Shown: positions 1 to 42,154 of the stretch, one piece after another
Layout: every line of letters starts with the position of its first letter
Position numbering within the stretch: position 1 is the first letter of the stretch
Source: Fibrobacter sp.
Lineage (GTDB): Bacteria; Fibrobacterota; Fibrobacteria; Fibrobacterales; Fibrobacteraceae
Length of the DNA stretch: 42,154 nucleotides
Assembly: GCA_024689485.1 (NCBI GenBank)
Contig: JAILDK010000046.1
Span: 1-42,154, forward strand
Reading direction: 5' to 3'
The notes under the pieces: model-generated
The model's input: only the letters and a program-made list of their open reading frames with translations
Databases searched by the model: none
Told to the model about the DNA's origin: nothing
Made by a program: the position numbers and the translations under genes

Positions 1-462
1 TACGGAACGCCGAAGGCCACTCTCGAAGAGGTCAACCAGGCGCTCGACGCCGCCCAGTGCCGCGAAATCATCGACCGCTTACCGCAAGGCGTCGACACGG
101 TCATCGGCAGCAAGGGAACGTATCTTTCGGGCGGTGAACAGCAGCGCATCGTGCTCGCCCGCGCCATCCTCAAGAACGCTCCGATTGTGGTGCTCGACGA
201 AGCGACTGCTTTTGCAGACCCGGAAAACGAACATTTGATTCAAAAGGCGTTGCGCACGCTTTCCAAGGGAAAGACCGTTTTGATGATCGCTCACCGCTTA
301 ACGAGCGTGGTGGACGCAGACCAGATCTTGGTGGTGAAGGAAGGCTCTATCGCCGAACACGGAACACACCAGGAACTCCTCGAAAAGAACGGCGAATACG
401 CCAAAATGTGGAACGATTATCAGCAGTCGGTCAGCTGGACCATTGGAGGTCGCCATGTATAA
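1..462 (+). CDS. ABC transporter ATP-binding/permease protein, C-terminal part (5' truncated by window edge)
   Basis: The reading frame is open from the first base and ends at 462. It encodes the last ~153 residues of an ABC nucleotide-binding domain: the signature LSGGEQQRI, Walker B followed by DEATAF, and the switch histidine in IAHRL. The D-loop reads ATAFADPENE instead of the common ATASLD, while its downstream partner has the common form. The ATG of the next gene lies inside the end of this one (8-nt overlap), so the two are probably translationally coupled and form a heterodimeric exporter-type (type IV fold) ABC transporter. The membrane domain lies outside the window. Substrate is unknown; drug, lipid or siderophore/peptide are all possible. 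Confidence 0.9.
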   Translation, partial: YGTPKATLEEVNQALDAAQCREIIDRLPQGVDTVIGSKGTYLSGGEQQRIVLARAILKNAPIVVLDEATAFADPENEHLIQKALRTLSKGKTVLMIAHRLTSVVDADQILVVKEGSIAEHGTHQELLEKNGEYAKMWNDYQQSVSWTIGGRHV

Positions 463-2185
463 GTATCTCGAACAGCGCTTTGCCCTTTCGGAAGAAGGTG
501 CCCGCACTTTTGTAAAAGGCGTTTTCTGGACCGCTTGGCATTACATTTCCCTGATGCTTCCGCTTTCCTTTATGTTCCTGTTCCTGATGGAATACATGGA
601 AAAGTTAAAGAATCCGAATGCAGAAGTGCACAGCCTTTGGATTTACATCGCAATCGCGGTGGCGATCTTTGTGGTGATGTTTGGCATCTATTGGCTCTCT
701 TATGGAGCGACTTACGATTCCGTTTACTTGGAAAGTAAAAAACGCCGCATTTCTTTGGCCGAAAAGTTGCGCAAGTTGCCGCTCGCCTTCTTCGGTAAAA
801 AGAACCTTTCGGATCTGACTTCCACGATCATGGTGGACGTGAGCAGTCTCGAAATGATCTTCTCGCATGCGGTCCCGGAACTCTTTGCCGTGATCATCAT
901 GCTGATTGTCTGCTGCATTGGACTTGCCTTTTACAATCCGTATATGACGATCGCCCTTTTCTGGGTGGTTCCGTTTGCGGCAATGATTATTGTGCTCACC
1001 AAAAAGAAGCAGAATGCGGCTTTTACGGGAACGTATAATTCGGGCCGATTGGTGGCGGAAGACATCCAGGAAGGTCTTGAAAACGTGCAGGAAATCAAGT
1101 CCTACAACGAAGTCGAAAGCTTCTTGAAGGAACTCCACGCCCATGCGAAGGCACATGAAATTGCACAGCTCAAGGGCGACGTCGGCCCGGGCGTTCTTTT
1201 GAACGGCGCCCAGATCGTCTTAAAACTCGGGCTCGCATCTGTTTTGATCGTCGGATCGTATCTGTTTGCTGCAGAAAAACTCAGCACGTTCGATTACCTC
1301 GTGTACATCGTCTGCGCCTCGACCATTTTTAGCCCCATTTACCTGGTGCTGAACAACCTCGTGGAACTCGCCTTTGTGGACGTGCGCATCAAGCGCTTCC
1401 GCGAAATGGACGCTCTCGAAGTTCAACAGGGAAAGACTGAATTCACCCCGAAAAACTTCGACATTGAATTCCAGAATGTGGACTTCTTCTACAACACCGA
1501 AAAGCAGGTGCTGAAGAATGTTTCGTTCACTGCAAAACAAGGTGAGATCACCGCTCTCGTGGGACCTTCCGGCAGCGGCAAGACGACTGCGGCAAAACTC
1601 GCCGCCCGCTTCTGGGATGTGAACCAGGGTAAGGTTCTGCTCGGCGGGGAAGACATCTCGACGATTGAACCGGAAACGCTTTTGAAGTACTTCTCCGTCG
1701 TCTTCCAGGACGTGGTGCTGTTCAACACTTCGATCAAGGACAACATTCGCATCGGTAAGCGCGACGCTTCGGACGAAGAAATTCTTCGCGCTGCAAAGCT
1801 CGCCAACTGCGACGAATTTGTGAACAAGCTCCCGCAAGGCTACGACACGGTCATCGGTGAAAACGGTGATACGCTTTCGGGCGGTGAACGTCAGCGCATT
1901 TCCATTGCCCGCGCCTTGTTAAAAGACGCCCCGATCGTCCTTTTGGACGAAGCGACGGCAAGCCTCGACGTGGAAAACGAATCGAAGATCCAGCAGAGCA
2001 TTTCGGAACTCGTGCAGAACAAAACGGTGATCATCATCGCGCACCGCATGCGCACCATTGCCAATGCGGACAAGGTCATCGTTCTCGAAAAGGGAAGCGT
2101 TGCCGAAGAAGGTTCTCCAGAAGAGCTCAAGGCGAAGGGCGGACTCTTTACCAAGATGCTCGCCTTGCAAGAAGTTTCGAAGTAA
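455..2185 (+). CDS. ABC transporter, fused permease and ATP-binding protein
   Basis: This 576-aa protein has about six membrane segments in residues ~20-310, followed by an ATPase domain. The ATPase shows Walker A GPSGSGKTT, the Q-loop region VVFQD, the signature LSGGERQRI, Walker B/D-loop LLDEATASLD and switch IAHRM. An in-frame TTG occurs at 443, but ATG 455 is preferred because GGAGG at 445-449 sits 5 nt before it. It is the second subunit of a half-transporter pair with the gene ending at 462, and both nucleotide sites can be assembled from the two proteins. The D-loop is canonical here and divergent in the partner, suggesting an asymmetric heterodimer. A strong intrinsic terminator follows 22 bp after the stop. 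The transported substrate cannot be told from sequence. Confidence 0.93.
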   Translation: MYKYLEQRFALSEEGARTFVKGVFWTAWHYISLMLPLSFMFLFLMEYMEKLKNPNAEVHSLWIYIAIAVAIFVVMFGIYWLSYGATYDSVYLESKKRRISLAEKLRKLPLAFFGKKNLSDLTSTIMVDVSSLEMIFSHAVPELFAVIIMLIVCCIGLAFYNPYMTIALFWVVPFAAMIIVLTKKKQNAAFTGTYNSGRLVAEDIQEGLENVQEIKSYNEVESFLKELHAHAKAHEIAQLKGDVGPGVLLNGAQIVLKLGLASVLIVGSYLFAAEKLSTFDYLVYIVCASTIFSPIYLVLNNLVELAFVDVRIKRFREMDALEVQQGKTEFTPKNFDIEFQNVDFFYNTEKQVLKNVSFTAKQGEITALVGPSGSGKTTAAKLAARFWDVNQGKVLLGGEDISTIEPETLLKYFSVVFQDVVLFNTSIKDNIRIGKRDASDEEILRAAKLANCDEFVNKLPQGYDTVIGENGDTLSGGERQRISIARALLKDAPIVLLDEATASLDVENESKIQQSISELVQNKTVIIIAHRMRTIANADKVIVLEKGSVAEEGSPEELKAKGGLFTKMLALQEVSK

Positions 2186-2206
2186 AAAAGGAATCTTGTC
2201 ATAGTG

Positions 2207-2236
2207 CCTTCGCGGGGAAACCCGCGGAGGTTTTTT
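2207..2236 (+). terminator. Intrinsic terminator after ABC operon
   Basis: The arm CCTTCGCGGG pairs with CCCGCGGAGG (one G-U pair) around a GAAA loop, directly followed by six T residues. Confidence 0.92.
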
Positions 2237-2237
2237 A

Positions 2238-2267
2238 TTGGCAGATTTGCGTATTTTTTTATTTTTG
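2238..2267 (+). promoter_or_regulatory. FCB-type promoter for the 2290 gene
   Basis: TTG at 2238-2240, exactly 19 nt, then TATTTTTG at 2260-2267, which fits the Bacteroidetes-type -33/-7 pattern TTG-N19-TAnnTTTG. The start codon follows 22 nt later. Confidence 0.6.
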
Positions 2268-2289
2268 CAAAAATTTAATAGGTTTTGGC

Positions 2290-3135
2290 ATGAAAAATTT
2301 ATTCGCGTTAGTTTGTCTGCTTTCCATTTCCGCTTTTGCCGAAGGCTCTGTGTGGGAAACCGCTCCCGATTTCTCTAATTTAGAATCGGAAACTTTGGAA
2401 TCCTCTGCGTCAGAAGAATCGGCGGATGAAGCCTCTGCGCCAGAAGCTCCTGCTGTGGAACCTTCGACGGTTGCCGCTCCTGTGGCAGAAGAAACTTTGC
2501 CCGCCGCAAAACGGTCCGCACCGCGAATTGCAAATCCGAAGGAACACCGCGGCTTTTACAGCAACTTCAGCACGGGCTATTCGTACGTGAATTTCCACGC
2601 CGAAAATGTGGATGGTGCGGATTACGAAGAAGTTTCTTTTGCGGGATCTTCTTTTCCGTTGATGGATTTCCGCTTTGGCGTTGCCGTGGGGAACCTGGTC
2701 GCCTTTTATTCGGAATTCAATTTTGCGTTTTATCTGGGTGAAGGCGATGATGTGGAAATTTACTGCTATAGCTCGGAATGCGATGTGGAAAAAGGTTCGG
2801 ATGACAATGCGTTTTTGGCGCGCACTTATGTCGGCTTTGGAATGGCGGTTTACCCATTCCGCGATACGAGTTCTGTGTTGAATGGCTTCTTCTTGGGAGG
2901 ATCGATTGGTTATGGTGCCGATGCCGTGTATGGAGCTGATCTAGAATCTGTCGATTCCGGAGTGAATGTGGATTGGGGCTATACGGTAGAACTCGGTAAA
3001 GATTGGTGGGTGAACGATCATCTATCGATCGGTCTCAGTGCAGCGTATTTCCATGCAACGCCAAAGGTCAATGTAACGGGCAGCGACAATGGCGTTGATG
3101 GCTTCCACATTCTGTTCCGTTTGACGCGAGGCTAA
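2290..3135 (+). CDS. Secreted, probably outer-membrane protein (paralog of the next gene)
   Basis: This 281-aa protein starts with a signal peptide (MKNLFALVCLLSISAFA, cleavage near residue 18). Residues ~20-75 are an acidic, Ala/Pro/Ser-rich low-complexity stretch. From residue ~80 it has alternating aromatic and hydrophobic strands typical of a small beta-barrel (HRGFYSNFSTGYSYVNF, PLMDFRFGVAVGN, FHILFRLTRG at the end). The same landmarks (HRGFY, DFRFG, a YPF block, DWWV, FRLTRG) recur in the same order in the protein at 3137-3850, so the two are tandem duplicates. The mature partner lacks the acidic N-terminal insert. I do not recognise a named family. An OmpX/OmpW-like barrel of the Fibrobacter envelope is the best guess; function is unknown. 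Confidence 0.8.
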   Translation: MKNLFALVCLLSISAFAEGSVWETAPDFSNLESETLESSASEESADEASAPEAPAVEPSTVAAPVAEETLPAAKRSAPRIANPKEHRGFYSNFSTGYSYVNFHAENVDGADYEEVSFAGSSFPLMDFRFGVAVGNLVAFYSEFNFAFYLGEGDDVEIYCYSSECDVEKGSDDNAFLARTYVGFGMAVYPFRDTSSVLNGFFLGGSIGYGADAVYGADLESVDSGVNVDWGYTVELGKDWWVNDHLSIGLSAAYFHATPKVNVTGSDNGVDGFHILFRLTRG

Positions 3136-3136
3136 G

Positions 3137-3850
3137 ATGAAAAGTCTCCTTCGAATGGGCCTCTGTGTAGCTTTGCTTTCTTCTGTTGCCTTTGCCCGCA
3201 ATCCGCAGGAACACCGTGGCTTTTACTTTAGCGCGGGCATCGGTCCTGCTTACCTGTCTTATCAGGGAAGTGAAGAGTATTCGGATTACCGGTACTCCTA
3301 TGGTGAATCGGGCTCTACTTATACACCTACACGCGTCAAAGAAGAAGGCTCTTATGACGCCTTCGTATTCCCGGCGTTGGATTTTCGCTTCGGAAAATCG
3401 GCTTTCAATTTGCTCGTATTCTACACCACGTTTGACTTGATGATGGATACGGGCAACTGGGAGGCCAAATACGAGGAAACAAGTGAAGATAGCTTGTATT
3501 ATGATTCGTACAAAGCGGATGCGGATCGTTCGTACTTGCTCTCGTTTGGCGGGGGCTTGGGGTTTGATATTTACCCGTTCCTCAATCCCCATTCGGTTTT
3601 GCGCGGATTCCACCTGGGCGAATCGGTTTCCGTTGAAGGGGTGTATATCGATGCGTTCGGTTCGGATGTATCCCAGGGTGGCGGCGTTGCCATTGCGAAT
3701 CGCATTAATGTGGGCATGGACTGGTGGGTGAGCGATACCTGGTCTATGGGTGTGGAATTTTCCTATACGAACTTTTCTTACAGCGACGGCAATTATGAAG
3801 ATGCCTCGCAGCACCTGTTCCGTTTGATGTTCCGCCTAACGCGCGGCTAA
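3137..3850 (+). CDS. Secreted, probably outer-membrane protein (paralog of the preceding gene)
   Basis: This 237-aa protein has a signal peptide (MKSLLRMGLCVALLSSVAFA, ~20 residues) and then a probable beta-barrel. It shares HRGFYF, FPALDFRFG, DIYPF, HSVLRGFHLG, DWWVSDTWSMG and the C-terminal FRLTRG with the upstream protein. Only one base separates the genes, so they form one transcription unit. It has a Tyr/Ser/Glu-rich loop around residues 45-75 and another around 110-135 that the paralog lacks, probably surface loops. The 3' end overlaps the convergent acyltransferase gene by 15 nt. No terminator is visible between them. No function can be assigned beyond envelope localisation. Confidence 0.8.
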   Translation: MKSLLRMGLCVALLSSVAFARNPQEHRGFYFSAGIGPAYLSYQGSEEYSDYRYSYGESGSTYTPTRVKEEGSYDAFVFPALDFRFGKSAFNLLVFYTTFDLMMDTGNWEAKYEETSEDSLYYDSYKADADRSYLLSFGGGLGFDIYPFLNPHSVLRGFHLGESVSVEGVYIDAFGSDVSQGGGVAIANRINVGMDWWVSDTWSMGVEFSYTNFSYSDGNYEDASQHLFRLMFRLTRG

Positions 3851-4894
3851 CTTTGTGACTTTGTTTAGAAGGTAAGCGATCAAAAGAATCAGGAGGAAGG
3901 TGACTGCCAAAAGGGCGGTTACGTTCCATTCTGTAAAGGGCAGGTGCAGTTTAGCGAATAGGCGGATATAAGCCGCTTGAGTCCAAAGAATTGCCACGTG
4001 CTGTACCAAAAATACGCAGTAGGAAAGCGGCGCGATTTTTTGAACGGAGGTGCTGACCGCTTTGCTGCGGAGCAGATACGGGGAAAGGTAAAAGCCAAAG
4101 GCGAATAGGGCGATGGCGGCGATGGTTCCCAGGCAATCCGTATTGAGTCTTCCGGGAATGTCGATAAAGGTCAGCGCGATAAAGACAATGGCAGAGACGA
4201 TCGCCGTACGCGGGTTCCGGAGCTTTTCCAAGTTCTCCATCAGGGCAAATCCCAGGCAGAACTTGAACAGGAGCGTGAAGGGATAAGCGCTCAATAAAAA
4301 ATTCTTGTCCGCAGGAATCCAAAACTGCAATGCATAAAGAACCGTCAAAATAGACAGGGTAACGACAGGCGCTTTGCGATAGGCTTTGGCGAGGAGCGGA
4401 TAGAGAAGGTAAAGGAATACGATCGCTCCCACGAACCAGTCGCCGCAAAAGGCGTAAGTGTTCACCCCGAAAAGCTTCACGTAACCGTCAAAACCGATGA
4501 GCGTAAGCAAGAGCGTCAGAGGATGCGCCAGGGCAAAGGCGTTCCCATCGGTCAAAGCGTGCCGCAAAATGCTCAAAGGAATGTAAAGGCTCAAAATCCA
4601 GAAGGGCGGGTAAATCGCCAAGGCTCGTTTCTTAAAAAAGCTCTGGAGGGAAGTGGAAAAAGTTCCCTTGGAAGGGTCGCCTGTAAAATCCCCATATTTC
4701 TTATAAAGTAACCCGCCCGAAAGGATTAAAAAAATCGTGACCGCGACGTTTCCAAAATCGTAGTTCGGAGTGGTGCAGAACAAGTTCAAAACAGGAATTC
4801 CGGCCGCCGCGTATTCGACACCAAAATGGTAGGTGACGACAAACAGCATCGCCAAAAGACGCAGAACATCCAATTCCTGAATTCGCTTGATCAT
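3836..4894 (-). CDS. Membrane acyltransferase, acyltransferase-3 (OafA/YrhL-like) family
   Basis: This 352-aa polytopic protein has about ten membrane segments. The N-terminus IQELDVLRLLAMLFVVTYHF matches the family hallmark in which an Arg and a His in the first helix are essential for acyl transfer. Such enzymes O-acetylate or O-acylate cell-surface glycans (O-antigen, exopolysaccharide, peptidoglycan) on the periplasmic side. The frame can be extended 25 codons upstream to 4969, but that extension reads through the rpsA terminator, so ATG at 4892-4894 is chosen. A TATCTTTG box lies only 5 nt before this ATG, so the transcript may be almost leaderless. The target glycan is unknown. Confidence 0.88.
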   Translation of the reverse strand: MIKRIQELDVLRLLAMLFVVTYHFGVEYAAAGIPVLNLFCTTPNYDFGNVAVTIFLILSGGLLYKKYGDFTGDPSKGTFSTSLQSFFKKRALAIYPPFWILSLYIPLSILRHALTDGNAFALAHPLTLLLTLIGFDGYVKLFGVNTYAFCGDWFVGAIVFLYLLYPLLAKAYRKAPVVTLSILTVLYALQFWIPADKNFLLSAYPFTLLFKFCLGFALMENLEKLRNPRTAIVSAIVFIALTFIDIPGRLNTDCLGTIAAIALFAFGFYLSPYLLRSKAVSTSVQKIAPLSYCVFLVQHVAILWTQAAYIRLFAKLHLPFTEWNVTALLAVTFLLILLIAYLLNKVTKLAAR

Positions 4895-4899
4895 ACGGG

Positions 4900-4932
4900 C
4901 AAAGATACAAAAGATCTGCAACGCTTTAACAA
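4900..4932 (-). promoter_or_regulatory. Promoter of the acyltransferase gene, embedded in the rpsA terminator
   Basis: On the minus strand a TATCTTTG box (4900-4907) is 5 nt from the ATG. A TTG (4930-4932) lies 22 nt upstream, inside the U-tract of the preceding terminator. Confidence 0.5.
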
Positions 4933-4965
4933 AAAAAATCCCGGGTCTTAAAGACTCGGGATTTT
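4931..4965 (-). terminator. Intrinsic terminator of the cmk-rpsA operon
   Basis: ATCCCGAGTCT pairs with AGACCCGGGAT (minus-strand sense, one G-U) around a 3-nt loop, followed by eight T residues. T/A tracts flank both sides. Confidence 0.9.
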
Positions 4966-4990
4966 TCAAATCAGAATGGAATCCTAAAAA

Positions 4991-6745
4991 TTAGGCTTCT
5001 TCTTCAGACTTCTTGGACTTCTTAGCCGGAGCAACAGATTCACCAATGGTGGTTCCGTTTTCACCCGGCTTGTGGGAATCCATCCAAGCCTTGAGCTCAG
5101 CGGATTCGCGGTTCTTGAAGTAGTCCACCACAGAGAGATAGATCTTGCGGTTGTTCTGGTCGATTTCCGTCACAGCAGCTGGAACTTCGTCGCCGACCTT
5201 GAAAGCGTCTGCCGGAACCTTGATGTATTCAGCAGTGAGCTTGGAGACCGGGATGAAGCCTTCGAGACCGTTCGGGAGTTCCACCACGACGCCACGGTCG
5301 AGGAGACGAACAATCTTGCCCTTCACTTCGGAGTCAACCGGGAAAGCCGTTTCGACGGAATCCCACGGGTCTTCGGTGAGGTGCTTCATGGAGAGGGAAA
5401 TGCGACGCTTTTCCTTATCGACAGCGAGAACGACGCATTCGACCTTGTCACCCTTCTTGACCATTTCGGACGGGTGATTGATCTTCTTCGTCCAGGACAT
5501 ATCGGAAACGTGGATGAGGCCGTCAACGCCGTCCTTGATTTCGACGAATGCGCCGAAGGAAGCGAGGTTACGGATTTCGCCCACGACGCGTGCGCCCGGA
5601 GGAAGTTCGTCATCGATGTGTTCCCACGGATCTTCTTCGAGCTGCTTGAGACCGAGAGAGATACGTTCCTGTTCTTCTTCGACCTTGAGCACGACAGCTT
5701 CCACTTCCTGGCCAACGGCGAGGATCTTGGACGGGTGCTTCACGTGCTGAGTCCAGGACATTTCGGAAACGTGGATGAGGCCTTCGATGCCATCTTCGAG
5801 TTCGACGAATGCGCCGTAATCGGTGATGGAAACAACCTTACCCTTCACGACCATGCCTTCCGGATAACGGGCGGCAACGTCCTTCCACGGATGCGGCTTG
5901 AGCTGCTTCATGCCGAGAGAGATACGTTCCTTCTTGTCGTTGAAGTCGAGAACCATGACTTCCACTTCGTCGCCGAGCTTGACGATTTCAGACGGATGGC
6001 TGATGCGCTTGTAGCTCATGTCGGTGATGTGGAGGAGGCCGTCTACGCCGCCGAGGTCAATGAACGCACCGAAGTCGGTGATGTTCTTGACGAGGCCCTT
6101 GCGGACCTGGCCCTTCTCGAGAGTCTCGAGAACGTCGCCACGCTGCTTGTTGCGTTCTTCTTCGAGAACGACGCGACGAGACACGACGATGTTGCGACGG
6201 GCCTTGTTGACCTTGATGACCTTGAGGTCGAATTCCTGACCGATGAGGGCGTTGATATCCGGGATCTGACGGAGGTCGATCTGGGAGCCCGGGAGGAAGG
6301 CGTCGATACCGAAGAGGTCGACAACCACGCCGCCCTTGATGCGCTTCGTGAGCGTACCACGAACAATTTCGTTGTTTTCGAAAGCCTGGTGAATACGTTC
6401 CCAAACGCGCACGAAGTCAGCCTTCTGCTTGGAGAGAACGAGACGACCATCGTCGTCTTCGAGCTTTTCGATGAAAACTTCGATTTCGGAACCGACTTCA
6501 GGAACTTCACCTTCCTTGAATTCGTTGCGAGAGATAACACCTTCGGACTTGAAGTTCACGTCGACGAGCACTTCCTGATCGTTCACCTGGCTGATCTTGC
6601 CGGTGACAACCTTGCCCGCTTCGAGGCCTTCCATGCCAGCATAAGCTTCTGCGGCTTCGTTCGAACCGATGGAACCGAGTTCCTTTTCAGCTTCGAGGAT
6701 TTCTTGGAGGTCTGCGTCTGTACCGAATTTGAGTTTTGTAGACAT
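4991..6745 (-). CDS. rpsA: 30S ribosomal protein S1
   Basis: This 584-aa protein contains six S1 (OB-fold) RNA-binding repeats from about residue 40 to 545. Each has the G-x-V-x-G-x-V core, and the middle four carry the F-G-A-F-V and G-L-(L/I)-H-(I/V)-S motifs. Length and repeat number match proteobacterial-type S1, which anchors mRNA to the 30S subunit and helps initiation on weak or structured leaders. It lies 32 nt downstream of cmk, the same order as in E. coli. The leader between them shows no clear Shine-Dalgarno, as is usual for autoregulated rpsA. The last ~25 residues are Lys/Ser/Glu rich. A terminator follows. Confidence 0.98.
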   Translation of the reverse strand: MSTKLKFGTDADLQEILEAEKELGSIGSNEAAEAYAGMEGLEAGKVVTGKISQVNDQEVLVDVNFKSEGVISRNEFKEGEVPEVGSEIEVFIEKLEDDDGRLVLSKQKADFVRVWERIHQAFENNEIVRGTLTKRIKGGVVVDLFGIDAFLPGSQIDLRQIPDINALIGQEFDLKVIKVNKARRNIVVSRRVVLEEERNKQRGDVLETLEKGQVRKGLVKNITDFGAFIDLGGVDGLLHITDMSYKRISHPSEIVKLGDEVEVMVLDFNDKKERISLGMKQLKPHPWKDVAARYPEGMVVKGKVVSITDYGAFVELEDGIEGLIHVSEMSWTQHVKHPSKILAVGQEVEAVVLKVEEEQERISLGLKQLEEDPWEHIDDELPPGARVVGEIRNLASFGAFVEIKDGVDGLIHVSDMSWTKKINHPSEMVKKGDKVECVVLAVDKEKRRISLSMKHLTEDPWDSVETAFPVDSEVKGKIVRLLDRGVVVELPNGLEGFIPVSKLTAEYIKVPADAFKVGDEVPAAVTEIDQNNRKIYLSVVDYFKNRESAELKAWMDSHKPGENGTTIGESVAPAKKSKKSEEEA

Positions 6746-6777
6746 ATGTTAATTGGGTTGTGGAAAAGAGATCGAGG

Positions 6778-7446
6778 CTACGCCACTACACCTACGCGGT
6801 CTTCGATCTTCTTTACCTGTTGTTCAATTGAGAGTTGTGTAGTGTCAATTTCAATGGCGTCGTCCGCTTTTTTGAGCGGAGCGGTCGCGCGGCTGGAATC
6901 GATCCGGTCGCGTTCTGCCAAATTCTTCTCGATTTCTTCGAGCGTCATCGCAATGCCTTTTTGCAGGCATTCCTGGTAGCGACGTTCGGCACGAACCTTC
7001 AGGTCCGTGACGAGGAAGAACTTAAAATCTGCGTTAGGGAATACGACTGTACCGATGTCTCGGCCGTCGAGAATGCAACTGCGTTCGCCCGCGATTTCTC
7101 GCTGCCACTGGGTGAGGACGGACCTGACCTCGGGGATCGCGCTGTACGGGCTGACCGCTTCGGAAACCTGCTTGCCGCGGATTTCCTTTTCACGGTTGAC
7201 GCCGTTGATGACAATCTGGTTGCTGTCGTCAAAGCGGATCTTGGTGGACTGGAGGAGCTGGTCGATGCCCGCCTTGTCGGTCGGTGCAACGCCTTTTTCG
7301 AGAGCCGCGAACGTAATGGCGCGGTACATGGCCCCGGTATCCAAATAGGTAATTCCGAGGTCTTTAGCGACGATCTTCGCGGTGGTGCTTTTACCGGTTC
7401 CGCTCGGACCGTCGATGGCGATAATGATATGCTTTTTCGTATTCAA
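6778..7446 (-). CDS. cmk: Cytidylate kinase
   Basis: This 222-aa protein phosphorylates CMP/dCMP with ATP. The P-loop GPSGTGKST is at residues 13-21. The CMP-kinase hallmarks YLDTGAMYRA, CILDGRDIGTVVFPNADFKFFL and AERRYQE follow, with RDRIDSSRATAPL near the C-terminus. The start is TTG at 7444-7446: no ATG exists upstream of the P-loop in this frame, and TTG gives the normal family N-terminus. A textbook promoter fills the 39-bp gap to the lipoprotein gene, its TATATTTG box ending 7 nt before the start codon, and no Shine-Dalgarno is visible. Co-transcription with rpsA is likely. Confidence 0.96.
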   Translation of the reverse strand: MNTKKHIIIAIDGPSGTGKSTTAKIVAKDLGITYLDTGAMYRAITFAALEKGVAPTDKAGIDQLLQSTKIRFDDSNQIVINGVNREKEIRGKQVSEAVSPYSAIPEVRSVLTQWQREIAGERSCILDGRDIGTVVFPNADFKFFLVTDLKVRAERRYQECLQKGIAMTLEEIEKNLAERDRIDSSRATAPLKKADDAIEIDTTQLSIEQQVKKIEDRVGVVA

Positions 7447-7453
7447 GATTTGC

Positions 7454-7483
7454 CAAATATAGCTATTTGGCTGTCGAATTCAA
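7454..7483 (-). promoter_or_regulatory. FCB-type promoter of cmk-rpsA
   Basis: On the minus strand: TTG (7481-7483), exactly 19 nt, TATATTTG (7454-7461). The TTG start codon is 7 nt further on, so the 5' leader must be very short. Confidence 0.65.
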
Positions 7484-7485
7484 CT

Positions 7486-8220
7486 TTAGAAGTCGGAAGT
7501 AGCACCGCTTTCGTCCGGTCCGTAGTAGCCGTCTTCTTCGACATTCGAATTTTCCGGTTCAAAGACCTGTGCCGGTTCGCTGTCGGAAGAGGTTTCGGAC
7601 GAGTAGGAGTCGTCGGAAGAGCTTTCCGAGGAGTAAGAATCTTCCGAGGATTCTTCAGACGTGTAGGTGGCGGTCGTTTCGACTTCTTCCGGTGCGCGGA
7701 GTTCGCCCGTGCTGCCGTACTTGCGCTTTTCGTCTTCGGTCAACTTGTTCGTGATGACTTCGACTTCCGGTTCCTGGTTCGCCTGTTCTTCTTCGCCAGC
7801 CATGATGCGCTGACCGCGTTCCAAGGTGCGCTTAATGCGTTCTTGACGCATCTGTTCGAGGTTCGAACCGATCTTTTTTTCGTCTTCGCTCACGACGTAC
7901 TTCTTGTTGAAGTCGTCAAGAACTTCCTTGATGCCGATAAGACGGCCCTTGCCGTCGACCTTCCACGGCATGCGCTTGAGAGCGGAAATGCGGAGACGGC
8001 TTGCTGCAACGCGGTATTCTTCTTTCATCAGACCGTTTTCGTCTGTAATTTCATCCGCTTCGTCCGCGGTCACAAACCTCAAAGCTTCCGGCCAGCGCTC
8101 CGCCTGAGAATTGACGGTGAAGCCGACAAGTGCGTCGTTGATTGCAGTCGGATCGTCAGACTGGACGCCTGCACAGCCCACGAGACATGCAAAAATCAAA
8201 CCCAATGCCATCTTTTTCAT
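7486..8220 (-). CDS. Lipoprotein with acidic Ser/Glu-rich tail, function unknown
   Basis: This 244-aa protein begins MKKMALGLIFACLVGCAG: a lipoprotein signal with lipobox LVGC, so it should be anchored through Cys16. Residues ~20-115 look globular, and ~120-180 are rich in charged residues with helical character. The last ~60 residues are a Ser/Asp/Glu/Tyr low-complexity tail made of EESSEDSYSSE-like repeats. ATG 8220 is chosen because GGAGG (8228-8232 on the complement) lies 7 nt before it. The frame stays open upstream to 8472, but that part is antisense to the TraB gene and has no ribosome site. It is divergent from TraB. I do not recognise the family. Confidence 0.85.
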   Translation of the reverse strand: MKKMALGLIFACLVGCAGVQSDDPTAINDALVGFTVNSQAERWPEALRFVTADEADEITDENGLMKEEYRVAASRLRISALKRMPWKVDGKGRLIGIKEVLDDFNKKYVVSEDEKKIGSNLEQMRQERIKRTLERGQRIMAGEEEQANQEPEVEVITNKLTEDEKRKYGSTGELRAPEEVETTATYTSEESSEDSYSSESSSDDSYSSETSSDSEPAQVFEPENSNVEEDGYYGPDESGATSDF

Positions 8221-8251
8221 CTCAAATCCTCCGAGATAACAATTTGGGTAA

Positions 8252-8259
8252 AAAATATA
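8252..8259 (-). promoter_or_regulatory. -7-like box for the lipoprotein gene
   Basis: TATATTTT on the minus strand, 31 nt upstream of the ATG. No good TTG element is visible at the expected distance. Confidence 0.35.
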
Positions 8260-8324
8260 AACAAATTGCGAAAGTTTTTGGAAGCGTTTTTTAAAAGTTA
8301 CAGATTCGCCATAGGGGGAATTTC

Positions 8325-8332
8325 TATCATTG
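8325..8332 (+). promoter_or_regulatory. -7-like box immediately before the TraB start codon
   Basis: TATCATTG with 5 nt (CGCAT) to the ATG at 8338. The only purine-rich stretch, AGGGGGA, is ~20 nt from the ATG, too far for a usual ribosome-binding site. Confidence 0.4.
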
Positions 8333-8337
8333 CGCAT

Positions 8338-9519
8338 ATGAGCGAAATCAACGAAAATACCGATATTTACCGGATTACGCGTGCCGACGGCAAGGAATAT
8401 ATCCTCGTCGGAACGGCGCATATTTCCCAGGAATCGAAAGATTTGGTCGCGAAAGCGATTGCGGAAGAACATCCGGATACCGTATGTGTGGAACTCGATG
8501 AAGGCCGTCTCAAGTCTTTAGAAGACCCGGACCGCTGGAAAAAGACCGATTTGCGCAAGATTATCCGCGAGCACCAGCTCGGCACTTTGATTGCAAACCT
8601 CGTCCTCGGCTCTTACCAAAAGAGAATGGGCATGCAGACGGGCGTCCGTCCGGGCGCGGAACTCTACGGCGCCATTCTGAATGCGCGTGAAGCGAACATT
8701 CCGACCGTTCTCGCCGACCGAGATATTAAGGTAACGCTCCGCCGGACATGGAGCTGCACCCCGTGGTACCGCAAGTTTTCGCTGATCGCTTCGCTCTTTG
8801 CAAGCCTTTTCGACAAGACGGAAGTCTCCGAAGAAGAACTCCGCAAAATCAAGTCGCAGGATTCCCTTTCGACAATGATGCAGGAATTCGGCAAGACCTT
8901 CCCCGAAGTGAAGACCGTTCTGATCGACGAGCGCGACCAGTACTTGGCGAGCCGTATTCGCAATGCTCCGGGTAATCGTGTTCTCGCCGTCGTGGGTGCG
9001 GGCCATATTGCGGGCATCCGTAAGATTATCGAAGATGACCGTCCGCTGCCGTCCGAAGAATCCCTTTGCGAAATCAAGCCGTCCTCGGCGCTGTTCAAGA
9101 TTTTCGGCTGGGCGATTACCGCGGCGATCATCCTTTCGATCGTGTTTGTGGGCTTCCAGTCCGGGCTTGAAAAAGCGGGCGAGCTGACGCTTAACTGGTT
9201 CCTGTATACGGGCGGCGGTGCCATGCTCGGTGCAATCATTGCGGGCGCGCATCCGCTTGCGATGCTCACGGCCTTGGTGATGGCGCCGTTTACGGGCCTC
9301 ACTCCGCTGATCGGTGTGGGCTTCTTTGTGGCGCTCGTGCAGGTTTACATGCGTCCGCCGCGCGTTTCGGAATTCGAAACGGTGTCCGAAGATATTTGGA
9401 AAGTCACCCGTTGGTGGCGCAACCGCGTGACCCGTGTCATTCTTTGTTTTTTGCTTCCGGGATTCCCGGCGATCATCGGCAAAATCATAGCACTCGTTGG
9501 AATTTATAAAGCGTTTTAA
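8338..9519 (+). CDS. TraB/PrgY-family membrane protein
   Basis: This 393-aa protein matches the TraB (pheromone-shutdown, PrgY) family. The N-terminal half carries the family motifs GTAHIS (residues ~23-28), CVELDEGR, and later AVVGAGHIAGI, which are thought to contribute to a metal-dependent protease-like site. The C-terminal ~140 residues hold about four membrane segments, including LLPGFPAIIGKIIALVGIY at the end. In enterococci PrgY/TraB limits pheromone activity. The role in bacteria without conjugative pheromones is unknown. The frame is open for 500 codons upstream, but that part is antisense to cmk and the lipoprotein, so ATG 8338 is taken as the start. Confidence 0.88.
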   Translation: MSEINENTDIYRITRADGKEYILVGTAHISQESKDLVAKAIAEEHPDTVCVELDEGRLKSLEDPDRWKKTDLRKIIREHQLGTLIANLVLGSYQKRMGMQTGVRPGAELYGAILNAREANIPTVLADRDIKVTLRRTWSCTPWYRKFSLIASLFASLFDKTEVSEEELRKIKSQDSLSTMMQEFGKTFPEVKTVLIDERDQYLASRIRNAPGNRVLAVVGAGHIAGIRKIIEDDRPLPSEESLCEIKPSSALFKIFGWAITAAIILSIVFVGFQSGLEKAGELTLNWFLYTGGGAMLGAIIAGAHPLAMLTALVMAPFTGLTPLIGVGFFVALVQVYMRPPRVSEFETVSEDIWKVTRWWRNRVTRVILCFLLPGFPAIIGKIIALVGIYKAF

Positions 9520-9523
9520 CGTA

Positions 9524-9552
9524 TTGCGAACCCTATCAACTTTGTATATTTT
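9524..9552 (+). promoter_or_regulatory. FCB-type promoter for coiled-coil/zapA operon
   Basis: TTG (9524-9526), 18 nt, TATATTTT (9545-9552), then a short leader with AAGGAAGGAG (9561-9570) before ATG 9576. Confidence 0.55.
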
Positions 9553-9575
9553 CCTTGAAAAAGGAAGGAGCATTT

Positions 9576-10226
9576 ATGAATCTTGAAAATCTGGACGCGC
9601 TGTCCCAAAAAATTCAGTCGCTTCTCGAAGCGACTCGCCGCTTTAAGGCCGAAAAGGCTGCCGCCGAACAGAAGGTTGCGGAAAAGTGCGCTGAAATCGA
9701 AGCTTTGCACTCCGAAATCTCGAACAAGTCCTCGGAAATCGAATCTCTTCAGGGCGAAATCGCTTCGAAGAACTCGGAACTCGGACAAAAACAGGCGACG
9801 ATCGACAGCACTTTGAAGGATTATGAATCGGTACGTTCGGAACTCGACCAGATTTCTTCGGAACTGGACAACAAGATCGCTGAAATCGAATCCTTGAACA
9901 CCAAGATTCAGGAACGCGACAACGAAATTGAAACCCTCAAGGCCGATGTCGCCGAAAAGGATGCGAAGATCGAAGAAATGGAAAGCGTCGTGAGCGAACA
10001 GGATAGCGAAATCCAGTCCGCCCAGGAAAAGTTCCAGAACCTCCTTTCGACCATCGAAAACGAACTCGGCACGGAACTCCAGGTCACTTCTCCGGAAGAA
10101 GCTTCCGAAGCAGCCGAAGAAGTTGCAGAAGAAACCGCAGAAGAATCCCAGGAAATCGCCGAAGAAGACGTGAACCAGGATCAGCCGAAACAACAGGAGT
10201 CTGCACAGACCGATTTTTTCGCCTGA
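9576..10226 (+). CDS. Coiled-coil protein upstream of zapA
   Basis: This 216-aa protein is almost entirely heptad-repeat coiled coil from residue ~5 to 165, with recurring E-I-E-S/A-L and S-E-I patterns. It ends in an acidic Ala/Glu-rich tail and a Gln-rich C-terminus. There is no signal peptide, so it is probably cytoplasmic. The start ATG 9576 follows the very strong AAGGAAGGAG site; a TTG at 9555 upstream is less likely. The next gene is ZapA-like, and coiled-coil proteins such as ZapB work with ZapA at the division ring. A division role is therefore possible but rests on position only. Confidence 0.85.
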   Translation: MNLENLDALSQKIQSLLEATRRFKAEKAAAEQKVAEKCAEIEALHSEISNKSSEIESLQGEIASKNSELGQKQATIDSTLKDYESVRSELDQISSELDNKIAEIESLNTKIQERDNEIETLKADVAEKDAKIEEMESVVSEQDSEIQSAQEKFQNLLSTIENELGTELQVTSPEEASEAAEEVAEETAEESQEIAEEDVNQDQPKQQESAQTDFFA

Positions 10227-10268
10227 GGTGGTTCGCAGCCACCGATTCGTTTGGCGTCGGAATAAAGG

Positions 10269-10625
10269 ATGAATGAGGAAAAAATGGACGAGAAGGAACC
10301 TGCCTTACGCACTGCCCGAGTTGAAATCGGTACGGACCGATTCCAAATTCAGACAGACCTTACCGATGCTGAACTCTCTGCGATCGTCACCTATGTGACG
10401 AAAAAGATGCAGGCTTATGTAAGTTCGGATGCCCGCATGGATATGCGCAAGCAGCTCTTGCTGATGGCGATGGACATCACGTCGGAACTCTTCGACATGA
10501 AGCGTCGTCACGCGAGATACAAGGATTATTACCTCGAAAGCCAAAAGGTGGCGCAGGTATTATCCTCCATGTTGGACGATGAACTTGCAAAAATCAATCC
10601 TACGTCCGATATGACAAAGAAATGA
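10269..10625 (+). CDS. zapA: ZapA-like cell division protein
   Basis: This 118-aa protein has the size and layout of ZapA: an N-terminal beta strand region (ARVEIGTDRFQIQTDLTDAEL, residues ~15-36), a helix with a conserved stretch around IVTYVTKKM, then a long C-terminal helix (QLLLMAMDITSELFDMKR onwards) for dimerisation. ZapA cross-links FtsZ filaments at the Z-ring. It is followed by a 6S-like RNA, which strongly supports the call because zapA and ssrS are neighbours in many bacteria. Two in-frame ATGs exist (10269 and 10284). The first is used because AAAGGA precedes it. Confidence 0.8.
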   Translation: MNEEKMDEKEPALRTARVEIGTDRFQIQTDLTDAELSAIVTYVTKKMQAYVSSDARMDMRKQLLLMAMDITSELFDMKRRHARYKDYYLESQKVAQVLSSMLDDELAKINPTSDMTKK

Positions 10626-10657
10626 CAAAATTGTGGAAAGAAAAAGACACGAAAGCA

Positions 10658-10688
10658 TTGTACGATTTCTTTTTGCAAGCTATATTAT
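10658..10688 (+). promoter_or_regulatory. Promoter of the 6S-like RNA
   Basis: TTG (10658-10660), 20 nt, TATATTAT (10681-10688), ending 5 nt before the first base of the closing stem. Confidence 0.55.
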
Positions 10689-10693
10689 AAGTA

Positions 10694-10853
10694 GGCATCC
10701 ATCGGAAGTTATGCCCGATCTAACAAGATTCAATCAGCTCCGAACTCTTTCTTGAATGTTTATGCCCGGTCGCTTGACCCTGAAAAACTGCAAAGGAAGG
10801 AGGGCTATCTTTTTACAAGAGTAGCTTCGAGCGTATAGACCCGATAGGATGCC
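10694..10853 (+). ncRNA. ssrS: 6S-like RNA (candidate ssrS)
   Basis: The ~228 bases between zapA and the next terminator contain no plausible gene. GGCATCCATCGG (10694-10705) pairs with CCGAT-A-GGATGCC (10841-10853), twelve base pairs with one bulged A, closing a ~160-nt RNA. Size, a long terminal stem and the position directly after zapA are all features of 6S RNA, the RNA that binds the housekeeping RNA polymerase holoenzyme by mimicking an open promoter. A promoter lies just upstream and a terminator just downstream. The central bubble was not modelled. Confidence 0.72.
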
Positions 10854-10864
10854 AAATTTTTAAG

Positions 10865-10894
10865 AAAAAGGACCGGCGAATGCCGGTCTTTTTC
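10865..10894. terminator. Bidirectional terminator between 6S-like RNA and mscS
   Basis: GACCGGC (10871-10877) and GCCGGTC (10882-10888) form the stem, with A-rich and T-rich flanks so that it can work for both converging units. Confidence 0.88.
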
Positions 10895-10922
10895 TGTTTG
10901 AATTTCGCTTGAGAAGTAAAGA

Positions 10923-12044
10923 TCAATCCTTTTGGTAAATGCGCAGTCCAAAGAGCGGAAGCTTTGCCATGAGGAAGTCCACGACGTTCGATCCGAAGGT
11001 TTCGTATTCGGCCCAGGATGTGATCTTGGTGAACATGTAGATTTCGAGCGGAATGCCGTAGCCTTTGGATTCGAGTTCGCGGGCAAAGAGCGTTTTTTGC
11101 GGATCGACATCGTCCAAGGAGCGGATGTAGGTCGCGGCGAAGGCGCGGAAAAGTTCCATGTTCACGACCTGATCCTTTTCGGTCATTTTTTCAAGGCGCG
11201 TTCCGAGCATCGCGAGTACGGTCTTGTCGGCTTTAAGTGCTTCGATTTGCGCTTCGTTCAGATAGCCGAGCATTCTGCCGTCGATCAGAATGGAACGTTG
11301 AATGCAGCGGCGTCCGGAGTCTTGCATGGTGCGCCAGTTTTTAAATGTCGTGGAGACAAGCGTGTAAGCGGGGAGAATGCTCGTTGTATTGTCCCAGTTT
11401 TGAATGCGGATGCTCGTGAGCGAAACGTAGTCCACGGTACCGTTGATGTTTTCTTTGGGAATTTCAATCCAGTCGCCTGTACGGACAAGGTCGAGAATCG
11501 CGATTTGCACGCCTGCCGCAAAGCCGAGAATCGAATCCTTAAAGACCAACATGAAGACGGCTGCGAGAGCGCCAAGGCCCGAAAGCAGAATGACCGGGCT
11601 CTTGTTGGTGACCTGCGAGATCACGAGAATCGTGCAAATCAAGAAGCCTAAAAGGAGGCCCGCCTGGCGAACGCCTTGAATCGGAAGGCCCTGCTTTTTC
11701 GGATTCAGCAGAATCAAGTCCGCAATGGCGCGGAGGCAGGAATCGTAAACGAGATAGCCGACGATGATGAAGTAGATGTTGTTCAGCGTAATCAGAACTT
11801 GGAACAGGTCCGGCGAATTCGAAAGAACGCCCGGAAGTCCGCGGTAGAGAATGATCGCCGGGACGATGTGGGCAAAACGTTCAATCGCGTGATGCTTGAC
11901 AAGAAGATCGTCAAACTGGCCTTTGCTGCGTTCCGCGATTTTTTTGAAAATCGGCATGCAAATGTAGCGGCAAACATAAAGCGACACAAAGGCGATGCCG
12001 CAGAGAATTAAAAGGGCTTGGTATTGTTGAAACAATTCTATCAT
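10923..12044 (-). CDS. Mechanosensitive ion channel, MscS family (YbdG-like)
   Basis: This 373-aa protein has about five N-terminal membrane segments (residues ~8-180) and then the MscS pore/beta domain. The pore helix region reads LLSGLGALAAVFMLVFKDSILGF. The following RTGDWIEIP and the block STTFKNWRTMQDSGRRCIQRS match the YbdG-type branch with a long insertion in the beta domain. These channels open on membrane tension during hypo-osmotic shock. ATG 12042-12044 is the start. TATCTTGT on the same strand lies 5 nt upstream, with no Shine-Dalgarno. It is divergent from lepB, with both promoters inside the ~100-bp gap. Confidence 0.92.
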   Translation of the reverse strand: MIELFQQYQALLILCGIAFVSLYVCRYICMPIFKKIAERSKGQFDDLLVKHHAIERFAHIVPAIILYRGLPGVLSNSPDLFQVLITLNNIYFIIVGYLVYDSCLRAIADLILLNPKKQGLPIQGVRQAGLLLGFLICTILVISQVTNKSPVILLSGLGALAAVFMLVFKDSILGFAAGVQIAILDLVRTGDWIEIPKENINGTVDYVSLTSIRIQNWDNTTSILPAYTLVSTTFKNWRTMQDSGRRCIQRSILIDGRMLGYLNEAQIEALKADKTVLAMLGTRLEKMTEKDQVVNMELFRAFAATYIRSLDDVDPQKTLFARELESKGYGIPLEIYMFTKITSWAEYETFGSNVVDFLMAKLPLFGLRIYQKD

Positions 12045-12049
12045 ATTTC

Positions 12050-12057
12050 ACAAGATA
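12050..12057 (-). promoter_or_regulatory. -7-like box at the mscS start
   Basis: TATCTTGT on the minus strand, 5 nt (GAAAT) before the ATG. It fits the near-leaderless pattern seen at other genes here. Confidence 0.4.
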
Positions 12058-12124
12058 GAAAATTGCACGGGGTGAAAAGGGCCGTTCCGACGAATGGTAA
12101 AATTTCGGGTCTCGGTAGAATTTC

Positions 12125-12132
12125 TATCTTGC
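12125..12132 (+). promoter_or_regulatory. -7-like box at the lepB start
   Basis: TATCTTGC, 8 nt before ATG 12141. No Shine-Dalgarno can fit in between. Confidence 0.4.
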
Positions 12133-12140
12133 AGAGCCAT

Positions 12141-13421
12141 ATGGATTCGAAGAAATTTTCTATTCCGCGCGTGGTGAAGGCTGCGTTACGCGAAGTGATC
12201 GTGCCGATTGCGTGCGCGCTGATTGTGATTCAGTATGTGATTCAGGCGTTCCAGATTCCGAGTGGATCGATGGAAGATACGCTGCTCACGGGTGACTTTA
12301 TTTTGGGCCTCAAGTTTACCTACGGTTCTCCGGTGCCGTTTACGCATGCGAAGTTCCCGGGCCTTACCGATCCCAAAGTGGGTGACGTCATCATCTTCCG
12401 CTATCCGGGGGAACCTGCTTACCCCGATTACGATTATGCGCGTTATACGCATCTCGCCGACGGTCTGATGTTTGGAAACTTCTATTGGGATTCGAAGCCT
12501 TTGCAGGGAAATCCGCACCTGGTGCACTTTGCCGATGGCCCCAAGGACTTCATTAAGCGCTGCATTGCGGTCTCGGGCGATACGATCGAAGTGAACCGCG
12601 GCGTGCTTTCGCAGAACGGGGTAAAAAATGCAATTCCGGGAAAGGGCAAGTACACGGCTTATTACCGCACAGGCATTGCCCGCGATTCCTTGGAAAAAAC
12701 GCGCGTGCCTGCTCCGGGTGACGTCATCGATCTTTCGCAGCTTTCGCTGCCAAGGCTCTGGTGGATCCGCTCCCTGATGATGCAGGAAAATCCGGAAAAG
12801 AAGATTGAACTGGAACTGAACCTTTACAAGGATTCTGTTCTCGACAACCATCATCATTTTGAAAACTTCCGCGTGCCTGTGGAAAATGACCGCGGGCTTT
12901 TGCTGAACGCGGTGATGTCGCAGGGGCAGATCGTGGGACAGGCGATTCACCAGGGCGATACGATTGCAGGCCCTGCGAGCTTTATGCTGTTCAAGCAGCT
13001 CGCTCGCACCGGATTCTTGCCGCGCTTTGATCCGAATGCCCATTACAAGGGGATGACGCGTCCGGTGAGCTACGATTATTTTGAAGGTTCCCAGCTCGGC
13101 GATCTCGCTTATAACGTTTCGCTGGATTCGACTCTCCGTTTGGAAGCGAACATTTTGGTGGACGGTCAAAAGACGACCGCGTACACGGTGCAGTATCCGG
13201 TGTACTTTATGATGGGCGATAACCGCGACAATTCTGCGGACAGCCGCTATTGGGGCTTTGTTTCGAGAAGGAACATTAAGGCGAAGGCTTTTGTCGTGTA
13301 CTTCTCCTTTGACAATGCGGACGGAAGCTTCTCCTTTGGAAATCCGTTCAGCTGGTTCAAGATTCCGTTCCAGATTCGCTGGACGCGCATCGGTAAGATC
13401 ATTCACATGATCGGGGATTAG
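12141..13421 (+). CDS. lepB: Signal peptidase I
   Basis: This 426-aa serine protease removes signal peptides on the periplasmic side of the inner membrane. One N-terminal membrane helix (residues ~18-36) leads to box B, IPSGSMEDTL, with catalytic Ser43. The general base Lys139 is in DFIKRCIAVSGD, and box E, GDNRDNSADSRYWGFV, follows near residue 360. The ~200-residue spacer between boxes D and E is much larger than in E. coli, as in other FCB-group enzymes. The frame extends upstream to 12018, but that part overlaps the divergent mscS start, so ATG 12141 is chosen. The next gene begins 6 bp after the stop. Confidence 0.96.
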   Translation: MDSKKFSIPRVVKAALREVIVPIACALIVIQYVIQAFQIPSGSMEDTLLTGDFILGLKFTYGSPVPFTHAKFPGLTDPKVGDVIIFRYPGEPAYPDYDYARYTHLADGLMFGNFYWDSKPLQGNPHLVHFADGPKDFIKRCIAVSGDTIEVNRGVLSQNGVKNAIPGKGKYTAYYRTGIARDSLEKTRVPAPGDVIDLSQLSLPRLWWIRSLMMQENPEKKIELELNLYKDSVLDNHHHFENFRVPVENDRGLLLNAVMSQGQIVGQAIHQGDTIAGPASFMLFKQLARTGFLPRFDPNAHYKGMTRPVSYDYFEGSQLGDLAYNVSLDSTLRLEANILVDGQKTTAYTVQYPVYFMMGDNRDNSADSRYWGFVSRRNIKAKAFVVYFSFDNADGSFSFGNPFSWFKIPFQIRWTRIGKIIHMIGD

Positions 13422-13427
13422 TCGAAG

Positions 13428-15206
13428 ATGAAGCTTCGAATTCTTGCACTTTTCTTCTTTGCGTTTGTTCTTTTGAACTGCGCGACGTCCGTCGCTCCGG
13501 GTGGCGGTCCAGAAGACAAGTACCCTCCGCGGGTGGCTGGGGTTTATCCGGCGCCGAATTCGACGAACATGCCGTTAGAACTGAATATCCATTTGCAGTT
13601 TGACGAATGGATTGCGACGAGCGTTCCGCGGAGTGCGGTCACGATTTCCCCTCCGCTCGAAAAGAAGCTCAAGTTTGAAGTCGATGGCGACGAACTCTAT
13701 GTGACGTCTCGGGCGCGCCTCGACTCGAATACGACTTATACGGTGACGATTGCGAGCGGTCTCAAGGATTTGCACGGGAATGCGGTGGCGGATCCTTTCC
13801 GTTTGACCTTCTCCACGGGCTCGATTATCGATTCGCTTTCGGTGTCGGGATATGCCATGGTGACGGCTTCGATGATCCAGAAAAAGCAGTTCCCGACGGT
13901 CGGTCTCTTTTTGATCGGTGCAACGGAACGCGCTTCGCATCATTACCTAGAAAAGTACCGCGATTCGACGCAGACGGTGGACGCGGATTCGATTCCGAAG
14001 CTCACCAAGGAACAGCCTCTCTTTTCGACGCAGACCGATAGTCTTGGAAGATTCCACCTGGCAGGCTTAAAGGCGGGGCATTACCGCGTCGTCGCCTTCC
14101 TCGATGTGAACGGAAACCAGAAGATTGAAACCTCGGCGGAACTCGCCGGCGTCGCGGTCAGCGATTTGAACTTGACCCCGGAATTTGCGGATACGCTCTG
14201 GATTCCGCTCTCGGACCAGGATACGACTCCGGTTTCCCTCGAATCGATTACGCAGGTCGGTAAAAACGCTCTTACGGCGAAGTTCTCCAAGAATCTTTTG
14301 ATCGACAGCACACTTCTCGACAAAGAGAACTGTGTCCTTTTGACGCCGGACTCGACCCGCATTCGTCCGACGTGGATCTTCCGCGCTCCGCGCAGTACCG
14401 ACATGGAATTCGTCTTTGACTCTTTGCTGAACCGCGATTCCTCTTACACCTTCCGCTGCACGACCGGCAAGGATTCCGTGGGGCGCGTTTTGGATTCTCG
14501 CCTCGCGTCGCTTTCGATCGATTGGACAGAACAGAAGGGCGATACGCTTCCGACGAAGATGGTCGCTTCGGCGCCTGCGATGAATGCGAAAAACGTTTTC
14601 CCAAAGGATTCGATCGAAATTACCTATGACAAGCCTGTGGCGGATTCCGTTTTGGATTCTCTCCGTCGGGTGCTTGTTTTGGTGCAGAACCAGGATACGC
14701 TTCCGGTGCGCATTGAACGCAAAGATCCGGTGCGCTTTATGGTGTACGGCGATGAATTCTTCTTGACCGATGCAAAGGTGGAACTGCTCGAACGCTATGC
14801 GGATTCGACGCTTTCTTCGCCGGACTCGGTGACGGGTATTCGCGATACCATTGTAACGATGAAAACGCGTGCCTGGGTGAAGTTTGAAACGGTCCCGAAG
14901 CTTCAGTTGGCATCGCTTTCGGGAAAAATTCCGGGAGGCTCGACGGATACGCGCGTGCGCATTCGAAAGGCGGACTCGGATCGATTTACCACGGTGACTT
15001 GTGCGCCGAATGGAAACTTCCAAATGGATGATCTGACGGAAGGAAAGTACCTGATGGAATACTTCCGCACCAAGGATTCTTTGGATGTTCCGTACGCGGG
15101 TAAGTTGTTTGATTTTGAATATGGAATGCCGTGGCGCGCCTTGGCCGATACGCTCGTCATTGAGCGCGGCGCGAATGTGCTAGAAGCTGATTTGAAAGGA
15201 CTCTGA
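13428..15206 (+). CDS. Lipoprotein with bacterial Ig-like (Big_5-type) domain
   Basis: This 592-aa protein has a lipoprotein signal ending in the lipobox LLNC (Cys18), followed by APGGGPEDKYPP. That Gly/Pro-rich opening is typical of Bacteroidetes Ig-like lipoproteins. Residues ~35-130 match the Big_5 Ig-like fold (PRVAGVYPAPNSTNMPL through LTFSTGS), and a second Ig-like unit begins near residue 385 (MVASAPAMNAKNVFPKDSIEITYDKPV). Around residues 203-232 a segment reads like a carboxypeptidase-regulatory type domain (LKAGHYRVVAFLDVNGNQ). It is probably anchored in the outer membrane. Function is unknown. The last base of its TGA is the first base of the next gene's ATG. Confidence 0.85.
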   Translation: MKLRILALFFFAFVLLNCATSVAPGGGPEDKYPPRVAGVYPAPNSTNMPLELNIHLQFDEWIATSVPRSAVTISPPLEKKLKFEVDGDELYVTSRARLDSNTTYTVTIASGLKDLHGNAVADPFRLTFSTGSIIDSLSVSGYAMVTASMIQKKQFPTVGLFLIGATERASHHYLEKYRDSTQTVDADSIPKLTKEQPLFSTQTDSLGRFHLAGLKAGHYRVVAFLDVNGNQKIETSAELAGVAVSDLNLTPEFADTLWIPLSDQDTTPVSLESITQVGKNALTAKFSKNLLIDSTLLDKENCVLLTPDSTRIRPTWIFRAPRSTDMEFVFDSLLNRDSSYTFRCTTGKDSVGRVLDSRLASLSIDWTEQKGDTLPTKMVASAPAMNAKNVFPKDSIEITYDKPVADSVLDSLRRVLVLVQNQDTLPVRIERKDPVRFMVYGDEFFLTDAKVELLERYADSTLSSPDSVTGIRDTIVTMKTRAWVKFETVPKLQLASLSGKIPGGSTDTRVRIRKADSDRFTTVTCAPNGNFQMDDLTEGKYLMEYFRTKDSLDVPYAGKLFDFEYGMPWRALADTLVIERGANVLEADLKGL

Positions 15207-17926
15207 TGAAACCGAACGTGTACATTGCCCTGGATTTGGAGACGACCGGGCTTGATTTTGAACACGATGAAATTATAGAAGTGGCTTTGGAAAGGTTCGA
15301 AAATGGGGAACCTGTTGAAAGCAAGGATTTTTTGATCAAGCCGAAGCAGACGCTTCGCCCGTTCATCGCTTCGCTCACGGGAATTTCGGATGAAGATCTG
15401 AAGAACGCTCCGGACTTTGCGTCTGTCGCAGGTCAGATTCGGCAGTTCATTGGCGACTATCCGCTGGTCGCTCACAATGCGCAGTTCGATTCCAAATTCT
15501 TGAAGAATACGTTTGCCAAGGTCGGCATTTCGATCGATTCGAATCCGGTTCTCGACACGCTCATCCTTTCGCGTATCGCTTACCGTCAGGTTCCCAATCA
15601 CAAGCTCGAAACCTTGGTGAAGTATTTGAACATTCCGCGGGAAAGGGCGCACCGCGCGCTCCCGGATGCGGATGCCTGCGGAAAACTTTTCTGGATGGCG
15701 CTTTTGGAAGTCGAAAAGATGGATTCCTTTGTGCGCCATCACCTTTCGCGCCTTGCTCAAGGTACCGCTTGGGAAAGCGTCTTTGACGACTGCGTTCCGG
15801 ATCACGAAACGCTCTCGCCGCTTGAACCGGAAACGGTCACCCCGCCGATGTCTTCCAAGGAACGCTTACCGCGTGTAAACGAGTTCTTTGAAAAGGGCGG
15901 CAAGCTTTCGCAAGTCATCGAAAATTATTCTCCGCGTTCTTCACAGCTCGACTACGCAGAAATCGTGGAACGCAATATGCACAAGGGCGGCCTTTCGATT
16001 CTTGAAGCGGGCACCGGCATGGGAAAGACCTTTGCCTACCTCGTCCCGGCAGCGATCAAGGCCGCATCCGGGGAACGTGTCGTCATCAGCACGGCGACGC
16101 GCACTCTCGAAGAACAGCTTTGCCATCACGATTACCCGGCGATCGCTCCGCTTTTTGGAAATCGCGTCTCTCCGGTCGTTTTGAAGGGCCGCAGCAATTA
16201 CATTTGCCTGCGCAAATTCGAAGAACATTTGAAGTCTCCGGACGTGTTGCTCGCTCCCGATGAACGGGAAACCTTTATGACGCTCCTTCCGTGGATTGAG
16301 CATACCAAAACGGGTGACGGCAATGAAAATACAGGCTTTAACCTTTCCCGCAACCGTTTGCTGTGGAATAAATTTTCGAGCGATGCTTCGACGAGCCTTG
16401 GCGAAAAATGCCCGTTCTACGAGAAATGCTTTGGTTTGAATGCGCGCCGCCAGGCGGCCAAGGCGAACTTGCTCTTTATCAACCATTCGCTGTTCCTTTC
16501 GGATCTTGCACTGGACTTTGCGCTGCTCCCGACTTACGATCATATCGTGTTCGATGAAGCGCATCGCCTGCCGACGATGAGTCACATGACCTTTGGCAAA
16601 ATGGTGCGATTCTTCCGCTTGCGCAACATTACGAAGGTGCTTGTGCACCCGAAGGCGCAGGATAAGGGCCTTGTTGCGGAACTCGAAACGCTTCTTTCCA
16701 AGGCGAATGCAGAAGCTTCGCTTTTGGATGCCTGTGCAAAGCTCCGCGAAGCGACGGTCGAATGTGAAAAGTCGCTGCACCGTTTCTTCTTGAAGCTCGG
16801 TAAGAAGGTCTTTAAGCATAAGCCGGACGGTTTCCGTTTTGCCAAGGGAATCCTTGCGGAATACGATACGGACCCGCGTCCGGTTCTCGACGCCTGCAAC
16901 ACGGTGAAGGCGATTTCGGAAGACATTTCTTCGAAGCTCCGCGAAAATCCGGCGTTTGTGCTGGTCGCACGAAATCTCGAAGGCGCTGCGATGGAAATTG
17001 GACGCTTTGCCGAAGACTTCGGATTCATTACGCAGGCGGGCAAGGAAGACTGGGTCTTTTACATGGAAGAACCGGGCAATCCGCATACCGCAATTCTTCG
17101 CGCGATTCCGCTGTACCCGGGGAATAACTGGTCCGAAAAGTTCTATCCGTGGATTAAAAGTGCGACGTTCACCTCGGCGACGCTTTCGCTGCAGGGATCC
17201 TTTGACTATTACGAACAGCGCATGGGCATGCAAAATCCGAGCCTTGCCAAAGCCAAGACTCCTTTTGTGCGCTCGTACCCGTCTGCATTCGACGTGAATG
17301 CTAAACGTCGGGTGATTATTGCTGACTTTTTGCCAAAGCCGAATTCGCCGGATTTCCAAAAGGCGCTTGATGCGACCTTGGCGGAAATCTTGCCCGAAAA
17401 CAAAAAGAATGCCTTGGTGCTTTTTACAAGCATCATGAGCATGAACAAGGTGCACGACGCTTTGGCACCGCGCTTTGCAGAAAAGGACAAGCTCCTGCTC
17501 TGCCAGCATTTAGATGGAGGCATGGACAGCCTTGTAGAAATGTTCCGCAAAAAACGCGAAGCATGTTTGCTCGGCTGCCAGGTATTCTGGGAAGGCATCG
17601 ATTTGCCGGATAACGCACTCGAACTTTTGGTGATTCCAAAGCTCCCGTTCCCGAATCCGTCGGATCCTTTGATTGCAAGCCTTGCCGATAAAATGAAGGA
17701 ACGGAACGAGAATTCGTTCAAGAACCTTTATATTCCGGAAGCACTGCTTGAATTGCGCCAGGGTTTGGGGCGGCTGATTCGCAGTGAATCCGATACAGGA
17801 ACGGCTCTGTTCTTCGATAACCGTTTAGTCCACGAAGCCTATGGCAAGAGCTTTACACGCCTTTGGGGTGCAAAGCACGAAGTGGCACACAACTTAGAAG
17901 AATTAAAGTCCTTCCTCGGTCTATAA
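15206..17926 (+). CDS. dinG: DnaQ-like 3'-5' exonuclease fused to DinG-family helicase
   Basis: This 906-aa fusion carries a DEDD exonuclease at residues ~1-170: Exo I DLETTG with Asp10 and Glu12, and Exo III HRALPDADAC. It is followed by an XPD/DinG superfamily-2 helicase, with Walker A GTGMGKT (269-275), a DEAH box (450-453) and motif VI GLGRLIRSESDTG. Cys334, Cys402 and Cys408 sit where DinG holds its Fe-S cluster, but the fourth ligand position is Ser397. Similar exonuclease-helicase fusions occur in Firmicutes, where they are also called DinG and may act as nucleases. It overlaps the upstream lipoprotein by one base, so coupling is likely, although no functional link is evident. Confidence 0.92.
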   Translation: MKPNVYIALDLETTGLDFEHDEIIEVALERFENGEPVESKDFLIKPKQTLRPFIASLTGISDEDLKNAPDFASVAGQIRQFIGDYPLVAHNAQFDSKFLKNTFAKVGISIDSNPVLDTLILSRIAYRQVPNHKLETLVKYLNIPRERAHRALPDADACGKLFWMALLEVEKMDSFVRHHLSRLAQGTAWESVFDDCVPDHETLSPLEPETVTPPMSSKERLPRVNEFFEKGGKLSQVIENYSPRSSQLDYAEIVERNMHKGGLSILEAGTGMGKTFAYLVPAAIKAASGERVVISTATRTLEEQLCHHDYPAIAPLFGNRVSPVVLKGRSNYICLRKFEEHLKSPDVLLAPDERETFMTLLPWIEHTKTGDGNENTGFNLSRNRLLWNKFSSDASTSLGEKCPFYEKCFGLNARRQAAKANLLFINHSLFLSDLALDFALLPTYDHIVFDEAHRLPTMSHMTFGKMVRFFRLRNITKVLVHPKAQDKGLVAELETLLSKANAEASLLDACAKLREATVECEKSLHRFFLKLGKKVFKHKPDGFRFAKGILAEYDTDPRPVLDACNTVKAISEDISSKLRENPAFVLVARNLEGAAMEIGRFAEDFGFITQAGKEDWVFYMEEPGNPHTAILRAIPLYPGNNWSEKFYPWIKSATFTSATLSLQGSFDYYEQRMGMQNPSLAKAKTPFVRSYPSAFDVNAKRRVIIADFLPKPNSPDFQKALDATLAEILPENKKNALVLFTSIMSMNKVHDALAPRFAEKDKLLLCQHLDGGMDSLVEMFRKKREACLLGCQVFWEGIDLPDNALELLVIPKLPFPNPSDPLIASLADKMKERNENSFKNLYIPEALLELRQGLGRLIRSESDTGTALFFDNRLVHEAYGKSFTRLWGAKHEVAHNLEELKSFLGL

Positions 17927-17941
17927 GGCCGTATAGTTTTC

Positions 17942-17949
17942 TATCTTTG
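17942..17949 (+). promoter_or_regulatory. -7-type box for the 17972 gene
   Basis: TATCTTTG, 22 nt before ATG 17972. GGAG at 17963-17966 supplies a ribosome site. No TTG at the usual distance. Confidence 0.45.
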
Positions 17950-17971
17950 GCCTCTGCTTGTTGGAGAACTT

Positions 17972-19864
17972 ATGCTCGCTGTTAAAGATTTTTTAAACGA
18001 AATGTCCAAACCCCAGCTGAAAGAGCTGCACGCGAAGGCGTTCAGTTCCAAAGGCTTGCTGAACAACGCTAAAATTCTTTCGGAAACGAACACGTTCTTT
18101 ACCGATACCGCCCGGTTCGAAACGTTCTACACGTCTTTGGAACCGTGGAAAAAACTTTGCTTGTTCTTGATTTACCATAGTGAAAACCGTGGTTTGGAAA
18201 TGAATGAACTTCGCTTGGTGGCGCCTGCCAACAAGCGTGAAGAGCTGGAAACGTTCCTTCTCGACTGTGCCAAGGACCTTTATATTTGGCGTTCCCGCAC
18301 CGAAAAGAACACTTACGTCTATTTTGGCTTTGATGACTTTTTGAAGGGCATTCTTCTTTCTCCAGAAAATCCGGTCGATGAAAAGACCCGCTTCTTTAGC
18401 TACGAAGACATGCTGATTTGGCACCTTTGCCAGATGCTCTCCTTTGTGCGCCTCGGCAAGATGAAGATGAACGGGACGGGTAATTTGCACCGCCGTTCGA
18501 TGCAGATTTGCGAAGAAGCCTTCAAGTATTCGAAGCAGCTTTCCCCGGATGCCGTGCGTGAAGAATGCACGCTCCTTCTCGAATTCCTTTCTTCCCATAA
18601 TTGGATCGAACAGCGCGGCATGGATCTTCTCGTGACCGAAGAAGCGTTCGAATTTTTGAAGCACAACGGCTTCCGTCTAAAGAATGAAATTCTCGAATGG
18701 TGGATCAAGCGTCGCTTCCATGGCGAAGATGAATTCTTTAAGCATGTGCTGTTCTCGATCAAGCGCGACGCTTCGGCGGTGAATGCACAGCGTATCCTTT
18801 GGACGCTCGACCCGACGTTCCGTTTGACGCTCTCGACGAATGAAGTTTACTGGTCTTCGATGCCGAAGCCGCTTGCGGAACTTTGGCTTATGGGCATGGT
18901 GGAATTTTCGGCGAATGCGGGCGCGATTACCGCGATCCGCTTGAGCGACTGGGCCAAGGATTGGCTCTCGGCGACGGCGGCTCCAATGCTCGGGGCGCAG
19001 ATTTCGACGCTTCCGAACTTTGAAATGATCATCTCGGTTAAGAGCGCGCCGCGCGTTCTCTTTATGTCTGCGTGCCTTGCCGATGTGCAGAACGATGAAC
19101 CGTACTTGCGTTTTTCGATTTCCCGCGACACGTTCTTGAACGGTCTCAAGACCGGATTTAACCGTGAAACGACGGAAAGCTTTGAAGGCTGGATCAGCGC
19201 TCCACCTAACGTTCAGGAAGCGATGCGCGAATGGTCTTCTTGCTATTACGATTCCTCGTTCAGTTCGGTTCGTTTGTTGAAAATCGACAATGGGGAAGTG
19301 CGTGAAGCTCTTGCCGCGTTCCCGCAGTTCATGGAAATGGTGAACGAAGCGATTCCGGGCTACGGATTTTTGATCAAGCCGGAATGTGAACCGAAGATTC
19401 GCGAACTTTTGAAGCACTACGGTTTGGAACCTGCAAATCCGGTGAACGAAGCTCCGGTGGAACAGTTCCACAATACCGATTGGAACAAGGCTTTCTGGCT
19501 CCGTTGGACTCCGGAAGGCACTCCGGATTCCGCTTTCAAACCGGAAACGGACGGTTCCACGGTTTCGGCAGCTCTGGGTACGACCAAGTACGGCGGCGAC
19601 TTCCAGAAGTTCGCCATGGTGGACCTTTTCAAGGTGCTGCGCTACGCCCGTTCCACGAACGGCTCGATCGAAGCCCGTCTTTCGCAGAAGCCTATCGATA
19701 AGAACATCAAGCTTCCGAAGCTTCCTCCGGTGATCCGTTTCAAGGTCGAAGCCTTGCACTTTTCGAAGGTGCCGTTTGTGGCGAAAATCACGCTTGAACC
19801 GAGCGGAAAATCGCTTGAACTTCCTCTCGAATCGATTGCGGAACTTCGCATGGCGAAGGACTAA
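17972..19864 (+). CDS. Helicase-associated (XPB N-terminal-like) domain protein without helicase motor
   Basis: This 630-aa protein shows no Walker motifs, signal peptide or membrane segment. Residues ~345-425 (from LPNFEMIISVKSAPRVLFMSACLADV through NVQEAMREWSS) resemble the Helicase_C_3 / XPB-Ssl2 N-terminal domain found next to some bacterial helicases. The N-terminal half looks like repeated winged-helix units (for example EECTLLLEFLSSHNWIEQRGMDLLVTEEAFEFLKHNG). It lies 45 bp after the DinG-like helicase but has its own promoter-like box and GGAG site. A DNA repair or transcription-coupled role is only a guess. The domain assignment is from pattern memory and needs a profile search. Confidence 0.6.
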   Translation: MLAVKDFLNEMSKPQLKELHAKAFSSKGLLNNAKILSETNTFFTDTARFETFYTSLEPWKKLCLFLIYHSENRGLEMNELRLVAPANKREELETFLLDCAKDLYIWRSRTEKNTYVYFGFDDFLKGILLSPENPVDEKTRFFSYEDMLIWHLCQMLSFVRLGKMKMNGTGNLHRRSMQICEEAFKYSKQLSPDAVREECTLLLEFLSSHNWIEQRGMDLLVTEEAFEFLKHNGFRLKNEILEWWIKRRFHGEDEFFKHVLFSIKRDASAVNAQRILWTLDPTFRLTLSTNEVYWSSMPKPLAELWLMGMVEFSANAGAITAIRLSDWAKDWLSATAAPMLGAQISTLPNFEMIISVKSAPRVLFMSACLADVQNDEPYLRFSISRDTFLNGLKTGFNRETTESFEGWISAPPNVQEAMREWSSCYYDSSFSSVRLLKIDNGEVREALAAFPQFMEMVNEAIPGYGFLIKPECEPKIRELLKHYGLEPANPVNEAPVEQFHNTDWNKAFWLRWTPEGTPDSAFKPETDGSTVSAALGTTKYGGDFQKFAMVDLFKVLRYARSTNGSIEARLSQKPIDKNIKLPKLPPVIRFKVEALHFSKVPFVAKITLEPSGKSLELPLESIAELRMAKD

Positions 19865-19890
19865 AATTTCGTTTATTTTTGCAGGAAACG

Positions 19891-19925
19891 AAAAGAGCGT
19901 GACAGCGGTCGCGCTCTTTCTTTTT
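19891..19925 (+). terminator. Intrinsic terminator before dnaE
   Basis: GAGCGTGAC pairs with GTCGCGCTC (one T-G pair) around an AGCG loop, with flanking A and T tracts. Confidence 0.9.
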
Positions 19926-19949
19926 GGCGGTCTCCTCCGCAGAATTTTT

Positions 19950-19957
19950 TAAATTCC
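19950..19957 (+). promoter_or_regulatory. -7-like box at the dnaE start
   Basis: TAAATTCC, 5 nt (CCAGT) before ATG 19963. No Shine-Dalgarno lies between. Confidence 0.35.
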
Positions 19958-19962
19958 CCAGT

Positions 19963-22900
19963 ATGAGTTTTGTCCATCTTCAATTGCATTCCGAATTTTC
20001 CATTTTGCAGGCGGCCGCACGTCTTGACGATATTTTTGACGCCGCCGCTGCCGATAACGCTCCTGCCGTCGCCCTGACGGATCATGGGACGATGTTTGGA
20101 ATCTTGGAGTTCCAGGAACGCGGCAAAGCTCTCAATAAAAAGCGCAAGGAAAAGGGTCTTCCGCCGATCAAGACGGTTCTCGGCTGCCACATCTACGTGG
20201 ACACTCCGGGGGCAAACTTTAAGGAACCGGGCGGCTATGAACGTTTGACCCTGCTTGTGGAAAACGAAAAAGGCTATTACAACCTTCTCCGTATTGTCAG
20301 CTACCGCTACGAGGAATCCAAGCGTTGGGAACAGATCCCTTCCGTTCCACTCGAAATCATCGAAGAGCACAAGGAAGGCATCATTGCGATTGCAGGCGAT
20401 TACGCGAGCCGCTACGGCATCAATGTGACCGCAGGCCGCGACGCACAGGCTAGAGCCTTTATCGACACTCTCGACAAGATTTTTGACCACGACCATCTGT
20501 ACCTTTCGATCTGCGACAACGGAATTTCCGCCCAAAAGACGCTCAACCTGTTTACCATTGCCCTCGCGAAGGAATTGAACCGCGAACTCGTCGCGGTCGG
20601 TGATGTGCACTACATTAAACGGGAAGACTCCGCCGCTCATAAGGCTCTCCGCTGCATTTCGCTCGTGGAAAAGTTCAAGGAATTCAACGATAAACGATTC
20701 CCGACGGACCAGTTCTACTACCGCACCGAAGCGGAAATGCGCGAACTTTTCCCCGACCATCCGGAAGCGATCGACAATACGGTCAAGATTGCGGACCGTT
20801 GCTTCTTCGAAGTCAAAACGGGCATCGGTGACGACTTCTGGCCGCGTTACGAAATTCCGAAAGAATTCCTCGAATCCGAAGAATGCAAAGAAATCTACCG
20901 GGTCATGGAAGACGAATACAACAAGGGTTACCCGGAAGCCTTTGAAAAAGCGGCGAAGGAATTCTGCAAAAAGAATGAAGGCAAAACGATCGAAACGCTC
21001 ACGGACGAAGATAAGGCGGCCGTGGAAAAGATCATGGAGCACAACAAAACGAGCCGCCACGGTGGCGACGCGGATGCTTACCTGATCCATTTGACGCGTG
21101 AACGTTTGCACTGGCGATTCCCCGATGAAAATACGCAGTACCCGAGTCACGATTCGGAAGTCAGCGATCGTATTTACAAGGAATTGAACTGTATTCGAAA
21201 CATGAACGTCGCAGGCTACCTGCTGATTGTGTGGGACTTCATCAACTGGTCCCGTGAACACGGAATTCCGGTGGGACCGGGCCGTGGTTCTGCAGCAGGT
21301 TCCATTGTCACGTACATCATCGGTATTACGAACATTGACCCGCTCAAGTTCGGCCTTCTTTTCGAACGATTCCTGAACCCGGAACGTGTGTCCATGCCGG
21401 ATATCGATACGGATATTGCGGACCGCGACCGAGGTCGAGTGATCGATTACGTGACGCGCAAATACGGCGCGGATTGCGTGGGCCAGATTATTACTTACGG
21501 TATGCTCAAGTCCAAGGCGGTGATTAAAGACGTTGCCCGCGTGTTGAGCATTGACCACCGTGAAGCCGATGCGATCATTAAGCTTTTCCCGCAGCGCGTT
21601 CTGAACTTTAGTTTGAACGATGCGTGGACCGGTAAGGATAAAAAGGGAAAGCCCGTCGCTCCGGATTACGATCCTGCTCCGCTCCAGGCTTTGGTCAACA
21701 GCCGAGAATCGTACAAGGAACTTTGGGACATTGCAAAGCGCTTGGAAGATCTTCCGCGTCAGACAGGCGTGCACGCTTGCGGTGTGGTGATTACGCCGAC
21801 GCCGATTTACAACTTGGCGCCTCTCTACCGTGCCGCTCCGCCGGATACGCCGGTCGTGATGTACGACAAGCACTATTCCGAAACGATCGGCCTGTTGAAA
21901 ATGGACTTCTTGGGCCTGATCAACTTGTCCATCATTCAGGATACGGTGAACCTCGCCAAAAAAACGCGCGGCGTGGACATCGATATGGACAAGGTTCCGA
22001 CCGATGACAAGGAAACCTTTGAGCTCTTGAGTAAGGGCATGACGACGGCGGTGTTCCAGTTTGAATCTCCGGGTATGCAAAAGTACCTGCGCGAACTCAA
22101 ACCGTCCCGTATCAGCGACTTGATCGCTATGAACGCTTTGTACCGTCCGGGCCCGATCGATCAGATCCCGCACTTTATTGCCCGTAAGCTCGGCAAGGAA
22201 GAAATCGACTGTTACCACAAGGATTTGGAACAGGTTCTGGGTGAAACGTACGGCGTGATTGTTTACCAGGAACAGGTGATGCAGCTTGCCCAGATCCTCG
22301 GCGGATATTCCCTGGGCGGCGCTGATAACATTCGCCGTATCATGGCAAAGAAGATGCCGGAAAAGATGGCGAAGCTCGAACCGGAATTCTTCCAGAAGTG
22401 CTTGGACAAGGGCTACGACAAGGCTATGATTCAGAAGGTCTGGAATGCGGTGCTTCCGTTCTGCGGATACGCATTCAACAAGAGTCATGCTGCCGCTTAC
22501 GCGTATGTGGCTTACCAGACCGCTTATTTGAAAACGCACTTTGGCCCGGAATACATGGCTGCGTCCATGACTTCCAAAATGGGCAAGACCGAAGATATCG
22601 TGACGATTGTGCAGGAATGCCGCCGCATGAATATCGAAGTGCTCCCGCCCGATATCAACTCGTCCCTCGGCGTGTTCTCGGCGAATTCGGAAGGCAAGGT
22701 CGTTTACGGTCTCGCCGGCATTCGCAACGTCGGTCTCCCGGTGATTGAAGACGTGGTCGCCGAACGTGAAGCGCATGGCCCGTACACGACGCTCTTTGAC
22801 CTTTGCAAGCGCGTCGGCGATTATCAGGCGGCCCAGCCCGAAAAGCGCCCGCCGCTCAACCGCAAAACCCTCGAAAGTTTGATCATGGCCGGAGCCTTCG

Positions 22901-23775
22901 ACAAGATGTCTCCGACTGTGCCGAACCGCCCCACGCTCCTCGCGAGCGTCGAAAAGGCTCTGGAAGTGGCGAACCGTCACCGCAGGGAACAGGACGCGGG
23001 ACAGACCTCGCTCTTTGACATGTTCGGCGGCGCAAGCGAAGACGCTCACATGGACGAAACCTACGAAGATGCTCAGCCGTGGGGCCTCATGGAACTTTTG
23101 AACAAGGAACGCGATGTCCTTGGACTTTACCTTTCCGCACATCCGCTCGATGAATGCCGCCCGGAACTTCGAGGCTTTACCACGAACAGCCTTGCGGAAA
23201 GCGAACTGAATGAAATCGTCGAAGCGAACCCGAAATCGATCGTTTGCGTAGGCGGTGTCATTACAAAGCTCCGCTCGTTCCAAAGCAAAAAGGATGAGAC
23301 GAAGACGATGGGATCAGGAACCTTGCAAGACTTCCAGGGGGAAATCGCCATCTTCTTCCCGCCGGATTCTTGGGAACGTTGCCGCGATCACTTCGGTGAA
23401 GACGACCGTGTGATTGTGAAGGGTAAACTTTGCCCGCAGAACCAGGACCCTTCCGCATTGCAGATTATTGTGGACAAGGCTTTCTCTATCGATGAAGTGC
23501 GCACGCGCCTTGTGAACTTTATCCATGTGAATGTCTCTTCGATGGAACTCGTCGATGAAAAGATGACGCAGATTCTCGACCGTATGGATATGGCACAGGC
23601 TTTGCCGGGCGAACATGCGGCAGAAATGGTTTTCCACGTGGAAACGGTTTCAGGGCATATTCACACGCTCCGTTCCCAGGTGACGAAAATCGCTTATACG
23701 CCGGACTTTTTCGAATGGCTGCAAACGGAATTTGGACCTTCGAACGTTTGGGTTTCGGCAAAGGTCAAGGCTTAA
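19963..23775 (+). CDS. dnaE: DNA polymerase III alpha subunit
   Basis: This 1270-aa protein is the replicative polymerase. The N-terminal PHP domain opens with FVHLQLHSEFSILQ and contains VALTDHGTMFG. The polymerase active site has MPDIDTDIADRDR with Asp480 and Asp482, preceded by GPGRGSAAGSIV. The finger/thumb blocks GVHACGVVI, YRPGPIDQIP, VYQEQVMQ and GYAFNKSHAAAYA follow, then a helix-hairpin-helix region and a C-terminal OB domain (SIVCVGGVITKLRSFQSKKDE). It is somewhat longer than the E. coli enzyme and has no intein. Ten extra codons upstream would be in frame, but ATG 19963 gives the normal family start. A -7-like box 5 nt upstream suggests a very short leader. Confidence 0.98.
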   Translation: MSFVHLQLHSEFSILQAAARLDDIFDAAAADNAPAVALTDHGTMFGILEFQERGKALNKKRKEKGLPPIKTVLGCHIYVDTPGANFKEPGGYERLTLLVENEKGYYNLLRIVSYRYEESKRWEQIPSVPLEIIEEHKEGIIAIAGDYASRYGINVTAGRDAQARAFIDTLDKIFDHDHLYLSICDNGISAQKTLNLFTIALAKELNRELVAVGDVHYIKREDSAAHKALRCISLVEKFKEFNDKRFPTDQFYYRTEAEMRELFPDHPEAIDNTVKIADRCFFEVKTGIGDDFWPRYEIPKEFLESEECKEIYRVMEDEYNKGYPEAFEKAAKEFCKKNEGKTIETLTDEDKAAVEKIMEHNKTSRHGGDADAYLIHLTRERLHWRFPDENTQYPSHDSEVSDRIYKELNCIRNMNVAGYLLIVWDFINWSREHGIPVGPGRGSAAGSIVTYIIGITNIDPLKFGLLFERFLNPERVSMPDIDTDIADRDRGRVIDYVTRKYGADCVGQIITYGMLKSKAVIKDVARVLSIDHREADAIIKLFPQRVLNFSLNDAWTGKDKKGKPVAPDYDPAPLQALVNSRESYKELWDIAKRLEDLPRQTGVHACGVVITPTPIYNLAPLYRAAPPDTPVVMYDKHYSETIGLLKMDFLGLINLSIIQDTVNLAKKTRGVDIDMDKVPTDDKETFELLSKGMTTAVFQFESPGMQKYLRELKPSRISDLIAMNALYRPGPIDQIPHFIARKLGKEEIDCYHKDLEQVLGETYGVIVYQEQVMQLAQILGGYSLGGADNIRRIMAKKMPEKMAKLEPEFFQKCLDKGYDKAMIQKVWNAVLPFCGYAFNKSHAAAYAYVAYQTAYLKTHFGPEYMAASMTSKMGKTEDIVTIVQECRRMNIEVLPPDINSSLGVFSANSEGKVVYGLAGIRNVGLPVIEDVVAEREAHGPYTTLFDLCKRVGDYQAAQPEKRPPLNRKTLESLIMAGAFDKMSPTVPNRPTLLASVEKALEVANRHRREQDAGQTSLFDMFGGASEDAHMDETYEDAQPWGLMELLNKERDVLGLYLSAHPLDECRPELRGFTTNSLAESELNEIVEANPKSIVCVGGVITKLRSFQSKKDETKTMGSGTLQDFQGEIAIFFPPDSWERCRDHFGEDDRVIVKGKLCPQNQDPSALQIIVDKAFSIDEVRTRLVNFIHVNVSSMELVDEKMTQILDRMDMAQALPGEHAAEMVFHVETVSGHIHTLRSQVTKIAYTPDFFEWLQTEFGPSNVWVSAKVKA

Positions 23776-23781
23776 ACTTTC

Positions 23782-24834
23782 ATGCGTCCGTACTGGCTTT
23801 TTTGCGCAGGCGAAGATTCCGGTGATGTTCTGGGAGAATCCTTGGTTCAAGAGATTCTGGGAAAAGGCTTTGACGCTCTCGGGGCGGGCGGAAGACGTAT
23901 GGAAAGGGCGGGCCTTTTGCCGCTTGTGCCTTTTGACGATTTGCCGGTGAATGGATTCGGGGATGTCCTTTTGCATTCCTGGAAACTTTCGAAAGATTTT
24001 AAAATATTAAAGCGCGCTCTGCAGAACGAAAACTGCCAAGGTTTGGTCGCCGTGGACTATCCAGGCTTTAACTTAAAACTGATGCAGCTTGCGCTTCAAA
24101 TGGAAAAGCGCGTTATCTACGTGGAGCCTCCGCAGATTTGGGCATGGAAGCCCAAACGCGTCCAAGCGTTCCTTTCTCCAGAAGCCCAAAGGCTCGTGGA
24201 ACTGCGGGCATTGTACGACATCGAAATCGAAGCGTACCAAAAGTTCGGATTGCACGTTCAAAAGATTCCGCATCCGTTTTTGCAGTCCAAAAAATCTTTT
24301 GCAGAAGAAACATCTTCTTGGACGGCAAAAGAAAATGCTCCTGCTCCGATTCTCTTCTTTCCGGGCAGCCGCCTTTCGCAGGCGAAGCGTAACTTGGAAC
24401 TTTACCGCCGGGTGGCAAATAAATTAACGTCCAAGGGTCAAACCGTCGCCTTTGTCGCCTCTCGAAACGAGCTGTTCCAATTCTTGGAAGGGGAGTTTTG
24501 CGGGGAATTCCGCGTGCTGCTTTCCCCGCAATCGGCGGAAGAAAGGTTTGCCCTTTTGCAGTCGGCAAAGTGCGTCGTCAGCGGACCGGGCTCTGCGATG
24601 ATGGAAGCGTTCCTTGCGAAAACGCCCTGCGTGGCCGCTTCGCGAATCGAGCCTCTCACGTTTTGCTTGGGAAAGCTTTTCTTAAAAACAAAGCATTTGA
24701 CACTTCCGAACATTCAAGCGGATCGGTTGAAAAAAGAGGCTCCCATTCCGGAATGCGTCCAGAGCGTATTTTCAAATGTCGATGCGCAGGCGGCGAAAGT
24801 TTTTTGCGCTCTTGAAAAATTCATATCTTTCTAA
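23782..24834 (+). CDS. lpxB: Lipid-A-disaccharide synthase
   Basis: This 350-aa glycosyltransferase (GT19) joins UDP-diacylglucosamine and lipid X to make the lipid A disaccharide at the inner membrane. Family landmarks are the N-terminal AGEDSGDVLGESLVQ (normally AGExSGD), the donor-domain block VAVDYPGFNLKL, VIYVEPPQIWAWKPKR, FFPGSRLSQAKRNL and SGPGSAMMEAFLAKTPCVAA. It is slightly shorter than the E. coli protein. Its presence indicates that the organism makes lipid A. ATG 23782 lies 6 bp after the dnaE stop, so it may be read from the dnaE transcript. Confidence 0.95.
   Translation: MRPYWLFCAGEDSGDVLGESLVQEILGKGFDALGAGGRRMERAGLLPLVPFDDLPVNGFGDVLLHSWKLSKDFKILKRALQNENCQGLVAVDYPGFNLKLMQLALQMEKRVIYVEPPQIWAWKPKRVQAFLSPEAQRLVELRALYDIEIEAYQKFGLHVQKIPHPFLQSKKSFAEETSSWTAKENAPAPILFFPGSRLSQAKRNLELYRRVANKLTSKGQTVAFVASRNELFQFLEGEFCGEFRVLLSPQSAEERFALLQSAKCVVSGPGSAMMEAFLAKTPCVAASRIEPLTFCLGKLFLKTKHLTLPNIQADRLKKEAPIPECVQSVFSNVDAQAAKVFCALEKFISF
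24804..24831 (+). promoter_or_regulatory. Promoter at the start of the CNNM gene
   Basis: TTTTTTG (TTG 24804-24806), 17 nt, TATCTTTC (24824-24831), then 5 nt to ATG 24837. The box lies inside the end of lpxB. Confidence 0.45.
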
Positions 24835-24836
24835 GC

Positions 24837-25907
24837 ATGGTTTTTACATTATTCGCCATCGTATTCTGCTTGGGCTGCTCCGCGTTCTGCTCGTTCACGG
24901 AAGCGGCGTTTTACAGCTTCCCGGCGTCGTCTGTCGATAGTCTCAAAAAGAAAGGCGCTTTTACGGCGCGTTACATTGAACACGTCAAAACGAATATCGA
25001 CCGTTATATTGCTTCTGTTTTGATTTTTAACACCGTAGCGAATACCCTTGGCGTTTCGCTTGCGACTTCGCTTGCGATTGCGCACTTTGGAACTTTTGGA
25101 CAGCTCGTGTTTCCGATTGTGCTTTCGGTTTTCATTTTGCTCTTTGGTGAAATTACGCCAAAGACGATCGGGGTGAAGCAGGCTCGAAAGGTCGGGCCGA
25201 TTTGCGCCGTGCCGATGTATTACATCACGATTTTCCTCACGTACACAGGCCTCATTAAGCTTTGCATGACGATTACCAAGCATTGGACGAAGGGCAAACA
25301 GGAAGAACCTGAAGTCAGCGTGGAAGATATCAACAGCCTGGTGAATTTGGGACTCCGCGATGAAATTATCGACGGTCAGCAGGCGGTTGTCATCAAGAAC
25401 ATTCTCGCTTCCAAGTCGGTTCCGGTGCGCAAGGTCATGACTCCGCGTCAGGTGGTTTTTGCCCTGCCGCAAAACAGTACGATCGGCGAAGAACTCGACA
25501 AGACGCCGAACTGGCCGTTCTCCCGCATTCCGATTTACGATCCGCAAGATAAAGAAAAATGGCTCGGCCTGATTATGCGTCGTGACGTTTACAACTTGGT
25601 CGCGGAAGGCAAGCGCGATGTTCCGATTCAGAATCTGATGCGTCCGATTCAGTTCATTCCCGACAGCTTGACCCTCGACAAACTTTTGATCCGCTTTTTA
25701 AAACAGCGCGGGCATGTGGTTGCCGTTGTGGATGAATACGGCTCGATCGCGGGTCTCGCTTCGCTGGAAGACGTTTTGGAAGAAATCCTCGGCCGTGAAA
25801 TCGTCGATGAATTTGACGTGGCCGTGGACTTGCAGGAACACGCTCGCCGCAAGAGCCGAGCCTTGGCATTTGTCAGAGAACATAAAAGAGAAGGTCGTCG
25901 CGTATGA
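24837..25907 (+). CDS. CNNM (DUF21) transmembrane protein with CBS domain pair
   Basis: This 356-aa protein belongs to the CorB/TlyC "hemolysin" family. Three to four membrane helices form the CNNM domain (residues ~1-150), including the short motif FGEITPKTIG. A tandem CBS pair follows (residues ~195-320, from VRKVMTPRQVVFALP to VVDEYGSIAGLASLEDVLEEILG). Family members take part in magnesium export or homeostasis. The C-terminal CorC/HlyC domain is absent: the protein ends ~35 residues after the second CBS motif in a basic tail. The start ATG overlaps the start codon region of the preceding unit by only 2 bp spacing, and the stop overlaps the next gene by 4 nt. Confidence 0.93.
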   Translation: MVFTLFAIVFCLGCSAFCSFTEAAFYSFPASSVDSLKKKGAFTARYIEHVKTNIDRYIASVLIFNTVANTLGVSLATSLAIAHFGTFGQLVFPIVLSVFILLFGEITPKTIGVKQARKVGPICAVPMYYITIFLTYTGLIKLCMTITKHWTKGKQEEPEVSVEDINSLVNLGLRDEIIDGQQAVVIKNILASKSVPVRKVMTPRQVVFALPQNSTIGEELDKTPNWPFSRIPIYDPQDKEKWLGLIMRRDVYNLVAEGKRDVPIQNLMRPIQFIPDSLTLDKLLIRFLKQRGHVVAVVDEYGSIAGLASLEDVLEEILGREIVDEFDVAVDLQEHARRKSRALAFVREHKREGRRV

Positions 25908-26740
25908 TGTACGAAATCGCACCCCGTGTGATGCACAACGAATTCCGTGTGCAGTCGCCGAAAGATTCGGACTATGTGATTTATACCGAAAAGAATCTGG
26001 TGCTTTTGAAAAAGAAAGCGGACTCGTTTGAACTGCCGACGGTTTCGGATGTGAAAAAGGAAAGCCCGAGCGCTTTTGAAAAGTTGCATTATCTGTTTTC
26101 CGTTGACGACGAAGCGTTCTTTTCTTGCGACGAAAACTTTGCTCCGAATGCTTCGAACTTTGAATTTGTCAAAGACCGCTTTTTCCGCACAATGCCGGAT
26201 ATGCCTCTCGCTTTTGGCGGCGCGGTTGGTGCGCACATTTCGCGCTGGGAACAGTCCAATCGATTCTGCGGTCACTGCGGAACGCCGATGCAGCGCAAGC
26301 CCGATGAACGCGCCTTTGTCTGCAAAAATTGCGGTAACACCGTTTACGGAAAAATCTGCCCAGTGGTGATCGTTTCGGTCACGTGGGAAAATAAACTTTT
26401 GATGGCGCACAACTTGAACAATCCCGACCGCAAACCGTACCTGATTTCGGGCTTTGTGGACATGGGAGAATCCTTGGAACAGGCTGTGCGTCGAGAAGTC
26501 AAGGAAGAAACCGGTGTCGCCGTCAAGAACATTCGCTACATCGGCAGTGAACCTTGGCCGTTCTCCAATTCTCTCATCGCAGGATTTACGGCGGAACTCG
26601 ACGGTTCTCCTGAAATTACCGTGCAGGAATCGGAACTGGAATATGCGAAGTGGGTGAATCGTGAAGACATCGGCGAATACACGGGCCGCTTGAGCATTTC
26701 GGGTGAAATGATTACGCGTTTCAAGGCGGGAACCCTTTGA
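25904..26740 (+). CDS. nudC: NADH pyrophosphatase / NAD-decapping Nudix hydrolase (NudC-like)
   Basis: This 278-aa protein has the NudC architecture. An N-terminal domain leads to a four-Cys zinc ribbon (CGHCGTP and CKNCGN, residues ~122-146), followed by a Nudix domain with the box GFVDMGESLEQAVRREVKEETG. The SEPWPFSNSL motif ~17 residues later corresponds to the SQPWPFPxS signature that marks NAD(H)-hydrolysing and NAD-RNA-decapping members. Two ATGs are adjacent at 25904 and 25907. The first forms the classical ATGA overlap with the upstream stop, indicating translational coupling. Confidence 0.94.
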   Translation: MMYEIAPRVMHNEFRVQSPKDSDYVIYTEKNLVLLKKKADSFELPTVSDVKKESPSAFEKLHYLFSVDDEAFFSCDENFAPNASNFEFVKDRFFRTMPDMPLAFGGAVGAHISRWEQSNRFCGHCGTPMQRKPDERAFVCKNCGNTVYGKICPVVIVSVTWENKLLMAHNLNNPDRKPYLISGFVDMGESLEQAVRREVKEETGVAVKNIRYIGSEPWPFSNSLIAGFTAELDGSPEITVQESELEYAKWVNREDIGEYTGRLSISGEMITRFKAGTL

Positions 26741-27651
26741 TCGATTTCATCGGCGACATCCACGGTCATCGGGAACGGTTAGAAGCCTTGCTGAAAAAGC
26801 TCGGCTATTCCGTGGTGAACGGAGCTTACCGTCATCCGACGAATACGGTCATCTTCCTCGGCGACTACATCGACCGCGGCCCGGACGCCCGTGGGGCTGT
26901 TCGCATTGTCCGCAACATGGTCGAAGCCGGAACTGCGCAAGCGATCCTCGGCAACCACGAACTGAACACGCTCTATTTTTGGCAAAAAGATCCGAACGGC
27001 GGCTACCTCCGCGAACACACGATCAACAAGATTTTGATCCATTCGAAAACGATGGCCTCCTTCCAGCATTACCAGCCGGAATTCTTTGACCATCTCGACT
27101 GGTTCCTTTCGCTTCCGCTTTTTATCGAAACGGAAAGCTTCCGCGCGCAGCACGCCTGCTTTGACAGGGAAAACATCCAGACCCTGCGCACAGAAGGCTT
27201 AGAAACCATCGGCAACCGGGAAAATCTTTTCCGCATTCTCGCAAACAAAAAGATTCGCCGCGCCGTGATGGACACGGTCCAAGGCCCAGAAGTGGAACTG
27301 GAAAACGGCGCCACATACCGCGACAGCGAAGAAGTGCTCCGCACCCGTGCCCGCATCAAATGGTGGATCGATCCCAAGGGAAAAACGTTGCAAGATCTTT
27401 CGTTCCAGCCGGGCGTGAAAATTCCGCCGCAACCGCTTTCCGCCGAAGTCCAGGCTCGCGACTTTTACCGCGAAACGGAACGCCCGGACTTTTTCGGACA
27501 TTACTGGCTCGAAGGCAAACCGATGCTTTTCCGCTCGAACGTCTGCTGCCTGGATTACAGCGTCGCTTCTTACAAAGGAACGGGCGTTTTGGCCGCTTAT
27601 CGTTTTGACGGGGAATCTTTTTTAAGCGAAAAGAACTTTTTTTACGTCTAA
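26737..27651 (+). CDS. Metallophosphoesterase, calcineurin-like (PrpE/ApaH-type)
   Basis: This 304-aa protein carries the full phosphoesterase metal-binding set: GDIHGH (residues 6-11), GDYIDRGPDARG (~42-53) and GNHE (~73-76). These place it near serine/threonine phosphatases and diadenosine tetraphosphatases. The start is TTG at 26737, forming a TTGA overlap with the nudC stop; the first in-frame ATG would remove the GDIHGH motif. With nudC as coupled neighbour, a role in hydrolysing nucleotide polyphosphates or RNA caps is an attractive inference, but substrates cannot be read from sequence. No clear terminator follows. Confidence 0.88.
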   Translation: MIDFIGDIHGHRERLEALLKKLGYSVVNGAYRHPTNTVIFLGDYIDRGPDARGAVRIVRNMVEAGTAQAILGNHELNTLYFWQKDPNGGYLREHTINKILIHSKTMASFQHYQPEFFDHLDWFLSLPLFIETESFRAQHACFDRENIQTLRTEGLETIGNRENLFRILANKKIRRAVMDTVQGPEVELENGATYRDSEEVLRTRARIKWWIDPKGKTLQDLSFQPGVKIPPQPLSAEVQARDFYRETERPDFFGHYWLEGKPMLFRSNVCCLDYSVASYKGTGVLAAYRFDGESFLSEKNFFYV

Positions 27652-27681
27652 AAAGAAAATTGAGCCTTTTGGAGGGTGGAA

Positions 27682-27703
27682 TTCATCAAAGGAATTTGGT
27701 GAA
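27682..27703. repeat. Inverted repeat overlapping the GH9 promoter (operator candidate)
   Basis: TTCATCAAA and TTTGGTGAA are complementary (one G-T) around GGAA. No T tract follows, so it is unlikely to be a terminator. The right arm contains the TTTG of the putative -33 element. Confidence 0.45.
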
Positions 27704-27724
27704 AGTAGAAGCTGTGTATAAATT
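27696..27724 (+). promoter_or_regulatory. Promoter of the first GH9 gene
   Basis: TTG (27696-27698), 18 nt, TATAAATT (27717-27724), shortly before ATG 27731/27737. Confidence 0.45.
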
Positions 27725-27730
27725 AAGGGT

Positions 27731-29788
27731 ATGAAAATGAAAAGACTTTTCTTCGCATCTTTGGGGCTTGTGGCATCTGCAAATGCCGCAGCGACTTTTT
27801 ACTACAACCAGGTCGGTTACGATGTGGGCAAACCGGTAACGGTCATTGTCAAAAATACGGCCGATCTTTCGGGAACAGCTTTTTCGCTTTTGAAAGACGG
27901 AAGTGTCGTTTCGAGTGGTGTGCTTTCGGCGGGTACAAATCCCGACGGCTGGCTTTCGAGTGGGAGTTTTTACACGATCGATCTCGGAACGACGCTTGAA
28001 GCAGGAACCTATACGATTCAACTCGCAGACGGTTCGACTTCGGGAGCTTTTGCCGTTTCTGAATATGCGCTTGCGACAAATACGCTCTCCACGGTTCTCG
28101 ACTATTTTTACGATGACCGCGCCGATACACCGTATATTTTCAACTTGGACGCATCTATTGGCATTTACGGTTCAACGGAAAAGCGCAATGTGCAGGGTGG
28201 CTGGTATGATGCGAGCGGTGACGTGAGCAAATATCTTTCGCACCTTTCCTATGCGAACTATTTGAATCCGCAGCAGATTCCGCTTTCGGTTTGGGCACTT
28301 GCGTTTACGGCGGGACATATTCCGACGTTCCTTACAACGGTGTCTTCTACGGCAAAGACGGACCCGGTGACGGAAGCTGTTTACGGGGCGGACTTTTTGC
28401 TTCGTATGCTCAGCCCGGAAGGCTATTTCTACATGACCGTTTTCGATGTGTGGGGAAATCCTTCGGCAACGCGTGAAATCTGCGCATTCACGGGCTCGGA
28501 TGGAATCAAGAGCGCCGATTACCAGACCGCATTCCGCGAAGGCGGTGGCATGGCGATTGCTGCTCTTGCCAAGGCTTCGACACTTGCGAAAGATGGCGAT
28601 TCTACCCGTGCGCAGTATTTGGCGGGGGCTGTTCGCGCGTTTGAACATTTGCAGTCCAAACAGGCGATGGATGGAAGCTGTACCTATTGCGACGATGGGG
28701 TAGAAAACATCATCGACGACTATACGGCACTCTTGGCTTCTACGGAACTTTATGCGGCGACAAGCGAGGAATCTTATTTGACTGCGGCGCGAGCCCGTGC
28801 AACGCATTTGATGGGCCGTTTGAGTGAAAGCGGTTATTTTTGGAGTGACGATGCGAAGACCCGTCCGTTCTGGCATGCGAGCGATGCGGGACTTCCTTTG
28901 ATTGCATTGATCCGTTATGCCGAAGTGGAAGCTTCTTTGGGGGAAACGTCGAATGTGACAACGGCTCTGGCTGCGGTGAAAACGCATTATGATTGGCTGT
29001 TGAAGGTGACGAACCAGGTAGACAACCCCTTCGGCTATGCGCGTCAAATGTACAAGACCGGCGGCTCGATCAAAGACGGTTTCTTTATTCCGCATGACAA
29101 CGAAAGCAATTACTGGTGGCAGGGTGAAGATGCACGTATCGCAAGCCTTTCTGCTGCGGTCGCTTATGCGGCAAATGTTTTGAAAGACGTCAGTACTGTG
29201 ACGGATAAATACGCGACCGATCAGCTGGACTGGATTTTAGGAAAGAATCCTTATGCGGTCTGCATGATGGCGGGCAAGGGACTGAAGAATCCCAAGATTT
29301 ATGATGGCCAGTCCAGTTATGACGCGACTCTTGCTGGCGGCATTGCAAACGGCATCACCGGAAAAAATACAGATGGTTCGGGAATCGCTTGGGACTCGGA
29401 CGGAGTCGCTTCCGTCGGCTTTGATTCCTATACGGAATCCTGGCAGAATTGGCGCTGGATCGAACAGTGGATTCCGCATACGACGTGGTATCTGATGGCG
29501 CTTGCCGCGCGTTACGACGAAGTGACCCCGTCGATGAACTTCTCCGCTCTGCCCAAGGTCAAGCTCGCACCGACCTTTAGCATCCAACAGCAAGGTCGCC
29601 AGCTCACGGTAAGCCTCCAGTCGAATCAGACGGGCAAGGTTCTTACGATTGCGAACCTGAACGGTCAAAAGCTCTACAGCGAAACGCTCCGTTCGACGCA
29701 GACGACATTGAACCTCGAAAATCTGCAGAACGGCATTTACCTTGTGCAGGTAAACGGCTTAGGTTCGCACAAGATTCTTGTGAAGTAG
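27731..29788 (+). CDS. GH9 cellulase with N-terminal Ig-like domain and C-terminal sorting-type domain
   Basis: This 685-aa secreted enzyme has a signal peptide (residues 1-~20, ending ASANA). A CelD_N-type Ig-like domain starts YYNQVGYDVGKPV (residues ~23-113) and leads to the GH9 (alpha/alpha)6 domain (~120-590). The catalytic Asp motif reads GGWYDASGD with Asp160 and Asp164, one residue longer than the usual DAGD. The proton-donor Glu is probably in RWIEQWIPHTTWYLMALA. The last ~75 residues (from KVLTIANLNGQKLY to GLGSHKILVK) resemble a type IX secretion C-terminal domain. GH9 enzymes hydrolyse beta-1,4-glucan. AAGGG at 27725-27729 favours the second ATG (27737) as start. The 3' end overlaps the convergent MATE gene by 30 nt. 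Confidence 0.92.
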   Translation: MKMKRLFFASLGLVASANAAATFYYNQVGYDVGKPVTVIVKNTADLSGTAFSLLKDGSVVSSGVLSAGTNPDGWLSSGSFYTIDLGTTLEAGTYTIQLADGSTSGAFAVSEYALATNTLSTVLDYFYDDRADTPYIFNLDASIGIYGSTEKRNVQGGWYDASGDVSKYLSHLSYANYLNPQQIPLSVWALAFTAGHIPTFLTTVSSTAKTDPVTEAVYGADFLLRMLSPEGYFYMTVFDVWGNPSATREICAFTGSDGIKSADYQTAFREGGGMAIAALAKASTLAKDGDSTRAQYLAGAVRAFEHLQSKQAMDGSCTYCDDGVENIIDDYTALLASTELYAATSEESYLTAARARATHLMGRLSESGYFWSDDAKTRPFWHASDAGLPLIALIRYAEVEASLGETSNVTTALAAVKTHYDWLLKVTNQVDNPFGYARQMYKTGGSIKDGFFIPHDNESNYWWQGEDARIASLSAAVAYAANVLKDVSTVTDKYATDQLDWILGKNPYAVCMMAGKGLKNPKIYDGQSSYDATLAGGIANGITGKNTDGSGIAWDSDGVASVGFDSYTESWQNWRWIEQWIPHTTWYLMALAARYDEVTPSMNFSALPKVKLAPTFSIQQQGRQLTVSLQSNQTGKVLTIANLNGQKLYSETLRSTQTTLNLENLQNGIYLVQVNGLGSHKILVK

Positions 29789-31096
29789 AATCCGGTAAGC
29801 GAGAACGCAAAAGAGAACGGAGAAAAGCGAACCCGCTGGAGCCGCTAGGCCCATCGGGGTCAGCGTCTCAGGGAAATGCTCGGCGGCAAGCCAGGTTCCC
29901 GGAATGCGAAAGAGTACAATCGAAAGCGCGTTGTGCACAAACGATAGAATCGAAAGTCCGCAGGCGCAAAAGTATCCGCTAAAGCAAAAGTGGATCCCTG
30001 CAACCAGGCAGTCGATTACGTAGGTTCTCAAGTATTCTGTTCCAAACTTTACCACGGAAGCGTCGCTTGTGAACAGCGCGAGGAACGGCTCGGAAAACGG
30101 CTGGAATAGAAGTGCAAAAAAGAGACCGATTCCTGCCGCAATCGCTGTTCCTGTCCAAAGCGTTTTCTTCGCCTGCGCATGCTTTCCTGCTCCGATGTTC
30201 TGCGCCGCAATCGCGGAAATCGTCGAAAGCATGGTGGACGGAACAAGGAAGAGGAAGGTGATGATCTTTTCCACAATCCCGACGGCCGCCGCGATTTCAA
30301 CACCGCGGCTGTTTGCAATCATCGTAATGAACAGGAACGAAACCTGAATGAATCCGTCTTGCGCGGCAATCGGCGCACCGATGTTCAAAAGCCCTTTGAA
30401 TAAAGCCTTGTGCGGCCTAAAATCCCGGCGGCAAAGTTTGACGCCCCAATGCAGTTTCTTTGTCGCGAAAAGGGAAATCAAAACGCTCATCGACTGCGCA
30501 AGGACCGTGGCGAGGGCCGCTCCCGCAGCCCCCAGGTGCATGCCGCCCATGAACACGTAATCCAAAATAATGTTCAGCACGCAGGCGACCGCGATGAAGT
30601 ACATCGGGTGCTTCGAATCTCCCATGCCGCGGAAAATGGCCGCAATCAGGTTGTACGCCACAATAAAAGGAATCCCGGCAAAGCAAATCTGCAAATAGCG
30701 CACGGTGCCATCGACCGCTTCTGCAGGCGTCTTGAGCAAGCTCACGATCGGTCCGCATAAAAGCAAAAGAGCGACTGTCGAAATCACCGCGACAAGGCTA
30801 AAGAGAACGATCGTGTTCCCGGTAATCCTCGAAACGCTCCGCAGGTTTCCTGCGCCCACGGCACGGCTTGTCAAAACGGTCGTGCCCATGGCGAGCCCCA
30901 CGATCATCACCGTCAGAAAGTGCATCACCTGGCTTCCCACGGCTACCGCGGTAATCGCATCCGCACCTTCGAACTGCCCAACGATGAACAGGTCCGCAAG
31001 GCCGTAGAGGGTCTGCAAAAAGTAGGCGGCAAAATACGGCGTCGAAAAGACGGCTATATTCTTAAAAACACTTCCTTCGGTCAAATTCACGGGCAT
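29759..31096 (-). CDS. MATE family efflux transporter
   Basis: This 445-aa membrane protein has twelve predicted helices in two similar halves. The opening block (IAVFSTPYFAAYFLQTLYGLADLFIVGQF), GLAMGTTVLTSRAVGAG, AAIFRGMGDSKHPMYF and the matching second-half segment AAQDGFIQVSFLFITMIANSRG are characteristic of MATE exporters of the NorM/DinF group. These couple Na+ or H+ entry to drug or metabolite export. ATG 31094-31096 is preceded by TAAATTCG only 4 nt upstream and TTG 20 nt further on. It converges on the GH9 gene with a 30-nt overlap and no terminator between them. The substrate is unknown. Confidence 0.94.
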   Translation of the reverse strand: MPVNLTEGSVFKNIAVFSTPYFAAYFLQTLYGLADLFIVGQFEGADAITAVAVGSQVMHFLTVMIVGLAMGTTVLTSRAVGAGNLRSVSRITGNTIVLFSLVAVISTVALLLLCGPIVSLLKTPAEAVDGTVRYLQICFAGIPFIVAYNLIAAIFRGMGDSKHPMYFIAVACVLNIILDYVFMGGMHLGAAGAALATVLAQSMSVLISLFATKKLHWGVKLCRRDFRPHKALFKGLLNIGAPIAAQDGFIQVSFLFITMIANSRGVEIAAAVGIVEKIITFLFLVPSTMLSTISAIAAQNIGAGKHAQAKKTLWTGTAIAAGIGLFFALLFQPFSEPFLALFTSDASVVKFGTEYLRTYVIDCLVAGIHFCFSGYFCACGLSILSFVHNALSIVLFRIPGTWLAAEHFPETLTPMGLAAPAGSLFSVLFCVLAYRILLHKNLVRT

Positions 31097-31100
31097 GGTG

Positions 31101-31131
31101 CGAATTTAGAAAAGCGCTTTTCGGTTGCCAA
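31101..31131 (-). promoter_or_regulatory. Promoter of the MATE gene
   Basis: On the minus strand TTG (31129-31131), 20 nt, TAAATTCG (31101-31108), then 4 nt to the ATG. Confidence 0.45.
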
Positions 31132-31244
31132 AAGGGCTCCCAAATTGTTAAAAATATTATTATAATTGTATTGATTAGTATAATTGATAGAACTAAAAAT
31201 GCTGTATCTTAGGCAAAAATCATAAAAATAAGGCTTTTTTGCCC

Positions 31245-31274
31245 TTGATTTTTGTTGCAGGGTTTCTAATTTTG
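31245..31274 (+). promoter_or_regulatory. Promoter of rplM-rpsI
   Basis: TTG (31245-31247), exactly 19 nt, TAATTTTG (31267-31274). A weaker alternative, TTG 31184 and TATCTTAG 31205-31212 (18 nt apart), lies upstream. The 31132-31240 stretch is AT-rich and holds no gene. Confidence 0.6.
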
Positions 31275-31283
31275 ACGCCGGAA

Positions 31284-31312
31284 CTGCGACACGTTTCTGT
31301 GTCCGCAGAAAC
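31284..31312 (+). promoter_or_regulatory. Structured leader of rplM (hairpin, possible pseudoknot)
   Basis: CTGCG-ACAC pairs with GTGT-C-CGCAG (31284-31308, one bulged C), leaving loop GTTTCT. The loop's GTTTC is complementary to GAAAC at 31308-31312 just 3' of the stem, so a pseudoknot or an alternative hairpin can form. The ribosome site AGAGGA follows. It may be an autoregulatory site for L13 or S9; this is inference. Confidence 0.45.
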
Positions 31313-31326
31313 TTTAGAGGAATGAC

Positions 31327-31761
31327 ATGAAAACCATTATGGTGAACCCGAAGACGGTCACTCGTCAGTGGAAGCTCATCGACGCTGAAGGCAAGCCCCT
31401 TGGCCGCGTTGCTACCGCTGCTGCTCGCCTTTTGATGGGCAAGCACAAGGCTATCTACTCCCCGAACGTCGACACTGGCGACTACGTGGTGATTATCAAT
31501 GCAGAAAAGGTTCTTACCACCGGTAAGAAGGCTGAACAGAAGCAGTATTTCCACCACACCGGTCACATCGGTGGCGAACGCTGGATCACTTATTCTGATT
31601 TGATCGCTAAGCACCCGACTGCTCCGCTTACCGAAGCTATCTGGGGCATGCTCCCGCATAGCGCTCTCGGCAAGAAGATGCTGAAGAAACTCAAAATCTA
31701 CGCTGGCGCGGAACAGCCGCACGCAGCCCAACACCTCGAAACCGTAAGCATCGATTTCTAG
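31327..31761 (+). CDS. rplM: 50S ribosomal protein L13
   Basis: This 144-aa protein of normal family length contains WKLIDAEGKPLGRVATAAARLLMGKHKAIY and the conserved DYVVIINAEKVLTTGKK, YFHHTGHIGG and MLPHSALGKKMLKKLKIY. L13 is an early assembly protein that binds 23S rRNA. The start ATG follows AGAGGA by a usual distance. rpsI follows after a 16-nt gap, the near-universal L13-S9 operon. The N-terminal extension MKTIMVNPKTVTRQ fits bacterial L13. Confidence 0.98.
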   Translation: MKTIMVNPKTVTRQWKLIDAEGKPLGRVATAAARLLMGKHKAIYSPNVDTGDYVVIINAEKVLTTGKKAEQKQYFHHTGHIGGERWITYSDLIAKHPTAPLTEAIWGMLPHSALGKKMLKKLKIYAGAEQPHAAQHLETVSIDF

Positions 31762-31777
31762 GACGGAGGATAAAGCT

Positions 31778-32182
31778 ATTACTACCGCAAAATCTAAGAA
31801 GATCTACCGTGGCACCGGTCGTCGCAAGAACGCCATCGCTGCTGTTATCTTGAAGCCGGGTACCGGCAAGCGCACCATCAATGGTCGCGATTTTAAGGAA
31901 TACTTCCACTCTGACGTTCAGAACATGATTGCAAACCTCCCGTTTGCTATCCTCGAAAACGCTGATCAGTGGGACGTCGAAGTTAACGCTCACGGCGGTG
32001 GCATTGCCGGCCAGATGGGCGCAGTCCGTCTCGGCATCGCTCGCGCTCTCGTTGCGAACAATGCAGAAGACAAGTCCGCTCTCAAGAAGCAGGGTCTCAT
32101 GACTCGTGATTCCCGTGCTGTGGAACGTAAGAAGTTCGGCCGCAAGAAGGCTCGTAAGAACTTCCAGTTCTCCAAGCGCTAA
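31778..32182 (+). CDS. rpsI: 30S ribosomal protein S9, apparent ATT start codon
   Basis: Translation from 31778 gives a 134-aa S9 of normal length: TTAKSKKIYRGTGRRKNA at the N-terminus, then GTGKRTINGRDFKEYF, and the C-terminus KARKNFQFSKR, whose terminal Lys-Arg reaches the P-site tRNA. The first codon is ATT. The frame has a stop at 31745-31747 and contains no ATG, GTG or TTG until TTG 31850, which would delete the conserved YRGTGRRKNAIAAV block. A strong Shine-Dalgarno, GGAGG at 31765-31769, stands 8 nt before the ATT. So the ATT is either a genuine rare start codon, as in infC, or a one-base change from ATG in this assembly. Confidence 0.93.
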   Translation: MTTAKSKKIYRGTGRRKNAIAAVILKPGTGKRTINGRDFKEYFHSDVQNMIANLPFAILENADQWDVEVNAHGGGIAGQMGAVRLGIARALVANNAEDKSALKKQGLMTRDSRAVERKKFGRKKARKNFQFSKR

Positions 32183-32210
32183 TCTCCGCTTCTCGAATTG
32201 CAAAATTCAA

Positions 32211-32246
32211 AAGAAAGGCTCCCGTTTGGGAGCCTTTCTTTTTTTA
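32211..32246 (+). terminator. Intrinsic terminator of rplM-rpsI
   Basis: AAGAAAGGCTCCC pairs with GGGAGCCTTTCTT around GTTT, followed by T residues. Confidence 0.93.
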
Positions 32247-32274
32247 TGCACTCAACAGATTGAACACCATTTTC

Positions 32275-32282
32275 TATATTTC
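32275..32282 (+). promoter_or_regulatory. -7-type box of rpsB-tsf
   Basis: TATATTTC followed by a ~140-nt leader. The nearest TTG (32260-32262) is only 12 nt upstream, shorter than usual. Confidence 0.4.
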
Positions 32283-32288
32283 CGCTCG

Positions 32289-32384
32289 CTTAAGCAATTC
32301 CGCTTAAGTACAATCAAGCACCGGCTTGTAAAAATCGCTTCGGTGGCTGGACTCTAACCCAAATCAGGTCCCGCTTTGCGATTT
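32289..32384 (+). promoter_or_regulatory. Structured leader of rpsB (three stems)
   Basis: Three stems can be drawn. CTTAAGC/GCTTAAG (32289-32308) has loop AATTCC. CAAGC/GCTTG (32315-32328) has loop ACCG. AAATCGC/GCGATTT (32332-32338 with 32378-32384) encloses a smaller GGAC/GTCC stem. Leaders of rpsB are commonly bound by S2 for autoregulation; whether this one is cannot be shown here. Confidence 0.5.
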
Positions 32385-32425
32385 CATTCAGGCCGGGAAG
32401 AATAACCGAAAAAAGGAAAAACATC

Positions 32426-33241
32426 ATGGCAAATTTGCCTTCCGTTGAAGAATTGCTCTCTGCAGGCGCTCACTTTGGTCACCAGGCTCAGCGTTGGAAC
32501 CCGAAGATGAAGCCGTACATCCTTGCCAAGAAGAATGACATCTACGTCATCAACCTCGACAAGACGATCAAGCTCCTCGAAGAAGCTGGCAAGGTCGCTG
32601 CTCGTATTTCGAGCGAAGGTAAGAGCGTTCTCTTCGTCGGTACCAAGCCGACCGCACGCGCTATCGTTGAAGACGCTGCTAAGAAGACCAACCACTTCTT
32701 CGTGTCCAACCGCTGGCTCGGTGGTATGCTCACCAACTTCCAGACCGTTCGTAAGTCCATCAAGCAGATCGACAAGATCGACCAGATGGAATCTGAAGGT
32801 CTCTTCAAGGTTCTTTCCAAGAAGGAAGTTCTCGATAAGACTCGTCTCCGCGAAAAGATGCTCAGCGTCTTCGGCGGTATCCGTGAAATGGCAACCCTCC
32901 CGGGCCTCATTGTCGTCACGGACCTCCACCACGAACACATCGCTGTGGCTGAAGCTCGTCGTCTCCACATTCCTATCATCGGCATCTGCGACACGAACGT
33001 CGATCCGACCCTCGTGGATTACCCGGTTCCGGCTAACGACGACGCTGTGAAGTCTATCAAGCTCATCGTTGACTACATTGCAGACAACGTAACGACCCGC
33101 TCTGAAGTCGCTAAGAATGCTGACGCTGAATCTGCTGCTAAGAAGTATGATGACGCTCCGGCTCCGCGCAAGCGCTCCTTCCGTCCGCGTAAGTCTGCTG
33201 ACAAGGCAGAAGACAAGTCTGCAAAATCTGAGGAAAAGTAA
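32426..33241 (+). CDS. rpsB: 30S ribosomal protein S2
   Basis: This 271-aa protein has family blocks LLSAGAHFGHQAQRWNPKMKPYI, VLFVGTKPTARAIVEDAA, RWLGGMLTNFQTVRKSI, and the C-terminal IGICDTNVDPTLVDYPVPANDDA. The last ~35 residues are a Lys/Asp/Ala-rich extension beyond the usual S2 end. S2 binds late at the back of the 30S head-body junction together with S1, which is also encoded in this window. AAGGA precedes the ATG. tsf begins 2 bp after the stop. Confidence 0.98.
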   Translation: MANLPSVEELLSAGAHFGHQAQRWNPKMKPYILAKKNDIYVINLDKTIKLLEEAGKVAARISSEGKSVLFVGTKPTARAIVEDAAKKTNHFFVSNRWLGGMLTNFQTVRKSIKQIDKIDQMESEGLFKVLSKKEVLDKTRLREKMLSVFGGIREMATLPGLIVVTDLHHEHIAVAEARRLHIPIIGICDTNVDPTLVDYPVPANDDAVKSIKLIVDYIADNVTTRSEVAKNADAESAAKKYDDAPAPRKRSFRPRKSADKAEDKSAKSEEK

Positions 33242-33243
33242 TA

Positions 33244-34131
33244 ATGGCAATTCAAGTTACTGCCGCTATGGTTAATGAGCTCCGTCAGAAGACTGGCGTG
33301 GGCATGATGCAGTGCAAGAAGGTTTTGATCGAAGCTGAAGGCGATCAGGACAAGGCTGTCGAACTCCTCCGTAAGCAGGGTGCTGCTGTCGCTGCAAAGC
33401 GTGCAGACAAGGCTGCTAAGGAAGGCCGTATCTATCTCGTGGAAACGGCTGACAAGGCTGCTGCATTTGAACTCTCTTGCGAAACCGAACCGGTTTCCAA
33501 CAACGCTGACTTCGTCGCTCTTGCGAACATGGCTGTCAAGGCTGTCGAAACTCAGGCTATCGCCTCTGTGGAAGACTTGAAGAACGCTGTTGTGGACGGC
33601 AAGAAGGTGAACGATGTGCTCCAGGACGTGCTCGTCAAGATCCAGGAAAACATCGACTTCCGCAAGTTCCAGGAAATCAAGAAGGCTCCGAACTCCGTGT
33701 TTGGCGTTTACAGCCACATGAACGGTAAGATCGGCGTGATCACCGAACTCTCTTACGAAGGTTCTGCAGACGAAGCTGCCCTCAAGGCTGCTGCAAAGGA
33801 CATCGCTATGCAGGCCGCTGCTTTCGCACCGGTCGCTTTGAACGATGCCGCTGTTCCGGCTGAAACCATCGAAAAGGAAAAGGAAATCGCGAAGGCTCAG
33901 ATCGAAGCTTCCGGCAAGCAGACGAAGCCGGAATTCGTTCAGCGCCAGATCGACGGTCGCGTTGCCAAGGTCCTCAAGGAAATCGTTCTCGAAGACCAGG
34001 AATTCTTCATGTCCGAAAAGAACCCGAAGAAGCTCTCTGTCAAGGCTTACCTCCAGGAAGTCGTTGCAAAGCAGCTCGGTCTTTCCAGCTTGAAGGTCGT
34101 GAACTTCGTTCGCTTCGAACGCGGTAACTAA
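33244..34131 (+). CDS. tsf: Elongation factor Ts
   Basis: This 295-aa protein is the nucleotide exchange factor for EF-Tu. The N-terminal UBA-like domain (VNELRQKTGVGMMQCKKVL, residues ~6-45) is followed by the EF-Ts signature EGRIYLVETADKAAAFELSCETEPVSNN. The core dimerisation subdomains contain FGVYSHMNGKIGVITEL, IAMQAAAFAPVAL and LEDQEFFMSEKNPKK. Length matches the family. It follows rpsB with a 2-bp gap as in most bacteria. A palindromic repeat begins at the stop codon. Confidence 0.98.
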   Translation: MAIQVTAAMVNELRQKTGVGMMQCKKVLIEAEGDQDKAVELLRKQGAAVAAKRADKAAKEGRIYLVETADKAAAFELSCETEPVSNNADFVALANMAVKAVETQAIASVEDLKNAVVDGKKVNDVLQDVLVKIQENIDFRKFQEIKKAPNSVFGVYSHMNGKIGVITELSYEGSADEAALKAAAKDIAMQAAAFAPVALNDAAVPAETIEKEKEIAKAQIEASGKQTKPEFVQRQIDGRVAKVLKEIVLEDQEFFMSEKNPKKLSVKAYLQEVVAKQLGLSSLKVVNFVRFERGN

Positions 34132-34189
34132 TTGCCGCGCTTCGCTCGCAATGACACTTAACGTGTCATGGCGAAGCCCTAAAGCAATT
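34130..34189. repeat. Palindromic interspersed-type repeat abutting tsf
   Basis: A ~60-bp imperfect palindrome: outer arms AATTGC/GCAATT, middle arms TTCGC/GCGAA, and inner arms ATGACAC/GTGTCAT around TTAAC. Its left half, read on the minus strand, contains GTCATTGCGAGCGAAGCG, a sequence familiar from dispersed repeats in many bacterial genomes. The repeat begins within the tsf stop codon. Confidence 0.6.
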
Positions 34190-34191
34190 AA

Positions 34192-34223
34192 AGCCGTCCC
34201 CTCGGGGGCGGCTCTTTTTTTTT
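34192..34223 (+). terminator. Intrinsic terminator of rpsB-tsf
   Basis: AGCCG-T-CCCC pairs with GGGGCGGCT (one bulged T) with a run of nine T residues after it. Confidence 0.9.
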
Positions 34224-34225
34224 AT

Positions 34226-34251
34226 GGATTCTTTTTACGGATTCTTTTTAC
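34226..34251. repeat. 13-bp tandem duplication at the 3' end of the DUF3089 gene
   Basis: GGATTCTTTTTAC occurs twice in a row. The second copy encodes the last codons and the first carries the end of the gene, including its stop codon. Confidence 0.9.
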
Positions 34252-35212
34252 GCCAAGCGCTTGCTCTTGCGTGAATGTTCTTTGCGAGCTGTTCGCTGTA
34301 GAGCCAAGGTTCGCAGCTGTGAATATCGCCGACGTTGATGAAGTCCTTGTAAGGCTTGTATTCCGAGCCGCTGTATCCGCTTACGACAAGAACGTGATGC
34401 TCTGGCGAAACGGCAACGGTGATGGTGTCGTGCAGAGTGGCGGGCGTCGAATCGGTTTTCCAGTTCACCGGATTGATGCAGATGTCGGACGCGGAAAGGA
34501 TAGACTTCACGTATTTGACGTCCTTGACGGTGTTGTAGCAGATGGTAACGCCTGTTCCCGTTTCGTCTTTGGCGGGGCGAATGTGGTTGGATTCTTCCAT
34601 GTCGGCTTTTGTGACTTTATAGCCTAAAACGTAGGCGGCCGCCAACTGGCTGTAGGTTTCGTCGTCGATGTGCTTTAACAGTTCCACAACAGCCCGGGCG
34701 CCTTGGCTAAAGCCTATAATGATGAGTGGGCGGCTCTTGTCGCGTTGGGCGTTGAAGGTGTCGAACGCCTTGCGGACGTCATCCATCGCAAGCTCCAGTC
34801 GATGGTTCAAGGAATCTTCGCTTGGCATCATCCAGGCTTCGATGGTCGTGTGGCGGTAGAACGGAGCGTAGAACCTGTTGCCCGGTGTCATGTAGGCGGC
34901 CACTCCGTTGATTTCGATTCCCATGTGCGCGCGGTGGGTAGAATCCCATACGTCTGCGTAATGGCTTGTGAGTCCGTCGGCGGTTTTCCAGTCTTCTTCC
35001 CAGGTGGAGACGATGTAAAAGACGTCAGCGCCTGTGTTGCTCGAATCGCCGTTTGCGGTGATCCACATGGTCGTGTCGTTGTAATCGGGCGCGTTCGGTA
35101 TAAATGCTTGGGCAGAAACGCTCTCGGTGCTCGGCGTCTGCGAAGTACAGGATACGGTTCCGCAAATGGAAAGGATTGCGGTAATGCTTGCAAATAGGAT
35201 TTTAGTATTCAT
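34235..35212 (-). CDS. DUF3089-type lipoprotein, alpha/beta hydrolase fold
   Basis: This 325-aa protein has a lipoprotein-type signal (cleavage before Cys22 in GTVSC) and a central nucleophile elbow GFSQGA (residues ~167-172) after strand SRPLIII. It also has ADVFYIVSTWEEDW, RFYAPFYRHTT and the late His in HHVLVV, the pattern of the DUF3089 family, which is probably an esterase or lipase. It lies antisense between tsf and pyrH, interrupting a conserved gene order. AAGG lies 6 nt before the ATG, and TAAATTTG 34 nt upstream is a good -7 box. A 13-bp direct duplication covers its 3' end. Substrate is unknown. Confidence 0.85.
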   Translation of the reverse strand: MNTKILFASITAILSICGTVSCTSQTPSTESVSAQAFIPNAPDYNDTTMWITANGDSSNTGADVFYIVSTWEEDWKTADGLTSHYADVWDSTHRAHMGIEINGVAAYMTPGNRFYAPFYRHTTIEAWMMPSEDSLNHRLELAMDDVRKAFDTFNAQRDKSRPLIIIGFSQGARAVVELLKHIDDETYSQLAAAYVLGYKVTKADMEESNHIRPAKDETGTGVTICYNTVKDVKYVKSILSASDICINPVNWKTDSTPATLHDTITVAVSPEHHVLVVSGYSGSEYKPYKDFINVGDIHSCEPWLYSEQLAKNIHARASAWRKKNP

Positions 35213-35246
35213 GAGTCTACCTTGCTTTGAACTACTTCCCCTAGGT

Positions 35247-35254
35247 CAAATTTA
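35247..35254 (-). promoter_or_regulatory. -7-type box of the DUF3089 lipoprotein gene
   Basis: TAAATTTG on the minus strand with a ~34-nt leader containing AAGG. Confidence 0.45.
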
Positions 35255-35326
35255 ATTTTATTAAATTTCCCTAGAAAAACAGCTTTTAACAACGGTTGAC
35301 TCTTAACTATAACCAGCGACTGGATT

Positions 35327-36034
35327 ATGTCTAAATTTAAGCGCATTCTTTTAAAGCTCAGTGGCGAAGCCCTTGCAGGCGAAAAAGGCCACGGTATTGA
35401 TAACGTCATCCTTGCCGACATGGCAAGTGAAATCGCTTCCATCGTCAAGCAGGGCGTGCAGGTGGCTCTCGTCATCGGCGGCGGCAACCTGGTCCGCGGA
35501 ATTTCCGCTTCGGCCGGCGGTATGAACCGTGCCCAGGGCGATGCCATGGGTATGCTCGGCACCGTGATGAACGGCCTTGCCATGCAGGACGCTTTGGACA
35601 AGCAGGGCATCGACTCGGTTGTGATGTCCGCAATCCGCATGGAACCGGTCTGCGAATTCTTTGACCGCCGTCGTGCGCTCAAGCTCCTTTCCGCAGGTTC
35701 CGTGGTGATCTTCTCTGCCGGTACGGGCAATCCTTTCTTTACAACGGACAGCTGTGCTGCTCTCCGCGCCATCGAAAGCGAATGCGACGTGATCATGAAG
35801 GCGACGAAGGTCGACGGCATTTACACGGCTGACCCGGTCAAGGATCCGACGGCGACCCGTTTTGATGACATTTCTTATCAGGAAGTCATCTCCCGCGGTC
35901 TCAAGGTCATGGACACGGCTGCGGTCGCCCTTTGCATGGAACACAATATGCCTATCTTCGTGTTCAAAATGGTAAAGGGAAACTTGACGAAGGCTGCCGT
36001 AGAAGGTAATTTAGGAACGCTCGTACACTGCTAA
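35327..36034 (+). CDS. pyrH: UMP kinase
   Basis: This 235-aa protein phosphorylates UMP to UDP, supplying UTP/CTP. Amino-acid-kinase family blocks are visible: [13 protein letters not shown] at the N-terminus, [55 protein letters not shown], and [25 protein letters not shown]. The C-terminal [25 protein letters not shown] is typical of the hexameric bacterial enzyme. The region before the ATG is AT-rich without a clear Shine-Dalgarno. frr follows after 38 bp. Confidence 0.97.
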
Positions 36035-36072
36035 TCGCAGTCTACATAACTTTTTTTTGAAGAGGCTATTTC

Positions 36073-36609
36073 ATGGCTGAAGAATACGAAGTAAAGATGC
36101 AGAAGGCTGTTGAAGCCACCGAACGCGAATTCTCGAAGATTCGCACTAGCGTCGCAACTCCGGCAATTTTGAACAACGTGATGGTGGACTACTACGGTAC
36201 GCCGACCCCGATTCCGCAGGTGGCAAAGGTTTCCATTCCGGAACCGCGTATGCTCCTTGTGACCCCGTGGGAAAAGACGATGGTCGAACCGATCAACAAG
36301 GCGATCCTCGTGGCGAACATCGGCGTGACTCCGATGATGGAAAGCAACTGCATCCGCGTCGCGATTCCTATTCTCACTTCGGAACGTCGTGAAGAACTTG
36401 CGAAGCTCGCTCGCAAGCATGCGGAAGAAGGCAAGGTCGCTATCCGCAACATCCGCCGCGATGCGAACGACGCCATCAAGAAGAACAAGGAAATCGCTGA
36501 AGATGCAGCGAAGAAGAGCCAGGAACAGATCCAGAAGGTTACCGACGCCTATATCGCAAAGATTGACGAAATCCTGAAGGTGAAAGAAGCCGACCTTCTT
36601 GCGGTGTAA
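36073..36609 (+). CDS. frr: Ribosome recycling factor
   Basis: This 178-aa protein dissociates post-termination ribosomes together with EF-G. It has the two-domain layout of the family: a helix with REFSKIRTSVATPAILNNVMVDYYGTPTPIPQVAKVSIPEPRMLLV interrupted by the small domain, then the long helices (RREELAKLARKHAEEGKVAIRNIRRDAND). Length is slightly below the usual ~185. GAGG lies 8 nt before ATG. It is followed by uppS after 6 bp. Confidence 0.98.
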   Translation: MAEEYEVKMQKAVEATEREFSKIRTSVATPAILNNVMVDYYGTPTPIPQVAKVSIPEPRMLLVTPWEKTMVEPINKAILVANIGVTPMMESNCIRVAIPILTSERREELAKLARKHAEEGKVAIRNIRRDANDAIKKNKEIAEDAAKKSQEQIQKVTDAYIAKIDEILKVKEADLLAV

Positions 36610-36615
36610 TTGCCT

Positions 36616-37326
36616 ATGTCAAACGAACTGAGACATGTTGCAATCATCATGGACGGCAATGGTCGCTGGGCCAAAGGCCGCGGACTCGAACGTTTTCTGG
36701 GTCACCGCAAGGGAACCCAGGCGACGATCGACGCTGTGAAATTCGGGTGCGATCTGCACTTGGAACATTTGACCCTGTACGTCTTCAGTTCCGAAAACTG
36801 GCAGCGTCCCTCGAAGGAAGTCGACTACCTGATGAAGCTCCTCGTGGAAATGGTCCACAAGGAACTGCCCGACCTCATGGAAAAGAACGTGAAGCTCGTG
36901 GTCATCGGGAACATCAACCGTTTGCCGGAAGCTCCGCGTTCCCAGTTGCAGCATGCGATTGACGAAACCGCGAACAACACCGGCATGCAGTTGAACCTCG
37001 CCATCTCTTACGGTGGACGTCTTGAAATCGTAGACGCCTGCAAGGCGATTGCAAAGGAAATCGGCGAAGGAAAACTTTCGATCGATTCCGTGGACGAAAG
37101 CGTTTTCGCCAAGCATCTCTACTTGAAGGGAGCTCCGGACCCGGACCTCGTGATCCGTACCGGTGGGGAATTCCGTCTTTCCAATTATTTGCTGTGGCAG
37201 GCTGCTTACAGCGAATTCTACGTGACCCCGACTCTTTGGCCGGACTTTACGAATGAAGAATTCCAGAAGGCCATCGACTTCTACAATACGCGTGAAAGAA
37301 GATTTGGGAAGGTTTTGCATGAGTAA
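36616..37326 (+). CDS. uppS: Isoprenyl transferase (undecaprenyl diphosphate synthase)
   Basis: This 236-aa cis-prenyltransferase makes the C55 lipid carrier for peptidoglycan and surface glycans from FPP and IPP. The opening HVAIIMDGNGRWAKGRG carries the catalytic Asp, and LTLYVFSSENWQRP, LNLAISYGGRLEIVDA and PDLVIRTGGEFRLSNYLLWQAAYSEFYV are family signatures. A TTG at 36610 is in frame, but ATG 36616 gives the usual N-terminus. No Shine-Dalgarno is obvious, suggesting coupling to frr. It overlaps cdsA by 8 nt. Confidence 0.97.
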   Translation: MSNELRHVAIIMDGNGRWAKGRGLERFLGHRKGTQATIDAVKFGCDLHLEHLTLYVFSSENWQRPSKEVDYLMKLLVEMVHKELPDLMEKNVKLVVIGNINRLPEAPRSQLQHAIDETANNTGMQLNLAISYGGRLEIVDACKAIAKEIGEGKLSIDSVDESVFAKHLYLKGAPDPDLVIRTGGEFRLSNYLLWQAAYSEFYVTPTLWPDFTNEEFQKAIDFYNTRERRFGKVLHE

Positions 37327-38200
37327 TCTTGCTCAACGTGTGATCACTGCGCTCATCGCCATTCCGGTGGTGTTTTTTGCGCTGTGGTTTAATGACTTTA
37401 GCCGTGTCGGCTTGATGTGCTTCATTGCGGGCGTTGGCGCCTGGGAATGGGCACGCATGGCTTCCAAGATGTACAAGGGTCCGGATACGCGGTATCTCGC
37501 CTTTGCATCTTCGTTTGCGCTGACACTCGCCTGGGCTTTTTCCAAGGGTGGGTTCTTTAACCTTTCCCCGGTGCAGTACGTGGTGGGCATGACCTTCCTC
37601 GTGATCTTTGCATGCTACATCGCCATCGCCTATGCGAAGGTGGAAATTGATCACTTGTTCCCGTGGCTCGTGATGCAGCTCGGTGCTCCGCTTTATGTGG
37701 GCCTTTGGGGCGGCATGAACGTGCTCATGATGGGGAACGGTCAGGGCTTTGAACATTGCTACGCCTTCATTTTGGTGATGACGAGCGTTTGGCTCTGCGA
37801 TACCGTGGCTTACTTCTTCGGCAAGTTTGCGGCGGGCAAGGGTCCGTTCGGACGTCATCTGTTCGCTCCGACGATTAGCCCGAAGAAGACTTGGGAAGGT
37901 GCTGTTGCGGGTTCTGTGGCGACGATCGCCTGGGTGGCTTACTGGGCCAAGTGCAGTTCGGCGCTCGCTTCTTTCGGTGTGGAATTCACCTGGGTTTCTG
38001 CGATTATCCTCGGCTTCTTGCTCGCGGTGGCAGGCCAGGCTGGCGACCTTTTGATGAGCGCTCTTAAGCGTTGGAGCGGTACCAAGGATTCCGGCAATCT
38101 CTTTGTCGGTCACGGCGGCGTTCTCGACCGTTGCGATTCCTTCTTCCTTGCGGCGCCGATGCTTTATCTGCTGCTCGATTTCTTTAAGGGGATCGCTTAA
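37319..38200 (+). CDS. cdsA: Phosphatidate cytidylyltransferase
   Basis: This 293-aa inner-membrane enzyme makes CDP-diacylglycerol for phospholipid synthesis. It has about seven to eight membrane helices and the full C-terminal CDS signature: SPKKTWEGAVAG, then SALKRWSGTKDSGNLFVGHGGVLDRCDS with the metal-binding Asp residues. The frame extends upstream inside uppS. ATG 37319 is chosen because GGGAAGG lies ~6 nt before it and it gives a normal start (SNLAQRVITALIAIPVV). A terminator follows, so the pyrH-frr-uppS-cdsA unit ends here. Confidence 0.96.
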   Translation: MSNLAQRVITALIAIPVVFFALWFNDFSRVGLMCFIAGVGAWEWARMASKMYKGPDTRYLAFASSFALTLAWAFSKGGFFNLSPVQYVVGMTFLVIFACYIAIAYAKVEIDHLFPWLVMQLGAPLYVGLWGGMNVLMMGNGQGFEHCYAFILVMTSVWLCDTVAYFFGKFAAGKGPFGRHLFAPTISPKKTWEGAVAGSVATIAWVAYWAKCSSALASFGVEFTWVSAIILGFLLAVAGQAGDLLMSALKRWSGTKDSGNLFVGHGGVLDRCDSFFLAAPMLYLLLDFFKGIA

Positions 38201-38220
38201 GCGGAATTTGAGCTTTTGAA

Positions 38221-38250
38221 AAAAGCCGGGTTTTGACCTGGCTTTTTTTT
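38221..38250 (+). terminator. Intrinsic terminator after cdsA
   Basis: GCCGGGT pairs with ACCTGGC (one G-T) around TTTG, followed by eight T residues. Confidence 0.92.
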
Positions 38251-38320
38251 GTGAAAACGATGTTGTTTGGGTTTACAACGGAGATTTTTCAAATTCGGTG
38301 AACTGGAACGTTTCCCATTT

Positions 38321-38328
38321 TATTTTTG
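38321..38328 (+). promoter_or_regulatory. -7-type box of the deacetylase gene
   Basis: TATTTTTG, 21 nt before the ATG, with AAGGAG (38333-38338) between. No TTG at the usual distance. Confidence 0.4.
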
Positions 38329-38349
38329 AGGTAAGGAGTTATAAAAGGG

Positions 38350-39624
38350 ATGAGTACAAAAGGATCAAAAATTTCTTTGGCGGCTGCGCTTGTTTTGGGG
38401 TCTTCGGCTGCTTTTGCGCAAACGGTTGAAATCGCGACATGGTCGGGCTTTCGCAAGGCGGCGGTTTCGTTCACTTTTGATGACAACGCACCGAGCCAGG
38501 TGAACGATGTGGCGCCTGTTTTTGACAAGTACGGCTACAAGGCGACTTTCAACCTGGTGACGGGCTGGAGCATGAGCGGTTTCCAGGATTTGGCAAGCAA
38601 TGGCCACGAAATCGCAAGCCATAGCGATTCGCACCCGAGTGGAACTATGCCCGTGAGCGAAGTCGCTTCTTCCAAGCAGAAAATCAATGCGGCGATTTCC
38701 CAACAGTATGGCTGCTTGACGATCGCCTATCCGAATTGCAACAATCCGGGTGCGAGTGAAGTTTTACAAAATTATATCGCGGGAAGAATCTGCAATGGAC
38801 AGTGGCAGGGTATTGATGATCTTATGACGGCAGACGGTCCGGCTGACTGGTCGAAGGCTCCGGCGATTATGACGGGTACTCAAGGGACGAGCGATTTCAA
38901 AACTTATATGCAAAAGGCGGTGAACCAGGGCGGTTGGGTCATGTTCCTGACGCATGGCATTACGGGCAAAAATAATGGCAATGCCTCTTATTCTCCGACA
39001 AACTTGAGCGATATCGAAAGCGCCCTTTTGTGGGCGAACCAGAACGATTCCTATGTTTGGGTAGCGCCTTTCCGCAACGTGGCGATGTACGTGAAGGAAC
39101 GTAAGGCGGCTTTCATCGATCCGATGGACGGTGGAAATGCGGACAGTTATACTTTTGAATTAAAGCATTCCATTGCGGATAATATTTCAAAATATGATTA
39201 CCCGCTTTCCTTGCGGATGGCAAAGCCGACAGGCTGGGAAAACATTCAGGTGATGCAAGAAAATGCCGAACTCGAAGCTTCGATGGCTGATGGCTATATC
39301 TACTTTGATGCGGTTCCGAATGCGGGAAAAATCACCGTTTCGAACATGGACGCTTTGAGCTCTTCTAGCTCCGCGGAGGAATCCTCTTCGAGTGCAACGA
39401 CGGCTCTTTTGGATGTACCGAGTGCTTTCCCGTTTGCGGTTTACGTGAGCGGAAATGCGATTATGGTTTCGGGTGCCGAAGGAATGCCCGTGACGGTGTT
39501 CAACGCTCTCGGTCACCAGCTGCGTTCGACAAAAGTTTTGGGCTGCGAACAAAAGGTGTTCTCCGGGGCCAAAGGCTTGTATATTGTGAAAGTCGGCGGG
39601 CACGCCTTTAAGGTGCGCCTGTAA
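38350..39624 (+). CDS. Secreted polysaccharide deacetylase with C-terminal sorting-type domain
   Basis: This 424-aa protein has a signal peptide (residues 1-~23) and a NodB-homology (CE4-type) domain at ~30-250. The metal triad is visible as TFDD (Asp45) and HSDSH (His91, His95). Residues ~265-335 form a beta-rich domain, ~337-350 a Ser/Glu linker, and the last ~65 residues (VYVSGNAIMVSGAEG to GHAFKVRL) resemble a type IX secretion sorting domain. CE4 enzymes remove acetyl groups from chitin, xylan or peptidoglycan glycans. In a cellulolytic context acetyl-xylan is plausible, but the sequence does not decide. It sits between cdsA and dxr, separated from both by terminators. Confidence 0.9.
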   Translation: MSTKGSKISLAAALVLGSSAAFAQTVEIATWSGFRKAAVSFTFDDNAPSQVNDVAPVFDKYGYKATFNLVTGWSMSGFQDLASNGHEIASHSDSHPSGTMPVSEVASSKQKINAAISQQYGCLTIAYPNCNNPGASEVLQNYIAGRICNGQWQGIDDLMTADGPADWSKAPAIMTGTQGTSDFKTYMQKAVNQGGWVMFLTHGITGKNNGNASYSPTNLSDIESALLWANQNDSYVWVAPFRNVAMYVKERKAAFIDPMDGGNADSYTFELKHSIADNISKYDYPLSLRMAKPTGWENIQVMQENAELEASMADGYIYFDAVPNAGKITVSNMDALSSSSSAEESSSSATTALLDVPSAFPFAVYVSGNAIMVSGAEGMPVTVFNALGHQLRSTKVLGCEQKVFSGAKGLYIVKVGGHAFKVRL

Positions 39625-39642
39625 TACGGTTCTCCTGAAAAC

Positions 39643-39678
39643 AAAAGGGATTCCTCTTCGGAGGGATTCCTTTTTTTT
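39643..39678 (+). terminator. Intrinsic terminator after the deacetylase gene
   Basis: AAGGGATTCCTC pairs with GAGGGATTCCTT (two G-T pairs) around TTCG, followed by T residues. Confidence 0.9.
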
Positions 39679-39682
39679 ATTC

Positions 39683-39690
39683 TATCTTTG
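39683..39690 (+). promoter_or_regulatory. -7-type box of dxr
   Basis: TATCTTTG, 33 nt before ATG 39724, with GAGG in the leader. Confidence 0.45.
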
Positions 39691-39723
39691 CAATCGGATA
39701 ACCTAAAATTTCGAGGCTGAAGA

Positions 39724-40866
39724 ATGAAAAATGTCGCTCTTCTCGGTGCCACAGGTTCGATCGGAACTTCGACCATTGGCGTTTTGAAACAGCATCCGGA
39801 ACGTTTTAAGCTTTACGCAGTCGCTGCCAACCGCAACTGGAAACAGGTCGCGCAGATCGCCCGTGAAATGGACGTGGAACGTTTCTGCATGTTTGACGCG
39901 GAAGCCGCCAAGGCTCTTTCGAAGGAACTCGGCAAGCCTGTGCTCACCGGCATGGACGGCCTTTGTGAACTCGCAAGCGATCCGAAGACCGACATCGTTT
40001 TGAACTCTCTGATGGGTTCCGTCGGCTGCCTCCCGACCCTTTCCGCCATCCGCGCGTCCAAGCATATCGCTCTCGCCAACAAGGAAACTCTGGTGATGGC
40101 GGGAGAAGTCATCACGGCCGCTCTCAAGGCCAATCCGAAGGCTTACCTCACCCCGGTCGATTCCGAACACAACGCCATTTTCCAGTGCCTCGCCGACCGC
40201 CCGAAGGAAGAAGTCGAAGAACTGCAGATTACCGCATCGGGTGGACCTTTCCGCGAATGGCCGATTGAAAAGTTCAAGGACATTCGCTTGGAAGACGCTT
40301 TGAATCATCCGGTCTGGAGCATGGGCAAAAAGATTACGATTGATTCGGCGAGCATGATGAACAAGGGCCTTGAAATCATCGAGGCGCACTTCCTGTTCGA
40401 CATTCCGTACGAACAGATCAAGGTTGTGGTGCATCCGCAGAGCCGTGTGCATTCCTTGGTCCAGTTCCGCGACGGCAGTCTCATGGCTCAGCTCGGCGCT
40501 CCGGACATGAAGATTCCTATCCAGTGCGCCATGACTTGGCCGGAACGTATTCCGCTCGAAACGGGCCGTTTGGATCTCGCCGAACTCGGAAAGCTCACGT
40601 TCTTCAAACCGGACTTTGAAAAGTTCCGCTGCCTTGCCCTCGCTATGGAATGCGGTAAAAAGGGTGGACTTTATACGGCGACGATGAACGCGGCAAACGA
40701 AGTGCTCGTGAACGCCTTCCTCGAAAAGAAAATCGGCTTTTTGGACATTCCGAACGGCGTCGAAAAGATCGTGGAAAAGACCCCGACCGTTTCGAACCTC
40801 GATTTGGAAACGATCCTTGCCGCAGACGCAGAAGCGCGTAAACTGGCCGCGGAACTCATTCCGTAA
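39724..40866 (+). CDS. dxr: 1-deoxy-D-xylulose 5-phosphate reductoisomerase
   Basis: This 380-aa enzyme converts DXP to MEP with NADPH, committing carbon to the MEP isoprenoid pathway that feeds UppS. The N-terminal NADPH motif LLGATGSIGTSTIGVLKQHP, the block HIALANKETLVMAGE, the metal site PVDSEHNAIFQCL, the flexible-loop region TASGGPFREW, and MMNKGLEIIEAHFLF are all typical. Length is normal for the family (~390). It has its own promoter box after the deacetylase terminator, so it is not co-transcribed with cdsA here. Confidence 0.98.
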   Translation: MKNVALLGATGSIGTSTIGVLKQHPERFKLYAVAANRNWKQVAQIAREMDVERFCMFDAEAAKALSKELGKPVLTGMDGLCELASDPKTDIVLNSLMGSVGCLPTLSAIRASKHIALANKETLVMAGEVITAALKANPKAYLTPVDSEHNAIFQCLADRPKEEVEELQITASGGPFREWPIEKFKDIRLEDALNHPVWSMGKKITIDSASMMNKGLEIIEAHFLFDIPYEQIKVVVHPQSRVHSLVQFRDGSLMAQLGAPDMKIPIQCAMTWPERIPLETGRLDLAELGKLTFFKPDFEKFRCLALAMECGKKGGLYTATMNAANEVLVNAFLEKKIGFLDIPNGVEKIVEKTPTVSNLDLETILAADAEARKLAAELIP

Positions 40867-40885
40867 GCGATTTTCGCCTAATTTG

Positions 40886-40920
40886 AAAGGAATTCGACGT
40901 TTGTCGGGTTCCTTTTTTTT
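40886..40920 (+). terminator. Intrinsic terminator of dxr
   Basis: AAAGGAATTCGAC pairs with GTCGGGTTCCTTT (two G-T pairs) around GTTT, followed by T residues. Confidence 0.92.
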
Positions 40921-40985
40921 GTGAAGGTGGCTACAGTTGTAACCACATACGGCAAAAAAATGTGGAGTTTTGTTCCTTTTTGGCA

Positions 40986-40993
40986 TAGATTTG
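40986..40993 (+). promoter_or_regulatory. -7-type box of the second GH9 gene
   Basis: TAGATTTG, 28 nt before ATG 41022. The nearest TTG (13 nt upstream) is closer than usual. Confidence 0.4.
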
Positions 40994-41021
40994 ATAAAAG
41001 AATCTATCCCATGGAGGCCTT

Positions 41022-42154
41022 ATGTCCGCTAAATTCGGCTTGAAACAGTACGTTCCTTTTGCGATTACGCTTTTGTCTATGGCATCGGCCTCCTTTGCGG
41101 CGACAGCCTATATTAACCAGATCGGTTATCGCACGGGTGACGCCAAGGAATTCACCCTTTTCGAAGGCTCTGGCGATGTGGAAATCGTGGATGCAAGCGG
41201 CACGACCGTGTTGACCGTGACTCCGTCTGCGGCGACAACTTGGACGCCAAGCGGTCAGAGCGTTCAGCTGGTGGATTTTTCGGATCTGAAGACTCCGGGT
41301 ACTTATTCGATTCAAGTCGGCGGTCAGGTGCTTCGCTCCGATTTGAATGTTTTGGATGCGCCGTATGTGGATGTGGCGAAGGCTTCCTTAAAATGGTATT
41401 ACTATCAGCGCGCATCGATGGCTTTGGAAGAAACCTATGCGGGAACGTGGAAACGTGCGGCAGGCCATGCCGATACTCAGGTCAGCTTCCACAGCTCCAC
41501 AGGTCGCTCTGGAACGACCAGCAGCCCTAAGGGTTGGTACGATGCCGGTGACTATGGCAAGTACATTGTGAACTCGGGCATTTCAACATACACGCTCCTT
41601 GCGCTGTATGAACATTTCCCTGCCTATTTCAACACGCTCCAGTGGAACATTCCTGCCGAAGCAAACCTCCCGGATCTGCTTGCCGAAATCAAGTACAATC
41701 TGGATTGGATGCTTACCATGCAGGATACCGATGGCGGCGTTTTCCACAAGCTTACCACGCTCGAATTCCCGGGTGACGTGATGCCTGCAAGTGACAAGCT
41801 CGCCCGTTACATCATCGGTAAGGGAACGGCGGCGACTCTTGACTTTGCCGCAGTGATGGCGGTGGCAGCCCGTGTGTACAAACCGTTTGATGCCACTTTT
41901 GCAGAGCAGTGCCTTGCGGCGGCGAAGAGCGCCTACGCCTGGGGAATTGCAAATCCGAAAGTCGCGTTCAGCAATCCGTATGATGTGTCGACCGGGGAAT
42001 ATGGCGATTCCGAATTTAGCGATGAAATGCTTTTTGCCGGAACGGAACTCGCTTTGACGACGGGAGATGCTTCTTATACGCAGGACAGCGCAACGGGAAA
42101 CGTTCCGAACTGGGGCAATGTCGCAGGCCTTGCCACTTATGAAAAGGCAACGCA
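41022..42154 (+). CDS. GH9 cellulase, N-terminal part (3' truncated by window edge)
   Basis: The frame is open from ATG 41022 to the window end (377 codons). GGAGG at 41013-41017 sets the start. A signal peptide (cleavage after SASFA, residue ~26) is followed by a CelD_N-type Ig-like domain (AYINQIGYRTGDAKEFTLF, residues ~28-115). The GH9 domain then has the canonical motif GWYDAGDYGKY (Asp174, Asp177) and later NLPDLLAEIKYNLDWMLTMQDTDGGVFHKLTT. Unlike the first GH9 enzyme, whose motif is DASGD, this one has the standard DAGD spacing. The catalytic Glu and any C-terminal sorting domain lie beyond the window. Confidence 0.93.
   Translation, partial: MSAKFGLKQYVPFAITLLSMASASFAATAYINQIGYRTGDAKEFTLFEGSGDVEIVDASGTTVLTVTPSAATTWTPSGQSVQLVDFSDLKTPGTYSIQVGGQVLRSDLNVLDAPYVDVAKASLKWYYYQRASMALEETYAGTWKRAAGHADTQVSFHSSTGRSGTTSSPKGWYDAGDYGKYIVNSGISTYTLLALYEHFPAYFNTLQWNIPAEANLPDLLAEIKYNLDWMLTMQDTDGGVFHKLTTLEFPGDVMPASDKLARYIIGKGTAATLDFAAVMAVAARVYKPFDATFAEQCLAAAKSAYAWGIANPKVAFSNPYDVSTGEYGDSEFSDEMLFAGTELALTTGDASYTQDSATGNVPNWGNVAGLATYEKAT

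Follow-up and report, generated by a model that had tools for sequence, protein, structure and literature searches.

The rplM-rpsI locus of a Fibrobacter draft genome raises the question at which codon the synthesis of ribosomal protein S9 begins and why an essential gene should keep such a codon. The answer proposed here is that Fibrobacter of the rumen and gut, together with related bacteria, start the S9 gene with the very rare codon AUU or AUC and not with AUG. The window, i.e., the whole stretch of DNA that has been analysed (42,154 nucleotides), comes from a genus that includes F. intestinalis ATCC 43854, and the features on which the reading of the locus is based are the following.

31327..31761, + strand: rplM (ribosomal protein L13), which opens the rplM-rpsI pair, ATG start and TAG stop, taken from the open reading frame list and found upstream of rpsI in relatives too
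31745..31747, + strand: TAA in the rpsI frame, closing this frame upstream, seen in sequence and translation
31765..31769, + strand: Shine-Dalgarno sequence (SD) GGAGG of rpsI in the leader CGGAGGATAAAGCT, pairing with the 16S tail GGAUUACCUCCUUU at -9.5 kcal/mol
31778..31780, + strand: ATT start codon of rpsI, the sole AUN codon at SD distance, with ATT/ATC conservation in the class
31778..32182, + strand: rpsI (ribosomal protein S9/uS9), 134 residues plus TAA, identified by its match to solved S9 chains
32206..32244, + strand: intrinsic-terminator-like hairpin with T run AAAGAAAGGCTCCCGTTTGGGAGCCTTTCTTTTTTT, read from the sequence, which ends the rplM-rpsI unit

In the rpsI frame, the earliest ATG, GTG or TTG after the TAA at 31745-31747 is the TTG at 31850, and the ATT at 31778 follows GGAGG after a spacer of 8 nt. 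A preliminary description of this DNA had placed the upstream stop, the GGAGG, the ATT and the TTG at exactly these coordinates, as re-reading has confirmed, and had claimed that translation from the ATT gives a full S9. This has been borne out by phmmer, which matches residues 10-134 to S9 chains of solved structure (E=8.7e-39), the GRRK block and the C-terminal SKR tail being present and the latter aligned. The gene ends with the TAA at 32180-32182; it directly follows rplM at a distance of 16 nt and is itself followed by the terminator-like hairpin, which gave sub-threshold matches in an Rfam scan of 31000-32500 that found no family at its threshold. That the ATT is not the start at all, but an assembly error, or that S9 begins internally at TTG 31850 or is reached by frameshifting or readthrough from rplM, is hardly credible, as the oddness of the codon is all that speaks for it. 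The TTG 31850 cannot be the rpsI start, because the conserved S9 block YRGTGRRK is encoded 5' of it and would be removed. Among relatives, the rplM stop lies at variable distance and in variable frame relative to the rpsI start codon, which counts against an L13-S9 fusion and rules out frameshifting or readthrough, and a sequencing or assembly error is ruled out by the AUC/AUU codon type shared by 73 genomes from many assembling groups. On this comparative reading, a start of rpsI at AUU/AUC is near certain.

The codon has been followed across relatives, most of whose genomes are metagenome-assembled, by reading the rpsI leaders by eye. Within the genus, rpsI is readable in five genomes, all of which carry ATT, among them the isolate ATCC 43854 and one single-contig genome; ATG, named earlier as the codon to look for in close relatives, has thus been found in 0 of 5, and it appears just in more distant lineages, mostly behind a weaker, remodelled leader. 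Most other genera of the same family use ATC (leaders such as ACGGAGGATAAATCT-ATC and ACGGAGGATACCTCT-ATC), and a second family, f4 (G114-G120, G123), also uses AUC/AUU, with CAGGAGGATATC-ATC-GCAACT among its leaders and ATT in one case. Counted with one genome per species, the class Fibrobacteria has 107 readable rpsI starts, of which 73 are AUC/AUU and 34 AUG; in this count, G105 and G115 have been set to ATC by eye because their sole canonical codons sit upstream of the SD, and G124 and G125 have been read as ATG. UUG has been found at rpsI in none of the readable genomes of the class, and outside the phylum three of three Bacteroidota rpsI loci read have ATG. The initial claim that S9 starts at a rare codon discriminated by IF3 is strongly supported by these counts, as is the view that the rare start codon is an old trait of the class, which may have either a single origin followed by several losses or independent origins in f1 and f4.

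The conservation of the site has been examined on a tree built from rplM and rpsI codons of 50 AUC/AUU species. On this tree, the first and second positions of the start codon have not changed and the third has changed once, and the leader shows zero changes at -12 to -6 and at -1. Fourfold sites of rplM/rpsI have changed 6.8 times on average, 0 of 60 being without a change and 1 of 60 having one or fewer. The SD block CGGAGGATA is constant in the 50 species except for one base in one of them. This lone change of the core SD block belongs to the AUC species G057 (L029 / L211), the SD of which is weakened (ACAGAGGAT vs. ACGGAGGAT). Leader positions -5 and -4 have undergone six changes each, so that the conservation of the block is not a mere result of its shortness. 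In the codons after the start, variation is greatest at the third position (e.g., codons 5 and 7), as is expected for a coding sequence beginning at the AUC/AUU codon.

With respect to the strength of the SD, rpsI of G005 (-9.5 kcal/mol) has been compared with 29 other translation genes, all of which start with AUG, GUG or UUG; their median is -6.5, and just 3 of them have an SD at least as strong. The rpsI SD amounts to -9.5 in the genus and to -10.3 in family f4. When rpsI and infC are pooled, AUU/AUC/AUA starts have a median SD of -10.3 (n=36) compared to -7.35 (n=72) for canonical starts (nominal p=8e-15, the rows being related and not independent). The motif CGGAGGATNNNNCTATY is present in five of seven genomes, in each of which its single copy lies at rpsI. 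The rpsE gene (S5) of G005 has a UUG start after AAGAGGTACAC, without an ATG near the N-terminus (L176 near 12680-13170).

Several other candidates for what could make the codon workable have been set aside. The 16S tail reads GGAUUACCUCCUUU as opposed to the usual GGAUCACCUCCUUU (16S rRNA 3' ends L158, L157, L159), and extra SD pairing with this unusual tail, GGAUUACC, would gain just about 0.2-2 kcal/mol, with bulges. A special initiator tRNA has been rejected, since each of 8 of 8 genomes has one canonical gene, with CAU anticodon and GGG/CCC stem, as found with a pattern that would miss an aberrant one. In the window's family, every AUC/AUU member has U at -1, which could pair with A37 of the initiator tRNA; such pairing is not a general compensation, as all 8 AUC/AUU members of f4 have C at this position. 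A natural change in IF3 fidelity has likewise been rejected as the cause, positions 75 and 99 of IF3 being without clean correlation to the type of rpsI start. The IF3 protein is full-length; position 99, an R in E. coli, is mostly H across the phylum, in the groups with UUG as well as in those with AUC at rpsI, position 75 is usually F and in some cases Y in Fibrobacteria, where position 168 is often N or K, and the outer classes have kept Y75 and have R168 in nearly all cases.

The other classes of the phylum, from which the class Fibrobacteria stands apart in a tree of S9 and L13 (98/88), start rpsI with UUG in 37 of 38 cases and with GUG in the remaining one, each with a good SD. Their infC genes (15 genomes) have a very strong SD, with a median of -11.8, and start with AUU (9), AUC (5) or AUA (1). 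In Fibrobacteria, infC has UUG in 37 clear cases and AUG in 2; in 2 ambiguous ones the conserved TTG is farther from the SD than an ATT, and 2 rows are unresolved. The infC of G083 (L147) has been left out of this count, as it starts with ATA, differs from its relatives at the N-terminus and probably stems from a misbinned contig. The genome of the window itself has a UUG infC (GAGGTAGCATAC-TTG, L181:1765). The start codons of infC and rpsI are hence reciprocal between Fibrobacteria and the other classes, and the analogy to infC drawn in the preliminary description has become stronger than first noted. It seems that, across the phylum, the IF3-discriminated codon type has passed from infC to rpsI, and Fibrobacter may have given up the classical autoregulation of IF3, given the UUG of its class and the AUU/AUC/AUA of the others. 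As the contrast represents essentially one deep split, it may be a coincidence and need not be causal.

IF3 is known to discriminate against AUU, AUC and AUA, and not against AUG, GUG or UUG (PMC4611024), and in vitro, more IF3 leads to less full-length product when AUU is read by CAU (PMC10158994). With AUU and AUC among the discriminated codons, S9 synthesis should depend on IF3 activity. In the reading that we favour, the ordinary CAU initiator tRNA would be set on the mismatched AUU or AUC codon by a strong SD at fixed distance, S9 made in this way would begin with fMet (the Met being expected to be cleaved off ahead of Ala/Thr), and its synthesis would be limited by, and responsive to, the activity of IF3. 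The arrangement known from infC would have been retained by infC in the sister classes, and in Fibrobacteria, with infC at UUG, the IF3-sensitive codon would be found in rpsI. For this explanation as a whole, comprising the AUU/AUC start on ordinary tRNA and strong SD, an IF3-sensitive rpsI and the exchange between infC and rpsI, we estimate a probability of about 0.62. The comparison of sequences has shown its basis, namely the start site, its conservation, the association with strong SDs, the contrast between infC and rpsI and the ordinary initiator tRNA. IF3-sensitive S9 synthesis in Fibrobacter is likely by inference, and any regulatory use of such repression at rpsI would be inferred likewise. 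It speaks against the explanation that several lineages of the class have lost AUC/AUU and live with AUG. Moreover, S9 is needed in step with other ribosomal proteins, so that AUU/AUC must work rather well here, and given this good function, the discrimination by IF3 may be weak in these organisms.

The purpose of an IF3-sensitive start could be any of three: gating by IF3, matching of the S9 dosage to L13, or a lock that couples rpsI to rplM. For the gating, it is a tentative possibility that at the base of Fibrobacteria the IF3-sensitive codon was passed from infC to rpsI, by which IF3 would have lost its self-control through AUU (infC being UUG) and would gate the supply of S9 instead; if true, this would be a rewired link from initiation fidelity to 30S assembly. 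The S9 tail has reportedly been linked to initiation fidelity, and the feedback loop suggested at the outset, in which S9 would be tuned through its contact with P-site tRNA, is a hypothetical possibility; the sequences agree just as well with a simple role in dosage or coupling. According to the dosage explanation, a weak codon and a strong SD together give a rate of S9 synthesis that matches L13, IF3 has no regulatory role, and codon and SD drift along a line of equal output. This is rather unlikely to be the full account, and the lineages with AUG bear on it from both sides. In the family core, AUG stands at the same aligned codon as AUC and the leader is altered each time, as in ACGGAGAAAACT-ATG (-6.6), ACGGAGATATAATCC-ATG (-6.6) and CGGAGGATCCAA-ATG (-9.5), which makes two or three events in all (with a p-AU of 0.40 in the AU test, the first two groups, in genus g6, may go back to one event); further AUG groups are g2/g4, f2, f5 and two f4 genomes. 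The SD is weaker in most of these lineages and covaries with the start codon as the dosage account would have it (-9.5 for AUC/AUU as compared to -6.6 for two of the family's AUG groups), and the phylum as a whole employs UUG, GUG, AUC, AUU and AUG at rpsI. However, the AUG lineage of G108 has retained a strong SD, and pure dosage setting leaves unexplained why AUC/AUU has lasted over ten genera when AUG with a weaker SD would be easier, as well as the reciprocal change in infC.

Alternatively, the poor codon could bar free ribosomes, so that S9 would be made mainly by ribosomes that finish rplM, and the control of rplM would thereby cover S9. The rplM stop lies about 15-24 nt upstream of the rpsI start, with the strong SD in between, and in E. 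coli L13 represses both rplM and rpsI (PMC10931766). Such a lock is nevertheless clearly improbable, as the spacing between both genes differs between species and UUG, as used in the other classes, would lock far less tightly.

Most genera of one family, and a second family too, have kept AUU/AUC in a ribosomal protein gene, and together with the reversed arrangement of the sister classes (infC AUU, rpsI UUG) this is a natural experiment that bears on the reasons for which bacteria employ IF3-discriminated codons; the natural AUC, AUU, AUG and UUG forms of rpsI make this question directly testable. For annotation, it follows from the codon itself that gene callers restricted to ATG, GTG and TTG will probably miss or truncate S9 in these bacteria.

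To our knowledge, conserved AUU/AUC starts are essentially confined to infC and very few other genes. A literature search has found no paper that reports an AUU/AUC start in rpsI, key subscription papers being outside its reach, and rpsI may already be known as a non-AUG gene in other phyla. In a survey of non-AUG genes, some translation genes are said to favour non-AUG starts across phyla, an idea into which the UUG rpsI of the outer classes fits. The rplM-rpsI operon of E. coli consists of the identical gene pair in the same order and is repressed by L13, yet its control proceeds via a structured rplM leader, and the review reports no rare rpsI start codon (PMC10931766). In Streptomyces, the GTC start of sigR represents a rare codon outside infC that is under IF3 control; like rpsI here, it is conserved, has a very strong SD and had been misplaced by initial gene callers, and it differs in being GTC and not AUU/AUC, in belonging to a regulatory gene and not to a ribosomal protein, and in that the IF3 repression has been established experimentally (PMC5472188). 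Compared with the IF3 autoregulation of infC, the product of rpsI is S9 and not IF3, so that any loop is not simple self-repression of IF3, and the infC of the class Fibrobacteria itself starts with UUG; common to both genes are the IF3-discriminated start, the strong SD, the role in the translation apparatus and the conservation over large groups.
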